64,000 bases of DNA, taken from NCBI RefSeq assembly GCF_001441165.1, contig NZ_CP013126.1, forward strand, positions 897,551 through 961,550, given 5' to 3'. The translations under genes were made by a program, and so were the position numbers. The notes under the pieces are model-generated. The model made no database searches and was not told where the DNA came from. It saw nothing but the letters and a program-made list of their open reading frames with translations. Of this stretch, positions 1 through 64,000 are shown piece by piece. Each line of letters starts with the position of its first letter. Position 1 is the first letter of the stretch. The DNA comes from Acidipropionibacterium acidipropionici. Lineage in GTDB: Bacteria; Actinomycetota; Actinomycetes; Propionibacteriales; Propionibacteriaceae.

Positions 1-1061
1 TAGACGCCGTCCTTACCGGCGATGTGGCCCTTGACGGTGAGGCCGCCGGAGGACTCTCCGCCGATCACCGCGCCGGTCTCGGCCATCTTGGAGGACACCC
101 ACTTGAAGCCGACGGGCACCTCGTAGCAGGTCTGCCCGTGGGCCTCGGCGACCCGGTCGAGCAGGTGGGTGGTGGCGAGGTTTCGCACGCAGGGGCCGAT
201 CCAGCCCTTCTCCTCCAGCAGGTAGGAGTACAGCAGCACGAGGATCTGGTTGGGGTGCAGGAAGTTGCCCCGGTCGTCGATGATGCCGAGCCGGTCGGCG
301 TCGCCGTCGGTGGCGATGCCCAGATCGGCGCCGCGTTCGACGACCACCCCGGCCAGAGCCTTGAGGGTCTTGGAGTTCGGGGAGGGCAGGCGCCCGCCGA
401 AGAGGGTGTCGCGGCGCTCGTGGATGGTGTCGACGTCGCAGCGGGCGGTGAGCAGGATGGTCTGCAGGCAGGTCTTGGAGACCCCGAACATCGGGTCGAG
501 GACGATCTTGAGGTGGGCGTGGCGGATGACGTCCAGATCCACCTGGTCGAGGATCGAGTCGATGTACCAGTTCATCGAGGTCTGCACCCTCACCAGGCCC
601 TGTTCGACGGCCTCGTCGCGGCCCAGGGCCTTGATGTCGGCGTCGGCGATGGTGTTGATGTGCGCCTGGAGGGGGCCGGTGACCTCCACCTCGGCGTCGC
701 GGCCGCCCTCGGTGAAGATCTTGATGCCGTTGTAGGTGGCGGGGTTGTGGGAGGCGGTGATCGCCATCCCGTAGGCGCAGCCCTTGTCGCGGACGGTCCA
801 CATGATCATGGGGGTGGGGGCGGGGCGGTCGATGACGCGGACGTGGATGCCGTTGCCGGCGAGCACCTCGGCGGCCCACCAGGCGAATTCCGGGGAGAGG
901 AAGCGCTGGTCGTAGCCGATGACGACGGGGCGGTCGGCCACGTCCTCGTCGTGGATGCGGTCGGCCAGGCCCTGGGCGACCCGACGGACGTTTGCCTTGG
1001 TGAAGGTGTCGGCGATGACGGCCCGCCACCCTCCGGTACCGAACTCGATCTCATCAGCCAT
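1..1061 (-). CDS. Phosphoglucomutase/phosphomannomutase, 3' end outside window
   Basis: Alpha-D-phosphohexomutase family enzyme, which interconverts hexose 1- and 6-phosphates through a phosphoserine intermediate in the cytoplasm. Translation from ATG 1061 gives 353 residues before the window edge. The N-terminus reads EIEFGTGGWRAVI. The active-site serine loop TASHNP lies at about residues 102-107 and the metal-binding loop DGDADR at about 252-257. A GESSGG sugar-binding segment sits close to the cut. Family members run 450-560 residues, so roughly a quarter or more is missing beyond the edge. Whether glucose or mannose phosphate is preferred cannot be read from this part. It is transcribed away from the decarboxylase operon, with one 65-bp dyad repeat in the gap behind its start. 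Confidence 0.93.
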   Translation of the reverse strand, partial: MADEIEFGTGGWRAVIADTFTKANVRRVAQGLADRIHDEDVADRPVVIGYDQRFLSPEFAWWAAEVLAGNGIHVRVIDRPAPTPMIMWTVRDKGCAYGMAITASHNPATYNGIKIFTEGGRDAEVEVTGPLQAHINTIADADIKALGRDEAVEQGLVRVQTSMNWYIDSILDQVDLDVIRHAHLKIVLDPMFGVSKTCLQTILLTARCDVDTIHERRDTLFGGRLPSPNSKTLKALAGVVVERGADLGIATDGDADRLGIIDDRGNFLHPNQILVLLYSYLLEEKGWIGPCVRNLATTHLLDRVAEAHGQTCYEVPVGFKWVSSKMAETGAVIGGESSGGLTVKGHIAGKDGV

Positions 1062-1181
1062 GATTCAACGCTAGTTCCGCACCACGGGAGATGGTCACAT
1101 CCGACGCCGTCCTGCTGTTCGTTCGCGCATCCGAACTGAGCGTCCTGTGCAGGGGCTGTTCACTCGAGGAGGATCGGGAAT

Positions 1182-1246
1182 GAGTTCTGCCATATGTCGG
1201 CCGCGGGGTGGATTATCCACCCGGCGCCCGACATATGGCCGAACTC
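1182..1246. repeat. 65-bp dyad element, copy 1
   Basis: Intergenic palindrome. The left end GAGTTCTGCCATATGTCGG is matched by the right end as an almost perfect inverted repeat, and the exact centre is GGGTGGATTATCCACCC. Four more copies of identical length occur at 20015, 20106, 28031 and 28122. This is the most nearly perfect copy. Confidence 0.9.
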
Positions 1247-1314
1247 AACGCGGCCGCGGACACGACCCGTTCAGGGAGTCAGCGAACCCTGGCGAGCAAG
1301 GAGGGAGACGACGA

Positions 1315-2436
1315 CTAGAAACTCCCCATCAGGGCCAGCAGCACGCCCCCGGCCATCGCCGAGGCGACCTGACCGGCGGCGTTGGCCCCCATGGCGTGCA
1401 TCAGGACGAAGTTGCCGTCATCCTCCCTGCTCACCTCCTGCTGCACCACCCGGGCGGCCATCGGGAAGGCGCTGATGCCGGCGGCCCCGATGAGCGGGTT
1501 GAAGCCATCGCGGGAGAACACATTGAGCAGTTTGCCGAAGCACACCCCGGCGGCGGTGTCCAGGACGAAGGCGACGAGCCCCAGCACCAGGATCATCAGG
1601 GTCTGCACCTTGAGGAACTGGGTGCCGACCATCGTCGATCCGATCGCCAGGCCCAGCAGCAGGGTGACGATATTGGTGAGTTCGTTCTGGGCGGCCCCGG
1701 TGAGCCGCTCCACCACATGGGACTCCCGCATCAGGTTGCCGAGCATCAGCGATCCGATGAGCGGCAGCGCGAAGGGCACCAGGATGCCCACCACGATGGT
1801 GACGACGATGGGGAAGATGATGCGCGTCCGAGCGCTGATCTGGCGCTGGGAGTAGGCCATCCGGATGGTGCGCTCCTTCTTGGTGGTGAGCAGCCTCATC
1901 ACCGGCGGCATGATGATCGGCACCAGGGACATGTAGGAGTAGGCGGCCACCGTGATGGGGCCCAGCAGGCCGGGGGCCAGCTTCCCGGAGACGTAGATCG
2001 ACGTCGGTCCGTCGATGGCGCCGATGATGCCGATGGACGCCGCCTCGGGGCGGTCGAAGCCGAGCACCAGGGCGAGGATCAGCGTCAGGAAGATGCCGAA
2101 CTGGCCAGCCGCCCCCAGCAGCACCATCTTCGGGTTCTCCAGCAATGGCCCGAAGTCGGTCATCGCACCGATCCCGATGAAGATGAGCAGCGGGAAGAGC
2201 TCGTTGGCGACGCCGACGTTGTAGAAGATGCTGAGCATCCCGTGTTCGCCGAGCATCGAGGAGACCGGCATATTGGCCAGCACGCAGCCGGCGCCGATGG
2301 GCAGCAGCAGGAGGGGCTCGTACTCCTTGGCGATGGCCAGCCAGATGAGCAGCAGGCCGACGGCGATCATCACCAGTCCCTGCCACTGGACGTTGAGGAT
2401 CCCCCTCAGCAGGTTGTCCCATGTCGTCGGGTCCAT
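1315..2436 (-). CDS. Na+-translocating decarboxylase beta subunit
   Basis: Membrane subunit of the biotin-dependent decarboxylase family (OadB/GcdB/MmdB). It decarboxylates carboxybiotin and couples this to Na+ export. The 373-residue product is almost entirely hydrophobic helices and carries the conserved motif GAIDGPTSIYVSGKLAP, whose Asp is implicated in Na+ and proton handling in the family. The start is placed at ATG 2436, two bases after the biotin-carrier stop and behind a GAGAAGG ribosome site; an in-frame ATG seven codons upstream lies inside the carrier gene. It is the last gene of the operon. Its presence separates this cluster from the soluble propionibacterial transcarboxylase, which has no beta subunit. 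Confidence 0.93.
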   Translation of the reverse strand: MDPTTWDNLLRGILNVQWQGLVMIAVGLLLIWLAIAKEYEPLLLLPIGAGCVLANMPVSSMLGEHGMLSIFYNVGVANELFPLLIFIGIGAMTDFGPLLENPKMVLLGAAGQFGIFLTLILALVLGFDRPEAASIGIIGAIDGPTSIYVSGKLAPGLLGPITVAAYSYMSLVPIIMPPVMRLLTTKKERTIRMAYSQRQISARTRIIFPIVVTIVVGILVPFALPLIGSLMLGNLMRESHVVERLTGAAQNELTNIVTLLLGLAIGSTMVGTQFLKVQTLMILVLGLVAFVLDTAAGVCFGKLLNVFSRDGFNPLIGAAGISAFPMAARVVQQEVSREDDGNFVLMHAMGANAAGQVASAMAGGVLLALMGSF

Positions 2437-2438
2437 CG

Positions 2439-2927
2439 TCAGGCCTTCTCGAAGCACAGCAGGGTCTGCCCGTATTTCACCTGGTCGCCCTCGGCGACGA
2501 GCACCTCGGCGATGACCCCGGAGCGACTGGCGTGCAGCTCGTTCTTCATCTTCATGGCCTCCAGAACCAGCACCGTCTGCCCCTTGGCCACTTCGTCGCC
2601 GGGCCCGGCGTCGACCGAAGCGATGACCCCGGGCATCGGGGCGGTCATGGAGTAGGCGAGATCGGCTCCCCCGGTGAGCGCCGGGGAGGGGCTCCCGGTG
2701 GCGCGGGTGCGGACCTGCTGAGGCACCCTGGGTGCCTTGGGCGCCGATTCGTGCCGGGGGTCGATCTGCGGGACGACGGGCTGGTCGCCGACGTCCTGAT
2801 GGGCGGTGAGCTCCACCTCGACCTGCTGCCCGTCGACGCGCACCTGGAACTGCGTGGCGCTGGTCTCCTCCACCTCGATCTCGTGGGTGGTGCCGGCGAC
2901 GGTGATGGTGTAGCGGCGCACGGTCAT
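2439..2927 (-). CDS. Biotin carboxyl carrier subunit of the decarboxylase
   Basis: A 162-residue swinging-arm protein that shuttles the carboxyl group from the carboxyltransferase to the membrane beta subunit. It has an N-terminal domain (about 1-45), a Pro/Ala-rich linker (about 55-90) and a C-terminal biotinyl domain with LVLEAMKMKNELHA; the biotinylated lysine is about residue 126. The ATG at 2927 overlaps the stop of the upstream gamma subunit gene as ATGA, indicating translational coupling, and a GGGAG run directly abuts it. An in-frame reading extends 24 codons upstream, but those codons lie inside the neighbouring gene and look like shadow sequence. Confidence 0.92.
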   Translation of the reverse strand: MTVRRYTITVAGTTHEIEVEETSATQFQVRVDGQQVEVELTAHQDVGDQPVVPQIDPRHESAPKAPRVPQQVRTRATGSPSPALTGGADLAYSMTAPMPGVIASVDAGPGDEVAKGQTVLVLEAMKMKNELHASRSGVIAEVLVAEGDQVKYGQTLLCFEKA

Positions 2928-3322
2928 CTCCCTGTTCTGTGCATCTGGGTGTTGTGCATCTGCGCGGAGCGTCCGATGGCGACCCACCGGCTGGCCCACA
3001 GCCGTGATCCCGGCGGGTGGACGCGGTTCACCGGTGCGGCCTCCTTGCGTCGGACGTCGGCATGCACCATGACGGCGACGCCGACCGCCGCGATCTGCTC
3101 GGGGGTGAGCCCGGAGGGGTCGGCGATGACGACGTCCGGGGGCTGCCCGTCGCCCTCGGCCCGTTCCCCCTCAGGCTGCACCGCCCCGGGCCTGCGGCGG
3201 CGCAGACTCAGCCGGTCGATTCTCCCGATGGCCATGAGTACGGCCATCAGCCCGATGAGCAGCAGGAACACCGTTCCCATGCCCAGCAGGGTGATCTCAA
3301 GACCCCATCCGAGGTTCTTCAC
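2924..3322 (-). CDS. OadG-like gamma subunit of the decarboxylase
   Basis: A 132-residue protein with one N-terminal membrane helix (about residues 8-32: LEITLLGMGTVFLLLIGLMA), followed by a basic, proline-rich cytoplasmic tail. This is the usual design of the small OadG-type subunit that holds the carboxyltransferase to the membrane beta subunit. Identification rests on the helix signature GMGTVFLLL and on the position between the alpha subunit and carrier genes. The tail (about 60-132) is longer and less conserved than in enteric OadG. The stop overlaps the next gene by four bases. Confidence 0.8.
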   Translation of the reverse strand: MKNLGWGLEITLLGMGTVFLLLIGLMAVLMAIGRIDRLSLRRRRPGAVQPEGERAEGDGQPPDVVIADPSGLTPEQIAAVGVAVMVHADVRRKEAAPVNRVHPPGSRLWASRWVAIGRSAQMHNTQMHRTGR

Positions 3323-3332
3323 GACGCCCTCC

Positions 3333-4940
3333 TCAGACCGGGAACAGGCCGTGCTTCTTGGGCACGGTGTCGGCGACCTTGGTCTGCAGCACCTCCAGGG
3401 CGCGGATGAGCCGCGGCCTGGTCTCGCGGGGCTCGATCACCTCGTCGATCTGGCCCAGGTCGGCGGCCCGATACGGATTGAGGAACTGCTCGCGGTACTC
3501 CTCGACGAACTGGTCGCGGGCCGCGTCGGGGTCGGCGGCCTCGCGGATCGCCCGCCCGTTGATGAGCGGTGCGGCCCCCTCGGCGCCCATCACGGCGATC
3601 TGCGCGGTGGGCCAGGCGAAGGTGACGTCGGCCCCCATCTGCTTGGAGCTCAGGGCCACATAGGACCCGCCGATGGCCTTGCGGACGGTCACCGAGATCT
3701 TCGGGACGGTGGCCTGGCAGTAGGCGTAGATGATCTTGGCGCCGTGCCGGATGACGCCGTTGTACTCCTGCTCGACGCCGGGCAGATATCCAGGGCAGTC
3801 GACGAAGGTGATGACGGGGATCGAGTAGACGTCGCAGATCCGCACGAAGCGGCTGATCTTGTCCGAGGAGTCGATGTCGAGCACCCCGGACATCACGGCG
3901 GGCTGGTTGGCGACGATGCCGACCGGGCGGCCGTCCAGCCTGGCGAAGGCGACGATGGCGTTGGGGGCGAAGCCCTTGTGCACCTCCAGCAGGCTCTCGG
4001 CGTCGACGACGGATTCCAGGACGGCGCGCATGTCGTAGGCGAGGCCCTCATCGGCGGGGACGACGGAGTTGAGGGCATCGTCCATCCGGTCCGGGGAGTC
4101 GTCGGTGACCAGGGCCGGTGCCTCCTCGGCGGTATTGGAGGGCAGGTAGCTCAGCAGCAGTTGGACCAGTTCGATCGCCTCGGCCTCCGAGGAGGCCTCG
4201 AACTGCGCGTTGCCGCTGCGCCCGGCGTGGACGCCGGCCCCGCCGAGCTCCTGGGCGCTCACCTGCTCGCCGGTCACCGAGGCCACCACGCCGGGGCCGG
4301 TGAGGAACATCGCGGAGGTCTCGTCGACCATGATGGTGAAGTCGGTCAGCGCCGGGGAGTAGACGGCACCGCCGGCGCAGGGCCCCATGATGACGCTGAT
4401 CTGCGGTATGACACCCGATGACCTGACATTTCGCGAGAACACCTCGCCGTAGGCGGCCAGGCTGCGGACCCCCTCCTGTACCCGGGCGCCGCCGGAGTCG
4501 TTGAGGCCGACGATCGGGATGCCGCTCTCCAGGGCGAGATCCTGGACGCGGTTGATCTTCTGCGCCTGGACCTGGCTGAATGACCCGCCGAGAACGGTGA
4601 AGTCCTGGGCGTACACGGCCACCCGGCGGCCGTTGATCTTGCCCAGCCCGGTGACGACGCCGTCTCCGGGAAAGCGCTTCTCGGACATTCCGAAATCGGT
4701 CACCTGGTGGGCGGCCAGGGCCCCGAGCTCCTGAAATGACCCGTCGTCGAGAAGGATTGCGAGTCTCTCCCGGGCGCTGAGCTTGCCCTTCTGGTGCTGG
4801 CGTTCCAGAGCTCCGGCGCCACCCCCCAGGACAGCCCGCTCGCGGATCCGGCGCAGCCGGCCCAGGTGCCCGTCCGCCGTGCTGTGAGCCTGCCGGCCGG
4901 GCTCCTCCGGCGTCTCCTGCGACCCGCCATCGGGCATCAT
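3333..4940 (-). CDS. mmdA: Methylmalonyl-CoA decarboxylase alpha subunit (acyl-CoA carboxyltransferase)
   Basis: Carboxyltransferase subunit that moves the carboxyl group of (S)-methylmalonyl-CoA to the biotin carrier. The 535-residue product has both crotonase-fold halves, with family signatures such as KGKLSARERLAILLDDGSF, NDSGGARVQEG, GPCAGGAVYSPALTDF and VDCPGYLPGVEQEYNGVIRHGAK. The start is one of two adjacent ATGs (4940, 4937) behind GAAGGATGGGG; a longer in-frame reading to 5066 is low-complexity and unlikely. The family also contains propionyl-CoA carboxylase beta and the 12S transcarboxylase subunit. The adjacent gamma, carrier and beta genes favour the Na+-pumping decarboxylase, which would conserve energy on the route from succinate to propionate. 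Confidence 0.88.
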   Translation of the reverse strand: MMPDGGSQETPEEPGRQAHSTADGHLGRLRRIRERAVLGGGAGALERQHQKGKLSARERLAILLDDGSFQELGALAAHQVTDFGMSEKRFPGDGVVTGLGKINGRRVAVYAQDFTVLGGSFSQVQAQKINRVQDLALESGIPIVGLNDSGGARVQEGVRSLAAYGEVFSRNVRSSGVIPQISVIMGPCAGGAVYSPALTDFTIMVDETSAMFLTGPGVVASVTGEQVSAQELGGAGVHAGRSGNAQFEASSEAEAIELVQLLLSYLPSNTAEEAPALVTDDSPDRMDDALNSVVPADEGLAYDMRAVLESVVDAESLLEVHKGFAPNAIVAFARLDGRPVGIVANQPAVMSGVLDIDSSDKISRFVRICDVYSIPVITFVDCPGYLPGVEQEYNGVIRHGAKIIYAYCQATVPKISVTVRKAIGGSYVALSSKQMGADVTFAWPTAQIAVMGAEGAAPLINGRAIREAADPDAARDQFVEEYREQFLNPYRAADLGQIDEVIEPRETRPRLIRALEVLQTKVADTVPKKHGLFPV

Positions 4941-5261
4941 CGCGTCCCCATCCTTCGTCGGGTGGTCTCCTGGGGCCAATCCTAGGGCACCCGGTCCCAG
5001 GGCACCCGCGGCGCCCGCCGGGCGGATCACGGCGTCCGCATCGCCTCTCCGGTGACGCCATGTCACCGGTGTCTGGGCGCCGGAAGTGCCCCGGACTTGT
5101 CACATCACAATAGCGTTCAGCTGTCACGGAAAGCGATTCCTCATTGCCCCCGATTCAATCCCGGGACCCGCCCGGAAGTCCGGCGAATCGCGGTGATAAC
5201 GTGTCAATGGCCTGGACGCCAGACGCCGGGTGACACGTTTTGACATGGAGGTCCTAACCCG
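4941..5261. promoter_or_regulatory. Divergent mmdA/acyl-CoA synthetase intergenic region
   Basis: 321 bases between two divergent metabolic transcripts. The clearest structure is a perfect 9-bp inverted repeat, AACGTGTCA at 5198-5206 and TGACACGTT at 5231-5239, separated by 24 bases and lying 22 bases upstream of the synthetase ATG. It could be a split operator or a leader hairpin. No convincing -35/-10 pair was assigned. Confidence 0.45.
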
Positions 5262-7427
5262 ATGACCACTGATCTGGATTGTCTGTTCGCACCGCACCGA
5301 GTCGCAGTGGTGGGTGCGGGCACGAAACCCACGAATCTCGGGCACATGGTTGTGCGCAACCTGCTGGAGAGCAATTTCCAGGGTGTCGTCTACCCCATCA
5401 ATCCCAAGCACGAGTCGATCGGCGGCGTCCCGGCATTCCCGAGCGTCCTGGAGACCCCCGAGTCCCCCGACATGGCCATCCTGTGCGTGCCCGCGGCCGG
5501 CGTCCTGGGCGTCGTCCAGCAGTGCGCCGAGGCGGGCATCAAGGGCATCGTCTGCCTGGCTGCCGGGTTCCGCGAGGTGGGTCCCGAGGGCCGCGCCATG
5601 GAGGACAAGGTCGTCGCCGTCTGCCGGAAGAACGGCATGCGCCTCCTCGGCCCGAACTGCCTGGGCCTCCAGGTTCCCGAGCGCAGGCTCAACGCCACCT
5701 TCGCCGCCCACACCCCCAAGCCGGGCAATATCGCCCTGGTCTCCCAGTCCGGCGCCCTGACGGCCGCCCTCATCGAGTGGGCGATCGGCAAGGGCATCGG
5801 CTTCTCCAAGATCGCCACCCTGGGCAACGCCGCCGACGTCGAACTGGCCGCCATGCTGGACTACCTGGCCGACGATCCCGAGACCCACTCGGCCGTCGTC
5901 TACGCCGAGTCGATCTCCGACGCCCAGGCCTTCACCTCCGCGGCCCGCAGGTTCACCGCCAAGAAGCCCCTCATCGTCTACAAGGCCGGACGCTTCGCCG
6001 CCTCCGCCAAGGCCGCCGTCTCCCACACCGGCGCCATGGCCGGTGCCGACTCGGTGTACAACGCCGCCTTCGAGCGGGTCGGCGTCACCCGGGTGCTGCG
6101 GATCTCCGACCTGTACCACACCATCGAGCTGCTGGCCGCCGACCGGATCGCCCACAAGCCGACCCTGGCGGTCGTCACCAACGCCGGCGGCCCCGGCGTC
6201 ATGTCGGTCGACGCCCTGGCCGAGCGCGGCGGACGCCTCGCCGAGATCTCCGAGAGCACCCTGGACGCCCTCAACGAGGTGCTGCCCACCGCCTGGTCCC
6301 ACGCCAACCCGATCGACGTCCTCGGCGACGCCCCCGCCAAGCGCTACGAGGCCGCCATCGCCGCGGCCGTCACCGAGGAGGACGCCGACGGCATCCTCGT
6401 CATCCTCACCCCGCAGGCCATGACCGACATCATCGGCTCGGCCGACGCCGTGATCGCCGCCGCGGCGACCACCACCAAGCCGGTACTGGCCGTGTGGATG
6501 GGCGGCGGCGTCGAGAACGACAAGGCCACCGCGAAGCTCGCCGCAGCGGGCATCCCCACCTTCGAGTTCCCCGAGAACGCCGTCGACGCATTCATGAACG
6601 AGGTCGCCTCCCAGGACGCCGTCGACGCCGCCGCGGCGTCGATCCCCGCCCCGGCCGACGACTTCACCCCGGACCGTGAGAAGGCCGCCCGACTCATCGC
6701 CTCGGTGCCCGAGACCGGGCTGCTCCCCGAGACCGAGACCAAGGAGCTCTTCGACGCCTACGGCATCCCGGTCGCCCTGCCGAAGCTGGCCACCAGCGCC
6801 GACCAGGCCGCCGAGCTCGCCGACGCGATGGGCTACCCGGTAGTGGCGAAGATCGCCTCCCCCGACATCACCCACAAGACCGATGTCGGCGGCGTGGTCG
6901 TCGGACCGCAGAACGCCGAGGAGGTCAAGGCGGCCTACGAGAAGATCGTCGCCAACGCCACCGCCGCCGTGCCCGAGGCCCGCATCGAGGGAGTCGTCAT
7001 CGAGCAGATGGTCCCGGCAGGCAATGCCGAGCTCATCCTCGGATCCACCCGCGACGCCTCCTTCGGCCAGACCATCATGGTCGCCGCCGGCGGCACCTCC
7101 GCCGAGATCCTCAAGGACTCCGCCCTCCAGCTCGCCCCGGTCGACGCCGGGCTGGCCCGCCGAATGGTCGAGTCGCTGCGGATCTGGCCGCTCATCAAGG
7201 GCTACCGCGGCGCCGAGGGTGCCGACGTCGACGCCCTGGTGAAGGTCATCACCCGGTTCTCGACCCTGGTGGCCGAGCACCCGGAGATCACCGAGACCGA
7301 GATGAACCCGCTGACCGTCTCTCCGTCGGGGGCCATCGCCCTGGACGCCCGGGCCGTCATCGATCGCGACGCCCTGGCCAACCCCCCGGCCAAGTACTCG
7401 CACCTGGGGATCCTGCCGCAGGCCTGA
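5262..7427 (+). CDS. Acyl/acetate-CoA ligase (ADP-forming), fused alpha-beta
   Basis: NDP-forming acyl-CoA synthetase that interconverts acyl-CoA, ADP and phosphate with the free acid, CoA and ATP. The 721 residues comprise a CoA-binding Rossmann domain (about 1-130), ligase CoA domains (about 150-450) with the phosphohistidine loop KAAVSHTGAMAG near residue 255, and a C-terminal ATP-grasp domain (about 480-700) containing VAKIASPDITHKTDVGGV. Archaeal enzymes have separate subunits; the single-chain form is common in bacteria. GGAGGT lies nine bases before the ATG. Its placement opposite the methylmalonyl-CoA decarboxylase suggests substrate-level phosphorylation from acetyl- or propionyl-CoA, but acyl preference is not readable from sequence. 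Confidence 0.92.
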   Translation: MTTDLDCLFAPHRVAVVGAGTKPTNLGHMVVRNLLESNFQGVVYPINPKHESIGGVPAFPSVLETPESPDMAILCVPAAGVLGVVQQCAEAGIKGIVCLAAGFREVGPEGRAMEDKVVAVCRKNGMRLLGPNCLGLQVPERRLNATFAAHTPKPGNIALVSQSGALTAALIEWAIGKGIGFSKIATLGNAADVELAAMLDYLADDPETHSAVVYAESISDAQAFTSAARRFTAKKPLIVYKAGRFAASAKAAVSHTGAMAGADSVYNAAFERVGVTRVLRISDLYHTIELLAADRIAHKPTLAVVTNAGGPGVMSVDALAERGGRLAEISESTLDALNEVLPTAWSHANPIDVLGDAPAKRYEAAIAAAVTEEDADGILVILTPQAMTDIIGSADAVIAAAATTTKPVLAVWMGGGVENDKATAKLAAAGIPTFEFPENAVDAFMNEVASQDAVDAAAASIPAPADDFTPDREKAARLIASVPETGLLPETETKELFDAYGIPVALPKLATSADQAAELADAMGYPVVAKIASPDITHKTDVGGVVVGPQNAEEVKAAYEKIVANATAAVPEARIEGVVIEQMVPAGNAELILGSTRDASFGQTIMVAAGGTSAEILKDSALQLAPVDAGLARRMVESLRIWPLIKGYRGAEGADVDALVKVITRFSTLVAEHPEITETEMNPLTVSPSGAIALDARAVIDRDALANPPAKYSHLGILPQA

Positions 7428-7756
7428 TCATGCCGGGGGACGACCCCCTGGCAACCCCCGGGCGGTAACTCCGCAGCGGTCAGGTCGGCGTCGCCGGCCT
7501 GCCGCTGCGGCTCGGGTCTGCGACCGCGTCCCGGCGCTCGCTGCCCCCCCTCGGCGGTCAGCACTGCTGGAAGTCAGGTCCGCATCCGTGGCCACGCGCT
7601 GCGGGTGCGGTCCGTGACCGCGCCCGGGGATTTTTACTCCCAACACGCCGTCCTGACGCCCCGCAGAGCTGTGGGACGGCGTGTTGGGAGTAATTCCTCC
7701 GCCTCGGAGGGCACGAGAACCCCTGTTGAGCGGCGGATCCGGGGCACCATGGGGGC
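7428..7756. other. Non-coding gap with a perfect 20-bp hairpin
   Basis: 329 bases between the synthetase and acylphosphatase genes. Short open frames here have no ribosome site or recognisable product. The only clear structure is the inverted repeat at 7634-7693, listed separately. Confidence 0.6.
7634..7693. terminator. Perfect 20-bp inverted repeat, probable terminator
   Basis: The arms 7634-7653 (TTACTCCCAACACGCCGTCC) and 7674-7693 are exact reverse complements around a 20-base loop. TTTTT precedes the left arm on the plus strand, which is a U-run for minus-strand transcription. The structure lies about 200 bases after the synthetase stop and 64 bases before the next start. Confidence 0.6.
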
Positions 7757-8038
7757 ATGAGCGAGCAGACGATTCACGTCCACGCCATCGTCAAGGGCAT
7801 CGTCCAAGGGGTCGGCTTCCGGTACTACACCCAGGCCAAGGCCCAGCAGCTCGGCGTCAACGGCACCGTCGCCAACCGCTATGACGGAACCGTCGAGTGC
7901 GAGCTCGAGGGCCCGGCCTACGCCGTCAACGCCATGGTCGAATGGCTCCACGACGGCCCCAGCAGCGCCACCGTCACCGGACTGCACACCAACGAGCGCG
8001 AGGTCCAGGGGTTGCGCGGCTTCGAGATCACCGGCTGA
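7757..8038 (+). CDS. acyP: Acylphosphatase
   Basis: Small cytoplasmic hydrolase of carboxyl-phosphate bonds such as acyl phosphates. At 93 residues it has the standard length. The signature VKGIVQGVGFRYYTQ places the phosphate-binding Arg at residue 22, and GTVANRYDGTVE places the catalytic Asn at residue 40. The start is ATG 7757 behind GGGGGC. It stands alone after a hairpin and converges on the small minus-strand pair that follows. Lying downstream of an acyl-CoA synthetase is suggestive, but no functional link is proven. Confidence 0.93.
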   Translation: MSEQTIHVHAIVKGIVQGVGFRYYTQAKAQQLGVNGTVANRYDGTVECELEGPAYAVNAMVEWLHDGPSSATVTGLHTNEREVQGLRGFEITG

Positions 8039-8050
8039 GCGGCCGGCAGA

Positions 8051-8353
8051 TCAGCTCCAGGACTCGGTGATGAACCGCCTCGCCGCGGCGACGTCGTCAC
8101 GGGTGAGATCGGCCTTCGGCTTCCCGGTGATCGAGGCGCTGATCGACGCCACCAGATCCAGCACCCGGGTGCGCTCGGCCTGATGCACCTCGAGACGGCG
8201 CGTCTTCTCCTCGTCGAGATCGGCCCCTTCCAGGGACTCGATCACCTTCTGAAGCTGCACCAGCCACAGCTGCAGGGCCCGCAGCAGCAGCGGCAGGTCG
8301 TCGGCCAGCAGGGCCCCGATCTCCGCCCGATCCGACGTGAACTCCTCAGCCAT
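8051..8353 (-). CDS. Hypothetical helical protein
   Basis: A 100-residue acidic protein that I do not recognise. It is almost entirely predicted helix: an amphipathic first half rich in Leu (ALLADDLPLLLRALQLWLVQLQKVIESL) and a charged second half ending ITESWS. It has no signal peptide, cysteine or catalytic motif. GGAGAGGG precedes ATG 8353, which lies 12 bases after the stop of the upstream small gene, so the two form a short operon. Coding looks real from the ribosome site and spacing. Confidence 0.65.
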   Translation of the reverse strand: MAEEFTSDRAEIGALLADDLPLLLRALQLWLVQLQKVIESLEGADLDEEKTRRLEVHQAERTRVLDLVASISASITGKPKADLTRDDVAAARRFITESWS

Positions 8354-8365
8354 GGCCCTCTCCTA

Positions 8366-8677
8366 TCAACTCACGAACCTCAACAGTGCGTCGGCGAACC
8401 GGCCGTCTGGCACCTCGAGATCCCGTCGGCGTCCGCGCACCTCTATCACCATGTCCAGCCGCAGCCCGCGCACCAGGACGGTGGCGGTGACCCCGCTTGC
8501 CAGTTCCAGACGCACCACCTCGCCGCCGCCGGCCGAGGTGCGCGATCCCCGGTAGCGCTCGCGGACGAAGGCGTCCGGGTTGATGCCGGGGTCGGTGTCG
8601 ACCGCCGAGATCTCGGCGAGCACCCGCCCGACCACGACGTCGAGCACATCGACGATGCCATCCCGCCGCTGCGTCAT
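8366..8677 (-). CDS. Hypothetical small cytoplasmic protein
   Basis: A 103-residue product that I do not recognise. The start at ATG 8677 is chosen because GGGAGGTG sits five bases ahead; the open frame continues about 29 codons upstream without a good site. The sequence has a charged N-terminal helix (RRDGIVDVLDVVVGRVLAEI) and a beta-rich C-terminal half (GGEVVRLELASGVTATVLVRGLRLDMVIEVRG). It has no cysteines, membrane segments or obvious catalytic motif. It is transcribed with the helical protein downstream. Confidence 0.6.
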   Translation of the reverse strand: MTQRRDGIVDVLDVVVGRVLAEISAVDTDPGINPDAFVRERYRGSRTSAGGGEVVRLELASGVTATVLVRGLRLDMVIEVRGRRRDLEVPDGRFADALLRFVS

Positions 8678-8847
8678 CGGGTCACCTCCCGGAGTCGTCC
8701 CTGAATCAAGAGTGACGCATCGCGCAAGCGAGCGCCGCCCGGCGCGCCACGCAACGCACCGCACAGCTCCCTGCGGCGGTACCGATCCTCAGGACACTCA
8801 CAGCGGAGTCCGTGGTGCGGCGACCGACGTCGACTAAACTTCGCACC

Positions 8848-9162
8848 ATGGCTGATCTTGACGAGAAGCAGCAGGCCGCGCTCAACGCGGTCTGGGAGTC
8901 AGCGGCGTTGCTGCAGGGGCTTCGGAACATCGAGAGCATGGCGACCGATCGATTCATGGGTGCCGTGCAGGACGCCCGCAAGGCGGGGGTGCCGTTGGGC
9001 ACCATCGCCCAGAGCGTCGGCCTGTCGGCGAGCCGGCTCACCCAGATGATCACCTCCCGGAAGCGTTCGCGCAGCGCCGGGCCCGCCCGCCATCTCGGCG
9101 AGATCACCGCGACCCCCCCGGTCGCCTCCCGTGAGGACGGCGGCCCCAGAAAGATCGCCTGA
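8848..9162 (+). CDS. Small HTH-containing protein
   Basis: A 104-residue protein with an N-terminal helical region and a helix-turn-helix-like segment at about residues 55-80 (GVPLGTIAQSVGLSASRLTQMITSR), resembling sigma-4 or Xre-type turns. The basic tail (SRKRSRSAGPARH) could contact DNA. No ribosome site precedes ATG 8848. A TAAACT hexamer lies about eight bases upstream and would suit a leaderless transcript, though no -35 is obvious. It probably acts as a DNA-binding or nucleoid-type accessory protein; the target is unknown. It converges on the malic enzyme gene. Confidence 0.6.
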   Translation: MADLDEKQQAALNAVWESAALLQGLRNIESMATDRFMGAVQDARKAGVPLGTIAQSVGLSASRLTQMITSRKRSRSAGPARHLGEITATPPVASREDGGPRKIA

Positions 9163-9237
9163 CCACAGCCCGCCCGATCCAGATGTCCAGTGCCTCTCAG
9201 GCCCGGCGCCTCCAGACCTGGGCCCTCAGCACCCGGC

Positions 9238-10962
9238 TCAGGCGGCGATGATCCGCGGATAGCGGGGCTGCCACATGGCGTCGTAGATCGCCTGCACCGG
9301 GTTGGCCACCAGCTCGACGGTCGCCAGCTCCTGGTTCTGGGCGGATTCGACGACGGCCAGCGCCACCCGCGCCGAGATGGACCTCAACGCCGTCATGTCG
9401 GGCAGCAGGGAGGCGCCCAGGTTTCTGGCGTTGACGGTGCGCGCCAGGGCCGTGGCGGCCGCGGCGATCATCCCCTCCGAGACCCGTGAGGCCCGCGAGG
9501 TGATGGCCCCCAGCCCGATCCCGGGGAAGACCAGGGCGTTGTTGGCCTGGGCGATCCGGTAGGTCGTGCCCTGGTACCGCACCGGTTCGAAGGGGGATCC
9601 GGTGGCGATGAGGGCCCGCCCGCCGGTCCACTCCAGCAGGTCGGAGGGCACCGCCTCGGCCTTCCGGGTCGGGTTCGACAGCGGCATGATGATCGGCCGG
9701 TCGCAGTCGGCGGCCATCTGGCGGACAATCTCCTCGCTGAAGGCCCCGGCCTGGGCCGAGCAGCCGATGAGGATGGTCGGCCGGACATTGCGGACGACGT
9801 CGGCCAGCTCGTAGTGGCCTGCCCGATCCAGCGTCCAGCCCTCCAGCTCGGAGGACGGACGCGCCCAGGCCCGCTGGAAGTCGCGCAGCGTCAGGCCCTC
9901 GCGCAGCAGCCCCCGGGAGCCCAGCCCCCACACGTGAGACCGGGCCTCGTCGGCGTCCACCCCCTGCTGGATCATGATCCGCCGCAGCAGGGAGGCGATG
10001 CCGATGCCCGCCGAGCCGGCCCCGTGGACCACGATCCGCTGCTCGGGAAGCGGCACCCCCGAGGCCCTCACCGCCGCCATCACCGCGGCGGCGACCACCG
10101 CCGCGGTGCCCTGGATGTCGTCGTTGAAGGTGCAGTAGTCGGAGTGGTACTTGGCCAGGATGCGGGTGGCGTTGCCGGCGCCGAAGTCCTCCCAGTGGAT
10201 GAGCGCATTGGGGAAGAGCTTGTGAGCGGTGGTGACGAAACGCTCGATGAAGTCGTCGTAGCGCTCACCGCGCACCCGGGCATGGCGAGCCCCCAGGTAG
10301 GACTCGTCGTTGAGCAGTTCGAGGTTGTCGGTGCCGGTGTCCAGCACCACGGGCAGCACGCGGTGCGGGTGGATCCCGGCGGCCGCGGTGTAGACGGCCA
10401 GCTTGCCGACGGTGATCGCGATGCCGCCGACGCCCTGGTCGCCGATCCCGAGGATCCCCTCGGAGTCGGTGACGACGATGAGGTCGACGTCCTCGGCGCG
10501 GTGACCCATCGCGCCGAGGGCCTCCTCCACCTTGTCGGGATTGTCGATCGACAGGAAGACCCCGCGGGGACGCTGGTACCAGTGGGAGTACTCCTCGATC
10601 GCCTGCCCGATCGTCGGGGTGTAGACGATCGGCATCATCTCCTCGATGTGCTCGGTGAGCAGGGCGAAGTAGAGCACCTCATTGCGGTCGTGCATCGCGT
10701 TGAGATAGAGGTACTTGCTCAGCGCGTCGGGCTGGGCCTGGTACTGGGCGTAGACGCGTTTGAGCTGGCCCGACAGGGTCGTCACCCCGGAGGGAAGCAG
10801 GCCGTTGAGGCCCAGGGCGGTGCGATCGTCCAGAGAGAAGGCCGAACCCTGGTTGATGCCCGGGGAGGAGAGCACCTGGTGTCCCCGGGCCATGATCCGG
10901 ACGAACTCTCCGTCGTCGTCGCTACCGAATTCGAACTCGTTCGGCTGATAACCCGTCGTCAT
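9238..10962 (-). CDS. NAD-type malic enzyme (malate dehydrogenase, decarboxylating)
   Basis: Oxidatively decarboxylates malate to pyruvate. The 574-residue length fits the large malic enzyme class. The N-terminal malic domain contains MPIVYTPTIGQAIEEYSHWYQRPRGVFLS and VVTDSEGILGIGDQGVGGIAI. The metal site is in WEDFGAGNATRIL and CTFNDDIQGTAAV, and the NAD-binding fold contains VVHGAGSAGIGIA. Start ATG 10962 has only a weak AGAGAG ribosome site. It could link the C4 acids of the propionate route to pyruvate. NAD versus NADP preference is inferred from class, not proven by sequence. Confidence 0.93.
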   Translation of the reverse strand: MTTGYQPNEFEFGSDDDGEFVRIMARGHQVLSSPGINQGSAFSLDDRTALGLNGLLPSGVTTLSGQLKRVYAQYQAQPDALSKYLYLNAMHDRNEVLYFALLTEHIEEMMPIVYTPTIGQAIEEYSHWYQRPRGVFLSIDNPDKVEEALGAMGHRAEDVDLIVVTDSEGILGIGDQGVGGIAITVGKLAVYTAAAGIHPHRVLPVVLDTGTDNLELLNDESYLGARHARVRGERYDDFIERFVTTAHKLFPNALIHWEDFGAGNATRILAKYHSDYCTFNDDIQGTAAVVAAAVMAAVRASGVPLPEQRIVVHGAGSAGIGIASLLRRIMIQQGVDADEARSHVWGLGSRGLLREGLTLRDFQRAWARPSSELEGWTLDRAGHYELADVVRNVRPTILIGCSAQAGAFSEEIVRQMAADCDRPIIMPLSNPTRKAEAVPSDLLEWTGGRALIATGSPFEPVRYQGTTYRIAQANNALVFPGIGLGAITSRASRVSEGMIAAAATALARTVNARNLGASLLPDMTALRSISARVALAVVESAQNQELATVELVANPVQAIYDAMWQPRYPRIIAA

Positions 10963-11137
10963 GTCTCTCTCATCTCCGCGTGATCGGACAGTCTCCGCCG
11001 AGAAGCGCCCGTGGACCGGGCGGCACAGTTCGGCGGCGAAGGATGTCAGAACAATCCAACCACGGCGGTGCGCCGGGCGAGCGGAGGGGCCTCTTCTTGG
11101 TGCGCGTCATCGCCCTGGCCCAGTGGCCCCGGCCCGA

Positions 11138-11480
11138 TCAGGGGCGCAGTCCGCGCTGGTAGACGTCGACCAGCCATGCCTCGTGCTCGGCCAGTCGCGG
11201 CACCGCGACGTCGGGCAGCGGGCGGGTGATCGAGGCGATCCCCATCTGGAACTGGGTGGCCGTGAGATCCTGGCGCACCGCCCCTGCACGCTTCGCCTGG
11301 TCGAGTATCCGTTGCACGGCGGTCAGGGACCGTTCGCGCTGTTCCTCGACGGCTCCCGACACCCGGTCGCCGGTGACAAACTGGGCTGCGAAGGCCGGCA
11401 GCAGGGCGCCCGGACGCAGGTCGGCGACGGCATGGGCGAACTCCTGCCACCCCGAGACCGGGTCCCCTCGATACCGGCCC
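11138..11480 (-). pseudogene. TetR-family regulator remnant (C-terminal part only)
   Basis: The reading ending at 11138 carries a typical TetR ligand-domain tail (GWQEFAHAVADLRPGALLPAF, then RSLTAVQRILDQAKRAGAVRQDLTATQFQMGI, then LAEHEAWLVDVYQRGLRP). The N-terminal helix-turn-helix is absent. Upstream of about 11480 the frame runs into sequence that is antisense to the next remnant. The likely cause is a deletion that removed the regulator's 5' half together with the divergent promoter region. The exact junction, about 11465-11500, cannot be fixed without an intact relative. Confidence 0.7.
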
Positions 11481-11499
11481 GAAGGGCTGCCCCTCACCG

Positions 11500-11846
11500 C
11501 GGCCCCGGACTTCACCGGCACCTTCGGGGAGATGACCACCAAGAGCGACGACACCAACTTCCACGTCGGGGCCTTCCACCAGTTCCGCAACACCGATGAC
11601 GGATTCGTGATCAAGTCGACCTTCGTCGCCCCGGGCGACTCCCCCAAGGCCGTCGCCGAGGGCCACAAGATCCACTTCCCCCTGGAGATCGTCAACTCCA
11701 TGAAGATCGCCTACGCCCAGAAGCAGGCAGACGCCGCCGCGGAGAAGAACCTCGCCTCCTTCGACATGGGCTGGGCCGCCGACATGTCCTCTGGATCGGT
11801 GAAGACCATCGGGTGGCTCGAGATCATCGGCTTCCTCGCGATCTGA
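11500..11846 (+). pseudogene. Remnant of an unidentified gene (3' part only)
   Basis: About 115 codons ending at TGA 11844-11846, with protein-like composition (FGEMTTKSDDTNFHVGAF, then HKIHFPLEIVNSMKIAYAQ, ending GWLEIIGFLAI). No start or ribosome site exists: upstream the frame is antisense to the TetR remnant. I do not recognise the family. With the TetR tail it appears to be half of a former divergent regulator-target pair whose shared promoter region was deleted. Confidence 0.55.
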
Positions 11847-11892
11847 GCGGCGTGGCTGAGCCCGGTGCGACTGATGCGGTTATGTTCAGGGT

Positions 11893-12597
11893 ATGAGCGC
11901 CACACCGCACGGATCCCCCGCACCGGGCACCGAGGGGGTCACCGCCGCGCGCGAGCAGATGCTCAAGGTGCTGTGGGGGCTGGGCACCGAACAGGGCCGC
12001 CACGTCAGCAACTCGATGCTGGCCGCCGAGATGGGCCTGCACACCTCGACGGTCTCCGACTCGGTGCGCCGGATGGCCGAGGACGGCCTGGTGGTCCACG
12101 AGCGCTACGGCAAGATCACGCTGACCCCGCTGGGCACCCGGATCGCGGTGCAGGTGGTGCGGCGTCACCGTCTCCTGGAGACCTTCCTGGTGCGCACCCT
12201 CGGCTACTCCTGGGACGAGGTGCACGAGGAGGCCGACGTCCTGGAGCACGTCGTCTCCGACCGGCTCGTGGAACGGATCGACGTCGCCCTGGACCACCCT
12301 TCAAGGGATCCGCACGGCGATCCCATCCCCGACTCCCGCGGTCGCCTGCCGCACACCCCGCAGGCCCGCTCCCTCGTCGATCTTGAGCCCGGGGCCTCGG
12401 TCCGCGTGATGCGGATCCTCACCGACGACTCGCAGCTGCTGCGCTACTTCGCCGAGCTCGGCCTGGAGCCGGGCAGCACCCTGAAGGTGCTGGACCCACC
12501 CCCCTACACCGAGGACGTGAGGATCTCGGTGAACGGCGCCGCGCCGGTGGTGCTGGGCTCCCCGGCGGCCGCCGAGATCATCACCGAACCCGCCTGA
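11893..12597 (+). CDS. DtxR/MntR-family metal-dependent repressor
   Basis: A 234-residue regulator with an N-terminal winged helix (about 20-80; HVSNSMLAAEMGLHTSTVSDSVRRMAEDGLV), a metal-binding dimerisation domain (about 85-140; VRRHRLLETFLVRTLGYSWDEVHEEADVLEHVVSD), and a C-terminal SH3/FeoA-like domain (about 160-234) as in IdeR and DtxR. It represses metal uptake genes when Mn2+ or Fe2+ is bound. It converges on mntH 90 bases away, and an AT-rich dyad upstream of mntH is a plausible target, so Mn2+ is the likely co-repressor. Confidence 0.9.
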   Translation: MSATPHGSPAPGTEGVTAAREQMLKVLWGLGTEQGRHVSNSMLAAEMGLHTSTVSDSVRRMAEDGLVVHERYGKITLTPLGTRIAVQVVRRHRLLETFLVRTLGYSWDEVHEEADVLEHVVSDRLVERIDVALDHPSRDPHGDPIPDSRGRLPHTPQARSLVDLEPGASVRVMRILTDDSQLLRYFAELGLEPGSTLKVLDPPPYTEDVRISVNGAAPVVLGSPAAAEIITEPA

Positions 12598-12687
12598 CCC
12601 GGTCTGGTCCGGCCGGCGACGCGGACCGGACCGAGTCGCAGGGCACCGCCCGGGGAATGCAAGGGGGTCGCCCCGCCGCCTCATGGA

Positions 12688-14064
12688 TCAGCTCAGCACC
12701 TGCCAGACGAGTTGAAGGTTGAGGACGGTGAGGACGACGGTGGCCGTCCACCCGAGCACGCTCACCCAGCGGCGGTTGGCGAACTCGCCCATGATCTTCC
12801 TCGACGAGGTGAAGCGGACGAGCGGGATCATCGACACCGGCAGCGCGATGCACAGGAAGACCTGGGTGTCGATGAGCAGCCGATCCAGGGCGGCCTCGTC
12901 GCCGCCGAAGATGATCGTGCAGGTGATCACCGGGATGATCGCGATGACGCGGGTGACGATCCGGCGCAGCCACAGCGGGATGCGCATCCGGATGAACCCC
13001 TCCATCACGACCTGGCCGGTCAGCGTCCCGGTGATCGTCGAGTTCTGGCCCGAGGCCAGCAGGGCCACCGAGAAGAGGATGGCGAGTAGCGGACTCGCGA
13101 CGGCGCCGGCGATCTTCGAGTCCTGCAGGGCGTTGAAGACCGATCCGAGGGTGCCCAGCTCCTCGCCGGTACCGAAGAACATGGCGGCGCCGAGCATCAG
13201 CAGCAGCGAATTGACGATGAAGGCCATCGTCAGCTCCATATTGGAGTCGATGGTGGAGAAGCGGACCGCCTGCCGCTTGGCCTCGATGCTGGAGCGGTCG
13301 TAGCCGCGGGACTGGACGATCGCCGAGTGCAGGTACAGGTTGTGGGGCATCACGGTGGCGCCGACGATGCCCAGTGCCATGGTGAGCTGCCCGCTTCCCA
13401 GCAGGGAGCTGTGCGGCACGAAGCCCGACAGGACGTGGGAAGCCACGGGACCGGCCATCGCCACCTCGTAGATGAAGACGGCCATGATCGTGAGGATGAG
13501 GGTGACGACGATGGCCTCGATCTTGCGGAAGCCCACCTGCAGCAGGAGCAGGAGGACGAAGACGTCGAGGACGGTCAGTGCGACGCCGACGGTCAGCGGA
13601 ATGCCGAAGAGCAGATGGAGGGCGATCGCCGCGCCGATCACCTCGGCGATGTCGGTGGCCATGATCGCCAGCTCGGTGACGATCCACAGCACGATCCCGG
13701 CCCGTCGTCCGACGTGGGCGCGGGTGGCCTGGGCGAGATCCATCCCGGTGACGATGCCGAGCTTGGCGGTCATGTACTGCAGCAGCATCGCGATGAGGCT
13801 GGAGACGAGCACCACCGACAGGAGGCTGTAGCCGTACTTCGCGCCGCCGCCGATCGACGTCACCCAGTTGCCGGGATCCATGTAGCCCACCGCCACCAGG
13901 GCACCGGGGCCGGCGTAGCGGGCCAGCGTCCGCCAGAATCCGGTCCCTGAGTCCGGCACCGCGACGGTGCCGTTGATCTCCTGAAGCGACGGGCCGTTGA
14001 CCGGCGCGACCAGGCGACCGCCTGCTCGTTGATCTGTGGGCTCGAGGACTGTGCTTGCGCTCAT
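12688..14064 (-). CDS. mntH: Nramp-family Mn2+/Fe2+:H+ symporter
   Basis: Membrane importer of divalent metals, 458 residues with about eleven helices. The signature [19 protein letters not shown] in helix 1 supplies the metal-binding Asp and Asn, and [16 protein letters not shown] in helix 6 supplies the second half-site. A roughly 40-residue hydrophilic N-terminus precedes helix 1. GGGGAGAG lies upstream of ATG 14064. The divergent region toward nhaA holds a putative operator and a triple 16-bp repeat. The DtxR-type gene beyond its 3' end probably regulates it. Confidence 0.95.
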
Positions 14065-14117
14065 CGCTCTCCCCGTGACGTCTTCCGTACACCCAGCATC
14101 TCTCTTCTTGCCTCACC

Positions 14118-14152
14118 AAGCAAATTTGTTTGGGCGTTACAAACTTTGCGAG
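14118..14152. promoter_or_regulatory. Putative MntR-type operator upstream of mntH
   Basis: An AT-rich island in an otherwise G+C-rich gap. GCAAATTTGTTTG is followed about seven bases later by CAAACTTTGC, giving an imperfect dyad (GCAAA-TTTGT against GCAAAGTTTGT). It lies 55-85 bases upstream of the mntH start, where a DtxR/MntR repressor could block transcription. The assignment is inferred from position and base composition. Confidence 0.45.
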
Positions 14153-14180
14153 GTGGTTCTTGCGGATGAGCGGCCCCCTC

Positions 14181-14228
14181 GTGAACGGGGCGCCGCGTGA
14201 ACGGGGCGCCGCGTGAACGGGGCGCCGT
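14181..14228. repeat. Three tandem 16-bp repeats
   Basis: GTGAACGGGGCGCCGC is repeated head to tail at 14181, 14197 and 14213; the last copy ends in T. The array sits in the mntH/nhaA divergent gap, about 100 bases before nhaA. Confidence 0.9.
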
Positions 14229-14324
14229 GTTAACGTCGGTACCGGTGTGTCGGGAAGCCTGGTCGACCGCCCCGTGACCTCGGGGTGACGACGGCTGCAC
14301 ATGCCCGAATGCCCCAGGAGCCCG

Positions 14325-15566
14325 ATGACCACCTCGACCCTCACCCGCACCAGAGCCTTCCTCAACCGGGAGACCACCGGCGGCGTCCTCGTCCTGATCG
14401 GCGCGATCATCGGTCTCGCGCTGGCCAATGCGCCCAGCGGGCCGGCCTTCCGAGCCTTGTCTCAGACCGTGCTGGGACCCGCGTCGATCGGGCTGGATCT
14501 CACCGTCTCGCAATGGGCCCAGGACGGGCTGCTCGCGATCTTCTTCTTCACCATCGGCCTGGAACTCATCTCCGAGATCCGGGTCGGCAGCCTGCACGAC
14601 CCCCGTAAGGCGGCCGTCCCGATCCTGGCGGCCTGCGGCGGCGTGGCGGTGCCTGCGATCATCTACACCGCGGTGATCGTGGCCACCTCCAGCACGCAGT
14701 ACCTGCACGGCTGGGCGATCCCCACCGCCACCGACATCGCCTTCTCACTGGCGGTGCTGGTGATCGCCGGGCGCGGACTGCCCTCGGGGCTGAGGATCTT
14801 CCTGCTCACCATGGCCGTGGTCGACGACCTCATCGGCATCCTCATCATCGCGATCTTCTACTCCCATGGGCTGAACCTCCTCGCCCTGCTGGCGGCCGGG
14901 GCGGCGGTGGCGGTCTTCGCCATCCTGGTGCGACGCCGGAAAATGCGCTGGTGGCTTCTCATCCCGGTGGCGTTGATCGCCTGGTGGTGCATGCACGCCT
15001 CGGGGGTGCACGCCACCATCGCCGGAGTGGCCCTGGGACTCGTCGCCCCCGCCGTCCGGCGCGAGGGCGAGACGGTCTCGCGGGCCACCAGACTGGGACA
15101 GCTCGTGGGGCCCCTCTCCAATGCCATCGCCCTGCCGGTCTTCGCTCTCTTCGCGGCCGGGGTGCCGATCTCCCTGACGGGATCCGGCGGCGATGGGGGC
15201 CTGTTCACGCATCCGCTGGTGTGGGCGGTGACGGCCGCCCTGGTGATCGGCAAGCCGGTGGGCATCCTCCTCACCAGCGCCGCGCTGACCCGGTGGACCG
15301 CGCTGCGACTGCCCGACGCCGTCGGCACACGGGATCTGCTGCCGGTGGGTCTGCTGTGCGGTATCGGATTCACGGTGTCGATGCTCATCGCCGGGCTGTC
15401 CTTCCGCGACGGCGTCGCGATCGACGAGGCACGGGCCGCGATCCTGGTCGGATCCCTGATCTCGGCGGTCCTCGGCGGGCTGCTGCTGCACCACGACTCG
15501 CGGATCGCCCGCGGCCCCGACATGAACGAGGACGGCGTCCCCGATCAGGACGTCCGCCCCCTCTGA
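14325..15566 (+). CDS. nhaA: Na+/H+ antiporter NhaA
   Basis: Electrogenic membrane antiporter exporting Na+ in exchange for H+. The roughly 413-residue product has NhaA hallmarks: NRETTGGVLVLIGAIIGLALAN in helix 1, IPTATDIAFSLAVL and MAVVDDLIGILIIAIFY with the ion-binding Asp pair, and LLCGIGFTVSMLIAGLSF near the end. ATG 14325 is preferred over 14301 because AGGAG lies four bases ahead of it. A charged tail (about 395-413) follows the last helix. A Na+-pumping decarboxylase in the same window makes a Na+ cycle plausible. Confidence 0.94.
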   Translation: MTTSTLTRTRAFLNRETTGGVLVLIGAIIGLALANAPSGPAFRALSQTVLGPASIGLDLTVSQWAQDGLLAIFFFTIGLELISEIRVGSLHDPRKAAVPILAACGGVAVPAIIYTAVIVATSSTQYLHGWAIPTATDIAFSLAVLVIAGRGLPSGLRIFLLTMAVVDDLIGILIIAIFYSHGLNLLALLAAGAAVAVFAILVRRRKMRWWLLIPVALIAWWCMHASGVHATIAGVALGLVAPAVRREGETVSRATRLGQLVGPLSNAIALPVFALFAAGVPISLTGSGGDGGLFTHPLVWAVTAALVIGKPVGILLTSAALTRWTALRLPDAVGTRDLLPVGLLCGIGFTVSMLIAGLSFRDGVAIDEARAAILVGSLISAVLGGLLLHHDSRIARGPDMNEDGVPDQDVRPL

Positions 15567-15695
15567 ACGGTCAGCACGTCCCCGTCCGCATCTACCCGAC
15601 CTGCATCGATCAATCCGCTCCCACTAGGGGAAATGCGCGTCAGTCGGAGGCCTTGTCCGCTGCCGGAGGAATTCACCGCGACGTCACCTGAAAAT

Positions 15696-15725
15696 ATTGC
15701 AGTGTCTGCAATGCCGCGCTAGTTT
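15696..15725 (+). promoter_or_regulatory. Promoter and palindromic operator for the EmrB-type exporter
   Basis: A perfect 17-bp palindrome, ATTGCAGTGTCTGCAAT, occupies 15696-15712. Its TTGCAG (15697-15702) can act as a -35 element, followed after exactly 17 bases by TAGTTT (15720-15725) as -10. The geometry suits direct repression by the TetR protein encoded after the exporter. Confidence 0.6.
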
Positions 15726-15848
15726 CTACCGCAGTCCGGCGCGCAACCGCGTCGAACTTCCATCCGCAGGGACGCGGGGCGCCCTCGCCGACCGTGCCGG
15801 ATCCAGGACGCCCCGATGCACCTGTCCTGATGAATCGCAGGTATCCCG

Positions 15849-17969
15849 ATGACCGCAAGCGAAGCGCCGGCCGTCGTGACGGCAACCGAGGAGCCCAGAG
15901 CTCCCCTCATGAGTCACCGTCAGATCATGCTCGTGGTCGCGGCGCTGATGACGGCCATGTTCCTCAGCTCGCTGGACCAGACGATCGTCTCCACCGCGAT
16001 CCGCACCATCGGGGACGACCTCGACGGCCTGGACCAGCAGGCCTGGGTGACGACGGCCTACCTCATCACCTCGACGATCATGACGCCGATCTACGGCAAG
16101 CTGTCCGACCTCTTCGGCCGACGTCCGCTGTTCCTGGCGGCGATCGGGATCTTCATCGTCGGGTCGCTGGCCTCGGCCTTCTCGACGTCGATGCTCATGC
16201 TGGCGGCCTTCCGGGCCTTCCAGGGAATCGGCGCCGGCGGCCTCATGTCCCTGCCGCTGGCCATCATGGGCGACATGCTCGCCCCCCGCGAGCGCGCCAA
16301 GTATCAGGGCTACTTCCTGGCCACCTTCGGTATCTCGACGGTGATCGGCCCGCTCATCGGCGGCATCTTCTCCGACGCCTCCTCGATCCTGTGGATCTCC
16401 GGTTGGCGATGGGTCTTCCTGGTGAACGTGCCGGTGGGCATCCTGGCCATCACGATGGTCTTCCTCTTCCTGCACCTGCCGCGCTTCGAGTCCTTCAACC
16501 GGCCGCGGGTGGACTGGTGGGGTGCCACGACCGTCGTCGTCGCCCTGGTGCCGCTGCTTCTGGTGGCCGAGCAGGGCCGCTCCTGGGGCTGGACCTCCCT
16601 CGGTTCGATCGCCTGCTACGTCATCTCGGCCGTCGGCATAGTCTCCTTCATCCTCATCGAGCGGGCCGTCGGCGACGACGCCATCCTGCCGCTGCGACTC
16701 TTCCGCTACCACGCCTTCTCCTGGGCGTCAGTGCTCGGCATGCTGGTCGGATTCGGCATGTTCGGGGCCATGATGACCATCCCGCTGTACCTGCAGATCG
16801 TCGAGGGGCTGACGCCGACCGAGTCGGGATTCGCCACCCTCCCGATGGTGCTGGGCCTCATGGTCTCCTCGATCACCGCCGGTCTCATCATCGCGCGCAC
16901 CGCCAGGTACGGGTGGTTCCCGAAGGTCGGCACCGCCGTGACGGCCTGCGGCTACCTGCTTCTACTATGGGCCGTCGGGCACGAGCTGTGGCACATGATG
17001 ATCGGCATGTTCGTGCTCGGGCTGGGCCTGGGCTTCCTCATGCAGGCCCTCACCCAGGCCAGCCAGAACGCGGTTCCCGGCCGGGACATGGGCGTGGCCA
17101 CCAGCTCGTCGACCTTCTTCCGCCAGATCGGCGGGACGATGGGCACCGCGGTGCTGCTGTCGGTGCTGTTCTCCGTGATGCCGACGAATATCACCAATGC
17201 GATGGGTGACGAGCCGACGATGACGGCAGCCATGAACGCCGCACTGGATCCGAAGGTCGCAACCGCCTCGACCAACAAGGCGATCATGAAACAGATGTGG
17301 TCGCCCATCACCGACGAGGTGAAGGCGAACTACGCCAAGGGTCTCGACCAGGCGACCACGAAGGTGAATGCGCAGGTGGCCTCCCAGGTGCGCGCCCAGG
17401 TGACCGCCACGGCCCAGAAGCAGGCCAAGGCGCAGGCGGCCCAGAGCGGGGGCACCGCCTCGGCCGCACAACCGTCGGCCGCCCAGAAGGCCGCGATGCA
17501 GGCCGCCATCAACCAGCAGGTCGCGAAACTGACCCCGGCCGCTCAGCAGACGGCCCTTCGGACGGTCGCCACCAAGCAGCACGTCAGCGTCATCAACGGG
17601 AAGCTGGCGGTCGACTACTCCAAGGCCGACCAGCGCAGTCATGTCGTCGACGCCGTGGTGCCCAAGCTCACCGAGCAGATCCGCAACGGCTCCGCCGGAG
17701 CGAGCGGACAGGCCTCGTCGAGCAGCACATCCGACACCTCCTTCCTCAAGGGAGCCGATCCGGCCCTCTCCCAGCCCTTCATGACCGGCTTCGACAATTC
17801 CGCGAAGACGGTCTACTGGGTGGGTCTGGCAGTGATCCTGCTCGCCTTCGTGCTCACCTGGTTCTTCCGGGTTCCGCCGCTGAGGGAGCGTTCGGCGCTG
17901 GAGGAGCGCGCCGGGGAGCACCGGGCCGCCGAGCAGTCGGCCGGCGGAGCCTTCCCCAAGCCGGCCTGA
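15849..17969 (+). CDS. MFS multidrug exporter, DHA2/EmrB-QacA type
   Basis: Proton-driven drug exporter of 706 residues with 14 predicted helices. The start of helix 1 ([19 protein letters not shown]) and the motif A segment [14 protein letters not shown] are typical of the DHA2 family. Between the last two helices lies a roughly 200-residue Ala/Gln/Lys-rich extracytoplasmic insertion (about 455-655), seen in some actinobacterial members, before the final helix ([19 protein letters not shown]). The stop overlaps the TetR start as TGATG, so the two are co-transcribed and probably autoregulated through the palindrome at 15696. Confidence 0.9.
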
Positions 17970-18568
17970 TGGGTGCCAGGGAGCCAGCGGCGGCGTCAAC
18001 GTCCGACCGTCGGGAGGAGGGTGGCCTGCGGGAGCGGAAGAAGAGGCGCACCCGGGCCACCATCCACGCCGCCGCCCTCGGCCTGGCGCTAGAGCGCGGT
18101 CTGGACCAGGTGACCGTTGAGGAGATCAGCGCCGGGGCCGACATCTCGGTGCGGACCTTCTTCAACTACTTCCCCTCGAAGACGGCGGCGGTGCTCGGGG
18201 TGACTGTGGATCCGCTGGGCGACGAGGATCGGAAGCACTTCCTGGCGGGGGCCGGGAACCCGGTCGGCGACCTGTGCGGGCTGCTGGTCTCCCACGTCAC
18301 CGTCCCGGCGGATCTCGGGGCGCTGCGCCGGCTGGTGGCCGAGAGGCCCGAGCTGGTCGACGACGTCGGCCCCCAGATGAGCGCCATCCGCAAGGACCTC
18401 ACGGCCCTCACCGCCCGGCGCACCGGTGACGAGAGGACGGCCGAGCTGGCCGTCTCCCTGGTGCTCACCGCCTTCGGGGTGACGATCCATTCCGAGTCCG
18501 GCGCCGTGGACGATCTCGCCGCGACACTGCGCCGGACGGTCAGGGAGATCGGGGAGCTCGCGCGCTGA
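17969..18568 (+). CDS. TetR/AcrR-family regulator of the adjacent exporter
   Basis: A 199-residue repressor. The N-terminal helix-turn-helix at about 25-75 (RRTRATIHAAALGLALERG, then ISAGADISVRTFFNYFPSKTAAV) is classic TetR. The C-terminal domain is all-helical with no recognisable ligand motif. The ATG is fused to the exporter's stop (TGATG), showing translational coupling. The likely operator is the 17-bp palindrome overlapping the exporter promoter. The gene converges on the next exporter across a long hairpin. Confidence 0.88.
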   Translation: MGAREPAAASTSDRREEGGLRERKKRRTRATIHAAALGLALERGLDQVTVEEISAGADISVRTFFNYFPSKTAAVLGVTVDPLGDEDRKHFLAGAGNPVGDLCGLLVSHVTVPADLGALRRLVAERPELVDDVGPQMSAIRKDLTALTARRTGDERTAELAVSLVLTAFGVTIHSESGAVDDLAATLRRTVREIGELAR

Positions 18569-18597
18569 CCGGGCTGTCCCGTCCCGGCGATACGGGC

Positions 18598-18674
18598 TGC
18601 GCATATTGCTAGCTGGAGGGCCGATGCCGACCCGCCTGGTGCGAGCTCAGGCCCTCCAGCTAGCAATATGCGCA
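18598..18674. terminator. Long bidirectional hairpin
   Basis: Perfect 25-bp arms at 18598-18622 and 18650-18674 (TGCGCATATTGCTAGCTGGA and on) are separated by a 27-base loop, between two convergent genes. Placement suits a shared terminator. The arms are far longer than a typical intrinsic terminator and the loop is large, so a mobile or repeat origin is also possible. Confidence 0.7.
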
Positions 18675-18693
18675 CCCGGTGAGGGTGCGCATC

Positions 18694-19911
18694 TCACTCA
18701 GAGGTCGGCCGAGCCACCAGGTAGTGGGCAGCATTGGCCAGTACGGCGCAGACCAGCATCACGACGGCCATCGTGAGGGCCGGGTTGGAGCCCAGACCGA
18801 CCAGCGGGGAGACGATCCCGGCGACCAGGAACTGCAGGGTTCCCATCATCGCCGAGCCGGCGCCGGCGGCATCGCGCACCTGGGCCGCCCCCAGAGCAGT
18901 CGCATTGCCCATCACCAGGCCCATTCCGAAGACGGTCACCGACAGCAGCGGCAGGGTGACCCACAGCCACGGGCCGAACAGGCCGTTGAGGACGAGCCCC
19001 GCCGATCCCACGAACCCGAGAGTCAGGCCGGTGCGCACGATCCCGCGCAGGCCGAAGTGCTTAATGAAGCGGGTGTTGAGGATAGACGCCAGGGTCACCA
19101 TCACGGCGTTGGCGGCGAAGGCCAGGGAGTACATCGTCGATCTCAGGCCGAGCTGGCGCTGAAGCACGAAGGGCGAGGCCGAGATGTAGGAGAACATCAC
19201 ACCGAACATCACGGCCATCGACAGGGCGTGGCCGACGAAGACCCGGCGCCGGCTGATCATCTCGATGCTGGGGAACAGACGCCGCAGCCCGCCGGGAGCG
19301 CGCCGTGCCGCAGGCAGGGACTCGGGGACCATGAAGACGGCCGCGGCCACCATCAGCAGGTTGAATCCCGCCAGGACGGCGAAAATGCCCCGCCAGCCGA
19401 TGGGTTCGGCTAGCAGACCGCCGAGGATCGGGGCCAGCACCGGGGCGAATCCCTGGATGGCCATCATCACCGAGAATCCGCGGGCCGCCGCCCGGCCATG
19501 GGCCAGGTCGGGGATGATCGCCCGCGACAATACTGATCCGGTGCCCCCGGCCGCACCCATGAGGAAACGCAGGCCGATGACCAGCCCGATGGAGTTCGCG
19601 AAGGCCGCGGCGGCCGAGGTGAGGAAGAACACCACCGAACCGCCGATGAGCAGGCGGCGTCGACCGTAGGAGTCCGACAGCGGCCCGATGAGCAGCTGAC
19701 CGACGGCCATGCCGATCATGAAGGCGCTCAGCGTGAACTGGGTCATCGACGAGGTGGTGCCCAGTTCCCCGGCCATCCTCACCAGGGTGGGCAGGTACAT
19801 GTCGGTGCCCAGTGGCCCGGCGGCCGAGAGCAGCGCCAGGGCCGCCAGCAGGGTGGTGCTGAGGGCCGGGGCACCGGCGGGCTGTTCCTGGGGCTGCTGG
19901 GGAGAAGTCAC
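18694..19911 (-). CDS. MFS drug exporter, Bcr/CflA type
   Basis: A 405-residue, 12-helix proton antiporter of the Bcr/CflA group. Diagnostic segments are AAGPLGTDMYLPTLVRMAGEL after helix 1, GPLSDSYGRRRLLIGGSV (motif A) and LRFLMGAAGGTGSVLSRAIIPDL. Start GTG 19911 lacks a strong ribosome site, so it could begin slightly downstream. Likely substrates are small drugs or metabolites, which cannot be specified. Two 65-bp dyad repeats lie upstream between it and the next minus-strand gene. Confidence 0.9.
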   Translation of the reverse strand: MTSPQQPQEQPAGAPALSTTLLAALALLSAAGPLGTDMYLPTLVRMAGELGTTSSMTQFTLSAFMIGMAVGQLLIGPLSDSYGRRRLLIGGSVVFFLTSAAAAFANSIGLVIGLRFLMGAAGGTGSVLSRAIIPDLAHGRAAARGFSVMMAIQGFAPVLAPILGGLLAEPIGWRGIFAVLAGFNLLMVAAAVFMVPESLPAARRAPGGLRRLFPSIEMISRRRVFVGHALSMAVMFGVMFSYISASPFVLQRQLGLRSTMYSLAFAANAVMVTLASILNTRFIKHFGLRGIVRTGLTLGFVGSAGLVLNGLFGPWLWVTLPLLSVTVFGMGLVMGNATALGAAQVRDAAGAGSAMMGTLQFLVAGIVSPLVGLGSNPALTMAVVMLVCAVLANAAHYLVARPTSE

Positions 19912-20014
19912 CGAAGGACTCTACCCGCGGTCCGCCGGGTCACCGCCCGATCTCTCGCTCGTCGAAATCGGGGCGCACGGCTCGGGCGGTGGGTTCCGGC
20001 CTCCCCCGGCCGAC

Positions 20015-20079
20015 GAGTTCTGCCACCACAGCCGCACCGGGTGGATTATCCCTGCCGTGCCGGTCTCAGGGCAGAACTC
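20015..20079. repeat. 65-bp dyad element, copy 2
   Basis: Same ends (GAGTTCTGCC and GGCAGAACTC) and same centre (GGGTGGATTATCC) as the copy at 1182. Pairing between the outer arms and the centre is partial. It is paired with copy 3, which starts 91 bases later. Confidence 0.88.
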
Positions 20080-20105
20080 ATTCGAGGGTCCGGTCCGGCT
20101 GAGAC

Positions 20106-20170
20106 GAGTTCTGCCACATCCCGGACGCGACGTGGATTATCCACCCGGGGGCCGGAATATGGCAGGACTC
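20106..20170. repeat. 65-bp dyad element, copy 3
   Basis: Begins GAGTTCTGCCACAT and ends GGCAGGACTC, with the centre CGTGGATTATCCACCCG. It is separated from copy 2 by 26 bases. It ends 13 bases before the reductase stop codon. Confidence 0.88.
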
Positions 20171-20182
20171 AATCCCACGGAC

Positions 20183-20755
20183 TCACTTCACAATGGCGAA
20201 GCCACCGGTCCAGGGGATCTTGCCACCGACAGCGAGGCCGAGCTGGAGTGCGCCGACCGCCTCGAGCTGGCGGGCCTGGGACAGGTCTCCGGCGTCCACG
20301 TAGCCCAGGCCGCCTCCGGTCACCAGGGCTCCGAGCTGCTCCTTGGCGTCGGCGTCGTCACCGGCCACCAGAACGGTGGTGGTGTCCTCGCCCACCCGGC
20401 CGGTGGCCAGGGTGGCGGCGAAGTTCGTGTTGAAGGCCTTGATCACCTTCGAGTTCGGCAGCTTGGGGGCCAGCTCGGCGGCGGCCGAGGAGTCGGCCGC
20501 GGGCAGCAGCTTGAAGGTGGTGAAGTCCAGCGGGTTGGTGATGTCGACGACGACCTTTCCGGCGAGCTGGTCGGAGTACTTCGCAACGATGTCGTCGAAG
20601 GCCGTGTAGGGGACGGCCAGGACGACGACCTCTCCCTCGATGGTCGCACCGGCGTCCCCGCTGGTGATGTGGGAGACCTGCGCGCCGCCGGCGCTCAGGA
20701 CCCCGTCGATCGCCTTGCCCATGTTGCCCGCACCGAAGATGGTGACCTTTGCCAT
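20183..20755 (-). CDS. F420/NADP-type oxidoreductase (NADP_Rossmann, PF03807-like)
   Basis: A 190-residue enzyme of the NADPH-dependent F420 reductase / NADP oxidoreductase group. The N-terminal dinucleotide fold reads KVTIFGAGNMGKAIDGVLSAGG, followed by EVVVLAVPYTAFDDIV and the family segment VVVDITNPLDF. The C-terminal part contains KAFNTNFAATLATG and GGLGYVDAGDLSQARQLEAVGALQL. The start is ATG 20755 behind GGAAGGAAG; the frame extends 18 codons further without support. The physiological hydride partner is unknown, since no F420 genes are visible here. Confidence 0.82.
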   Translation of the reverse strand: MAKVTIFGAGNMGKAIDGVLSAGGAQVSHITSGDAGATIEGEVVVLAVPYTAFDDIVAKYSDQLAGKVVVDITNPLDFTTFKLLPAADSSAAAELAPKLPNSKVIKAFNTNFAATLATGRVGEDTTTVLVAGDDADAKEQLGALVTGGGLGYVDAGDLSQARQLEAVGALQLGLAVGGKIPWTGGFAIVK

Positions 20756-21107
20756 GATGCTTCTTCCTTCCAGAGCTCTGCCCCGACGACTGGAATGGTG
20801 ATACGTCAACTATCGCCTACTGTAACCGGCGTGGGGCTCGTAACATTCCCGAACTGCGAATCTCGATGAGGCCGGTCCGGCCATCGCCGTCGCCGGCCGG
20901 CCCGTTCCGCATCCGCCGGTTCAGGTTCCCGTGCTTGTGGGGGGGGCACTTACAGAGCCGGAAGACCGAGCTTGTAACCTCTGACGCGCAACCGCAGCCA
21001 CACCATGGTCGCGATCTCCTGTCCGCTCCATGGACTGCTGCGTTCCGGCTCAGGACACAGGAGCCACCACCGGCGCCTGTGTCACCCGCGAACTGTGGAG
21101 GACATGT
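20756..21107. other. Divergent intergenic gap
   Basis: About 350 bases between the reductase and the penicillin-binding protein. I see an eight-G run near 20940 and ordinary unstructured sequence, with no convincing promoter, repeat or gene. Confidence 0.5.
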
Positions 21108-23426
21108 ATGGCGGATCCCAGACGCGATGGCGGCGAGTCCCGACCCGCACGCCATTCCGCCGACACCGGATCACGCCCGACACGCAACGCACGCGGCTCC
21201 CGTCCCAGGCACCGGAAGAGGGGCTCGCGGGTGGGCCGGTTCTTCAAGAACCTGGCATTCACCACCCTGGTGCTGGTCCTGGTGCTGGCGATCGCCGCCG
21301 GTGTGGGCGCGATCGTCTTCTACAACCGGACGAATCTGCCCGATCCGAACAAGGACTTCCAGACCAACACCTCCTTCATCTACTTCAACGACTCCAAGAC
21401 GAAGCTGGGTTCCCTGTCGGTGCAGAACCGCCAGACCATCGGCTACGAGCAGATGCCGAAGTCCATCAAGGAGGCCGCCATCTCGGCGGAGAACCGCACC
21501 TTCTGGTCGGATCAGGGCATCTCCATCGGCGGCATCGTGCGCGCCGCGTGGACCATCGCCCGCGGCGGTGAGATGCAGGGCGGATCCACCATCACCCAGC
21601 AGTACATCAAGATCCTGTACCTCTCCCAGGACCGCACCATGCAGCGCAAGCTCAAAGAACTCGTGCTCGCGGTGAAGATGGGCAAGCAGGTGCCCAAGGA
21701 GGACATCCTCGCCGGCTACCTCAACACGATCTACTTCGGACGGGGCGCCTACGGCATCCAGGCCGCCGCGAAGTCCTACTTCAACGTCGACGCCTCCAAG
21801 CTCACCGTTCCGCAGTCGGCGGTGCTGGCGTCCATCCTCAACAATCCGACGCTGTTCGACCCCTCGGGCGGCGCCAAGGCCCGCGAGCGGCTGCTCAACC
21901 GCTACCGCTACGTCCTCGACGGCATGCTCGAGGCCGGAAACATCACCCAGGCCGAGCACGACGAGTACTCCCGGAAGCTGCCCGCCTTCCCCGAGGTGCC
22001 GATCAACAACCGGTGGGGCGGGACGAACGGCTATCTGCTCAAGATGGTGCAGAACGAGCTGCTCGACGACGGCTTCACCGACTCCCAGATCAACGGCGGC
22101 GGGCTCAAGGTGACCACCACCTTCGACCCGGCGGCGCAGAAGGCGGCGGTGGCCACCGGTCAGAAGTACAAGAAGCTGGCCGGCTCCAATGCCGGCAAGA
22201 ACGGCGCCAAGAACCTGCACCCGGCGATCGCCTCGGTGAAGGTGGGCACCGGAGAGGTACTGGCCCTCTACGGTGGCGACGACTACATCACCTCGACCCG
22301 CAGCTGGGCCCTGCAGGCCCGCCCGGCGGCGTCGACCTTCAAGACTTATGCGGTGATCGCCGGGATGCGCAACGGCTTCAGCCTGAAGTCCAAGCTCAAC
22401 GGCGACACCTTCACCCCCCAGGGCGACTCGGTGCCGATCCGCAACGAGTTCAGCGAGCAGTACGGCGACGTCACCCTGCAGAAGGCCACCGAGGACTCCA
22501 TCAACACGGCCTTCGTCGACATGATGACCCAGATCGACAACGGCCCCCAGGCGATGCTCAAGGCCGCCAACGACGCCGGCGTCCCCAAGGGATCCGGCTG
22601 GGATCTCAACAACCGGATGCCGCTGGGCGTGGCGGAGGTCAGCCCGCTGGACCAAGCGACCGGCTACGCGACGATCGCCAATGAGGGGAAGTACGTCCCG
22701 AGCCACGTGGTGGCCAAGGTCACCGACTCCAGCGGCAAGACCCTCTACACCGCCAAGACCACCGGCAAGCAGACGATCCAGAAGGACATCGCCCACGACA
22801 CCACCTACGCCCTGGAGAACGTGGTGAACGAGGGCACCGGCTCGGCCGTCTCCAACCTGGGCTACCCGGTCGCCGGCAAGACCGGTACCAACGGCGTCAA
22901 GGACGACATCACCTCGGCCTGGTTCGTGGCCTACACCCGCCAGATCTCCACAGCGGTGATGTATGTGGCCGGCGACGGCGGCAACGAGGACCTCGACCCC
23001 TACGCCGCCGAGGGCGACTCGACCTTCTTCGGCGGCACCTATCCGGCCCGCACCTGGGCCTCCTACATGAAGGTGGCGATGAAGGGACTGCCCTCCCAGG
23101 ACTTCCCGAAGCCCGACAAGGTGAATCTGTCGGGGAAGCATTACGGCAACACCCAGCGGGAGACATTGAGGACGCCTACCCCCACCCCGACGCCGACGCC
23201 GAGCGAGACCCGGACACCGACACCAGAACCCACCCAGTCCTCGACCCCGAGCCGGCCCGAGCCCACCCAGACCTCCAGCGAGCCCGAACCGACGGACACC
23301 CCGAGCCAACCTGAACCGACGGACACCCCCAGTCGACCGCTCCCGTCCCTGCCGAAGCCGACTCTGCCGGGAATCCCCGGACCCAGCGACGGGGACGACG
23401 GGGACAACGGAGCGACCGGGCGGTAG
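21108..23426 (+). CDS. Class A penicillin-binding protein (transglycosylase/transpeptidase)
   Basis: A bifunctional peptidoglycan polymerase of 772 residues. A basic cytoplasmic N-terminus precedes one membrane anchor (LAFTTLVLVLVLAIAAGVGAIV, about 50-72). The GT51 domain has AAISAENRTFW with the catalytic Glu and EMQGGSTITQQYIK. The transpeptidase domain has the SxxK motif ASTFK, the SxN motif SIN in TEDSINTAF, and KTGTNG. The tail (about 690-772) is Thr/Pro/Ser/Glu-rich and of low complexity. ATG 21108 is chosen because GGAGG lies six bases upstream. GT51 proteins usually have EDRxFxxHxG; here the sequence is ENRTFWSDQG, so the motif is degenerate after the Glu. Confidence 0.94.
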   Translation: MADPRRDGGESRPARHSADTGSRPTRNARGSRPRHRKRGSRVGRFFKNLAFTTLVLVLVLAIAAGVGAIVFYNRTNLPDPNKDFQTNTSFIYFNDSKTKLGSLSVQNRQTIGYEQMPKSIKEAAISAENRTFWSDQGISIGGIVRAAWTIARGGEMQGGSTITQQYIKILYLSQDRTMQRKLKELVLAVKMGKQVPKEDILAGYLNTIYFGRGAYGIQAAAKSYFNVDASKLTVPQSAVLASILNNPTLFDPSGGAKARERLLNRYRYVLDGMLEAGNITQAEHDEYSRKLPAFPEVPINNRWGGTNGYLLKMVQNELLDDGFTDSQINGGGLKVTTTFDPAAQKAAVATGQKYKKLAGSNAGKNGAKNLHPAIASVKVGTGEVLALYGGDDYITSTRSWALQARPAASTFKTYAVIAGMRNGFSLKSKLNGDTFTPQGDSVPIRNEFSEQYGDVTLQKATEDSINTAFVDMMTQIDNGPQAMLKAANDAGVPKGSGWDLNNRMPLGVAEVSPLDQATGYATIANEGKYVPSHVVAKVTDSSGKTLYTAKTTGKQTIQKDIAHDTTYALENVVNEGTGSAVSNLGYPVAGKTGTNGVKDDITSAWFVAYTRQISTAVMYVAGDGGNEDLDPYAAEGDSTFFGGTYPARTWASYMKVAMKGLPSQDFPKPDKVNLSGKHYGNTQRETLRTPTPTPTPTPSETRTPTPEPTQSSTPSRPEPTQTSSEPEPTDTPSQPEPTDTPSRPLPSLPKPTLPGIPGPSDGDDGDNGATGR

Positions 23427-23436
23427 ACGGCGCCGC

Positions 23437-24393
23437 TCAGGCGCCGACGGCGTCCACGATCGCCCTGGCGACGGTGTCGAAGCCGCGATTGCGGGAGCCC
23501 TCTGACAGCCACGCCATGTGCGGGGTGAGCTCGATGGCGTCGACGCCGACCGCCGGCTCGGTCTGCCAGTCGGGCGGCTCATCGGCCAGGACGTCGAGGA
23601 CGGCCCCGCGAAGATGCCCGGACTCCACCGCGTCGCGCAGGGCGGCGGTGTCGACCAGCCCTCCCCTGCCGGTGTTGACGATCGCAGAGTCGGGCTTCAT
23701 CAGTGCCAGCAGGTCGGCATCCACGAGGTGGCGGGTCTGGTCGGTGAGGGCCACATGCAGTGACAGGACGTCGGCCTGCCTGACCACCTCCGCGGTCGTG
23801 GGAAGACTGCTGACGTCGGCGGCCTCGGGATAGAGGGAGATGTCGGAGCGGTTCCACACCACGACGCGCATACCCAGCCCGACAAGCATCGGAACCATCC
23901 GGCGGGCGACCTCTCCGAAGCCGACCAGACCGACGGTGGTCTCGGAGAGCATCCGCATATGGGTGCGCCCGACATCCCAGACGTGGGCCCGGGTGCCGGC
24001 GGTGGCCCGTGGCAGATCCTTGACCAGGGTGAGAATCGCGGTCAGCGCATACTCGGCCACCTCGTCGGCGTTGTAGCCCTTGGCATTGCCCACAGCGATG
24101 CCGCGTTCCCGGGCGGCGGCGACGTCGATGTGGTCCTGGCCCACCGAAGGTGTGGAGATGACGCGCAGGTTCGGATAGCGGTCCATGGTGGCGGCGTCGA
24201 TGGCGGAGGCGGGCGGCGCCATGATGCCGACGACCTCCCCTGCCTCGACCTGGCCACCGTCGTCGACAGGATCACCGCCATGATCGACGAGGCGCAGGTC
24301 CAGGCCCTCGTCGGCGAACACCGGAGCGAGCCGGGGGAACTGCTCGACGGACATCGGGTTGGGGAACAGGAGGACTACATGGCGGGTCGGCAC
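23437..24393 (-). CDS. D-isomer-specific 2-hydroxyacid dehydrogenase
   Basis: A 318-residue NAD(P)-dependent oxidoreductase of the D-2-hydroxyacid family. The nucleotide fold is TVGLVGFGEVARRMVPMLVGLGMRVVVWN (about 140-170), where the usual GxGxxG reads GFGEVA. The catalytic Arg is in NTGRGGLVD, the Glu in DVLADEPPD, and the His in ELTPHMAWLSEGSR. Substrate (phosphoglycerate, lactate, glyoxylate or hydroxypyruvate) cannot be decided. The start is GTG 24393 with no clear ribosome site. It converges on the penicillin-binding protein gene with only 10 bases between the stops. Confidence 0.88.
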   Translation of the reverse strand: MPTRHVVLLFPNPMSVEQFPRLAPVFADEGLDLRLVDHGGDPVDDGGQVEAGEVVGIMAPPASAIDAATMDRYPNLRVISTPSVGQDHIDVAAARERGIAVGNAKGYNADEVAEYALTAILTLVKDLPRATAGTRAHVWDVGRTHMRMLSETTVGLVGFGEVARRMVPMLVGLGMRVVVWNRSDISLYPEAADVSSLPTTAEVVRQADVLSLHVALTDQTRHLVDADLLALMKPDSAIVNTGRGGLVDTAALRDAVESGHLRGAVLDVLADEPPDWQTEPAVGVDAIELTPHMAWLSEGSRNRGFDTVARAIVDAVGA

Positions 24394-24591
24394 CGGATCA
24401 TCGTAAGTGCCGTCACCCGTTGTCCCCGGCAGTAGTTCTCATGCCGGGCAGGCGCCGACAGGCCCGGTTCTCGGGCCCCCTGCGTGAATCTGGAGTCGGG
24501 AGTCCCCGACGGTCGACTGTCGGGCTGGCCCCACCCCGCCTCGCCTGACAGCCGCAATGGCAGGACGCCGCCGGGACGGTTGGCTTCAGGT

Positions 24592-26814
24592 ATGAGCCCG
24601 ATCATCCCTCAGATCACCGTCGCCCTGGCCGTCCTGATGGCCGCGCTGGGCTCCTTCGGTCTGGCCGCGGGATCGGTCGTTCAGCATGCGTCTGTGGGAC
24701 AGCGCAGTTCGGTCACCGCCGGTCAGCCCGACGGGGGCTCGATGTCCCTGCGTCAGATCGCCGCACTGCTGACCGACCGACGCTGGCTGGCGGGAATGGC
24801 GGTCATCATCGCCGGAACCCTGCTCAACATCGCGGCGATCTTCCTGGCCCCGGTCTCGGTGGTCCAGCCGGTCGGGGTGCTGGCGGTCGTGTGGTCGGCT
24901 CTGCTGGCCGGCCGGATCGACGGAGTCCGTCCGCGGCCGGCCATCTGGGTCGCGATCATGGTGACGATCACCGGCCTGGCAGGATTCACGGCCCTGGCGG
25001 CGAGCCATGCCGGCGCACCGCGGGCTCCGGACCTTGGTCATGCCGGCGTCATCGCCGCGGTCGCCGCCGTCGTCGGGCTGGCACTGGCGGCGTCGCACCG
25101 GCTGGCCCGCCCCCGCGACCGGGCCCTGGTACTGGCCACGGCCGGGGCAGTCTTCTACGGCCTCACCGCCGCCCTGGTGAAGCTCGCCTCCACCCTGCTG
25201 GCCACCGGGCAGGCGCTCATCTCGGCCCCGATGCTGCTCACCGCGGCGGGTATCGCCACGGCAGCGCTGATCGGCGGGGCGATCGTCCAGCAGGCCTACG
25301 CGGCCGGTCGGGCGGAGGTGACCGTAGGAGCCCTGACCACCATCGATCCGATCGTGGCGGTCGTCTTCGGGATGGTCGCCCTCTGGGAGGGCGCCGGTGC
25401 CGGGGCCCCGGCCATCGCCGGCATGGCCGTCTGCGGCGCGGTGGCGGCCCTCGGCGTCGCCGCTCTCTCACGATTTCAGACCGATAACACCGCCAGGACT
25501 CCTCCGGAGGAAGCCATGACACACCATCCTCAGCATCACGACCTGAGTGTCGCCGTCGTCTCGGACTACTCACTGGCCCACCTCGGGGGTGCCGAGAACG
25601 CCTACGCCGACCAGGTGCGGGCGCTGGCCGGAGTGGCCGACGTCCTGGCAGTCAACCCTCCCAGCCGGCGCCTCAAGCTCCTCGGTGAGGGCGACGGCGT
25701 CACCACGATGCCGATCCGGGCCGCGGTCACCCTTCCCGGGCTGGGGCTGCCGGTGGTCCGCAACACCGCGGCTCTGCGGGCCCGGTTGCGGGAGGCCTTC
25801 GTCTCCCACCGCATCGACGTCGTCCACGTGCATTCCGAGTTCGGGCTGGTCGCGGCAGCCGTCCAGGCAGCGCAGGAGCTGGGCATCCCCACCGTCGAGA
25901 CCGTCCACACCTTCTTCTGGCAGACGCAGGCCCCGGTACAGGGGCTCCTGGCACGCCTCGGGCCTCGCTTCCACCGCGCCGTCACCGGCCTTGAACCGAC
26001 CACAGACATCCTCGCGGAACGCCCGGGCGACTCGGCCCTGCGCAATATGACCCTGACTCTGGCCCGCCGGGTGGACCGTGTGGTCTCCCCGTCGGCCCAT
26101 CAGGCCGTCAGGCTGCGACAGGCCGGCCTTCCGAGGGTCGACGTCGTGCCCAACTCGGCACCGCCGAACCCATCTGCCGAGCTCCTGACAAGGATCGACG
26201 GGCCGTTGCGGTTGCTGTGGATCGGGCGCTTCGCCCCCGAGAAGCGCGTCGTGCCGTTCGTCGAGGCCGCGCTGAATGCTCTGGACGCCGTCGGCCCCGA
26301 CAACCTCCGGATCGACATGGTGGGCACCGGCCCGCAGTTCTGCCAGGTGGCGCGGATGGTCGACGCCAGGCCCGGGATCCAGCTGGCGGGGGCCCTTCCG
26401 AATCACCTGATCCCGGCCCGTCTGAGGCGCAGCGACGTCAGCGTGCTGAGTTCCATCGGCTGGGACAACCAGCCCATGACGATCGCCGAGTCCGTGACCG
26501 CGCTACGCGGGGTCATCTGGTGCGATCCGGCCCTGACCGAGGGTCTGGTCGCCACCGACGGGCTACCCGGGGCAGGGATCCCGGCCTTCGGGGAACACAG
26601 TCCTGGGGAATCGGGCAGCGATCTGGCAAGCACCCTGATGCACCTGGCGCTGTCCCCCGGGCCCGCCATCGAGGTCTCCCGCCGCGCCCTGGCCGCCCGC
26701 GAACTCTTCACCGCCGATCACTTCACCGCATCCGTGCGCGACGTCTACCGCCGGGCCGGCGTCCGCAATGGCGCACCTGTCACGAGCCCGGCAGAAATGG
26801 AGAACGCATCATGA
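24592..26814 (+). CDS. DMT-like membrane domain fused to a GT4 glycosyltransferase
   Basis: One open frame of about 740 codons. Residues 1-300 contain about nine hydrophobic helices resembling DMT/EamA or DUF-type small-molecule transporters (FLAPVSVVQPVGVLAVVWSALL, AVFYGLTAALVKLASTL). Residues 309-740 form a GT-B glycosyltransferase (YSLAHLGGAENAYADQVRALA, then LRLLWIGRFAPEKRVVPFVEA). The junction codes for FQTDNTARTPPEEA, then an in-frame ATG at 25516 with GGAGGAAG five bases ahead. Two readings are possible: a genuine fusion, or two genes whose separating stop was lost while the second retained its own initiation site. The stop overlaps the next glycosyltransferase as ATGA. Confidence 0.8.
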   Translation: MSPIIPQITVALAVLMAALGSFGLAAGSVVQHASVGQRSSVTAGQPDGGSMSLRQIAALLTDRRWLAGMAVIIAGTLLNIAAIFLAPVSVVQPVGVLAVVWSALLAGRIDGVRPRPAIWVAIMVTITGLAGFTALAASHAGAPRAPDLGHAGVIAAVAAVVGLALAASHRLARPRDRALVLATAGAVFYGLTAALVKLASTLLATGQALISAPMLLTAAGIATAALIGGAIVQQAYAAGRAEVTVGALTTIDPIVAVVFGMVALWEGAGAGAPAIAGMAVCGAVAALGVAALSRFQTDNTARTPPEEAMTHHPQHHDLSVAVVSDYSLAHLGGAENAYADQVRALAGVADVLAVNPPSRRLKLLGEGDGVTTMPIRAAVTLPGLGLPVVRNTAALRARLREAFVSHRIDVVHVHSEFGLVAAAVQAAQELGIPTVETVHTFFWQTQAPVQGLLARLGPRFHRAVTGLEPTTDILAERPGDSALRNMTLTLARRVDRVVSPSAHQAVRLRQAGLPRVDVVPNSAPPNPSAELLTRIDGPLRLLWIGRFAPEKRVVPFVEAALNALDAVGPDNLRIDMVGTGPQFCQVARMVDARPGIQLAGALPNHLIPARLRRSDVSVLSSIGWDNQPMTIAESVTALRGVIWCDPALTEGLVATDGLPGAGIPAFGEHSPGESGSDLASTLMHLALSPGPAIEVSRRALAARELFTADHFTASVRDVYRRAGVRNGAPVTSPAEMENAS
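25506..25518 (+). promoter_or_regulatory. Internal ribosome-binding site and start of the GT4 domain
   Basis: GGAGGAAGCCATG within the fused gene. The spacing is ideal for initiation at 25516, in frame with the upstream membrane domain. It would yield a free 432-residue glycosyltransferase in addition to any fusion protein. Confidence 0.6.
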
Positions 26815-28004
26815 GGATCCTCATCGGAACCGACACCTACCCGCCCACCGTCAACGGCGCCGCCCAGTTCACCCGGCGGCTGGCCCAGGGGCTGGCCGGC
26901 CGAGGGCATGAGGTCCAGCTGGCCTGCCCCTCGCCCGTCGGCACCCCTGGCCGGATGATCGGCGAGGCCGGAGTGGTCGTCCACCGCTTCCACGCCTTCC
27001 GCTACGCCGGATACCAGGACTTCCCGGTGGCTGTGCCGGCAGGTCTGCGCGCCGAGGCGGGCAGGCTTCTGGACGAGACCCGGCCTGACGCCGTCCATGT
27101 GCAGAGCGGCTTCTTCCTGGGCCGGGCGCTGGTTCTGGAGGCCAGGCGTCGCGGTATCGGGATCGTGGCCACCAATCACCTCATGCCCGCCAATGTGCTC
27201 GACCACCTCCCCTGCCCGCCGGCCCTGCGCCCGGCGGCCGCCGCCGCGCTGTGGCGCGGGGTGAGGCAGGTGTACCTCCAGGCCGACGCGGTCACCTCGC
27301 CCACGCAGAAGGCGGTCGACCTCATGTACGCCCACACCGGCATCGAGGGTCTGGCGGTCTCGAACGGGGTCGACCTGGAGAGCTACCGGCGGATCCCGCG
27401 GGTGACCGCCGGAGGTCCGGTGGTGCTCTTCGTCGGGCGGTTGGATCCGGAGAAGCATCTGGAGGACGCCATCACCGCGATGGCCCTGCTGCCCGACGAT
27501 CTGCCGGGGCGCCTGGACATCGTCGGCTCCGGATCGGCGCGCACCGAGTGGGAGCGGCTGGCAAGCAACCTGGATCTGGGCCCCGACCGGGTGCGCTTCC
27601 TGGGCAAGGTGCCGGACGCCGAGCTGCTGCAGGCATACGGCCGGGCGGCTGTGTTCGCCATGCCGGGCACCGCCGAACTGCAGTCCCTGGTGACCCTGGA
27701 GGCGATGGCCACCGGGATGCCGGTGGTGGCCGCAGACGCCATGGCGCTGCCCCACCTGGTGCACCACGGCGAGAACGGGTTCCTCTACGAGCCGGGCGAC
27801 GCCATCGCCCTGGCCGGGCATCTCACCACCCTGCTGGGCGATCCCGGTCTGCGCCGACAGATGGCCCGGGCGGGGCACCGGATCGTGGAACCCCACGGCT
27901 TCGCCCGCACCCTCGACACCTTCGAGGGGCTCTACCAGCAGGTGCGACGCCTCACCCTGCTGCCCTCCCGGACGCCCCGCCGGATCCCGGCCCTCACCGC
28001 CTGA
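26811..28004 (+). CDS. GT4-family glycosyltransferase
   Basis: A 397-residue retaining glycosyltransferase with a GT-B fold. The N-terminal domain begins ILIGTDTYPPTVNGAAQFTRRLAQGLAGRGHEV, the acceptor-side signature of the PimB/MgtA/SQD2 type. The C-terminal nucleotide-sugar domain has VVLFVGRLDPEKHLEDAI and the EX7E-like segment AELQSLVTLEAMATGMPVVAADAMALPHLV. It overlaps the preceding GT4 frame by four bases (ATGA, with GGAG upstream), so the two are translated together and probably act in sequence on one glycolipid or polysaccharide. The donor and acceptor are not readable. Confidence 0.9.
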   Translation: MRILIGTDTYPPTVNGAAQFTRRLAQGLAGRGHEVQLACPSPVGTPGRMIGEAGVVVHRFHAFRYAGYQDFPVAVPAGLRAEAGRLLDETRPDAVHVQSGFFLGRALVLEARRRGIGIVATNHLMPANVLDHLPCPPALRPAAAAALWRGVRQVYLQADAVTSPTQKAVDLMYAHTGIEGLAVSNGVDLESYRRIPRVTAGGPVVLFVGRLDPEKHLEDAITAMALLPDDLPGRLDIVGSGSARTEWERLASNLDLGPDRVRFLGKVPDAELLQAYGRAAVFAMPGTAELQSLVTLEAMATGMPVVAADAMALPHLVHHGENGFLYEPGDAIALAGHLTTLLGDPGLRRQMARAGHRIVEPHGFARTLDTFEGLYQQVRRLTLLPSRTPRRIPALTA

Positions 28005-28030
28005 GGGGTGTCGGGCCCGGGATCCGGGAT

Positions 28031-28095
28031 GAGATCTGCCACGACACGGCCGCGGGGTGGACTATCCATTCCGCCCGGCTGTCAGGGCAGAACTC
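28031..28095. repeat. 65-bp dyad element, copy 4
   Basis: Begins GAGATCTGCCACGACACGG, has the centre GGGTGGACTATCC, and ends GGGCAGAACTC. It lies 26 bases after the glycosyltransferase stop and is paired with copy 5, which starts 91 bases later. Confidence 0.88.
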
Positions 28096-28121
28096 GTTCC
28101 GAGGCCTGGGCTGGCCGCAAT

Positions 28122-28186
28122 GAGATCTGCCACCACGACGGCGCGGGCTGGATTATCCGCTCGGCGCCGCTGTGGTGGCAGAACTC
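28122..28186. repeat. 65-bp dyad element, copy 5
   Basis: Begins GAGATCTGCCACCACGACGG, has the centre GCTGGATTATCCGC, and ends GTGGTGGCAGAACTC. Its arms GCCACCAC and GTGGTGGC pair with each other although they differ from those of copy 1, a compensatory change. Confidence 0.88.
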
Positions 28187-28238
28187 ATTCGCAGATGGAC
28201 CGGCTCAGGCCCAGGTGCGGCCCTGGCCCCGGCCTTGA

Positions 28239-29518
28239 TCAGGCGAGCTGACCCACCACCTTCGCGGCGGAGGTGCGTCTGGCCCGGTTGACCGCGAGCA
28301 GACTCGTCACCCCGCCGATCACCAGCCACAGGATGATGGTGACGAAGGACCCGAAGCTGGGCGCATTGCCCGTCAGGATCGCGGTCACCCCTTCCATGGC
28401 GGGTTTCAACGGCGAGATGCTGTGCACCGTACTGATCGGTTTCGGTACGGCGCTCACGAGTCCGACGGCGGCTGCCACGATGAAGAAGAGCAGCGAGATG
28501 AACCGGCCTGCCGCGTGCAACCAGGCGGCCAGAGCGTGGTTGACGGCCAGGCACATCGCCCCGACCAGGAGAAGCATCCCGAACAGTGCGAGGGTGCGGC
28601 CAGCCGACAGATCGGTGGCCAGCGACGCGATGATCGTCAGGCCCAGGGCGCTGATCCCGGTGACCAGGGCGCCGGTGGACATGGAGCTCCACAGCAGCTT
28701 GAGGGAGGACTTCGAGGAGGTCAGCACCCGCGACGGCACGGTGCGGGCCACCAGCCACATGGCCAGGGCGCCGAGCCACAGGCCCAGGATGACGATGAGG
28801 GAGACCACCCAGGCGGAGGTGCCCATCGGGTTGGTGTCCGCATTCACCGGGGTGGAGACCACATCGGAGAGCTTCTCCCGGTCGGCCGCCGAGTAGGTCG
28901 GGACCTGCTTGGAGCCCTTCTGGAGCTCGGTGGAGAAGGTGTTGACGCCCTTCGCGTACTTGGTCGCGCCCTGGGAGAGCTGCACCTGGCCGTCGTAGAA
29001 CTTGTCGACACCCTGGGCGCTCTGGTGCACCCCGTCGGCAAACGTCCCGACCCCCGAGACGTACTGCGAGATCCCGGAGGACAGGGTGGGCATCTGCTGA
29101 TTCAACTTGTGCACTCCGGCGGTGTACTGGGAGACCCCGGAGGTGTACTGGGAGACTCCGGTGGACATCGCAGAGGCTCCGGTCGCGAGCTTGTGGACAT
29201 TCGTCTGCAGAGGCTTCATCTGGGCCTGGATCTGCTTCTGGATCGTCTGAGGCAGGGCCTTGAGCTGGGCCACAAGCTCGTCGATGCCCGTCGCGACACC
29301 ATTCGAGAACGTCTGGGCTCCGTCATTTGTCGCCTTCGCACCACCGATCAGCGACTTCTCCTCGTCGTCGCTGCCGAGCCCCTGTGCAGCGGTCGTCGTG
29401 CCGGCCTTCACCCCCGCGGCTATCAGCTGGTCCGAGCCCGGTGCGGCGCAGGCCTGCGGACTCTTCTGGCACACCCCTTGCACGATCTTGTTGATATCGG
29501 CCGGTGGCATGTCCGTCT
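28239..29518 (-). pseudogene. YhgE/Pip-family membrane protein, 3' part (split by IS)
   Basis: C-terminal portion of a YhgE/Pip protein, about 425 codons with no start of its own. The first half is the typical extracytoplasmic coiled region with repeating SxGVSQYxxGV and QSAQGVDKFYDGQVQLSQGA units. The second half holds about six membrane helices, from WVVSLIVILGLWLGALAMWLV to FVTIILWLVIGGVTSLLAV. An IS of about 1.33 kb separates it from the 5' part at 30851-31917. A TGA lies just inside the element in this frame. The nearest in-frame ATG is 29510, with no ribosome site. Confidence 0.88.
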
Positions 29519-30850
29519 TGCCTCATGTCAAGATGTCCGGATGAGCGCAGCGCTTGCCTCAGCTGAAATGTCCGGATGGAGATGAGTCAGGCGGCGGGTT
29601 GGTCGGTCTGGGTGCGACGTTCGGCTAGGCGGATGAGCTGGTTCTGGATGTCGGTGATCCGCCGGGCCAGATCGGCGGGGTTGAGCCTGTCGTGCTCGGC
29701 TGCCAGGCGGGCCCGTGTGGCGGGGTCCAGGACACCGGAGTCGACCAGCCGCTGGTAAGGGGTCTTGGGCTTGTCGTAGACCCGCTTCTTGCGCCCCGCG
29801 GAGGTGGTGGTCCAGCCGATGGCCTTGACGCAGGGCAGTAGGTGGTTCTTGCGGGCCATCACCAGGGGCCACAACTGGTTGAGCAGCTGAAGCTCGGTTG
29901 CGGTCTCGTAGCGGTATCTGAAGGCGTGGCGGCGGACCCAGTCGCCGTTGCGCTGCTCGACGTGGGCGTTGTCGTTCTTCTTGTAGGGCCGCGAGCGGGA
30001 CATCGCGATGTCGTGGCCCTTCGCCCAGTCGATGAGGCCCCAGTTGATGAACTCCGACCCGTTGTCGACGTGGACCTCCGCCACGGGCACGGGCATCTGG
30101 TCGACGATCCGGTCCATGCCGGCCCCGATGTGGACGAATGCCTTGTTCTTGACCGTGGTCAGGACCGTGTAGCCGGAGACGGGCAGGGTGGCCGACAAGG
30201 TCCACAGGAATTCCCCGACCAGGGTGTGGCCGCAGTGGGCCACGGTGTCGACCTCTACCAGCCCGGGATCGGTGATCGGCCCGTCCAGGCTGGTGCGCAG
30301 CGGCACCGCGGCACGCAGGATGTGAGGGGCGGGTCGGGTGGCTGACAGGCCGGCGGCCGGGTAGGCGGCGTCCTTGAAGGGTTTCAGGTACCTGTCGATG
30401 GTGGCCGCCGACATGGAGCGCAGTTCGGTCAGCACCGCGGGGGTGGCCCGGCGGGTGACTTTCCCGAACTCCTTGAAGCGTTCCAGCCTGTTCAGGGTGT
30501 CGTCCATCACGGGGGCCAGGTACTTCCCGGAGGGCTGACCCGTCACGCTCCACACGTGCTGGAGGACCTTCACGGCGTCGTAGGAGTACTTGCGGGGCCG
30601 GGGCCGGCGCTTCTGCTGGGACGCGGCACCTTTCCGCGTCAGGGCTGCCCGGATCGCGCGGCGGGCGTGGTCACGGGTCCAGCCTGTGGTGGCGGTCAGG
30701 GAGTCCAGCAGCACCGACTTGTCCTTCTTCGATGCGGCCCGGTACTGGTGGGCGTACTTCTTGGTGATCTCACGGCGTGCGGCCATCGACAGCTCCCGAT
30801 CCATGGCCCGGGCCTACACCGTCAGTACGCGGACATCCTCATCTGAGGCA
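29519..30850 (-). mobile_element. Insertion sequence with rve-type transposase, inserted in yhgE
   Basis: About 1332 bp. The proposed ends are imperfect inverted repeats: the left end TGCCTCATGTCAAGATGTCC and the right end read inward as TGCCTCAGATGAGGATGTCC. A second left-end copy, TGCCTCAGCTGAAATGTCCG, starts at 29555. No convincing target duplication was found, so the limits may be off by some bases. It carries a single transposase gene and interrupts the yhgE coding frame. Confidence 0.8.
29587..30804 (-). CDS. DDE integrase-type (rve) transposase
   Basis: A 405-residue transposase. The N-terminal third is a basic DNA-binding region (ATTGWTRDHARRAIRAAL, then RPRPRKYSYDAVKVLQ). The catalytic core has Asp in LVEVDTVAHCG, Asp in AEVHVDNGSEFINW and Glu in NDNAHVEQRNGDWVR, with 35 residues between the last two, i.e. 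a DD35E arrangement. This puts it in the retroviral-integrase superfamily; IS481-like or an unclassified group (ISNCY) are both possible. All three catalytic acids are present and the frame is intact, so it may be active. Confidence 0.9.
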   Translation of the reverse strand: MDRELSMAARREITKKYAHQYRAASKKDKSVLLDSLTATTGWTRDHARRAIRAALTRKGAASQQKRRPRPRKYSYDAVKVLQHVWSVTGQPSGKYLAPVMDDTLNRLERFKEFGKVTRRATPAVLTELRSMSAATIDRYLKPFKDAAYPAAGLSATRPAPHILRAAVPLRTSLDGPITDPGLVEVDTVAHCGHTLVGEFLWTLSATLPVSGYTVLTTVKNKAFVHIGAGMDRIVDQMPVPVAEVHVDNGSEFINWGLIDWAKGHDIAMSRSRPYKKNDNAHVEQRNGDWVRRHAFRYRYETATELQLLNQLWPLVMARKNHLLPCVKAIGWTTTSAGRKKRVYDKPKTPYQRLVDSGVLDPATRARLAAEHDRLNPADLARRITDIQNQLIRLAERRTQTDQPAA

Positions 30851-31917
30851 CGTGCTGCCGCATCCGGACCTTTTACGTGAGTCTCGTCGATGTCTTCCAT
30901 TTTGTTCTGGTACTGCTTTAGACTGGAGTGAACTTCGCTGGTGCCCTTGGCCACCCCAGCCGCACCAGTCTTCATCTGCTCGAGCTTCGCCAGATCTTCC
31001 TTGCTCAGACCCGCACTGGAGGAGCCCGAGGTCATGCCGCTTGGATCCTGAAGTCCCTTGTCCAAGGCATTCAGGCCAGTCGACAACTGCGAGACCCCGG
31101 AACCCAGCTGGCTCCCGCTGCTGGCCAGCTTCTGGCCGTTCGTGTCCAGGGTGTTGATCCCGGTGGAGAGCTGCTTCACACCGGTGGTGAGCTGGCTCCC
31201 GTTGCTCGCCAGCGTCTGACCACCCTTGTCCAGCTGCTTCATCCCGTTGTTCAGCTGGTAGGCGCCGTTCGTGGACTGATTGATCCCGCTCTTCAGCCCG
31301 GCGGCACCGGTGTCCAGCTGCTTGGCTCCCTTCGCCAGGGACACCATCGAATTCGCCGACTTGTTGAATCCGATATAGATATTGTCCAGATACTGGCTGT
31401 TGAGGGTCTTGTTCATCTCCCTCTCGGCCGCCTGAGCCGTCATTCTGGCGATCGTCGTGTCGGTGACCGGGGCCGAGTCCGACGTCTTCACGTCGATCCT
31501 CGCCGAATTCGCGGCATCGGCCTTGTTCGCCGAGTACGACGTCGCGTCCTTCGAGAAGGACTTCGGGATGGTGACGACGGCCGCATAGGTGCCGTCCTTG
31601 AGCCCGTCCGAAGCCTTGCTCGAATCGGTGAGCTCCCAGGCGATGTTGCGCCCGTCCGTCGTCTGGGTGTCGGACTTGATGAGCCCACCGGACAACTGCC
31701 GGCCCAGCGGCACCTGCTGCCCGTTGAGCTTGACCCCGGCGTCCTCATTCACGACGGCGGCCTTCACCTGACCGAGCCGGTCGGTCATCTTCCAGGTGGT
31801 GCCGATCAGCCCGGCGGCCACCAGCAGGGGCACCAGGATCAGTGCGACCACCGACGGGATGCTCAGGGTGATGGTCGAGTGCGACCGCTCGGCGCGCGGC
31901 ATTGAGAAGCGTGACAT
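30851..31917 (-). pseudogene. YhgE/Pip-family membrane protein, 5' part (split by IS)
   Basis: N-terminal 355 codons of the disrupted YhgE/Pip gene. One membrane helix (ITLSIPSVVALILVPLLVAAGLIG) is followed by the conserved extracytoplasmic start VKAAVVNEDAGVKLNGQQVPLGRQLSGGLI and by heptad-like repeats (GAKQLDTGAAGLKSGINQ, LTTGVKQLSTGINTLD). The frame runs 12 codons into the IS and stops at 30814, so a truncated protein lacking the membrane bundle could still be made. Its ATG overlaps the stop of the MMPL gene by one base (TGATG). Together with the 3' part, the intact gene would have coded for about 780 residues, normal for the family. Confidence 0.88.
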
Positions 31918-34772
31918 CAGCGCGTCCCTTCAGTGGAGGGGTCAACAGTTCTGGGACGGACGGCGGTCGCCACGTCCGGCGACTCGGGAATCGAGTCCTG
32001 GGAGCGGCCGGGCTCACCGGGAGCCGGCGCCGCGACGGCCTCCGGGGACGCGTCCCCGAGCACCGGGCCGCCCTGGTAGGGCGCCTCGGTGGCGACCAGC
32101 TCGCCGAACCCGTCGGGCCGCGCCCAGTCGAGCCGCCGGGCCCGCTGGGCGCCCAGCAGCACCCCGGTCGCCCCGCGCTTGCGGGCGTTGTCGCACAGGT
32201 GGGCCAGGGCCGCCCGGTCGTCGGGATCGACGATCCGGTCGGCGTGGTCGACGACCACCATCCTGGTCTCGGGGCGCAGCGCCTCGCGCAGCCGACCCGC
32301 CAGGCCGTCGGCCTCGGCGGCGTCCACGAAGGACACCAGCCGACGCACCTTCGCGGCCCGGTCGGGCAGCAGCTCGCCGGCCGACCGGCAGGTTCCCTCG
32401 TCGAGGGCCAACCGGCCCGACAGGGCCAGCAGCAGCCCGGTCACCGGCCCTGTGGGCCCGACCACGGCCTGCACCTCGCCGGGCTCGACGTGGGCGTCGA
32501 CGTCGCTGAACAGTCCGTGAACGGCCAGCTTCTCGCCGTGCACCGCCTCGGTGTGGGACGCCGTCGGCCATTCGGCGAGCTTGGCCTCGCGGGTCACGGC
32601 CTCACCCTCGATGTCGAGGACGGGCATGTGCCGATCCAGCCATTTCGGCACCCACCAGGCCTTGTCGCCGAGCAGGGTGAGAACGGCCGGAACGAAGGTC
32701 ATCCGCACCAGGAAGGCGTCCACCAGGATGCCGACGGCCAGCGCCAGGGCGATCTCGCGCAGCGCGTTCATCCCCTCGGGGATGAAGAAGGCGAAGACCG
32801 AGAACATGATCACGGCGGCCGCCGTCACCACCTTGCCGGAGTGGATGAAGCCGTCGATGACGGCCTCCTTGGCGTCCATCCCGTGGGTGTAGGACTCGCG
32901 CATCCGCGACACCAGGAAGACCTCGTAGTCCATCGCCAGGCCGAAGAGGATGCCCATCACGACGATCGGCATGAAGGAGATGATCGGCACGGCCTTGTCC
33001 ATATTGATGATGCTCAACCCGATCCCCCGGTTGAACACCAGCTGGGAGACGCCGAGCGCCGAGCCGGCGCTCAGCAGGTAGCCGACCGTCGCCTTGATGG
33101 GCACCGCGATCGATCTGAACACCACCGTCAGCAGCACCAGGCACAGGCCGATGACGAAGATGCCGAAGGGCACCAGAGCTCCCCCGAGCTGGTCGGAGAC
33201 GTCGATCTGGATGGCCGTCTGGCCGGTGACGCCGGTGTCGACGTCATATTCGTCCTGCCACTTCGACTGCTGGTCGCGCAGCCGGGTCACCAGGTCCGAG
33301 GTGGCCTCGTCGGAGGGGCCGGTGTCGGGGATCACCTGGATCATCGCGGTGTCGGCGTTCTGGTTCGGCAGGGCGGTGGGCACCTGCTTGACGCCGGGGA
33401 GGGCCTCGATGTCCTTCTTGAGATCCTTGATGACGCCCATCGGGTCGTCGGAGTTGACGATGTCGGCGGTGACGATGATCGGCCCGTTGAACCCCTCGCC
33501 GAATTTCTCGGTGAGCGCGTCGTAGGTCTGGCGCGAGGGGGTGCCGACGGCGTCCTCCGCGGCGCTGGGCAGGGAGAGGTGGAGGTCCTTCATCGGGATG
33601 GCCAGGGATCCGACCCCGACCACGACGACCAGGACGGTGACCAGCGGCACCTTGGTGACGACGCGCACCCACCAGCCGAAGATCCCGCCGGGGCGGGATC
33701 CCTCGCCCTTCGCGGGCTTCTTGGCCCGCCGTCCGACCCGGCGCTTCCTCGGCGTCATCCGGGCGCCCATCAGGCCCATGAAGGCGGGCAGCATGGTGAG
33801 CGCGATGAGCACGGCCAGGGCGACGCCGATGGCCGCGAAGATGCCCATCACGGTCAGGAAGGGGATGCCGGCGATCGACAGCCCCACCAGGGCGATGATA
33901 ACGGTGGTGCCGGCGAAGATCACCGCAGATCCGGAGGTGGCCACCGCCCGGGTGGCGGAGGTCTCGGGATCGACGCCGTCGGCCAGCTGGTCGCGGTGCC
34001 GCGACAGGATGAACAGGGCGTAGTCGATGCCGACGGCCAGGCCGAGCATGACGGCCAGCATCGGGGTGGTGGAGTTGACGTCGGTGAAGTTGGCGAGCAG
34101 CAGTGTGAGGCAGGCCGATATCCCGACGCCGATGATGGCGGTGACGATGGGCATCCCGGCGGCGATGAGGGATCCGAGGGTGATGAACAGCACCACCAGG
34201 GCGACGATGACGCCGAGGGCCTCGGTGACGCCCAGCGAGGGCAGGGTGGCGCCGAAGGCCTGGCCGCCGACGTCCACCTTCGTGCCCTTCGGCATGGAGT
34301 CCTGGATCTTCTTGCCGGCATCCTGGAGGGCCTGTTTGTCAGAGCTGGGGAAGGACATCGAGGTCTGGTCGCCGACGTCGACCTGGATGACGGCGGCGGT
34401 CTTGTCCGAGCTCACCATCCCGTCGACGTAGTCGCCCCACGGGGAGGTGGCGGACTTCACGAAGTCCAGCTTGTCGAGGTCCTTGACCCCCTGCTCGATC
34501 TTGGGCTTGTTGACCTGCGACTCGACCGAAGCCCCGTCGGGGACGGTGACCACGACGTTGGCCGTGAGATCGGCGGCCTGCGGGAAGACGGCCTTCATGT
34601 GATCCATGGCGGTCTGTGAGGGCGCGCCGGGGATGGTGAAGGAGTCGTCGAAGGACCCCCTGAATCCCAGCGTCAGCGCCCCGAGGGCCACCAGAACCGC
34701 AAGCCAGACGCCAATCACCGTCTTGCCGCGGTGGAAGCACCAGGCGCTCAGATCGTGCAGGAAGGAGGACAT
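31917..34772 (-). CDS. MMPL-family transporter with a C-terminal degenerate ABC ATPase domain
   Basis: A 951-residue protein. Residues 1-735 form a standard MMPL/RND lipid or hydrophobe exporter: 11-12 helices in two repeats, with LAVGIDYALFILSRHRDQL and LFGLAMDYEVFLVSRMRESY in the core helices. Residues about 765-915 look like an ABC nucleotide-binding domain: LFSDVDAHVEPGEVQAVVG, then GPTGPVTGLLLALSGRLALDEG where a Walker A would be, and ETRMVVVDHADRIVDPDDRAAL where Walker B and the D-loop would be. The Walker lysine and the ABC signature are lost, so ATP hydrolysis is unlikely. It is co-transcribed with yhgE and divergent from a TetR gene across a palindromic operator. GAGGTG precedes the ATG. 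Confidence 0.88.
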   Translation of the reverse strand: MSSFLHDLSAWCFHRGKTVIGVWLAVLVALGALTLGFRGSFDDSFTIPGAPSQTAMDHMKAVFPQAADLTANVVVTVPDGASVESQVNKPKIEQGVKDLDKLDFVKSATSPWGDYVDGMVSSDKTAAVIQVDVGDQTSMSFPSSDKQALQDAGKKIQDSMPKGTKVDVGGQAFGATLPSLGVTEALGVIVALVVLFITLGSLIAAGMPIVTAIIGVGISACLTLLLANFTDVNSTTPMLAVMLGLAVGIDYALFILSRHRDQLADGVDPETSATRAVATSGSAVIFAGTTVIIALVGLSIAGIPFLTVMGIFAAIGVALAVLIALTMLPAFMGLMGARMTPRKRRVGRRAKKPAKGEGSRPGGIFGWWVRVVTKVPLVTVLVVVVGVGSLAIPMKDLHLSLPSAAEDAVGTPSRQTYDALTEKFGEGFNGPIIVTADIVNSDDPMGVIKDLKKDIEALPGVKQVPTALPNQNADTAMIQVIPDTGPSDEATSDLVTRLRDQQSKWQDEYDVDTGVTGQTAIQIDVSDQLGGALVPFGIFVIGLCLVLLTVVFRSIAVPIKATVGYLLSAGSALGVSQLVFNRGIGLSIINMDKAVPIISFMPIVVMGILFGLAMDYEVFLVSRMRESYTHGMDAKEAVIDGFIHSGKVVTAAAVIMFSVFAFFIPEGMNALREIALALAVGILVDAFLVRMTFVPAVLTLLGDKAWWVPKWLDRHMPVLDIEGEAVTREAKLAEWPTASHTEAVHGEKLAVHGLFSDVDAHVEPGEVQAVVGPTGPVTGLLLALSGRLALDEGTCRSAGELLPDRAAKVRRLVSFVDAAEADGLAGRLREALRPETRMVVVDHADRIVDPDDRAALAHLCDNARKRGATGVLLGAQRARRLDWARPDGFGELVATEAPYQGGPVLGDASPEAVAAPAPGEPGRSQDSIPESPDVATAVRPRTVDPSTEGTR

Positions 34773-34874
34773 GCATCACCTCAGAGTCATCGTCATCGGT
34801 CGCCGCGAACCACACTACGTACCGCCCTGACCGGCGCCCGGGGAATCTCGATGCGTGGCCGTACTCAATACGGG

Positions 34875-34908
34875 AGTGTATCCGATACGGAATCGTATCG
34901 GATACACT
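34875..34908. promoter_or_regulatory. Perfect 34-bp palindromic operator (TetR type)
   Basis: Arms AGTGTATCCGATACG (34875-34889) and CGTATCGGATACACT (34894-34908) flank GAAT with no mismatch. The site lies in the divergent gap between the MMPL gene (start 34772) and the TetR gene (start 34939). The geometry suits binding of two TetR dimers and control of both promoters. Confidence 0.8.
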
Positions 34909-34938
34909 GTCGGATGCGAACCGAGGAGAGGAGGGCCG

Positions 34939-35592
34939 ATGTCCAATGTCGCCACGTCTCGCAACGAGGACTGTGAAGAGATGCCACGGGTGAGTGCCCG
35001 GCGGGCCGCCACCAGGGAACGACTGGCCGAGGCCGCGATCCGGATCTTCGCCCGCAAGGGGGTGGAGGGCGCGACAGTGGAGGAGATCTGCGACGATGCG
35101 GGTTTCACACGGGGCGCCTTCTACTCGAACTTCGAGTCGAAGAACGCGCTGTGCATCGACGTCCTGCAGCGCTGCATGGGCAGCACGCTCGAGGCCCTCA
35201 CAGTGGAACTGCCGAGCGTGACCGACACGGATCTACCGGTCGCGGAGAAGCTCGACATGGCCATCCGCCTGGCGACCCGGACCGTCTCGGGTGATCCGGA
35301 CACGATCATGGCCATCAACGAGATCCGCCTCCAGGCTGTCCGCGATCCTGAGCTGCGCCCCGCCTATCTGGCCTTCAACTCGTCCACCGAGCCCGTCCTC
35401 CATGACCCGGTCTCCGACGTCATCGCGGCCAACGGCGTCCACACCGGCATCCCTGTGGCCGACCTGCTCAGCATCCTCGGCACGCTCTACGAGCAGCAGA
35501 TGATCGAGGCCGTCATCGCCGAGGCTCCGGACAGGACGGCGATCGTCAGCGAGAAGATGACCACCCTGCTGAAAGCCCTGATCACGGACTAA
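34939..35592 (+). CDS. TetR-family regulator of the MMPL/YhgE operon
   Basis: A 217-residue regulator. The helix-turn-helix at about 20-65 reads RERLAEAAIRIFARKGVEGATVEEICDDAGFTRGAFYSNFESKNALCIDV. The remainder is a helical ligand domain without a known signature. ATG 34939 is chosen because GAGGAGAGGAGGG precedes it; the frame runs 28 codons further upstream through the operator. It is divergent from the MMPL-yhgE operon and probably represses it and itself through the 34-bp palindrome. Confidence 0.88.
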   Translation: MSNVATSRNEDCEEMPRVSARRAATRERLAEAAIRIFARKGVEGATVEEICDDAGFTRGAFYSNFESKNALCIDVLQRCMGSTLEALTVELPSVTDTDLPVAEKLDMAIRLATRTVSGDPDTIMAINEIRLQAVRDPELRPAYLAFNSSTEPVLHDPVSDVIAANGVHTGIPVADLLSILGTLYEQQMIEAVIAEAPDRTAIVSEKMTTLLKALITD

Positions 35593-35647
35593 GGGAGGCC
35601 TCAGGCCGCTAGCCTTCGAGCAACCGCCAGGCGACGAAGGAGTCACG

Positions 35648-37951
35648 ATGGCCGAGAGCCCGATCCAGTCTCTGAGCATGCGGTCGTTGAGCACGGAGCA
35701 GAAGGCCGCCCTCACCAGCGGCGCCGACTTCTGGCACACCGAGAGCTGCGCCCCGCTGGGGCTCCCGGCGATCATGCTCACCGACGGTCCGCACGGGCTG
35801 CGCAAGCAGACCGGGAGCACGGACATGCTGGGGCTGGGGAGTTCCGTCCCGGCGACCTGCTTCCCTCCGGCGGTGGGCCTGGGCTCCTCCTGGGACGTCG
35901 ATCTGATCCACCGCGTCGGGGCGGCTCTAGGGGCCGATGCCTCCATCGAGGGGGTGGCGGTGCTGCTGGGGCCGGCCGTCAACATCAAGCGCTCGCCGCT
36001 GTGCGGGCGCAACTTCGAGTACATCTCCGAGGACCCTGTGGTGGCCGGGACGCTGGGGGCGGCGATGGTGGAGGGGATCCAGTCGCGCGGGGTCGGCGCC
36101 TGCGTCAAGCACTTCGCGGCCAACAATCAGGAGACCGACCGGATGCGGGTCAGCGCCGACGTCGATCCCCGCGCCCTGCACGAGATCTACCTGCGGGCCT
36201 TCGAACAGGTGGTGCGCCGGGCCGAGCCGTGGACGGTGATGTGCTCCTACAACCGGATCAACGGCGTCCCCGCCTCCCAGGACCACTGGCTGCTCACTGA
36301 CCTGCTGCGCGGGCAGTGGGGATTCGACCGGGTGGTCGTCTCCGACTGGGGCGCGGTGAGCGACCGAGTGGCCTCGCTGTCCGCCGGCCTCGACCTGGAG
36401 ATGCCGGGCACCGCCGGGCGCACCGATGCCCAGGTCCTGGCCGCCCTGGCCTCCGGAGCCCTGGACGCGGAGACCCTGGACACCGCGGCCGCGCGCATCG
36501 TCACCCTGCTGCGCAGGTCCGCGGTCGGGGCCGGCGAGGTGTCCGGGCCGCTCGACGTCGACGCCCATCACCGGCTGGCCCGTGAGGCTGCCGCGCGCTC
36601 CATCGTGCTGCTCCGAAATTAAGTACTGAGAAGTGGGACAACTGGAGATGAGGGGGCCCTGCTGCCCCTGAGACCCGACGCCCGGATCGCGGTGATCGGC
36701 GCCTTCGCCGAGCAGCCCCGCTACCAGGGAGCCGGGTCCTCGCGGATCAATCCCACCCGCCTGGACACCGCTCTGGCCGAGATCCGCGCCCTGGCCTCCG
36801 GCGAGGTGAGCTACTCGCCCGGGTTCAGGCTGACTCCGGAGTCCGTCGGCCCTGCAGAAGAGTTGAGGCGCGATGCCGCCGAAGCTGCGTCGCAGGCCGA
36901 GGTGGCCGTCGTCTTCCTGGGCCTGGGCGACGACGCCGAGTCCGAGGGCTTCGACCGCACCGGCATCGACCTGTCGGCCGACCAGCTGGCCCTTCTGGAC
37001 GACGTCCTGGCCGCGAATCCGAGCACCGTGGTGGTGCTGTCGAACGGGGCGGTGGTGGCGCTGCCCTTCGCCGATCGGGTGCCGGCGATCCTGGAGGCCT
37101 GGCTGGGCGGTCAGGCCGGCGGCGGCGGGGTGGCCGATGTGCTGTTCGGCCGGGTGAACCCCTCGGGCAGGCTCACCGAGACCATCCCGAAACGCCTGGC
37201 CGACTCCCCCGCCTACCTCGACTTCCCCGGCGAGCACGGCCATGTGCGCTACGGCGAGGGGATCTTCGTCGGCTATCGCTGGTACGACGCCCGCGAGCTG
37301 GAGGTGGCCTTCCCCTTCGGCCACGGCCTGTCCTACACCACCTTCTCCTACGGCCAGGCCTCGGCGGCCCTCGACGAGGATGGGAACATCACGGTCCGGC
37401 TGCCGGTGACCAACACCGGTGCGGTGGCGGGACGGGAGGTGGTGCAGGCCTATGTGAGCCTTCCCGGATCGGCGGTGCAGCGTCCACCCCGAGAACTCAA
37501 GGGGTTCGTCGTCGTGGAGGCCGAGCCCGGCCAGACCGTCGAGGCGGAAATGCTGATCCGCCGCGAGGACCTCGCCTACTGGGACCTCCGGATCGACCGG
37601 TGGCGAGTGGAGGCCGGGACCTACCGGATCGACGTCGCCGCCTCCAGCCGCGACATCCGGAGCTCGGTGGAGGTGGTGGTGCCCGACGGCGACGCGCCCA
37701 TCCCCCTCAACTGGGATTCGACCCTCGGCGAACTCATGGCCCACCCGGTGGCCGGTCCGGCCCTCGCGCAGGCGATGGCCGGCGCGTTGGAGGGGTTCGC
37801 CGGCGCCGGGGATCTCATGCCCGCCGGGGCCATGGCGCAGATGGCGGGGAGCCTCCCGCTGCGCGCACTGCTCACTCTCGGGGGCGACGCCGTCACACCC
37901 GAGACGCTCAACCAGCTCATCGTGCTGGCCAACGGATCGCCGCGCAAGTAG
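35648..37951 (+). pseudogene. Glycoside hydrolase family 3 beta-glucosidase, interrupted by a 30-nt insertion with stop
   Basis: Both halves of a GH3 enzyme lie in the same frame. The first part (35648-36622) has the catalytic TIM barrel, with the KHFAANNQETDR segment and the nucleophile Asp in VVVSDWGAVSDR, and ends at LLRN. The second part (from about 36650) resumes with EGALLPL, then the alpha/beta domain (VVFLGLGDDAESEGFDRTG) and the fibronectin-like domain (FPFGHGLSYTTFSYG). The normal family reading would be LLRN-EGALLPL. Instead 30 extra bases at 36620-36649 begin with TAA. Without them the protein would be about 757 residues, a normal GH3 length. Either the gene is inactive or a truncated barrel is made. 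AAGGAG precedes ATG 35648. Confidence 0.88.
36620..36649. other. 30-nt in-frame insertion carrying a stop codon
   Basis: Exactly ten codons starting with TAA, about 43 percent G+C by count against a far richer neighbourhood. Its end TGGAGAT plus the following GAG matches TGGAGATGAG at the inner left end of the IS at 29519, and both begin CTGA-AA. This could be the footprint of a related element, but the shared run is only ten bases. Confidence 0.6.
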
Positions 37952-38093
37952 CCGTGGGACGCTTTTATTCCCCGCAATTCAGGATTCACAGACACGCATA
38001 AGTTGACAGTATCTTCAGCCCTCCGCGAGCATGAACATGCTTGTCCACGGAGGCATTCTCCTGTCTGCTGAGTGACACGTCAATCACCAATTC
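37952..38093 (+). promoter_or_regulatory. Possible promoter region of the DoxX gene
   Basis: TTGACA at 38003-38008 is a consensus -35, but no good -10 follows at normal spacing. A short dyad GCATG-AA-CATGC lies near 38029-38040. Confidence 0.3.
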
Positions 38094-38705
38094 ATGTGCC
38101 ACTTCGGGAGGTACACGCATGTCTACAACCACCAGCACCGCGCCCCTCAGCGCGCACTGACAAGCGAGGATGCTGCATCCTCAACACAGATCGCTGTGCC
38201 CTCGGGCGCGGCCAGAAGACTCCTCGCCGTGCTCCGCATCGCCACCGGAGCAATGTTCCTGTGGCCATTTTTCGACAAGACATTCGGCCTCGGATTCTCC
38301 ACCACCACCGACATGGCGTGGATCAATGGAGGATCGCCTACCCAGGGGTTCCTGGGGAATCTGGATCCTGCCAAGCCCTTCAGCGGGGTCCTCTCCGCGA
38401 TCGCCTCGCCCGTCACCGACTGGCTCTTCATGATCGGCATGCTGGGCGTCGGCCTGGCGCTGATCCTCGGCATCGGGACGCGGGTCGCCGGTGCCGCCGG
38501 AGCACTCCTGATGGGCATGCTCTACCTGGCCGTGCTGCCCGCGGTCTCCGGGCAGGAGCCGTCGACCAACCCCGTGGTGGACCAGCACATCATCCTGGCG
38601 CTGGTGGCGATCATCGTGCCGCTGACCCGGGCCGGCGACACCTGGGGGTTGGGGCGCTGGTGGCGGTCCCTGCCGCTGGTGAAGCGCAACCCCTGGCTCA
38701 TCTGA
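38094..38705 (+). CDS. DoxX-family membrane protein, N-terminus probably frameshifted
   Basis: The C-terminal 165 codons encode a four-helix DoxX/SURF4-type membrane protein (LLAVLRIATGAMFLWPFFDKTFGLGF, LFMIGMLGVGLALILGIGTRVAGAAGALLMGMLYLAV, HIILALVAIIVPLTRAGDTWGLGRWW). The only good ribosome site (GGGAGG) serves ATG 38119, which lies in another frame and gives MSTTTSTAPLSAH then stop at 38158. One base inserted or deleted near 38155 would join it to LTSEDAASSTQ in the DoxX frame. In the DoxX frame itself the starts are ATG 38094 or GTG 38196, neither with a ribosome site. Function is unknown; the family is linked to membrane redox or thiosulfate metabolism. Confidence 0.7.
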   Translation: MCHFGRYTHVYNHQHRAPQRALTSEDAASSTQIAVPSGAARRLLAVLRIATGAMFLWPFFDKTFGLGFSTTTDMAWINGGSPTQGFLGNLDPAKPFSGVLSAIASPVTDWLFMIGMLGVGLALILGIGTRVAGAAGALLMGMLYLAVLPAVSGQEPSTNPVVDQHIILALVAIIVPLTRAGDTWGLGRWWRSLPLVKRNPWLI

Positions 38706-38734
38706 GTCGTCCCGAGTCCCATGGGACAGTCGGA

Positions 38735-40695
<1,961 letters not shown>

Positions 40696-40929
40696 TCAGC
40701 CGCCCTGAACGGCGGTGACGATGTCGACGTTCTGCCCGGGAGCCAGTTCGGTGGCCTGCCATCTGCTCCGCGGCACGACGGCCTTGTCGAGGGCCACCGC
40801 GATTCCGAGCCGTCCACCATCGGTGGGGCGGCCGTCGGGGCCCAGGGGCCGGCCGATCCGTGCGGCCACCAGGTCCAGGACGGTCTCTCCCGGGTGTGAC
40901 TGGTAGCTCTCGCCGTTGACTGTCAGCAT
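40696..40929 (-). CDS. thiS: Sulfur carrier protein ThiS
   Basis: A ubiquitin-fold carrier of 77 residues that bears the thiocarboxylate used by ThiG. It begins MLTVNGESYQSHPGETVLDLVA and ends VTAVQGG, with the essential C-terminal Gly-Gly. The start at ATG 40929 fits the usual ThiS N-terminus. The strong AAAGGAG lies about 13 bases upstream, at the edge of the riboswitch, so its exposure may depend on ligand. It is first in the thiS-thiG-thiF operon. Confidence 0.92.
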   Translation of the reverse strand: MLTVNGESYQSHPGETVLDLVAARIGRPLGPDGRPTDGGRLGIAVALDKAVVPRSRWQATELAPGQNVDIVTAVQGG

Positions 40930-40943
40930 GATCGCGTCATCGC

Positions 40944-41021
40944 TCCTTTCCTCCGGCGGCATTACCCGCATCAGGTGTGACGGTCGGCTGTCGCCCTCTC
41001 AGCCCCGGTGGGGCTCCCGTA
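40944..41021 (-). ncRNA. TPP riboswitch (THI element)
   Basis: On the minus strand the leader shows the conserved TPP aptamer blocks in order: GGGAGC, then GGGGCTGAGAGGGC (the CUGAGA pyrimidine sensor), then GACCGTCACACCTGATGCGG and GGTAATGCCGCCGGAGGAAA (the pyrophosphate sensor). It lies immediately before the ribosome site of thiS, so ligand binding probably hides that site, as in many translational TPP switches. Confidence 0.95.
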
Positions 41022-41098
41022 GGTCTCGAATTGTACGCACATCCGCCGGCGACGCCGCACAGAGGTCCGTGGGCGGGACACCAGGGTTGGGGCCGGCC

Positions 41099-41112
41099 CG
41101 ATAATGGGCCGC
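41099..41112 (+). promoter_or_regulatory. Putative -10 of a leaderless transcript
   Basis: GATAAT at 41100-41105 lies eight bases before ATG 41113, too close for a leader and with no ribosome site between. This suggests transcription starts at or next to the start codon. Confidence 0.45.
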
Positions 41113-42063
41113 ATGACCTCATGGGACACCGCGGGATCCGAGGATGAATTCGCGCTCATCGGCCAGGCCGCCGAAGAGCTCGGCCTGGCGGCACCGCCTG
41201 TCATCCGCGTGGGCGACGCCGTCTCGGCCCTGGTGTGGGGGGACGGTCCGGCGCAGGTGGTGCTGCTGCACGGCATGGCGCTCAATGCCCACACCTGGGA
41301 CACCACCCTGCTGCACTGGTCGGCCATGGGTGACGCGGCGCAGCGCGAGGCTGCAGGGCAGGGCGTCAATGTGGTGGCGGTGGATCTTCCCGGCCACGGG
41401 GACTCGGCCTGGCGCGAGGATAGCGACTACTCCCCCGCGACTCTGGCCGGCGCGCTGAGCCCCTTCCTCGATCAGTTGCTGGACGACGGCGTCCTGGCCG
41501 GGCCGCTGACCCTGGTCGGCCACTCCCTGGGCGGCCTGACGGCGATCGATCTGGCCGCCGGGCGGGACGACGTCGCCCATGTCATCACCCTTGATTCGCT
41601 GCCCGGTCTCGTGGAGTCCGGGCAGGGGGCCGGGGACTTCATGGAGAAGCTGCGGGCGATGGTGGGCGGGCCGACGGTCTTCGCCTCCCGAGACCAGATC
41701 GTCGCCCAGGCCCTGGCCCTGGGATTCGGCGGGAAGTCCGAGGCGGCGGTGCGCCGCGGCGTCATCCACAACACCCGGGTGCGCGCGGACGGACAGGTCG
41801 AATGGAAGCATCACATCGCCCGGCTGGGAGTCGACGACCTCGTCTCGACCCTCGGCGATCCGGCTGCGGGCTGGGAGCGCCTCGCCTCGCTGGCGTCCGC
41901 CCTCGACGTCATCACCGCCAGCAACGGCGTCATCTCCCCCGCCCAGCTGGACAAGCTCAGGCAGATCCGGCCGGGGTCGCGGATCATCACCCTGGACTCC
42001 GGCCACAACCTCCAGGAGGACGCCCCGCAGGGCCTGGCCGATGCCCTGGCCCGCCTGACCTGA
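41113..42063 (+). CDS. Alpha/beta-hydrolase
   Basis: A 316-residue hydrolase. The fold is clear: the oxyanion segment VVLLHGMALNAHTWD, VVAVDLPGHGDSAW, the nucleophile elbow TLVGHSLGGLTAID (Ser near residue 138), and the C-terminal catalytic His in ITLDSGHNLQEDAP. The acid is probably an Asp near the VITASNG strand. Ester, lactone or C-C hydrolase activity cannot be distinguished. ATG 41113 is preferred over 41104 because of the leaderless promoter placement. It is divergent from the thiamin operon; no functional link is evident. Confidence 0.85.
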   Translation: MTSWDTAGSEDEFALIGQAAEELGLAAPPVIRVGDAVSALVWGDGPAQVVLLHGMALNAHTWDTTLLHWSAMGDAAQREAAGQGVNVVAVDLPGHGDSAWREDSDYSPATLAGALSPFLDQLLDDGVLAGPLTLVGHSLGGLTAIDLAAGRDDVAHVITLDSLPGLVESGQGAGDFMEKLRAMVGGPTVFASRDQIVAQALALGFGGKSEAAVRRGVIHNTRVRADGQVEWKHHIARLGVDDLVSTLGDPAAGWERLASLASALDVITASNGVISPAQLDKLRQIRPGSRIITLDSGHNLQEDAPQGLADALARLT

Positions 42064-42109
42064 GGACGGTGCCGCCCTCGCGGATCCGGCCGTGAATCCT
42101 GACAGAAGG

Positions 42110-42138
42110 TTGAGAATTTCTTAGCCTGCTCTTACTCT
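42110..42138 (+). promoter_or_regulatory. Promoter of the RlpA-like gene
   Basis: TTGAGA (42110-42115) and TACTCT (42133-42138) with a 17-base spacer, 50 bases before the start codon. This is a good match to the vegetative actinobacterial pattern. Confidence 0.6.
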
Positions 42139-42188
42139 CGGGTGGCGACGGGTCGTGACGCGACCCACCGTCCGGAAGGAAACCGCAG

Positions 42189-43034
42189 ATGGCAAGCACC
42201 AACACCGCGAATTCAACGAAGTCGTTCCGTCGTGTCGCCGCCCTGGGCGCCGCCGCCGGGATCGCCGTCATGGGCTCGGTCGCCCAGCAGGCGCACGCCG
42301 CTCCCGTCTCCCAGAAGGCTCCGGCCCAGGTGTCCCACGCGGCCCAGGCGCCCAAGGCCCAGCACGCCTCGAGCCCCTCGAAGGCCCCGCAGACCAGGAC
42401 CCATGTCTGGGCCACCACCAACGTCAACGTCCGCTCGGGCGCCGGCACCGATCACTCCCGCATCGGGCTGCTGCGCACCGGGCACTACACCACTCAGCTC
42501 GAGCCCTCCGAGAACGGCTGGACGAAGGTCCGTTACCACGGCCAGGTGGGCTACATCTACACCCAGTACCTCAGCCACTCCGCCACCAGCGCGGGCAGCT
42601 CCACCGGGAGCAGCGGCAGCTCCAGCAGCTACACCCCGCGCCACTCCGCCGGCTCCAGCTCCTCGAGCTCTTCCAGTGAGAGCCGGAGCTCCACCCCCCG
42701 GCGTTCGGCGGAGTCCACCTACTCGTCCGGCTCCTCGTCGAGCTCCACCGGTGGCGGCGGCACCTGCCAGGCCTCCTTCTACGGCGAGGGCAGCCAGACC
42801 GCCTCGGGGGAGTCCTTCGACTCCTCGGCCATGACCGCGGCCAGCAAGACCTACGCCTTCGGCACCAAGCTCAAGGTGACCAACCAGGCCAACGGGAAGT
42901 CCGTCGTCGTGCGGATCAACGACCGCGGGCCCTACGTCTCCGGCCGCTGCCTCGACCTGTCCACCGGAGCCTTCTCCCAGATCTCCAGCACGGGCGCCGG
43001 AGTGGCCACGGTGAGCTACCAGGTCGTCAGCTGA
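42189..43034 (+). CDS. Secreted SH3 plus RlpA-like double-psi beta-barrel protein
   Basis: A 281-residue exported protein. A signal peptide at 1-38 (RRVAALGAAAGIAVMGSVAQQAHAAP) is followed by a bacterial SH3 domain (about 75-130; TTNVNVRSGAGTDHSRIGLL, then NGWTKVRYHGQVGYIYTQYL). A Ser-rich linker spans about 133-195. The C-terminal DPBB domain (about 198-281) has CQASFYGEGSQTASGE, FGTKLKVTNQANGKSVVVRINDRGP and GRCLDLSTGAFSQI. RlpA proteins are lytic transglycosylases acting on naked glycan strands, and the Asp in INDRGP is conserved. GGAAGGAAA precedes the ATG. Likely role: wall remodelling. Confidence 0.9.
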   Translation: MASTNTANSTKSFRRVAALGAAAGIAVMGSVAQQAHAAPVSQKAPAQVSHAAQAPKAQHASSPSKAPQTRTHVWATTNVNVRSGAGTDHSRIGLLRTGHYTTQLEPSENGWTKVRYHGQVGYIYTQYLSHSATSAGSSTGSSGSSSSYTPRHSAGSSSSSSSSESRSSTPRRSAESTYSSGSSSSSTGGGGTCQASFYGEGSQTASGESFDSSAMTAASKTYAFGTKLKVTNQANGKSVVVRINDRGPYVSGRCLDLSTGAFSQISSTGAGVATVSYQVVS

Positions 43035-43178
43035 CCCGAGCGAGCGGGTCGGCGACATCCTGAACGGCCCGCCCTCCGCCCCGGCACCGCCGTCGGGCGG
43101 GGTCAGCGGGCCAGGCCGCCGACAAGACCCGCGCATCGCCCGAACCTCGGAGGAGGGTTCGGGCGACGCGCCGTATGG

Positions 43179-43249
43179 AGGCACTGACCGGATTCGAACC
43201 GGTGTTCACGGATTTGCAGTCCGTTGCCTAACCACTCGGCCACAGCGCC
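43179..43249 (-). tRNA. tRNA-Cys (GCA)
   Basis: 71 nt without an encoded CCA. The acceptor GGCGCTG pairs with CAGTGCC (one G-T), U73 is the discriminator typical of tRNA-Cys, the D-arm is GGCCGAGTGGTTAGGC, the anticodon loop CTGCAAA has GCA, and the T-arm is CCGGTTCGAATCCGG. Confidence 0.96.
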
Positions 43250-43273
43250 ATGTCTATCGGGTTACACAGGGTC

Positions 43274-43287
43274 AGGGGTCTACCCCT
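43274..43287 (+). promoter_or_regulatory. Small dyad upstream of the copper storage gene
   Basis: AGGGGT-CT-ACCCCT, six-base arms around two bases, about 90 bases before the start codon. It could be a copper-sensor (CsoR-like) site, but it is short and the link is only positional. Confidence 0.25.
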
Positions 43288-43377
43288 TCGCCGTCAGGGC
43301 TTCTAGGCTGGAACCACAGCGCAGGGCACGCCGCGGCCGGGGGCCGATTCCCCGGCGAACGGGGAAAGGAACCCGAA

Positions 43378-43773
43378 ATGGAAATGATGGAGATGATGAA
43401 GTCCACGTCCATGGCTGATATGCCCATGGACATGGACATGATGAACGAGTGCATGGAGTCCATGAACTCGTGTTCGACCGCCTGCACGATGTGCGCCTCG
43501 GCCTGCACCGGCGAGGGAATGGCCGCCTGCTGCGACATGTGCATGGACATGGCCGAGATGGCCGACTGCTGCATGCGGATGATGATGCGTCCCGCCGGAT
43601 GCGACACCGACGCCATGATGCAGATGATGAAGACCTGCATGATGATGGGCAAGGCCTGCTCCGCCGAGTGCATGAAGCACGCGGACATGATGGACATGTG
43701 CCGCTACTGCGCCATGGCGTGCGACGCCATGTGCGCCCAGTGCGACGCCATGATGGCGAAGATGGCTCACTGA
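43378..43773 (+). CDS. Copper storage protein (Csp-like four-helix bundle, Met/Cys-rich)
   Basis: A 131-residue protein with about 39 Met and 19 Cys by eye. Cys spacing of CxxxC and CxxxxxxC type along helices (NECMESMNSCSTACTMCASAC, ACCDMCMDMAEMADCCMRMM, KTCMMMGKACSAECMKHADM, MCRYCAMACDAMCAQCDAMM) matches the Csp/DUF326 family, whose bundles bind many Cu(I) ions through inward-facing thiolates. The Met-rich first 25 residues may load copper. There is no signal peptide, so it is probably a cytosolic Csp3-like store. A tRNA-Cys gene lies upstream. Other copper genes lie at 59-64 kb, not adjacent. Confidence 0.88.
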   Translation: MEMMEMMKSTSMADMPMDMDMMNECMESMNSCSTACTMCASACTGEGMAACCDMCMDMAEMADCCMRMMMRPAGCDTDAMMQMMKTCMMMGKACSAECMKHADMMDMCRYCAMACDAMCAQCDAMMAKMAH

Positions 43774-44036
43774 TCTGAGTCCCAGGTGAGCCTGGCGGTG
43801 GTCTGCACGGCACCGGTCAGGATCTCGGCGACCGGGTGATAGGCGACGGGCTCCCCCACTGAGGGGATGCCCTCGGCGTCGCTCACCTGAAGCTCCAGGA
43901 CCGTGTCGTCGAGGAGGCGGATGCGAACCGTCTCCTCGACGGCCGATTCGACGATGCCGTCGCGCCAGGCGGACGGGCTTCCGGCGGCGATGCGGACCTG
44001 GATGGAAAGAACATTGAGTGTGCGGGGGAGCCTCAT
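43767..44036 (-). CDS. Hypothetical small beta-rich protein
   Basis: An 89-residue product starting at ATG 44036 behind AGGAAGGTGG; the reading extends 13 codons further without support. The sequence is beta-rich (LNVLSIQVRIAAGS, then ESAVEETVRIRLLDDTVLELQVSD), with a tail containing GEPVAYHPVAEILTGAVQTTARL. I do not recognise a family. It overlaps the 3' end of the copper storage gene by seven bases, convergently. Confidence 0.55.
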   Translation of the reverse strand: MRLPRTLNVLSIQVRIAAGSPSAWRDGIVESAVEETVRIRLLDDTVLELQVSDAEGIPSVGEPVAYHPVAEILTGAVQTTARLTWDSDQ

Positions 44037-44479
44037 GGCTGCCACCTTCCTGCGAGCCGGGGATGGTCTCGGCACAGGGGTCTCCAGCGGTTCTCTGTGA
44101 GTTCCACTCTGATCCGACTGGATGCAGGGGTGTTCCTGGCATCAATTCGTGGTGATCCGGCGGGAACGCGCTGAATCCCTGAACCGGCCGCAATGGCGTT
44201 CATGAACAGAGCTGTTCAGAAACCTCTGCGGTCTTGGGTCTGGGAATGCGTCAGCACATTCGACAACAGGGCATGGTGATCCGCGCCATCGCGGTCATCG
44301 TGTGCGCCTGCTGGTCTGCCATGGCGCAGAACATACACGATGGGTCGGCCGTCCTCAAACGATCGTCCCGAACTCTGGACGTCTGCCTCACAGGACGTCG
44401 AGGCGGCCGCACTGTCGCATCTGCCAGACCCGCGATACACTGAATCAGTACGATGACACTGATTCAGGAGGTGGTCGGC
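44037..44479. other. Intergenic region upstream of the Xre/ImmA/PIN module
   Basis: 443 bases without a convincing gene. It contains a perfect 16-bp palindrome, TGAACAGAGCTGTTCA, at 44203-44218 and, at its right end, the twin operator and promoter of the module. Short open frames here lack ribosome sites. Confidence 0.55.
44436..44467 (+). promoter_or_regulatory. Twin operators over the Xre module promoter
   Basis: Two near-palindromes, ACTGAATCAGT (44439-44449) and ACTGATTCAG (44458-44467), lie 19 bases apart centre to centre and are inverted relative to each other. The first overlaps a candidate -10 (TACACT, 44436-44441); the second abuts the ribosome site GGAGG. The arrangement suits autorepression by the Xre protein. 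Confidence 0.6.
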
Positions 44480-44815
44480 ATGAGCACAGCAGAGGTAGGC
44501 ACCGCGATCGAGCAGGCTCTCCGGGCGTCCGGGCTGTCACAGCGCGCACTTGCCGCCGCAACCGGCATCTCACAGTCGACGCTGTCGCGGATCATCTCCG
44601 GGGAGCGGCGTGCGAAGATGCCGGAGCTGATCAGGATCGCGGACGCCACCGGGTACACCGTGGGACAGCTCGCCGGAACTGCGACGGCCGACAGGATGCA
44701 GTACGCAGCCCGGGCCACCAACGGCTCGACGATGAACGAGATGAGAGCTCAGCTCCTCCACTTCATGGAGATCGACGCCTATCTCGACGATCAGGCCGTG
44801 CCTGAGCCCCGGTGA
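44480..44815 (+). CDS. Xre-family helix-turn-helix regulator / antitoxin
   Basis: A 111-residue protein with a Cro/CI-type domain at about 5-60: AIEQALRASGLSQRALAAATGISQSTLSRIISGERRAKMPELIRIADATG. The C-terminal part (about 65-111) is short and helical, with MNEMRAQLLHFMEID. ATG 44480 is chosen because GGAGGTGG lies just upstream. It is the first gene of a three-gene module with an ImmA/IrrE peptidase (16 bases downstream) and a PIN protein. By analogy with other Xre-COG2856 pairs it probably represses the operon through the twin operators and may be cleaved by the peptidase. Confidence 0.85.
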   Translation: MSTAEVGTAIEQALRASGLSQRALAAATGISQSTLSRIISGERRAKMPELIRIADATGYTVGQLAGTATADRMQYAARATNGSTMNEMRAQLLHFMEIDAYLDDQAVPEPR

Positions 44816-44831
44816 AAGGAACTCATAACTC

Positions 44832-45668
44832 ATGGGAGCCGAGAACGAGGGACGAACTCGGGCGGACGCATTCCGCGACGCATATCACCTGGGCGATCAA
44901 CCGCTGGGGGATCTCGTCGCCCTCATCGAGCAGACCGTCAGATGTGACGTGGCAGTGCTGGACACGACCGAGCAGGACGAGCATGGACTGTCCATGCGCG
45001 ATCCCGCCCGCCACATCGTGTTCATCGGTATCGCACGTACCCGAAATCCCATGCGCCAGCGCAGCACCCTCGCCCACGAGCTGGCACACGTCCTGTTCGA
45101 GGACTGGGACGCCTCCCAGGGCGAGGAGCTCAGCCATCGCAGCGTTCGGGAGATACGAGCGGATGCATTCGCCCGCCATCTCCTGATCCCCAGAGCTGGC
45201 GTACGGAATTTCATCGGCGAGGCGCGACCCCTCACCGAGGGTGATCTCTCATCACTTGTCCAAAGGTTTCTCGTCTCTCCAGCAATCGCCTCTATCGCGC
45301 TTCAAGATTGCGGGTATATTTCGGATGACCAGAAATCGACGTGGCTTTCGATTTCTACCGGGCAGCTGGCGCGCAGGTATGGCTGGGTCGATCAGTACGA
45401 GGCGATGCAGGACGAATCCGATCGGAGCAGGCCACCGCAGAGGCTCCTTGCGCGGGCAGTCAGCGGATATGAGGAGGGGGTGCTGTCCGCTCAAGCCGTG
45501 GCAACTCTGCGCGGCGTCTCGCTCGAAGCCGCGCAGGACTATCTCGACCGGACTTCCAGCGGCCCACGCGCTCCGGAGGTTCCCTCCATGGCCGCAGAGG
45601 ACCTGCCGCCTGTCGACACCGACCTGAGCGCCCTGGATGATGACGCACCGGAGGGGCGCACCCCATGA
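44832..45668 (+). CDS. ImmA/IrrE-family metallopeptidase
   Basis: A 278-residue zinc peptidase. The domain at about 30-130 has IVFIGIARTRNPMRQRSTLAHELAHVLFED, with the HExxH motif HELAH at residues 82-86, and a second Glu in VREIRADAFARHLLIP. The remaining about 150 residues include GQLARRYGW, a Ser/Pro hinge and an acidic tail (PPVDTDLSALDDDAPEG). ImmA/IrrE enzymes cleave partner Xre repressors or DdrO on a stress signal. Position between the Xre gene and a PIN gene, overlapping the latter by four bases (ATGA), makes it a likely sensor-protease of the module. Codon use around 45240-45360 looks more AT-rich than in neighbouring genes. Confidence 0.88.
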   Translation: MGAENEGRTRADAFRDAYHLGDQPLGDLVALIEQTVRCDVAVLDTTEQDEHGLSMRDPARHIVFIGIARTRNPMRQRSTLAHELAHVLFEDWDASQGEELSHRSVREIRADAFARHLLIPRAGVRNFIGEARPLTEGDLSSLVQRFLVSPAIASIALQDCGYISDDQKSTWLSISTGQLARRYGWVDQYEAMQDESDRSRPPQRLLARAVSGYEEGVLSAQAVATLRGVSLEAAQDYLDRTSSGPRAPEVPSMAAEDLPPVDTDLSALDDDAPEGRTP

Positions 45669-46288
45669 CAGGTCGGCCGATCATGGACGCCGGCCCCGGG
45701 ATCAATTTCTTCTCGATCCATAAAGAACGTCTCCTCTTCGCGACACTGGGAGCGCTGAGCATTCCCGAGACAGTGCGGGAAGAAATCCAAAGGAAGTCAA
45801 AACACGACCATAGGTTTTCGGCGGCTTCGGGCGTCTTGGCCAAGGCCCCTGAGTCACTCCTGAATATTCTCTCAGATGACGTCACTGATGAGCTGGCAGG
45901 CGCAGTGGAGCGCATATGTCGCATCCCGTTCCATCAACGACTCCTACAGTCGAAGGATCTGGGAGAGACCATGGTGGTCGCTCATGCAGCCATCGCCGCG
46001 GAGACCGGGGAGAACGTCATCGTGCTCATCGATGACGGTGGAGGTAGGCGCCTCGCCGCTTCGGAAGCCAGACGCCTCGACCGTATGCGTCACGCAGGCA
46101 AGCAGGTCGGAACAATAAGCCTGATAGGCACCGTGACCGTGCTCGAGCGAGCTGCAGGCGGGGCCCACCTTCCAGACCGGGCGGCTCTTCGTACGCTCTA
46201 TCAACGCCTACGGGGTCTTGACGACGGCGTTCCACCCCTGGCGAGCACCAACCTCATGGACCTCTCTTGTTGGAGCCGGCAGAAGTAG
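45665..46288 (+). CDS. PIN-like domain protein (putative ribonuclease toxin)
   Basis: A 207-residue protein with PIN-fold acidic positions: Asp 8 in IMDAGPGINFF, Asp 98 and Glu 101 in SKDLGETMVVAHAAIAAE, and Asp 123/124 in NVIVLIDDGGGRRLA. The block DLGET followed by a helix is the usual second PIN motif. PIN proteins are Mg2+-dependent RNases, often toxins. The last 50 residues (RAALRTLYQRLRGLDDGVPPLAS) are helical. The start overlaps the ImmA/IrrE stop as ATGA, so expression is coupled. Length exceeds the usual 130-150 residues of VapC, so it belongs to a larger PIN variety. Not confirmed by homology search. Confidence 0.72.
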   Translation: MTGRPIMDAGPGINFFSIHKERLLFATLGALSIPETVREEIQRKSKHDHRFSAASGVLAKAPESLLNILSDDVTDELAGAVERICRIPFHQRLLQSKDLGETMVVAHAAIAAETGENVIVLIDDGGGRRLAASEARRLDRMRHAGKQVGTISLIGTVTVLERAAGGAHLPDRAALRTLYQRLRGLDDGVPPLASTNLMDLSCWSRQK

Positions 46289-46301
46289 CGTGACTCGTCT
46301 C

Positions 46302-47147
46302 TCACAGAACGTCGAGCGGGACCGGGGAGGGCGGGACGCCGAAGGCGGCGTCCAAGGTGGCCAAGTCCTCCTCGGAGAGGGTGAGGTCCCCGGCCAGGGC
46401 GTTCTCCTGGGCATGGGCCGGCGATCCCGTCCTTGGGATGGCGATGACGTCACCGGAGCGGATGGTCCAGGCCAGCGCCACCTGGGCGGGACTGGCGTCG
46501 TACCCGGCTGCGACCCTGGTGAGGGCGTCGAGGCCGGCGCCATGGCGAAGCAGCCGGGCCTGCTCGATGGGAGAGTAGGCCATCACGGGAATGCCGTGCT
46601 TCTGGAGAAGCGGGAAGAGGTCGAGCTCGGGGCCTCGGCGGGTGAGGTTGTAGAGCACCTGGTCGGTGGCGCACCCCGGCCCGCCGGTCTCGGCGAGCAG
46701 GTCGGAGATGTCCTCGGGGTCGAAGTTGGAGACTCCCCAGGCCCCGACCGACCCGTTGCGCATCAGGTCGTCCATCCCCTCGATCACCTCGTCGAGCCAC
46801 ACCTCGTCCAGCCTCCAGTGCAGCAGGAACAGGTCGATGTGCTCGGTTCCGAGGCGCTCCAGGGAGCGCTCGCAGGCCGCGGCGACCCCCTCCCGGGAGG
46901 CGTGGGTGGGCAGCACCTTGTCGACGATGAAGATCTCGTCGCGCACGTCGCCCAGGGCATCGCCGACGACGGTCTCGGCGGCGCCGTCCCCGTACATCTC
47001 GGCAGTGTCCACCAGAGTCATGCCTGCGTCGAACCCGGCCCTCAGGGCCTTGATCTCCTCCTCACGGGGAGCCCTGCCCTCGCCGAGATACCAGGTGCCC
47101 TGGCCCAGTGCGGGCAGTTCCTTGCCGGCCATCGTCACGGTGCGCAT
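46302..47147 (-). CDS. Aldo/keto reductase
   Basis: A 281-residue NADPH-dependent carbonyl reductase with a TIM-barrel fold. Catalytic tetrad segments are visible: TLVDTAEMYGDGAAETVVG (Asp and Tyr), FIVDKVLP (Lys) and IDLFLLHWRLD (His). The C-terminal cofactor part has VALAWTIRSGDVIAIPRTGSPAHAQEN. The family covers many small aldehydes, so the substrate is unknown. It stands alone between the PIN gene (convergent) and the DUF3100 gene, with a 71-bp dyad repeat in its upstream gap. Confidence 0.92.
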   Translation of the reverse strand: MRTVTMAGKELPALGQGTWYLGEGRAPREEEIKALRAGFDAGMTLVDTAEMYGDGAAETVVGDALGDVRDEIFIVDKVLPTHASREGVAAACERSLERLGTEHIDLFLLHWRLDEVWLDEVIEGMDDLMRNGSVGAWGVSNFDPEDISDLLAETGGPGCATDQVLYNLTRRGPELDLFPLLQKHGIPVMAYSPIEQARLLRHGAGLDALTRVAAGYDASPAQVALAWTIRSGDVIAIPRTGSPAHAQENALAGDLTLSEEDLATLDAAFGVPPSPVPLDVL

Positions 47148-47217
47148 CGGTCCTCCTGGATCGTCGGGGTGACGTCGTCATCCACGATAGGCGCCGCCCG
47201 ACATGCCTCCCTTCCCT

Positions 47218-47288
47218 CGACGTCATCCAAAGTTGGCGGCGGCAGTGGAATACCGCTGCCGCCGCCAGTTCTGCCTGCCTTCGAGGAT
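47218..47288. repeat. 71-bp dyad element, copy A
   Basis: Starts CGACGTC and ends CGAGGAT. The centre GGCAGTGGAATACCGCTGCC is flanked by strong inverted arms (AGTTGGCGGCGGC and GCCGCCGCCAGTT). It aligns without gaps to the copy at 51298, sharing the ends, CAGTG-AATACC and GCCGCCG-CAG. Confidence 0.75.
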
Positions 47289-47325
47289 GGGCGACGCCGG
47301 GGCCCCGACGTCGTCACCACTTTGC

Positions 47326-48681
47326 TCAGCCCCACATGCCCAGGGCGAACTCCGCGACGATCACAGAGAAGATGTAGGACGAGGCGATGGCCACGATCCC
47401 CACCGGGATGATCTTCCAGCCGATGGCCTTGAGAGCCGGGATGTCCTTGCCCAGGCTCAGCCCGGCGATGGTCAGCACCAGGGTGCAGATGGCCAGGAAG
47501 GGCACCGACTGGGTGGTGGAGACGACGACGTCGGCGATCGGCGAGATCGGCGTCGTGATGAGTGCGCCGAGGGTCACCGTCAGCAGCATCGCGCTGATCT
47601 TCCCGTGGGTCAGCTTCGAGATCCAGATCGAGAATCCGACCAGGGCCGAGAGGATGACGAAGCACCACACGAAGTTCATCGAGAAGGATCTGGTGTTGAT
47701 GGTCGCCACGACAATTCCGATGACGCTGACCGACCCCAGGGTCAGCCACGTCGGAACGGCCACATGAGGGACGTCCAAGGAGGTCATCCTCACAGCCGAG
47801 GTGGTGTCGACCTGAGCCTTGCGCCGGGTGAGCAGCTTGTAGAGCTTGTCGGCCAGCGGCAGCGCCACCCACATCCCGACGTAGACGCCCAGCACCGTGG
47901 TGATGAGGTTCGAGGTGGCTGCCATGGCGGTGACCTCGCTGGCCACCTCGGGATGGGCGGACGCCACCGCACCGGTGGCCGCGGCCATCATCGAACCGGA
48001 TCCCACCCCCGAGCCCATCGCAAGGGCGAGGGGGTCGAAGATCTTCAGCGACGAGCTCACCGAGGCGATGATGCCCACCGTCACCGCCCCGAAGAGGGTG
48101 CCGAAGGCGTACATGGACAGCACACCGCGGTACTGCGGGGAGTCGGTGCCGTACTTCTCGGAGACCATCGCGAAGGATCCCTCGCGGTCGATGGAGAAGG
48201 TCGCTCCGACGGTGGCCGGGCCCATCCTCAGCAGCACCGCCAGGGGCAGCGCGAGCACCAGAGTGCCGAGCAGGTGGCCGAGCTCCTGGAGCAGAAGGGC
48301 CGGTCCGGCGTTGAACAGCACCATGGTGTTCGGACCGATGGTGAAGGAGAGATGCGCCAGCAGCACCAGCACCATGACGGTCATCATCGCGTTGGCGACG
48401 GCCTGAATGTCCAGGCCGAGGGGCTTCCACTTCTGCGACGAGATGACGCCCGCCATGATGAGCCCCCACACCATGGGGAGGATCACGATGTCGGCCACCC
48501 CTGCGGGGATGACGACCTTGCCGATCAGTTCGGCGATCGCCGCCACCAGCACGGTGAAGCCGATGACGATCCAGAGCTGGCGGGAACGCAGTGTCATCCG
48601 CAGCACTTCGGGGACTGACGCCGGGGCGGCGTCGACGTTGGGCTCTGGGGCGCTCTCGGGCGCCTCGAGGATCTCTGCCAT
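47326..48681 (-). CDS. DUF3100-family multi-pass membrane protein
   Basis: A 451-residue membrane protein with about 10-12 helices, starting after a 30-residue hydrophilic N-terminus. Segments such as LRSRQLWIVIGFTVLVAAIAELIGKVVIPAG, ALAMGSGVGSGSMMAAATGAVASAHP and SNLITTVLGVYVGMWVALPLADKLY resemble DUF3100, a probable transporter family of unknown substrate. It lies downstream of an M20 amidohydrolase gene on the same strand and near an Lrp regulator, a combination suggesting uptake of an amide or peptide cleaved by the M20 enzyme. A 26-bp tandem repeat fills the gap to that gene. Confidence 0.8.
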   Translation of the reverse strand: MAEILEAPESAPEPNVDAAPASVPEVLRMTLRSRQLWIVIGFTVLVAAIAELIGKVVIPAGVADIVILPMVWGLIMAGVISSQKWKPLGLDIQAVANAMMTVMVLVLLAHLSFTIGPNTMVLFNAGPALLLQELGHLLGTLVLALPLAVLLRMGPATVGATFSIDREGSFAMVSEKYGTDSPQYRGVLSMYAFGTLFGAVTVGIIASVSSSLKIFDPLALAMGSGVGSGSMMAAATGAVASAHPEVASEVTAMAATSNLITTVLGVYVGMWVALPLADKLYKLLTRRKAQVDTTSAVRMTSLDVPHVAVPTWLTLGSVSVIGIVVATINTRSFSMNFVWCFVILSALVGFSIWISKLTHGKISAMLLTVTLGALITTPISPIADVVVSTTQSVPFLAICTLVLTIAGLSLGKDIPALKAIGWKIIPVGIVAIASSYIFSVIVAEFALGMWG

Positions 48682-48730
48682 GGGGGTCTCCAGGGTCGAA
48701 ACGGGGTGGGCCGGGGACGGGTGGGTGGAT

Positions 48731-48823
48731 GCGACTCAGATCGAGCGGTGCCGAACGCGACTCAGATCGAGCGGTGCCGAACGCGACTCAGATCGAGCGG
48801 TGCCGAACGCGACTCAGATCGAG
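48731..48823. repeat. 26-bp tandem repeat, 3.6 copies
   Basis: The unit begins GCGACTCAGATCGAGCGGTG and is repeated exactly at 48731, 48757 and 48783. A 15-base partial unit at 48809-48823 overlaps the last codons and stop of the M20 gene. The array fills most of the gap between the M20 and DUF3100 genes. Confidence 0.95.
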
Positions 48824-50079
48824 TCGACGGTGGTGACACCGACCGGACGAGCGGCCTGGCGGGCCAGCAGGTCGGCGCGCAGCGCCGGATCGTGGGCGAC
48901 GTCGAGGACGGTCCAGGCCAGCGCGGCCGCGGCGTCCAGAACGGCGTCATCCCCCGCGGGGCTCGCGGCCGCCTGCTCGAAGGCGACCTGGTGGGGGGCG
49001 GCCTCGCAGCCGTCCAGCGCGACCGTGCCGTGCAGTCCGGGCAGCACCTGGGAGACGTTGCCCATGTCGGTCGAGCCGCCGCCCAGATCGTAGGAGTCGT
49101 CGAGGGTGCGGCCGCGGGTCGAGAGGTTGGCGTCCCAGATCCGGGACAGGTCGGGGTCGTGCTTCACCGGGGCGTAGCCGTTCTCGGTGGCGTGCTGCTC
49201 CCAGGTGCATCCGGTGGCGATGGCAGCCCCCTCGAAGCAGTTCATGACGCGCTGCTTGAGGTCGCGGTGGACGTCGAGGTCGGCGGCGCGCACCTCCACC
49301 TGCAGCTCGGCCAGGTCGGGGATGATGTTGGTGGCCGCACCGCCGTTGGAGATGTAGGCGTTGATATTGGCGGTGTGCGGGATGTGCTGACGCAGCAGGG
49401 CCATCGCGGTCAGCGAGAGAGTCGCGGCGGCGCCGGCGTTGACCGCCAGCCAGGGGGCTCCGGCGGCATGCGAGGCGACACCGTGGAAGGTCACCTGGAA
49501 TCGCTCGACGGCGGTGAAGACGGTGCGCTCGACGGCGACGTCCCCGGTTGTCATGCCGTGCACCATGAGGGAGAACGTCGAATCCTCCCAGGCCCCGGCG
49601 CGCAGCATGTCGACCTTGCCGCCGCCGTGCTCCTCGGCCGGGGTACCCAGCACCTTGACCCTCACCCCGGCCTCGGCGGCGAGCGGCGCCAGGGCGATCG
49701 CGGCGCCCAGGCCGGCAGTGGCGATGATGTTGTGGCCGCAGGCGTGACCGATCTTCGGCAGGGCGTCGTACTCGAGGCACAGGGTGGCAGTGACGTCGCC
49801 CTCGCCGATGACGGCCTCGAAGGCGGTGTCCAGTCCGTAGCAGCCCAGCGTCACGTCGTAGCCCGCTGCCCGGAGCTGGTCGGCCAGCAGGGCGGCGGAG
49901 CGGAACTCCTGGTAGGACAGCTCAGGGTCGTCGTGGATCTGGTGGCTGATGGCCAGCAGGTTGTCCCGCTGGTCTGCGATGGTGGCGGCGACGGCGGCCC
50001 TGGCCTCGGTCAGGCTCATGGGTGTCACCGGCACGGTGAGCGGGGCGGGGGCGGTGGTCGCGACGTCGACGGACTCCAT
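48814..50079 (-). CDS. M20-family amidohydrolase/peptidase
   Basis: A 421-residue di-metal hydrolase of the M20D type (AbgB/HipO-like). The metal and catalytic segments are CLEYDALPKIGHACGHNIIATA, LGTPAEEHGGGKVDML, and the dimerisation lid with FHGVASHAAGAPW. The C-terminus has YDLGGGSTDMGNVSQVLPGLHG. Such enzymes cleave p-aminobenzoyl-glutamate, N-acyl amino acids or similar amides. The start at ATG 50079 has GGAGG eleven bases upstream; an ATG ten codons earlier is also open. Neighbouring DUF3100 and Lrp genes suggest an amino-acid derivative as substrate. Confidence 0.9.
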   Translation of the reverse strand: MESVDVATTAPAPLTVPVTPMSLTEARAAVAATIADQRDNLLAISHQIHDDPELSYQEFRSAALLADQLRAAGYDVTLGCYGLDTAFEAVIGEGDVTATLCLEYDALPKIGHACGHNIIATAGLGAAIALAPLAAEAGVRVKVLGTPAEEHGGGKVDMLRAGAWEDSTFSLMVHGMTTGDVAVERTVFTAVERFQVTFHGVASHAAGAPWLAVNAGAAATLSLTAMALLRQHIPHTANINAYISNGGAATNIIPDLAELQVEVRAADLDVHRDLKQRVMNCFEGAAIATGCTWEQHATENGYAPVKHDPDLSRIWDANLSTRGRTLDDSYDLGGGSTDMGNVSQVLPGLHGTVALDGCEAAPHQVAFEQAAASPAGDDAVLDAAAALAWTVLDVAHDPALRADLLARQAARPVGVTTVDSI

Positions 50080-50187
50080 GGGGATCTGATCCTCCGGTGA
50101 GGTGAACAAGCGGGATGTGGCAGAGACTCTGCCTGTTCACCTGTTTCCGGACTGTTAACTCGCATGAAAGCTGGGGATACTCCTCAT

Positions 50188-51198
50188 ATGGCGCACGATG
50201 ACGAACTAGACGAGGTGGATCTGAGACTTCTCCATGCGCTGCAGATCGAGCCCCGGGCGTCCTGGTCGGACCTCGCACCGATCATCGGGGCCGACGCCTC
50301 GGCGCTGTCGCGGCGCTGGGCCGTGATGCGCGATTCCGGGAAGGCATGGATCACGGGGCTGCCCGATCTGGGCCGTCACGGGAGGCTGGCACTCATCGAG
50401 GTGTCGTGCGTCGGGGGCATGCAGGATCGGGTCGCGACCCGTCTGGAGCACGATCCGGAGGTGCTGATCCTCGACTACACGGTGGGGGCCCGGGACCTCT
50501 TCGTCACGGTCTACTGCGACTCGATGGAGGAGCTCAACGAGTATCTGCTGGCACGCTTCAACCGGCTTCCGGGGGTGCGGTCGTCGCGGACCCACCTGGT
50601 GACCGAGCTCATCGGCGACGCCCGGACCTGGCGACTGCGCTCCCTCTCCCCGGCCGAGGCGGCCAGGGTGCCGAGACCGCGCCCGCCCCGCCCCCGGGCG
50701 GCGTCGCATGTACCCGAGGAGGTGCGGGCCGCGGTGCTCGGCGAGCTGGCGATCGACGGCAGGGCGCCCGCCGCCATGATCGCCGCCCGGCACGGTCTGG
50801 CGGCCCAGCGGGTGGCCGACGCGATCTCGACGATGAGGGCCCGCGGCGAGATGTACCTGCGCACCGACATCTCCCGGGAGCACTCCCCCTGGCCGGTGTA
50901 CACGTGGTACTTCATCCAGCTGCCGGCGGTTCAGATCGACGCCGCCCGCACGGTGCTTCGCAAGCTGCCCGAGCTGCGACTCGCGGCGCTGTGCTCCAGC
51001 CGATTCAATCTCATCCTGGCGGTGTGGCTGCCCCGGCTGGAGGACGTCCACGGTTTCGAGGCCAGGCTCGCCGGAATCCTTCCCCAGGCCGTCGTGGCCG
51101 ACCGCTCGGCGGTGCTGAGGATCCGCAAGCACGTGGGCCACCTGCTGGACGAGCGCGGCCGGGCGACCCGCACCGTGGTCCCGGTCCCCCGATCCTGA
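50188..51198 (+). CDS. Lrp/AsnC-family regulator with two tandem modules
   Basis: A 336-residue regulator, about twice the usual Lrp length. The first half has an HTH (DEVDLRLLHALQIEPRASWSDLAPIIGADASALSRRW) and a RAM/AsnC ligand domain (LALIEVSCVGGMQDRVATRLE, then LFVTVYCDSMEELNEYLLARF). The second half repeats the plan (AAVLGELAIDGRAPAAMIAARHGLAAQRVADAI, then FNLILAVWLPRLEDVHGFEARLAGI). It is divergent from the M20 gene and probably controls the M20/DUF3100 pair in response to an amino acid or derivative. The start may alternatively be ATG 50164. Confidence 0.87.
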   Translation: MAHDDELDEVDLRLLHALQIEPRASWSDLAPIIGADASALSRRWAVMRDSGKAWITGLPDLGRHGRLALIEVSCVGGMQDRVATRLEHDPEVLILDYTVGARDLFVTVYCDSMEELNEYLLARFNRLPGVRSSRTHLVTELIGDARTWRLRSLSPAEAARVPRPRPPRPRAASHVPEEVRAAVLGELAIDGRAPAAMIAARHGLAAQRVADAISTMRARGEMYLRTDISREHSPWPVYTWYFIQLPAVQIDAARTVLRKLPELRLAALCSSRFNLILAVWLPRLEDVHGFEARLAGILPQAVVADRSAVLRIRKHVGHLLDERGRATRTVVPVPRS

Positions 51199-51209
51199 CG
51201 CCCCGCACG

Positions 51210-51261
51210 GAGAGCGTGTAGGACTTGTGGGAACTGACGCCCACATTTCCTACACGCTCTC
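51210..51261. terminator. Hairpin after the Lrp gene, copy 1 of a twin
   Basis: Arms GAGAGCGTGTAGGA (51210-51223) and TCCTACACGCTCTC (51248-51261), with further pairing of GTGGG and CCCAC inside. It lies 12 bases after the Lrp stop. Nearly the same 52-base structure recurs at 51851. Confidence 0.75.
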
Positions 51262-51297
51262 GGCGGCTCCCCTACACCTTCCGCGAGGCCAACTTCT

Positions 51298-51368
51298 CGA
51301 CGTCGGGAAGAACTGGTGACGTCAGTGAAATACCAGTGCCGCCGACAGGTTTTCATGCCCTCGCGGAT
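51298..51368. repeat. 71-bp dyad element, copy B
   Basis: Starts CGACGTC and ends CGCGGAT; the centre is GTCAGTGAAATACCAGTGCC. It aligns gap-free with copy A at 47218. It ends 33 bases before the orphan gene's start codon. Confidence 0.75.
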
Positions 51369-51401
51369 ACGCTCAGAAGCCACCCACGACGAGGAGGGGC
51401 C

Positions 51402-51845
51402 ATGGACGATCTCGACATTCGCGACCTGACGGAGTTCCGTTCCTGGAGCACCACCTTCGATCCGCCCATCGACGACCCGACCTTCTTCCTCTCGAACCAC
51501 CTGAGCATCACCAGCGCCCTGCTGCTCACCGACCTCATGTTCCCGGCGTGTGTGCTCGTCCGTGGCTGCGTGATCCGGAAGGAGATCTACGACCCGGAGA
51601 ACTTCGAACGGTGGTGGCGCGAGACCGGCGGCGCCACCGAGGTGATCGAGAATGTCCTGAACCACCTCCACCTGTGGGACCTGCTCGAGCCGAATGAGGA
51701 CGCCGAGTACCGAGCGCTCGAGATTCTGGCCCCGCGCATCGCACAGACCTGGAAGTCCCACGTCCAGAGCCAGTTTCCTGACCGAGTCATCTGCACTGAG
51801 GTGAACGACGACTACGGGCCTACCGTCACGATGTGGACCGCCTGA
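51402..51845 (+). CDS. Hypothetical acidic cytoplasmic protein
   Basis: A 147-residue acidic protein that I do not recognise. It contains hydrophobic strands (SITSALLLTDLMFPACVLVRGCVI), a Trp-rich segment (NFERWWRETGG) and a helical stretch with Cys at the end (PDRVICTEVND). It has no signal peptide or membrane segment. GAGGAGGGG precedes ATG 51402. It is bracketed by two nearly identical hairpins and preceded by a 71-bp repeat, so it stands as an isolated one-gene unit. It may be immunity-like or a recent arrival; nothing in the sequence settles this. Confidence 0.7.
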   Translation: MDDLDIRDLTEFRSWSTTFDPPIDDPTFFLSNHLSITSALLLTDLMFPACVLVRGCVIRKEIYDPENFERWWRETGGATEVIENVLNHLHLWDLLEPNEDAEYRALEILAPRIAQTWKSHVQSQFPDRVICTEVNDDYGPTVTMWTA

Positions 51846-51907
51846 CCGCGGAGAGCGTGTAGGAGGTGTGGGAAATGACGCCCACACCTCCTACACGCTC
51901 TCCGCGG
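51846..51907. terminator. Perfect 27-bp hairpin, copy 2 of the twin
   Basis: Arms 51846-51872 and 51881-51907 are exact complements (CCGCGGAGAGCGTGTAGGAG and on) around the 8-base loop AAATGACG. The left arm begins one base after the orphan gene stop, and the right arm ends 10 bases before the tauE stop. A shared terminator of two convergent genes is likely. Confidence 0.8.
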
Positions 51908-51917
51908 CTCCGACCGG

Positions 51918-52832
51918 TCAGTCGGCCCCGACCCCTGCGGTCTCCTTCACCTCGACGGCCTCGGACTCCCCGCCGCTACGGCGACGACGGGTCAGGACCA
52001 CGACGACCGCGACGGCCCACACCACCCCGACGCCCAGCTGCACCGGAAGGTTGGCCGAGGACGACACACCCACGGCCTTGAGCAGGTTGCCGATGTTGGT
52101 GAGCACGATGATGCCGCCCACCAGGGTGCCCATCAGTTGTGCCGGGATCTTCGTGACCAGCCAGGCGGCGATCGGCGCGGCGACCAGACCACCGGCCAGC
52201 AGGGTCAGCGCATAGGCGAAGTTGATGCCCGCGGTGCCCAGCCCGAACAGGAAGCCCAGGGACGCCGCCACTGAGACCAGGAACTCTGAGGTGTCCACGG
52301 ACCCGATGACAGTCCTCGGCGCGGTACGCCCGGCGCTCATCAGCGCGGTGGTGGAGACCGGCCCCCAGCCGCCGCCACCGGTGGCGTCGACGAATCCGCC
52401 GATCACACCCAGCGGGGCCAGGAACTTCGCCCCGTGAGGCGACTTGCGCACCGTGGCGACCTTCGGCGGGCGAATCGTGAAGCGGCCCAGGATGAACAGG
52501 CCCAGGACCACCAGGATCCCCGCCATCGCCGGGGCGGCCGCCTCGGTGGACAGTCTGGACAGCACCGTGGCGCCCAGGAAGGAGCCGATCGCCCCGGGCA
52601 CGCCCAGACGCAGCACCAGCCACCAGTCGACATTCTTCAGCCTCCAGTGCGAGATTCCGGAGGCCAGATTGGTACCCACCTCGGCCAGGTGGACCGAAGC
52701 GCTCGCCACGGCCGGCGTCAGCCCTCCGGCAAGCAGCACCGTGGTCGACGTCACGCCGTAGGCCATGCCCAGGGATCCGTCGATCAGTTGTGCCACCAGA
52801 CCGCCGAAGGCGATCAGAATCAGTTTTCTCAT
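51918..52832 (-). CDS. TauE/SafE-family sulfite/sulfonate exporter
   Basis: A 304-residue membrane protein with about eight helices, of the TauE/SafE (TSUP) family that exports sulfite, sulfoacetate or related anions. Typical features are the opening LILIAFGGLVAQLIDGSLGMAYGVTS, the repeat-like GGFVDATGGGGWGPVSTTALM, and SVDTSEFLVSVAASLGFL. GGGGAGAG precedes ATG 52832. It follows cysN by 13 bases in the sulfate assimilation operon, so it may carry sulfate or sulfite, or vent excess sulfite. Its direction (import or export) is not known. Confidence 0.88.
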   Translation of the reverse strand: MRKLILIAFGGLVAQLIDGSLGMAYGVTSTTVLLAGGLTPAVASASVHLAEVGTNLASGISHWRLKNVDWWLVLRLGVPGAIGSFLGATVLSRLSTEAAAPAMAGILVVLGLFILGRFTIRPPKVATVRKSPHGAKFLAPLGVIGGFVDATGGGGWGPVSTTALMSAGRTAPRTVIGSVDTSEFLVSVAASLGFLFGLGTAGINFAYALTLLAGGLVAAPIAAWLVTKIPAQLMGTLVGGIIVLTNIGNLLKAVGVSSSANLPVQLGVGVVWAVAVVVVLTRRRRSGGESEAVEVKETAGVGAD

Positions 52833-52845
52833 TGGTCTCTCCCCG

Positions 52846-54261
52846 TCAGATCTGCCAGTCGATGTCGTTCTCGGGTGCGATGGCCTCGGCCTCGGGCGGG
52901 CGGATCATGCCGGCCGCCAGGGTGAGCCCGGCGGCGGCGTCGACCAGCAGGAAGGCCCCACCGGTGCGTGATTCCGCGTAGTCCTCGGCCAGGATCGGGG
53001 AGGCCAGCCGGATGCTGACCCGCCCGATGTCGTTGAGCTCCAGACAGGACGCCGCCTCCAGCTCGGCGGTGTCCAGATCGAGGCGCCCACGCACCTGGTC
53101 GACGCGCGCCTGGACGGTCCGGGTGGCGTGCTTGAGGAAGACCCGGTCTCCCGGGTGGAGAGGACGATCGCCCAGCCAGGCGACCATGGCGTCGATCTCG
53201 GTGACCGGCTCCGGCGCCCCGTCGACGGCGGCGATGAGATCACCGCGGGTGATGTCGATGTCGTCGGCCAGTCTCAGGGCCACCGACTGCGGCGCGACGG
53301 CCCGCTCCAGGGGCCCGTCGGCGGTGTCGACGCCGACCACCCTGGTGCGACGCCCGCCCGGCAGCACGACCACCTCGTCCCCGGCAGCCACGGTGCCCTG
53401 GCCGATCTGGCCGGCGTATCCGCGGTACTCGGTGAACTCGGTCGAGGCGGCGGCCTGCTGGGGCCGCAGCACGTACTGCACCGGGAGGCGCAGCGGCTTC
53501 TCCTCGACGCCGCGGCCCGGCTCGATGGACTCCAGGATCTCCAGCAGCGACCCGCCGGAGTACCAGGGGGTGCGTGTCGACCTGTCGACGACGTTGTCGC
53601 CGACCAGCGCCGAGACCGGCACGGTGATGAGGTCGGCGATGCCGAGGCGCCGCGCCGTCAGACGGGCGTCGGCGGCGACCCGGTGATACTCCCCGGCGTC
53701 GTAGTCGACGAGATCGAGCTTGTTGATCGCCACGATGACGTGAGGCACCCGCAGCAGCGCGCCGACAGCCAGGTGGCGCCGGGTCTGCTCGAGGATGCCG
53801 TGGCGCACGTCCACCAGCACCACCAGCACATCGGCCGTCGAGGAGCCGGTGACGGTGTTGCGGGTGTACTGCACGTGTCCGGGGCAGTCGGCCAGGATGA
53901 AGGTGCGCCTCGGGGTCGCGAAGTAACGGTAGGCGACGTCGACCGTGATGCCCTGCTCCCGCTCGGCCCGCAGGCCGTCGGTGAGCAGCGCCAGGTCGGT
54001 GCCGGTGAGGCCGCGCTCGTGGCTGACCCGCTCGACGGCGTCGAGCTGGTCGGCGAGGATCGACTTGGAGTCGAAGAGCAACCGCCCCACCAGAGTGGAC
54101 TTGCCGTCGTCGACCGATCCGGCGGTGGCCAGCCGGAGCAGCCCGCCCTCGGCGAGCAGCTCGGATCCGTCGAGTCCCGGCTGATCCGCATCGACGGGAT
54201 CAGGGGCGATGGGATCGGACGGGGCGAGGGCCGGAGCCACTGCTCGGGTGTCGGTGCTCAT
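52846..54261 (-). CDS. cysN: Sulfate adenylyltransferase subunit 1 (GTPase)
   Basis: GTP-driven subunit of ATP sulfurylase, 471 residues of EF-Tu-like architecture. G1 is LRLATAGSVDDGKSTLVGRLLFD, the switch region has EREQGITVDVAYRYFATPRRTFILADCPGHVQYTRN (G3 DCPGH), and G4 is VIVAINKLDLVD. Two C-terminal beta-barrel domains follow. A roughly 40-residue N-terminal extension rich in Asp and Pro precedes G1. The ATG at 54261 overlaps the cysD stop by one base (TGATG). There is no fused CysC kinase domain, consistent with an APS rather than PAPS route. Confidence 0.95.
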   Translation of the reverse strand: MSTDTRAVAPALAPSDPIAPDPVDADQPGLDGSELLAEGGLLRLATAGSVDDGKSTLVGRLLFDSKSILADQLDAVERVSHERGLTGTDLALLTDGLRAEREQGITVDVAYRYFATPRRTFILADCPGHVQYTRNTVTGSSTADVLVVLVDVRHGILEQTRRHLAVGALLRVPHVIVAINKLDLVDYDAGEYHRVAADARLTARRLGIADLITVPVSALVGDNVVDRSTRTPWYSGGSLLEILESIEPGRGVEEKPLRLPVQYVLRPQQAAASTEFTEYRGYAGQIGQGTVAAGDEVVVLPGGRRTRVVGVDTADGPLERAVAPQSVALRLADDIDITRGDLIAAVDGAPEPVTEIDAMVAWLGDRPLHPGDRVFLKHATRTVQARVDQVRGRLDLDTAELEAASCLELNDIGRVSIRLASPILAEDYAESRTGGAFLLVDAAAGLTLAAGMIRPPEAEAIAPENDIDWQI

Positions 54262-55196
54262 CAGAAATAGCCTTCTTTCTTGCGGTCCTCCATGGCGGCC
54301 TCGGAGATGCGGTCGTCGGCCCGGGTTGCGCCTCGCTCGGTGAGGGTGGTGGCGGCCACCTCGAGGACGACGTCGTGGACGGTCTGCGCGTCGGACTCGA
54401 CGGCTCCGGTGCACGACATGTCGCCGACCGTGCGGTAGCGCACATGCCGGGTGACGACCTGCTCGCCGTCGCGCGGCTCGGTGACCGGGCTGACCGGCAG
54501 CCACATGCCGTCGCGCTTGAAGACCTGCCGGTCATGGGCGTAATAGATGCTCGGCAGCTTGATCTGCTCGCGCTCGATGTAGCGCCAGACGTCCAGCTCG
54601 GTCCAGTTGGACAGCGGGAAGACGCGGACGTGCTCGCCGGGGCGGTGCCGGGCGTTGTAGAGGTTCCACAGCTCGGGGCGCTGATTGCGGGGATCCCACT
54701 GGCCGAAGCTGTCCCGCAGGCTCACGATGCGCTCCTTGGCGCGGGCCTTCTCCTCGTCGCGGCGTCCCCCGCCGTAGACGGCGTCGAACCTCCCCTTGGC
54801 GATGCCCTCCAGCAGCGGCTGGGTCTGCAGCGGGTTGCGGGTGCCGTCGGCGCGCTCGGTGAGCCGGCCGTCGTCGATCCAGTCCTGGACCCTCTCGACG
54901 ACCAGCCGCAGGCCGAGGCGCTCGACGGCGGCGTCGCGGAAGTCCAGCACCTCCGGGAAGTTGTGTCCGGTGTCAACGTGCATCACCGGGAAGGGGATGG
55001 GGGCGGGCCAGAAGGCCTTGGCGGCCAGGTGGAGCATCACCACCGAGTCCTTGCCGCCGCTGAACAGCAGGACCGGGCGCTCGCACTCGGCGGTGACCTC
55101 GCGGAAGATGTGGATGGCTTCGGACTCGAGCAGGTCGAGCTGGGTGAGCCGTGGGGCCGCCGTTCGAGTGGTCACAGGGGACTGATCGGTTGTCAC
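54261..55196 (-). CDS. cysD: Sulfate adenylyltransferase subunit 2
   Basis: Catalytic subunit forming APS from sulfate and ATP; about 311 residues, PP-loop type. Motifs: LLFSGGKDSVVMLHLAAKAFWPAPIPFPVMHVDTGHNFPEVLDFRD, VYGGGRRDEEKARAKERI, WTELDVWRYIEREQIKLPSIYYAHDR and the C-terminal RKKEGYF. The start is placed at GTG 55196, overlapping the cysH stop as GTGA; ATG 55211, five codons earlier, is possible. It is transcribed between cysH and cysN in one operon. Confidence 0.95.
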   Translation of the reverse strand: MTTDQSPVTTRTAAPRLTQLDLLESEAIHIFREVTAECERPVLLFSGGKDSVVMLHLAAKAFWPAPIPFPVMHVDTGHNFPEVLDFRDAAVERLGLRLVVERVQDWIDDGRLTERADGTRNPLQTQPLLEGIAKGRFDAVYGGGRRDEEKARAKERIVSLRDSFGQWDPRNQRPELWNLYNARHRPGEHVRVFPLSNWTELDVWRYIEREQIKLPSIYYAHDRQVFKRDGMWLPVSPVTEPRDGEQVVTRHVRYRTVGDMSCTGAVESDAQTVHDVVLEVAATTLTERGATRADDRISEAAMEDRKKEGYF

Positions 55197-55918
55197 AGGT
55201 GGATCCCGCATTCTGTCTTGGCCAGGCCGGCCCAGCGGCCGGCTCTGGGGTCTTCTCCGGGGGCGACGCGCCGGGTGCAGGGGGCGCAGCCGATCGACGG
55301 GTAACCGTCGGTGAGCAGGGGGTTCACCGGCACGCCGTGCTCGGAGGCGAAATTCAGGACGTCGTCGAAGGACCAGGCCGCGATGGGGTTGAGCTTGATC
55401 ATCTGGTGGGTCTCGTCCCACTCAACGAACTGGGCGTTGGCGCGCAGGGCGTTGTCCTCGCGGCGGATCCCGGTGACCCAGGCCTCGTATCCGGCCAGCT
55501 GCTCGGCGAGCGGCTCCACCTTGCGCAGGTGGCAGCACAGCTCGGGGTTACGGGCGAAGAGGTCCTTGCCGTGTGCGGCGTCCTGCTCGGCGACCGTCTG
55601 CTTGGGGGTGACGTCGACGATGGTGACGTCGAAGGCCTGCTTGAGCGCGTCCCGAGTGCCGATGGTCTCGGGGAAGTGGTAGCCGGTGTCGAGGAAGAGG
55701 ACGTCGACGCCGGGGCTGGTCTGGCTCACCAGGGCCGGCAGGATCGTGTCGGCCGCCATGGAGCAGGCCACAGCAAGGTACGGCCCGAACTCCTCGGAGG
55801 CCCATGCGAGCACCTCGGAGGCGTCGGCCTCTGCGAACCTGGCCTGCGCCTGCTCGGCGAGGACCTGCAGTTCGACGGAGTTCCTCGCCGGCCGTAGTTG
55901 TGTGGGGCTGGATTTCAC
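55193..55918 (-). CDS. cysH: Adenylyl-sulfate (APS) reductase, CysH type
   Basis: Reduces APS to sulfite with thioredoxin. The 241 residues contain the P-loop-like region VACSMAADTILPALVS, VLFLDTGYHFPETIGTRDAL, and four cysteines for a [4Fe-4S] cluster: CC in NPELCCHLRKVEPL and two in GYPSIGCAPCTRRV, plus the catalytic Cys in TECGIHL at the C-terminus. This cysteine set marks the APS-reducing subclass. The start is taken as GTG 55918 because GGGGGAC lies six bases before it; a longer GTG start at 55978 would disrupt the leader region. First structural gene after the poly-Cys leader ORF. Confidence 0.93.
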   Translation of the reverse strand: MKSSPTQLRPARNSVELQVLAEQAQARFAEADASEVLAWASEEFGPYLAVACSMAADTILPALVSQTSPGVDVLFLDTGYHFPETIGTRDALKQAFDVTIVDVTPKQTVAEQDAAHGKDLFARNPELCCHLRKVEPLAEQLAGYEAWVTGIRREDNALRANAQFVEWDETHQMIKLNPIAAWSFDDVLNFASEHGVPVNPLLTDGYPSIGCAPCTRRVAPGEDPRAGRWAGLAKTECGIHL

Positions 55919-55987
55919 GGATGTCCCCCTGTGGGTGTGGGGCACGTGGGATCCGGACGTGTACGACTGTCCGCACACCAGGAGTAT

Positions 55988-56010
55988 TTCCGGGCCTCAC
56001 GCGCCCGGAA
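55988..56010 (-). promoter_or_regulatory. Hairpin between the leader peptide and cysH
   Basis: TTCCGGGC and GCCCGGAA (8-bp perfect stem, 7-base loop), starting 18 bases after the leader ORF stop. No U-run follows, so it is either an alternative pairing element or a rho-dependent/translational control structure. Part of the proposed cysteine-responsive attenuator. Confidence 0.5.
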
Positions 56011-56028
56011 GGAATTCGGACGCGGGTA

Positions 56029-56118
56029 TCAACAACACATCCGACACATGCAGGTGTTCAGGCGCGCCAGACCGCCACGGCTCGTGGCCGTGGCGTGCTC
56101 GCCGAACTCAATCTGCAT
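56029..56118 (-). CDS. Poly-cysteine leader peptide of the cys operon
   Basis: A 29-codon ORF from ATG 56118 whose product ends LARLNTCMCRMCC. Four cysteines in the last seven residues lie just before the stop, about 110 bases upstream of cysH. AAGGTG about nine bases before the ATG can serve as ribosome site. Poly-cysteine leader ORFs upstream of sulfur assimilation genes in mycobacteria act as cysteine-responsive attenuators: stalling when Cys-tRNA is scarce opens downstream translation. The same logic fits here. A reading through this frame continues upstream past the ATG, so the start is inferred from the ribosome site. Confidence 0.75.
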   Translation of the reverse strand: MQIEFGEHATATSRGGLARLNTCMCRMCC

Positions 56119-56136
56119 GGCTGACACCTTTGCACG

Positions 56137-56150
56137 GGACACCACTGTCC
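56137..56150. promoter_or_regulatory. Small palindrome upstream of the cys leader
   Basis: GGACA-CCAC-TGTCC, five-base arms around four bases, about 20 bases before the leader ATG. It is a candidate regulator site for the cys operon; no promoter hexamers were assigned with confidence. Confidence 0.3.
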
Positions 56151-56344
56151 GCAAAGAATGTTCCGCCATAAGAGATGTCGTCTTGATTATTGAGACGCTG
56201 GCACTGGGTAGAGAGCCGGAACCCGTATCCGGCCGCACACTCCGGCCCTCACCCAAGCTCAGCAGGCCCGGAGAGGGCCGGAGGACTGGGCGGCGCCCCG
56301 ATCACTCTGGCACCAAAACCCAAGGCCCCGTTCACCCGGGCCAG

Positions 56345-56372
56345 GCGGATCAGAACCAGCGGATCAGAACCA
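56345..56372. repeat. Two tandem 14-bp repeats
   Basis: GCGGATCAGAACCA occurs twice head to tail (56345-56358, 56359-56372), overlapping the last codons of the small membrane protein gene. Confidence 0.85.
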
Positions 56373-56531
56373 GCGGGGCCGGGGGTCTGCGGAGCGGACC
56401 CCCTCGGTGGCGACCGCCCACAGCTCGGCCCGCTGGTGGCTCCGATGGGCGCCGATCCGCCCGCCCACCATGGCGCCGAGGGTGATCGCGGCGAGCGCGG
56501 TGAGGAACCTGTGACGTCTCAGCAGGTCCAT
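56364..56531 (-). CDS. Small single-pass membrane protein
   Basis: A 55-residue protein from ATG 56531, with GGAG five bases upstream. Basic N-terminus MDLLRRHR, one helix FLTALAAITLGAMVGGRIGA, then a short tail with ELWAVATEGVRS. Comparable short membrane proteins with an LWAxAT tail occur in many actinobacteria, with no known function. The reading extends through the IS end if started earlier, so the shorter form is preferred. It is cut off from galE by the IS1380-type element. Confidence 0.55.
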   Translation of the reverse strand: MDLLRRHRFLTALAAITLGAMVGGRIGAHRSHQRAELWAVATEGVRSADPRPRWF

Positions 56532-56558
56532 CGGAACTCCGTCCCTGGCCCGTCGGGG

Positions 56559-58200
56559 CTCAGCCTTGATCCACCGGCGTCGGGGTGATGGGTCGGGCCC
56601 AAAAAGTGGAGATGCCCTCTGCGACCAGGGATGATGGGTGTTGCTAGACAACGAATCAACCCGATCGAGGGGGCATCTCTCAGGTGCAAGTATCCCACGA
56701 GCCCGTCACGGCCCCGACTCCTGTCTTCGATGAGGATCATCTGGTGGCCGCCGGAGGCCTGCCCGCGATCCTGGGCCTGGCCGAACAGGCCGATTTCATC
56801 AGTCTGCTGGCCGGCAGGTTGACGGTCGACTGTCCCAACGCCCCACTCAAGGCCCGCAGTCTGGTCGCGGGGATGCTGGCCGGCGCCGATGACATCGACG
56901 GTACCGGGATCCTCCGGACCGGCGGCACACCGAAGGTCATGGGCGGGGTCCGGGCCCCTTCGACCCTGGGCACCTTCCTGCGCAGCTTCACCCACGGGCA
57001 CGTGCTGCAGTTGGGGGCGGTCAACCGGAAACTACTGGAACATCTGGCCCCGGTGGTGCCGGGCCTGTTCGGCGCCGACCCGCTGATCACAGTCGATCTG
57101 GACGACACCATCCGGGAACTCCACGGCTACCGCAAGCAGGGTGTGGCCTACGGCTACAACAAGGTCAAAGGGCTCAACGCCATCCTGGCCGTCGTCTCCT
57201 CGGACTCCTGCCCGCCAGTGATCACCGGGGCCGGGCTGCGCCGCGGCAACGTGAAATCAGGAGATCATGCCGCCTGGCACGCCACACGGTCCATCACCCT
57301 GGCCCGCACGGTCCGTCCCGGCACCCAGATCCTGGGGCGGGCCGACTCGGCCTTCTGCACCTGCGAGACGATCCACGCCTTCGCCGATCACGGCTGCTGG
57401 TTCAGTGTGACGATCCCCGCCTGGCCGACCGTGACCGCGGCGATCTCCGGTATCGACGAGCAGGCGTGGACACCCATCCGGTACCCGCATGCGGTCATCG
57501 AACCCGAGACCGGGGAACTCATCAGCGATGCGGAGGTTGCCGAGACCCCGTTCACCGCGTTCGTCTCCCACCCGAAAGATGAGCAGGTGTCCTGCCGGCT
57601 GGTGGTCCGCCGGGTCAAGCGCCTGAACCCGGCCGGCCAGGACCCGCTGGTCGAGTCGTACCGGTACCACGCGTTCATCACGAACTCCGATCTGGACACC
57701 GTCGAGGCCGACCGCAGGCATCGGGATCATGCGATCGTCGAGCAGGTCATCGCCGAGCTCAAGGCCGGACCCCTGGCCCACCTGCCCTCGGGCCGGTTCA
57801 CCGCCAACGCCGCCTGGCTGGCCTGCGCGGTGATCGCGTTCAACCTGTCACGCGCCGCGGCCCACGCCGCTGGCATGAGTACAGCGAGAATGCCCACCAT
57901 CACCCGCAGGCTGATCATGATCCCCGCCCGGATCGCACACCGGGCCCGCCGCCGGTACCTCCACATGCCCCGCCGCTGGCCCTGGGCCACCCAGTTCACA
58001 AGACTGTGGACCACCGCCACCGCTGTCGGCCCGCCCCTCGCATTGGCCAGTTGACCATCCGGGCCCCAAAGCCCCTGACCAAGGAACCAGCAGTGGACAC
58101 GCCGGGCAGACCGGCGGGTGACCCATGCCCTCAATCCGAACCACAGGGATCACACAGCCGGACACTGCATACAGAACCGCATCGGTGGATCAAGGCTCAG
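56559..58200 (+). mobile_element. IS1380-family insertion sequence with 5-bp target duplication
   Basis: The element spans 56564-58195, with ends CCTTGATCCACCG and its complement CGGTGGATCAAGG. The 5-bp duplication CTCAG flanks it at 56559-56563 and 58196-58200. It carries one transposase gene. The right duplication contains the complement of the galE stop codon, so galE is left intact. Confidence 0.88.
56684..58054 (+). CDS. IS1380-family DDE transposase
   Basis: A 456-residue transposase. The N-terminal region (about 10-60, LVAAGGLPAILGLAEQADFISLL) and the core with DADDI-like ADDIDGTGIL, LITVDLDDTIRELHGYRKQGVAYGYNKVKGLNAIL and ILGRADSAFCTCETIHAFADHGCWFSVTI are typical of IS1380 (DDE_Tnp_1). 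The last acidic residue lies in DHAIVEQVIAELKAGPLAHLPSGRFTANAAWL, the conserved IS4/IS1380-type end motif. The frame is complete, so it may be active. Confidence 0.93.
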   Translation: MQVSHEPVTAPTPVFDEDHLVAAGGLPAILGLAEQADFISLLAGRLTVDCPNAPLKARSLVAGMLAGADDIDGTGILRTGGTPKVMGGVRAPSTLGTFLRSFTHGHVLQLGAVNRKLLEHLAPVVPGLFGADPLITVDLDDTIRELHGYRKQGVAYGYNKVKGLNAILAVVSSDSCPPVITGAGLRRGNVKSGDHAAWHATRSITLARTVRPGTQILGRADSAFCTCETIHAFADHGCWFSVTIPAWPTVTAAISGIDEQAWTPIRYPHAVIEPETGELISDAEVAETPFTAFVSHPKDEQVSCRLVVRRVKRLNPAGQDPLVESYRYHAFITNSDLDTVEADRRHRDHAIVEQVIAELKAGPLAHLPSGRFTANAAWLACAVIAFNLSRAAAHAAGMSTARMPTITRRLIMIPARIAHRARRRYLHMPRRWPWATQFTRLWTTATAVGPPLALAS

Positions 58201-59186
58201 TAGCCCAGCTTCTTCTTGCGCTCGGGCAGCCAGGCGATGGCGTCGCGGATGCCGTCGGCCGGGGTGAGCTCGGCGGTCCAGCCGAGCAGATCCTTCGCGC
58301 GGTGGGAGACGGTGTAGGCGCCGGCGACGTCACCGGGGCGCGGCGGGCCGTAGACCACATCGAGGGGCTGGCCGGTGCCGGTCTGGAAGGCCTCGACGAG
58401 CTCCTTGACGGTGACGCCGTTGCCGGTGCCGATGTTGAATACCTGGTAGGGCTCCTCGGCAGTCACCTCGTCGAGGTGCTCCAGGGCGGCCACGTGGGCC
58501 TTCGCCAGATCCCACACATGGATGAAATCGCGAATCCCCGAGCCGTCGCGGGTGGGCCACTCGGCGCCGGTGACCGTGAAGGTGGACTTCTCCAGCCAGG
58601 CGTCGATCATCTTGCCCAGCACGTGGGTCGGGTGCTCGATCTGCTGGCCGGTGCGCAGCTTCGGGTCCGAGCCGATCGGGTTGAAGTAGCGCAGCGACAG
58701 GGCCTTGAGGTCGGAAGCGTGGGCGGCGTCCTTCAGGATGTACTCCACCATGAACTTGGTGGTGGCATAGGGCGAGCCCGGATCCAGCGCGGACTGCTCG
58801 GTCACCTTGAACTCGGAGTCGGTGGCGTAGATGGAGGCCGAGGAGGAGAAGAGGATGCGGTTGACGCCGTTGCGCGCCATTCCCTGGAGCAGCTTGACCG
58901 TCTTGCCGACGTTGTTCTCGTAGTAGGCCAGGGGCTGGGTGACGGACTCCGGCACGATGATCTTGGCCGCGCAGTGCACGACGGCGTCGATCTGATTCTC
59001 GGAGAAGACGCGATCGAGGAGATCCTGGTCCGCGATGTCGCCCTCGTAGAAGGTGCGATCGCCGACGAACTCGCGGCGTCCCGCCGACAGGTCGTCGAGG
59101 ACCACCACCTCGTGGCCGGCCTCCTCGCAGGCCGACCCGACTGTCGATCCGATATATCCCGCTCCGCCCGTGATGAGAATCCTCAT
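58197..59186 (-). CDS. galE: UDP-glucose 4-epimerase
   Basis: Interconverts UDP-glucose and UDP-galactose; 329 residues, extended SDR. The NAD-binding motif is ILITGGAGYIGSTVGSACEEAGHEVVVLDDLS. The catalytic Ser/Tyr/Lys sit in RILFSSSASIYAT and GSPYATTKFMVEY. The substrate region LRYFNPIGSDPKLRTGQQIEHPTHVLGKMIDAWL is typical of GalE. The stop codon lies within the 5-bp target duplication of the IS, so the coding end is unaffected, though any 3' hairpin has been displaced. No Leloir partner is adjacent. Confidence 0.95.
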   Translation of the reverse strand: MRILITGGAGYIGSTVGSACEEAGHEVVVLDDLSAGRREFVGDRTFYEGDIADQDLLDRVFSENQIDAVVHCAAKIIVPESVTQPLAYYENNVGKTVKLLQGMARNGVNRILFSSSASIYATDSEFKVTEQSALDPGSPYATTKFMVEYILKDAAHASDLKALSLRYFNPIGSDPKLRTGQQIEHPTHVLGKMIDAWLEKSTFTVTGAEWPTRDGSGIRDFIHVWDLAKAHVAALEHLDEVTAEEPYQVFNIGTGNGVTVKELVEAFQTGTGQPLDVVYGPPRPGDVAGAYTVSHRAKDLLGWTAELTPADGIRDAIAWLPERKKKLGY

Positions 59187-59326
59187 CTGTGACCCATGCC
59201 TTTCGTCGCTGGTCAGCTGTCCACGCCTATCCTACGGACCCGCCCGGGACCGGCCGGCGCCGGAATTCAACGACGTCGGACTTCGACGACGCCGACTCTC
59301 GACACCGGAGCGGGCGCTCCCACACT

Positions 59327-59956
59327 TCACAGACGGCTCTTCGCCTCCTTCAGCAGGGTGCCCGGGTCGATCCACATCGAGGGGTACTCGCCCTTCCATT
59401 GCTGGACTCCATCGGCGTCGATCAGCACGAACCCGTGCCCGGGCAGGTTGGCGTGCATGCCCTTGCCGAGGACCCCGTACGCCTTGGACACGGCCCCGTC
59501 GTCGAGCAGATAGGGCGTCTTCACCCCGAACTGGGCCAGGTCGGGCTTGATCTGGTCAGCCGTGTTCATCACGATCGGCAGGACGGTGATGCCGGCCCGG
59601 GCGAAGCCGGGGTTCTTCTCGATCTCGGCCATCTGCTGGGTGCACGCGCCACAACCGGCGCCCTCGTTGAAGTACAGCAGGACGGGCTTGCCACGGTAGT
59701 CGGACAGGGAGACCGTCCTGCCGGCGGTCGTCTTCAAGGTGAACGCGGGCGCCTGCCCGGTGGCGGTGGTGTCGGTGGCCCGCGCACTCCAGAGGCCGAA
59801 CGCGACCAGGCCCACGACGACGAGCGACACGACAGCCGTGACGATGCGGGTGATCCGGCGCCGCTTCCTCGTGCGCGCCTTCTCCTGGTCGACCTGCTGG
59901 TGGAGTCGTTGCCGTGCGGAGGCCCGGTGGGTGCTTGGGTATGGTGTGGTGGCCAT
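59327..59956 (-). CDS. Membrane-anchored TlpA/AhpC-type thiol-disulfide redoxin
   Basis: A 209-residue protein with a basic cytoplasmic N-terminus, one membrane anchor (about 37-59, ITRIVTAVVSLVVVGLVAFGLW) and an extracytoplasmic redoxin domain. APAFTLKTTAGRTVSLSDYRGKPVLLYFNEGAGCGACTQQMAEIEK contains the active-site pair CGAC; GHGFVLIDADGVQQWKGEYPSM follows. It works with the CcdA-like membrane protein encoded immediately upstream, which would supply electrons. The domain closest in sequence is the peroxiredoxin/AhpC-TSA type used in thioredoxin-like roles. AGGAG precedes the ATG. Confidence 0.88.
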   Translation of the reverse strand: MATTPYPSTHRASARQRLHQQVDQEKARTRKRRRITRIVTAVVSLVVVGLVAFGLWSARATDTTATGQAPAFTLKTTAGRTVSLSDYRGKPVLLYFNEGAGCGACTQQMAEIEKNPGFARAGITVLPIVMNTADQIKPDLAQFGVKTPYLLDDGAVSKAYGVLGKGMHANLPGHGFVLIDADGVQQWKGEYPSMWIDPGTLLKEAKSRL

Positions 59957-59958
59957 GG

Positions 59959-60936
59959 TCAGCTCCTAGGTGCGTGGAGATCGTCGGTGGTGTCGTGGCA
60001 CGACGGCGTTGGCGCCTCCGCCGCGTCGGTCGGATCCGCGCCGGAGGGCCCGGGAGCCCGGGCCGGAGCCGGTCGGCGGCGGTCGCGCAGGGTGAACCAG
60101 ATGAAGACCGCGGCCAGGGCGAGCAGGCCCAGCCCCAGGACCGGGTCGGGCACCGGGGCGAGCCAGGAGAGAACGGTCTCGGCGAACTGCGTCACCCCGG
60201 CGCCGGCGGCGCGCTGGAACCAGGTCGCATTGCCGGTCATCGTCGTGGAATCGGCCAGTGAGATCACCCCGATGCCCATCGCGATGAACGCGATCGCCAC
60301 GACCAGGTTGACGGTGTTGGTGTGCAGCGCACGGCCCGCCACCCGCAGGGTGACCGGACGGGCCCTGCCCCACCGTCGCTGGTCGAGGTGGGCCGCGTCC
60401 CACACCAAGGCCATCACCAGGAGCGGGATCACCATGCCGAACACGAAGGCCAGGCCCAGCAGCAGGCCGCCGATCGGATTGCTGGACAACGCCGAGAGCG
60501 TCATCACCCCGACCAGCACCGGAGCACAGCAGCTGGAGGCGATGCCGGAGAACACCCCCAGGCTGAAGAACGTCGCGGAGTCACCGCGAGTGGTGTCCGG
60601 AGCCTGCAGCACCGACGGCATCGACCACATCTTCCCAGTCAGGGCCAGGAGGCCCAGCCCGATCATCAACAGGCCTCCGGCCCAGTACAGCGGACCGTGG
60701 TACTTGGCGATCGCCCCGGCGAGGATGCTGGCCCCCAGCGTGATGGGGACCAGCACCAGGGCCAGGCCAGCGGCGAAGACGAAGGTGAGGGGCAGCAGGC
60801 GCCACCGGTTGTTCTTCACCGCCGCCGCGAGGTAGGAGGGGGCCAGGAAGACGATGCAGCACGGCGCAAAAAGGGCGACCGTCCCGGCGAAGAAGGCCGC
60901 GAGGATACTGCCGGTGACCAGCAGTTGGGCACCCAT
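59959..60936 (-). CDS. CcdA/DsbD-like transmembrane thiol-disulfide transporter
   Basis: A 325-residue membrane protein with about eight helices. It moves reducing power across the membrane through two cysteines. LFAPCCIVFLAPSYLAAAV in helix 1 and FSGIASSCCAPVLVGVMTLSAL in helix 4 carry the paired cysteines (note CC in both, where DsbD has single ones). The tail (about 285-325) is Pro/Ala/Asp-rich. It overlaps the upstream glutaredoxin-like gene by one base and is followed two bases later by the redoxin. Adjacent copper genes suggest maturation of copper-containing or cytochrome proteins. Confidence 0.87.
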   Translation of the reverse strand: MGAQLLVTGSILAAFFAGTVALFAPCCIVFLAPSYLAAAVKNNRWRLLPLTFVFAAGLALVLVPITLGASILAGAIAKYHGPLYWAGGLLMIGLGLLALTGKMWSMPSVLQAPDTTRGDSATFFSLGVFSGIASSCCAPVLVGVMTLSALSSNPIGGLLLGLAFVFGMVIPLLVMALVWDAAHLDQRRWGRARPVTLRVAGRALHTNTVNLVVAIAFIAMGIGVISLADSTTMTGNATWFQRAAGAGVTQFAETVLSWLAPVPDPVLGLGLLALAAVFIWFTLRDRRRPAPARAPGPSGADPTDAAEAPTPSCHDTTDDLHAPRS

Positions 60937-61244
60937 CAGCGGACCGCCCTCTTCGACAGGGCCCGGTCCAGCTTGCGGCGAGGCAGCCGTCCGACGCTGA
61001 ATCGCTTCCCGTCGATGAGGACCAGCGGGAACATGGCCGGCCTGTGAGCGGCCTGGAGGGCCTTCCCGTAGGCCGATCCGACGGACACGATGTCGAGATC
61101 CAACTCTGCGCGGGAGGACCGCGCCGAGAGTTCGGATCGCGCGTCCTCGCAGTACTGGCACCCGGTGGTGACGAGCAGGGTGACACCCGGAAGTCCACTG
61201 ACGTTCGTCTCTGCAGTGGTCGGCGGGTGGTGAGTCATGTCCAT
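60936..61244 (-). CDS. Glutaredoxin-like thiol protein
   Basis: A 102-residue cytoplasmic protein with thioredoxin-fold signs: VTLLVTTGCQYCEDARSELSA, with the CQYC active site (about 28-31), and FPLVLIDGKRFSVGRLPRRKLDRAL near the end. It resembles glutaredoxin-like or MauD-associated proteins. The start is ATG 61244 or 61238; no ribosome site is clear. First gene of the CcdA-like and redoxin operon. Upstream, CTTGAC repeats 11 bases apart and a 7-bp dyad suggest regulation. Confidence 0.75.
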   Translation of the reverse strand: MDMTHHPPTTAETNVSGLPGVTLLVTTGCQYCEDARSELSARSSRAELDLDIVSVGSAYGKALQAAHRPAMFPLVLIDGKRFSVGRLPRRKLDRALSKRAVR

Positions 61245-61272
61245 GGGCTCTAGGTTGGACCCGCCGGATGTT

Positions 61273-61295
61273 GCGACCGTCAAGGCATCGTCAAG
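61273..61295 (-). promoter_or_regulatory. CTTGAC direct repeats upstream of the redox operon
   Basis: On the minus strand CTTGACGATGCC (61284-61295) and CTTGACGGTCGC (61273-61284), one helical turn apart. Related copies CTTGACCGTTCC (61918-61929) and CTTGACCGAACC (63895-63906) lie before the other two minus-strand gene groups. Such spacing resembles OmpR-type response-regulator sites. Confidence 0.4.
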
Positions 61296-61309
61296 ATTCA
61301 GTTTCTATC

Positions 61310-61329
61310 GACGTACGAGGTAGTACGTC
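61310..61329. promoter_or_regulatory. 7-bp dyad GACGTAC-N6-GTACGTC
   Basis: Arms GACGTAC (61310-61316) and GTACGTC (61323-61329) flank six bases, about 65-85 bases before the redox operon start. A dimeric repressor site is plausible; the regulator is not identified. Confidence 0.4.
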
Positions 61330-61496
61330 AGGTGTTCGGCGGCCATGAGCCTCCCGCCGGGGCTCCACCTGCCGAGTGCAGGACAGTCGTCCGCTCAGGG
61401 AAGATATTTCCTGGGCCAGGTACTCCCGCAATGTCCGGGCCATCTGGCCCACTGCTCGGGCGGCCCTGCAGTCGGCGCGGGCAGGATCCCCGGGGC

Positions 61497-61850
61497 TCAG
61501 TGTCGATGACCTGAGGAGTGATCATCCGGGCCGTGGTTCATCAAGGCCATCATCGCGCCCATCATGGCCAGGCAGCCCACCGCGTAGAGGATCGCTCCCC
61601 CGCCGGCCTTGTCGGTCACCACCAGGTAGCCGACGACCAGGAGCATCGGGGCGCACATCAGCAGATGCACCCAGTGGTTGTGGCCTGCACGGTGTGCGGG
61701 GACCTGTTCTGTTCCGAGTTGGGCCATATCGACCGACCGGGCAGGGTCGGGGGGCGCGGAGAGGCTACGGCCGACGTTCCGATCGACGTCGGTCCGGGAC
61801 CCGGGGCTAACCGGGAATGTGGGGTCACTGTAGGGGAAATCGGGATCCAT
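61497..61850 (-). CDS. Small two-helix, His-rich membrane protein
   Basis: A 117-residue protein with a hydrophilic Pro/Asp-rich N-terminus (about 1-60), then two membrane segments, HLLMCAPMLLVVGYLVVT and GAILYAVGCLAMMGAMMALM, and a His-rich tail HGPDDHSSGHRH. The Met/Cys/His content and the neighbouring multicopper oxidase suggest metal handling. It resembles the DUF2933 group, but weakly. AGGAG lies six bases before ATG 61850. Its own CTTGACCG motif at 61918 suggests a separate promoter. Confidence 0.65.
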   Translation of the reverse strand: MDPDFPYSDPTFPVSPGSRTDVDRNVGRSLSAPPDPARSVDMAQLGTEQVPAHRAGHNHWVHLLMCAPMLLVVGYLVVTDKAGGGAILYAVGCLAMMGAMMALMNHGPDDHSSGHRH

Positions 61851-62009
61851 GATCGCTCCTATGCGCGATGGGCTGGTGTCCTTCGAGAGTCGCGCACGAA
61901 GGTGATGGCCAAGGATGGGAACGGTCAAGGTTGCATCAAATCTGCGCCGCCGGTCCCAGCCGAGGATGGGCCCGACGGTGCGACGATTCAGGCGCAGACG
62001 GGCTGCGGT

Positions 62010-63521
62010 CTAGCTGACGTAGTTGAGGCCGATCATCATGCCGGCCTCGGCGTGGTAGATGTTGTGGCAGTGCACAGCCCACTTGCCGGCGTTGTCGGCG
62101 TCCAGGTCGATCGGCAACTGTTCCATCGGCCCGAGCAGGACGGTGTCCTTGCGCAGTCCCGACGGCAGGGCGAAGGTGTGGCCGTGCAGGTGCAGCGGAT
62201 GGGTCATCATCGTCATGTTCATCACGTTGATCCGCAGGCGCTGCCCGGCCCTGAGGGTCAGGGGCGTGTTCTTGCCGAACGGTGCGCCGTTGATGCCCCA
62301 CTGGTAGGGCTGCATGGAGCCCTCCAGGCTCAGTTGCGCGGTGGCGTCCGGGTTCTTGGTCGCCAGCTTGGCCGATGTGGCGGGCTTCAGCCGGGAGCCG
62401 ATGAGGACCTGTCCACCCAGTTCGGCCGGCGACACGTCTACGGCGGGGGCACTGCCGGCACCGGTGCGGATCAGGCCCAGGGCCTGGCCGCCCGATGTCT
62501 TGCTGAACGGTCGGGCCACCAGTGGGAAGACCCCGTCGCCCAGGGTGACGACCGCGTCGTAGCGCTCGCCCATGCCAATGTAAAATGCGTCCACATCCTG
62601 CGGGACCACCGGATGGCCGTCGGTGTGGGTGATCGTCATCCTGTGCCCGCCCAATGCGACGGTGAAGATGGTGTCGGAGGCCGCATTGATGATGCGCAGG
62701 CGGACCTTCTGCCCCGGCTTGGCGGCGAACGTGTCCGGTGCGGCGGGGACCTTGCCGTTCAGCAGGAAGTACGGGTAGGTCACGTCGCCGGCATCTCCCC
62801 ACGGCTGGGCACCCGTCGAGGAGCCCATGGCGCCGTGATCCATCCCACCCATCCCGCTGATGCCGCCGTTGGAGGAGGCGGAGGCCGCCCCGCCCGCGGC
62901 GGTGAGTTCCTTGAGGACGTCGTCAGGTGTGCGGCCGGTCCCGTCGACCCAGTCGTCGAGGACGACGACCCATTCGGCGTCGTAGCCGTCGAGTTCGCGC
63001 GGGTCGTCGATGATCAACGGCGCGTACAGGCCGCGATCGAGCTGGACCCCGACATGGGGATGGAAGAAGTAGGTGCCGGGGTCGGGCGCGGTGAACTCGT
63101 AGACGAACTTCGCACCTGGCTTGACGGGGTCCTGTGTCATGCCGGGCACCCCGTCTGCTGCGTTGCGCAGCCGGATGCCGTGCCAGTGGATCGACGTGTC
63201 GGCCGGCAACTGGTTGTCCAGGGTCAGGCGCAGGAAGTCCCCGGCCTTCGCGCGGATCAGCGGCCCCGGCACGGTGTCGCCGTAGGCCCAGGTCGCGACC
63301 TTCGGGCCGCCCAGGTCGAGCGTGGTCGGCCTGGCCACCAGGCTCTTCTCCTCGACGTCCTGTCCCGGTGAGGGCGTTGCTGCCCCTGCCGGACCCACCG
63401 GCGCTGCTCCAGGCCCGGGCACCCCCTTGGTGGTGCAGGCGGTCAGGGCTACCGCGCCCAGGCCCAGCCCTCCGGCCAGCAGGGCTCGGCGTGACAGACG
63501 TTCCATGGTGGTGCCCTTCAT
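62010..63521 (-). CDS. Multicopper oxidase (CopA/MmcO/CueO-like lipoprotein)
   Basis: A 503-residue exported copper oxidase that detoxifies Cu(I). The signal begins RRALLAGGLGLGAVALTAC, a twin-Arg-type start plus a lipobox cysteine, so it is probably a Tat-exported lipoprotein. Copper ligand motifs: SIHWHGI, TYFFHPHVG, THPLHLHGHTF and the type 1 site VHCHNIYHAEAGMM. A Met-rich segment (GISGMGGMDHGAMGSS) near the middle may bind Cu(I). ATG 63521 overlaps the preceding stop as ATGA; ATG 63506 behind AAGGG is the alternative. Neighbours: SHOCT protein upstream, metal-related membrane protein downstream. Confidence 0.93.
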   Translation of the reverse strand: MKGTTMERLSRRALLAGGLGLGAVALTACTTKGVPGPGAAPVGPAGAATPSPGQDVEEKSLVARPTTLDLGGPKVATWAYGDTVPGPLIRAKAGDFLRLTLDNQLPADTSIHWHGIRLRNAADGVPGMTQDPVKPGAKFVYEFTAPDPGTYFFHPHVGVQLDRGLYAPLIIDDPRELDGYDAEWVVVLDDWVDGTGRTPDDVLKELTAAGGAASASSNGGISGMGGMDHGAMGSSTGAQPWGDAGDVTYPYFLLNGKVPAAPDTFAAKPGQKVRLRIINAASDTIFTVALGGHRMTITHTDGHPVVPQDVDAFYIGMGERYDAVVTLGDGVFPLVARPFSKTSGGQALGLIRTGAGSAPAVDVSPAELGGQVLIGSRLKPATSAKLATKNPDATAQLSLEGSMQPYQWGINGAPFGKNTPLTLRAGQRLRINVMNMTMMTHPLHLHGHTFALPSGLRKDTVLLGPMEQLPIDLDADNAGKWAVHCHNIYHAEAGMMIGLNYVS

Positions 63522-63811
63522 GTCTCAACGGTTCGGTGGTCGGGACGACGGCCAGGAAGGACCTGGATCTGCGCGCGTAGGTGCACGTACTCCTCGACAG
63601 TGATCTCTCCCCGGGCCAGCCGCTGCTCCAACAGATCGACCTCTTCGGACCTCGCAGATCCCCCGGGGCGGGCAGAGGTCGGGGAAGTGTGTGTGTCCCG
63701 ATCGATGTAGAGCGCACGTATGGTCAGGAAGACGAGGGTCCAGAGGGCCGCGGTGCCGGCGATCATGACGATCCACATGCTCCACCCGGGGTATCCACCG
63801 GTCGCGTCCAT
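63518..63811 (-). CDS. SHOCT-domain membrane protein
   Basis: A 97-residue protein with one N-terminal helix (MWIVMIAGTAALWTLVFLTIRALYI, about 12-35), a short linker, and a C-terminal SHOCT motif EEVDLLEQRLARGEITVEEYVHLRAQI. SHOCT domains are short oligomerisation or binding helices often beside other domains or small membrane proteins. GGAAGGGAGAGG precedes ATG 63811. It is translationally coupled to the multicopper oxidase (ATGA), so it probably belongs to the copper response. Confidence 0.85.
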   Translation of the reverse strand: MDATGGYPGWSMWIVMIAGTAALWTLVFLTIRALYIDRDTHTSPTSARPGGSARSEEVDLLEQRLARGEITVEEYVHLRAQIQVLPGRRPDHRTVET

Positions 63812-63880
63812 CGTCCTCTCCCTTCCAGGTCGTATCAGTGCTCTCTGCTCGACTCTCGCCCAACCAGATAGGGAACTCGT

Positions 63881-63906
63881 CACAGGTTCGTTCAGGTTCG
63901 GTCAAG
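63881..63906. promoter_or_regulatory. Direct repeats upstream of the copper oxidase operon
   Basis: CACAGGTTCG (63881-63890) and TTCAGGTTCG (63891-63900) share CAGGTTCG at a 10-bp period, followed by GTCAAG. The site lies 70-95 bases before the SHOCT gene, as expected for an OmpR-type activator such as a copper response regulator. It could equally serve a gene beginning at the right edge. Confidence 0.45.
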
Positions 63907-63967
63907 ATGCACCCGGGAGGGCATCCGCGGGCAGGAGAACCGTCAACGCGCGGAGCACACTGTCTAC

Positions 63968-64000
63968 GTGAATGCAGCAGAAGCAGAACCGGTGGCCCAG
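63968..64000 (+). CDS. Possible start of a plus-strand gene, cut by the window
   Basis: GTG 63968 opens a frame of 11 codons (VNAAEAEPVAQ) running off the edge. No ribosome site is visible. The divergent position relative to the copper operon would suit a regulator gene, but 11 codons prove nothing. Confidence 0.2.
   Translation, partial: MNAAEAEPVAQ

Follow-up and report, generated by a model that had tools for sequence, protein, structure and literature searches.

Ribosomes stalled in the Cys tract of short mycobacterial leader open reading frames (ORFs) were reportedly proposed by Canestrari in 2020 to keep the ribosome site of the gene that follows accessible. ORFs with a run of Cys codons near their stop were described before the cys operon of mycobacteria and Propionibacterium acnes, and before cbs of Bifidobacterium longum, in the available part of a 2005 report (Seliverstov et al., PMC1262725), which gives no conserved terminator hairpin for mycobacteria and suggests Rho. 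In the accessible passages of later work, cysteine genes of M. smegmatis are cited as being under translation attenuation and Cys upstream ORFs are marked in M. tuberculosis (PMC13236596, 2026), where six cysteine-rich regulatory short ORFs (sORFs) were also analysed (PMC9094748, 2022). Finally, the available text of PMC8079986 describes metL of Streptomyces lividans (SLIV_29928), a leaderless ORF before metN that is presumably methionine-dependent.

Within the 64,000-nucleotide stretch of DNA analysed here (the window), the minus strand carries a 29-codon ORF with four Cys among its last seven codons, and cysH starts 110 nt downstream on the same strand (Table 1). An earlier note had proposed this ORF, with no strand given, as a leader about 110 bases ahead of cysH; both the ORF and the distance are confirmed. 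The gene cysH is the first of an apparent operon with the order cysH-cysD-cysN-tauE, and we consider it likely that the ORF encodes a regulatory leader peptide of this cysHDN(-tauE) operon, with control by ribosome pausing and RNA folding as set out below.

The ORF resembles the cys-operon leaders of 2005, in so far as the available text describes them (PMC1262725), in being short, carrying Cys codons near the stop, lying upstream of a cys operon and showing no obvious terminator. The P. acnes leader, from the same family, can be likened to it by that description; the tail in the window alternates Cys with Met and Arg. The mechanism had been thought to extend newly to this lineage, but at the family level it is not new, because the available 2005 text (PMC1262725) already named a cys-operon leader in P. 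acnes. The mycobacterial polycysteine leaderless sORFs (Canestrari et al. 2020) are likewise Cys-tailed leaders before sulfur genes. Unlike them, the window transcript is predicted to be led, and its peptide lacks an HVDxxRV-type core. A search of the peptide against the NCBIfam leader models (NF042936 leader_Ms4527A, NF042934 cis_reg_atten) returned no families at E ≤ 10, and no report of the leaders of this genus or of the CMCRMC motif was found in open-licence literature. The cysH leader is an unannotated member of the known cys leaders, with an unusual mixed Cys/Met tail; with a second leader described below, a propionibacterial genus gains a testable leader for sulfate assimilation and another before metQN.

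Upstream of the leader ATG, the same frame stays open for 75 codons from a TTG, and each of the three genus members compared has an ATG at the position aligned with 56118. A ribosome site similar to that of the window (GAGGG) precedes the ORF in relative G004, and none is evident in relative G002 in the three-species alignment. The contrast drawn earlier between a plausible ribosome site here and the leaderless mycobacterial ORFs therefore applies to the window and G004 but not to G002. A consensus scan found no promoter upstream of the leader. In G004, a −10-like TATAAC lies 46 nt before the leader ATG, which suggests a led rather than a leaderless transcript.

Table 1 Features of the cysH leader locus and of the metQ leader of the same genome (window positions unless a contig is named)
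Feature	Position	Strand	Remarks
Leader ORF, 29 codons + TGA, ATG start, MQIEFGEHATATSRGGLARLNTCMCRMCC	56118..56029	minus	same ORF in L002, L003
Shine–Dalgarno-like AAAGG of leader, 8 nt before ATG	56127..56131	minus	inferred
Imperfect inverted repeat CTTTGC-GGACA-GTGG-TGTCC-CGT-GCAAAG over leader ribosome site	56128..56156	minus	folds as stem; weakly conserved
22-nt block CCTGCATGTGTCGGATGTGTTG, encodes Cys-Met-Cys-Arg-Met-Cys	56033..56054	minus	identical in three genus members
Hairpin A: UCGGAUGUG (Cys/Met codons) with CGCGUCCGA past stop; stop codon in loop	56016..56044	minus	9 pairs kept in 3/3
Hairpin B: 8-bp TTCCGGGC/GCCCGGAA	55988..56010	minus	two pairs changed on both sides, one cell unpaired
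Hairpin C: CCCC-N9-GGGG over cysH Shine–Dalgarno	55926..55942	minus	C-G to A-U double change in G002
cysH (phosphoadenylyl-sulfate reductase), GTG start at 55918, Shine–Dalgarno AGGGGG at 55930..55925	55193..55918	minus	NCBIfam NF002537, E 2e-77
ORF holding cysD, true start internal	54261..55421	minus	TIGR02039 matches residues 95-386
ORF holding cysN, true start internal	52846..54504	minus	TIGR02034 matches residues 123-534
TauE/SafE family protein, last gene of apparent operon	51918..52832	minus	PF01925
metQ leader MATATIHRAHADRRASMMMCRCDAMCCRMPGTC (L219)	G000:C1 ~2171380-2171500	minus	160 nt before metQ

A cysH match is present in three of the five genomes of the genus, and all three have the leader ORF with CMCRMC, so the terminal Cys codons and the ORF are indeed conserved in relatives at the genus level. 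The peptides of the relatives are MQIEFGEHTAAHGRGAVARLTTCMCRMCC (G004) and MHFEVGVNPAATGLGSAVRQSSCMCRMC (G002). The 22-nt block encoding the tail does not vary, even at synonymous positions. Outside it, the three sequences agree in 53% of aligned columns, and their longest identical run is 11; the chance of a 22-column identical run is about 1e-4 under a simple model of independent columns. A degenerate pattern, TGYATGTGYCGNNTNTGY, occurs once in the genome that holds the window, and the pattern TGYATGTGYCGNATGTGYTG matches three of 198 genomes in the family, each belonging to this genus. At its tail the peptide carries a fixed mosaic of Cys and Met, CMCRMC(C), whose two Met codons do not vary among the three sequences. 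The label ‘poly-Cys’ given earlier fits the terminal Cys codons, but overlooked these two Met codons.

Because the block is invariant in its nucleotides, not in its residues alone, and because the ribosome site is hard to see in G002, the ORF might be a chance frame in a conserved untranslated region, with the block serving as untranslated RNA or as a DNA site. This is improbable, since the frame, the ATG and the stop are kept in three species although the middle of the peptide diverges. The distribution of Cys-tailed ORFs outside the genus also speaks against it, as follows. A cysH gene was found in 75 of 147 genomes of the family (Propionibacteriaceae), and upstream regions were examined for 63 of these. 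Excluding three loci per set that lie too near a contig end, usable loci numbered 60 of 63 for the family and 77 of 80 for an actinobacterial set. ORFs of 14–60 codons ending 15–300 nt before the first gene were counted by the Cys in their last nine residues. With at least three Cys, the 60 family loci yield 10 ORFs on the coding strand and 2 on the opposite strand, with 0.38 expected from dinucleotide shuffles; seven of the 10 come from the 57 loci outside the genus, where at most 0.38 would be expected. With at least two Cys, there are 24 on the coding strand (21 of 57 outside the genus), 5 on the opposite strand and 3.8 expected from dinucleotide shuffles, a criterion that lets in chance ORFs (about 4 of the 24 by shuffles) and misses leaders with a single tail Cys. 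At this threshold, 36 of the 60 family loci have no such ORF. The 77 actinobacterial loci give 8 with at least three Cys (2 opposite, 0.43 expected) and 21 with at least two (9 opposite, 5.2 expected), although the two sets are not independent because loci overlap (L109/L039, L092/L045, L093/L052).

The Cys-tailed ORFs of the family fall into several unrelated sequence types that fill the same slot, for example HVDxxRVxSxxCC-like (L053, L046, L087, L055, L057 and L064), ...AMCCA (L059, L060, L067 and L068), ...GSMCCA(S/C) (L042, L091 and L095) and MIGKFEV...MTCRVC (L039 and L040). Judged from these sequences, the slot for a cys-operon leader is common across the family, the leader sequence is not, and the type seen in the window is found only in its genus. 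The HVD-type leaders (NF042934/NF042936) precede sir-cysH in other genera of the family and share both the slot and the Cys tail with the window ORF, but the window peptide lacks the HVD core. Two HVD-type peptides match NF042936 and NF042934 below the cut-offs; that of L053, for example, matches NF042936 with E 0.001 and 18.6 bits, below the cut-off of 45. A search of the window's own genome with NF042936 returned nothing, an uninformative result because this short model also matches 9 of 14 control genomes.

In 58 of the 63 family loci, cysH follows a NirA/sulfite-reductase-like gene (by similarity to the L053 ORF). In contrast, no such gene lies before cysH in the genus of the window, where the sole match per genome is elsewhere (approximate query). 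The best NCBIfam matches of the gene in this genus are nitrite/sulfite reductases, all below cut-off, and ‘sir’ is a provisional name. A Cys leader before it was considered and rejected: L172 has none, and L173 and L174 each have one unconvincing 77-codon frame with two Cys near its end, 559 and 717 nt from the gene. A signal in rare Cys codons was likewise set aside. TGT makes up 71 of 120 Cys codons in leader tails and 17 of 441 in the sir/cysH genes at those loci, but it also makes up 22 of 35 in the opposite-strand chance ORFs and 835 of 2,040 TGT/TGC words in the whole upstream DNA; the excess therefore reflects non-coding composition and is no special signal.

At L039, L040, L043 and L044, opposite-strand Cys-tailed ORFs lie upstream of the sulfite-reductase-like gene and point away from sir-cysH, with endings LRMCCPCLKCR, ALCCCLCPVCR and VCCCCLCPVGC. 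Those of L039, L043 and L044 precede solute-binding-protein genes (PF13531 for L043) that look like sulfate-transport genes.

The cysH leader region folds better than shuffled sequences (z = −2.9), and three small helices are present in the three genus sequences (hairpins A to C). The 8-bp hairpin noticed earlier between the ORF and cysH is real (hairpin B); it is followed by ATACTCC and no T run. In the three sequences, 98.4% of helix cells pair, compared with 22–54% when the helices are slid, and covariation as high as that observed arises in 41 of 500 shuffles, so that the support from only three sequences is slight. No terminator-like site occurs in 55850..56450. Rfam searches of 55000..57000 at E ≤ 1 gave no match in the leader and a single family outside it (RF02469), and across the loci searched no Rfam match exceeded the gathering score and none lay in a leader.

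In the mechanism that we propose, limitation of cysteine, and perhaps also of methionine, would cause ribosomes to pause on the terminal Cys-Met-Cys-Arg-Met-Cys-Cys codons. The pause would keep the following RNA unfolded, with hairpin A built from those same codons, and cysH expression would rise. When cysteine is plentiful, the ribosome would finish, hairpins A, B and C would form and cysH would be expressed less, either through a closed cysH ribosome site or through untranslated RNA that is open to Rho. We infer translation of the ORF, the sensing, the direction of control and this output step. The ORF is best read as encoding a cysteine-sensing leader peptide, because the position of the ORF, the Cys codons at its stop, conservation in the genus and the analogous leaders of the family all fit. 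The same points lend partial support to the earlier proposal of control by stalling at Cys codons.

Two lines of evidence for the output step were set aside. In simulations, a ribosome stalled on the Cys codons makes the cysH start 0.8–1.1 kcal/mol cheaper to open in the window and G004, whereas in G002 the cost is raised by 1.3–1.8 kcal/mol at the first two Cys codons and lowered by 0.4 kcal/mol at the third. Stall-dependent unmasking of the cysH ribosome site is thus too small an effect, and too inconsistent among species, to count. Base pairing between the Cys tract and the cysH start through a 7-nt Watson–Crick complement, present in each species, is at chance level, being matched by 214, 248 and 88 of 2,000 shuffles (window, G004 and G002) and by 5 of 106 coding windows each.

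It is somewhat unlikely, but worth weighing, that the same sensing acts through Rho-dependent termination in the leader rather than by shutting the ribosome site of cysH. Such an output would fit the window, where no intrinsic terminator was found, and the footprint folding, which revealed no clear translational switch, and a C-rich, G-poor stretch lies just before the cysH Shine–Dalgarno in all three species. However, this stretch spans only ~25 nt, which is short for a rut site, and hairpin C would close the cysH Shine–Dalgarno. The available 2005 text extends its suggestion of Rho to both P. acnes and mycobacteria (PMC1262725), whereas the accessible part of a later report cites mycobacterial leaders as acting on translation (PMC13236596). 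Sensing by the leader peptide is well motivated; the output may be Shine–Dalgarno closure by hairpin C, Rho or both.

Mixed Cys/Met tails also occur before methionine-transport genes. All five genomes of the genus, including G001 and G003, which have no cysH match, carry a second such leader before metQ. This 33-codon ORF with a good Shine–Dalgarno (AGGAGA), ending for example in MMMCRCDAMCCRMPGTC, is followed by a metQ-like gene (NlpA lipoprotein, PF03180) and then by a metN-like ABC ATPase (ABC_tran, PF00005). Its tails in the relatives (L220–L223) are MMMCGCDAMCCRMSGTC (G004), MMMGCDDVMCCRMTGTC (G003), MMMCGGSVDCCRMCGAC (G002) and KMMCCAADACCRMSGTC (G001), and TGTTGCCGAATG is invariant across all five leaders. 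Three of the genomes allow the start to be placed, and the leader there lies 160, 164 and 227 nt ahead of metQ. NCBIfam gave no relevant match to the metQ leader. A loose pattern for it matches 17 of 198 family genomes, comprising the five of the genus and 12 others, and the 13 matches inspected in those 12 show no clear leader, although at L230 and L233 short frames do end 7–9 codons after the motif. In the regions directly before metN (L199–L203), the Cys runs of L200, L202 and L203 arise from reading the upstream metQ-like gene out of frame, and the leader stands ahead of metQ instead.

When CMCR[M/L/V]C was sought as DNA in 394 genomes of the class, 22 genomes matched, compared with 10 for the reversed control pattern. 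These 22 are the window's own genome, three (L178–L180) in which the motif is no short-leader tail, and 18 of the 39 genomes of one other genus, where CMCRMC ends a 28-codon ORF (for example, MTTTSSRTLATEAMMTPGARCMCRMCAF). In all 18, GTGATCAC, the start of an ABC ATPase, follows 166–246 nt after the onset of the stop. The ATPase of L181 is MetN-like (TIGR02314 is the best match, below cut-off) and carries an NIL domain (PF09383). This genus is probably Streptomyces, because the S. lividans metL given in the available text of PMC8079986 is near-identical. This metL resembles the cysH leader in its length (28–29 codons), its ending of CMCR(R)MC plus two residues and its place before a sulfur amino acid gene, but it has a methionine transporter downstream, a different N-terminus, different hairpins and start type, and is reported as leaderless. 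No NCBIfam model matches the 28-codon leader before metN, and the pattern CMCRRMC occurs in none of 296 class genomes.

In L181–L198 (1501 onwards, coding strand), the 28-codon leader shows strong nucleotide conservation along much of its length. Downstream of it is a conserved hairpin, CTCGC-GCCCCGAA-GCGAG, and a GTCCG-N-CGGACA palindrome lies upstream.

The mosaics compared are CMCRMC before cysHDN, MMMC...CCRM before metQN in the same genus and CMCRMC before metN in Streptomyces-like genomes. They raise the prospect, plausible although we lean against it, that the tail monitors methionine as well as cysteine or is a sequence-specific arrest peptide. Fixed Cys/Met mosaics would then be the recurring sulfur-sensor part of several leaders, one starvation signal would open both sulfate assimilation and methionine import, and the same nucleotides would serve as a hairpin arm around the stop codon. 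Mixed sensing is a serious option because the same core stands before metN and a second leader of the genus stands before metQ, and it accords with the invariance of both Met codons in the cysH leader. The available text on S. lividans metL gives an ending of CMCRRMCAF before metN (PMC8079986), and Met directly precedes Cys in the last nine residues of 16 of the 48 Cys-tailed ORFs surveyed. However, many leaders have a hydrophobic residue before Cys, of which Met is one of several, and the ATGTG words could be retained for RNA pairing. The metQ leader does not prove that Met matters in the cysH leader, because ahead of a methionine transporter such codons would be expected anyway, and the shared core could be convergent, because the N-termini and hairpins are unrelated between the lineages. 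Mosaics before two sulfur operons here, and before metN in a distant genus, nonetheless give reason to test the two Met codons in the cysH leader. If the mosaics are functional, the question shifts from counting Cys codons to which codons, in what order, and for which amino acid.

Upstream of the cysH leader, the imperfect inverted repeat over the ribosome site is a possible 5′ hairpin or operator. Together with TGAGAC/GTCTCA-type repeats in the promoter region of the relatives, it would suit a DNA-binding repressor that mainly controls the operon and leaves the leader vestigial. This is decidedly improbable, given that the leader tail is better conserved than the repeats in the three species, and both layers can coexist.

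The TGAGAC/GTCTCA-type repeats lie before cysH in L002 and L003 and partly also before the sulfite-reductase-like gene (L172–L174), and their recurrence may mark a shared sulfur regulator site. In L002, a palindrome, TATGAGACAATGTCTCATA, is placed between −35-like and −10-like boxes. Farther upstream, an IS1380-family transposase gene (56684–58054, plus strand) lies ~490 nt from the candidate leader promoter region. The edge of this element matches RF02469 (Ms_IGR-7 ‘sRNA’) on both strands at 56565–56701, with 43.2 bits against a cut-off of 45, and this Rfam family may represent an insertion-sequence end rather than an sRNA.
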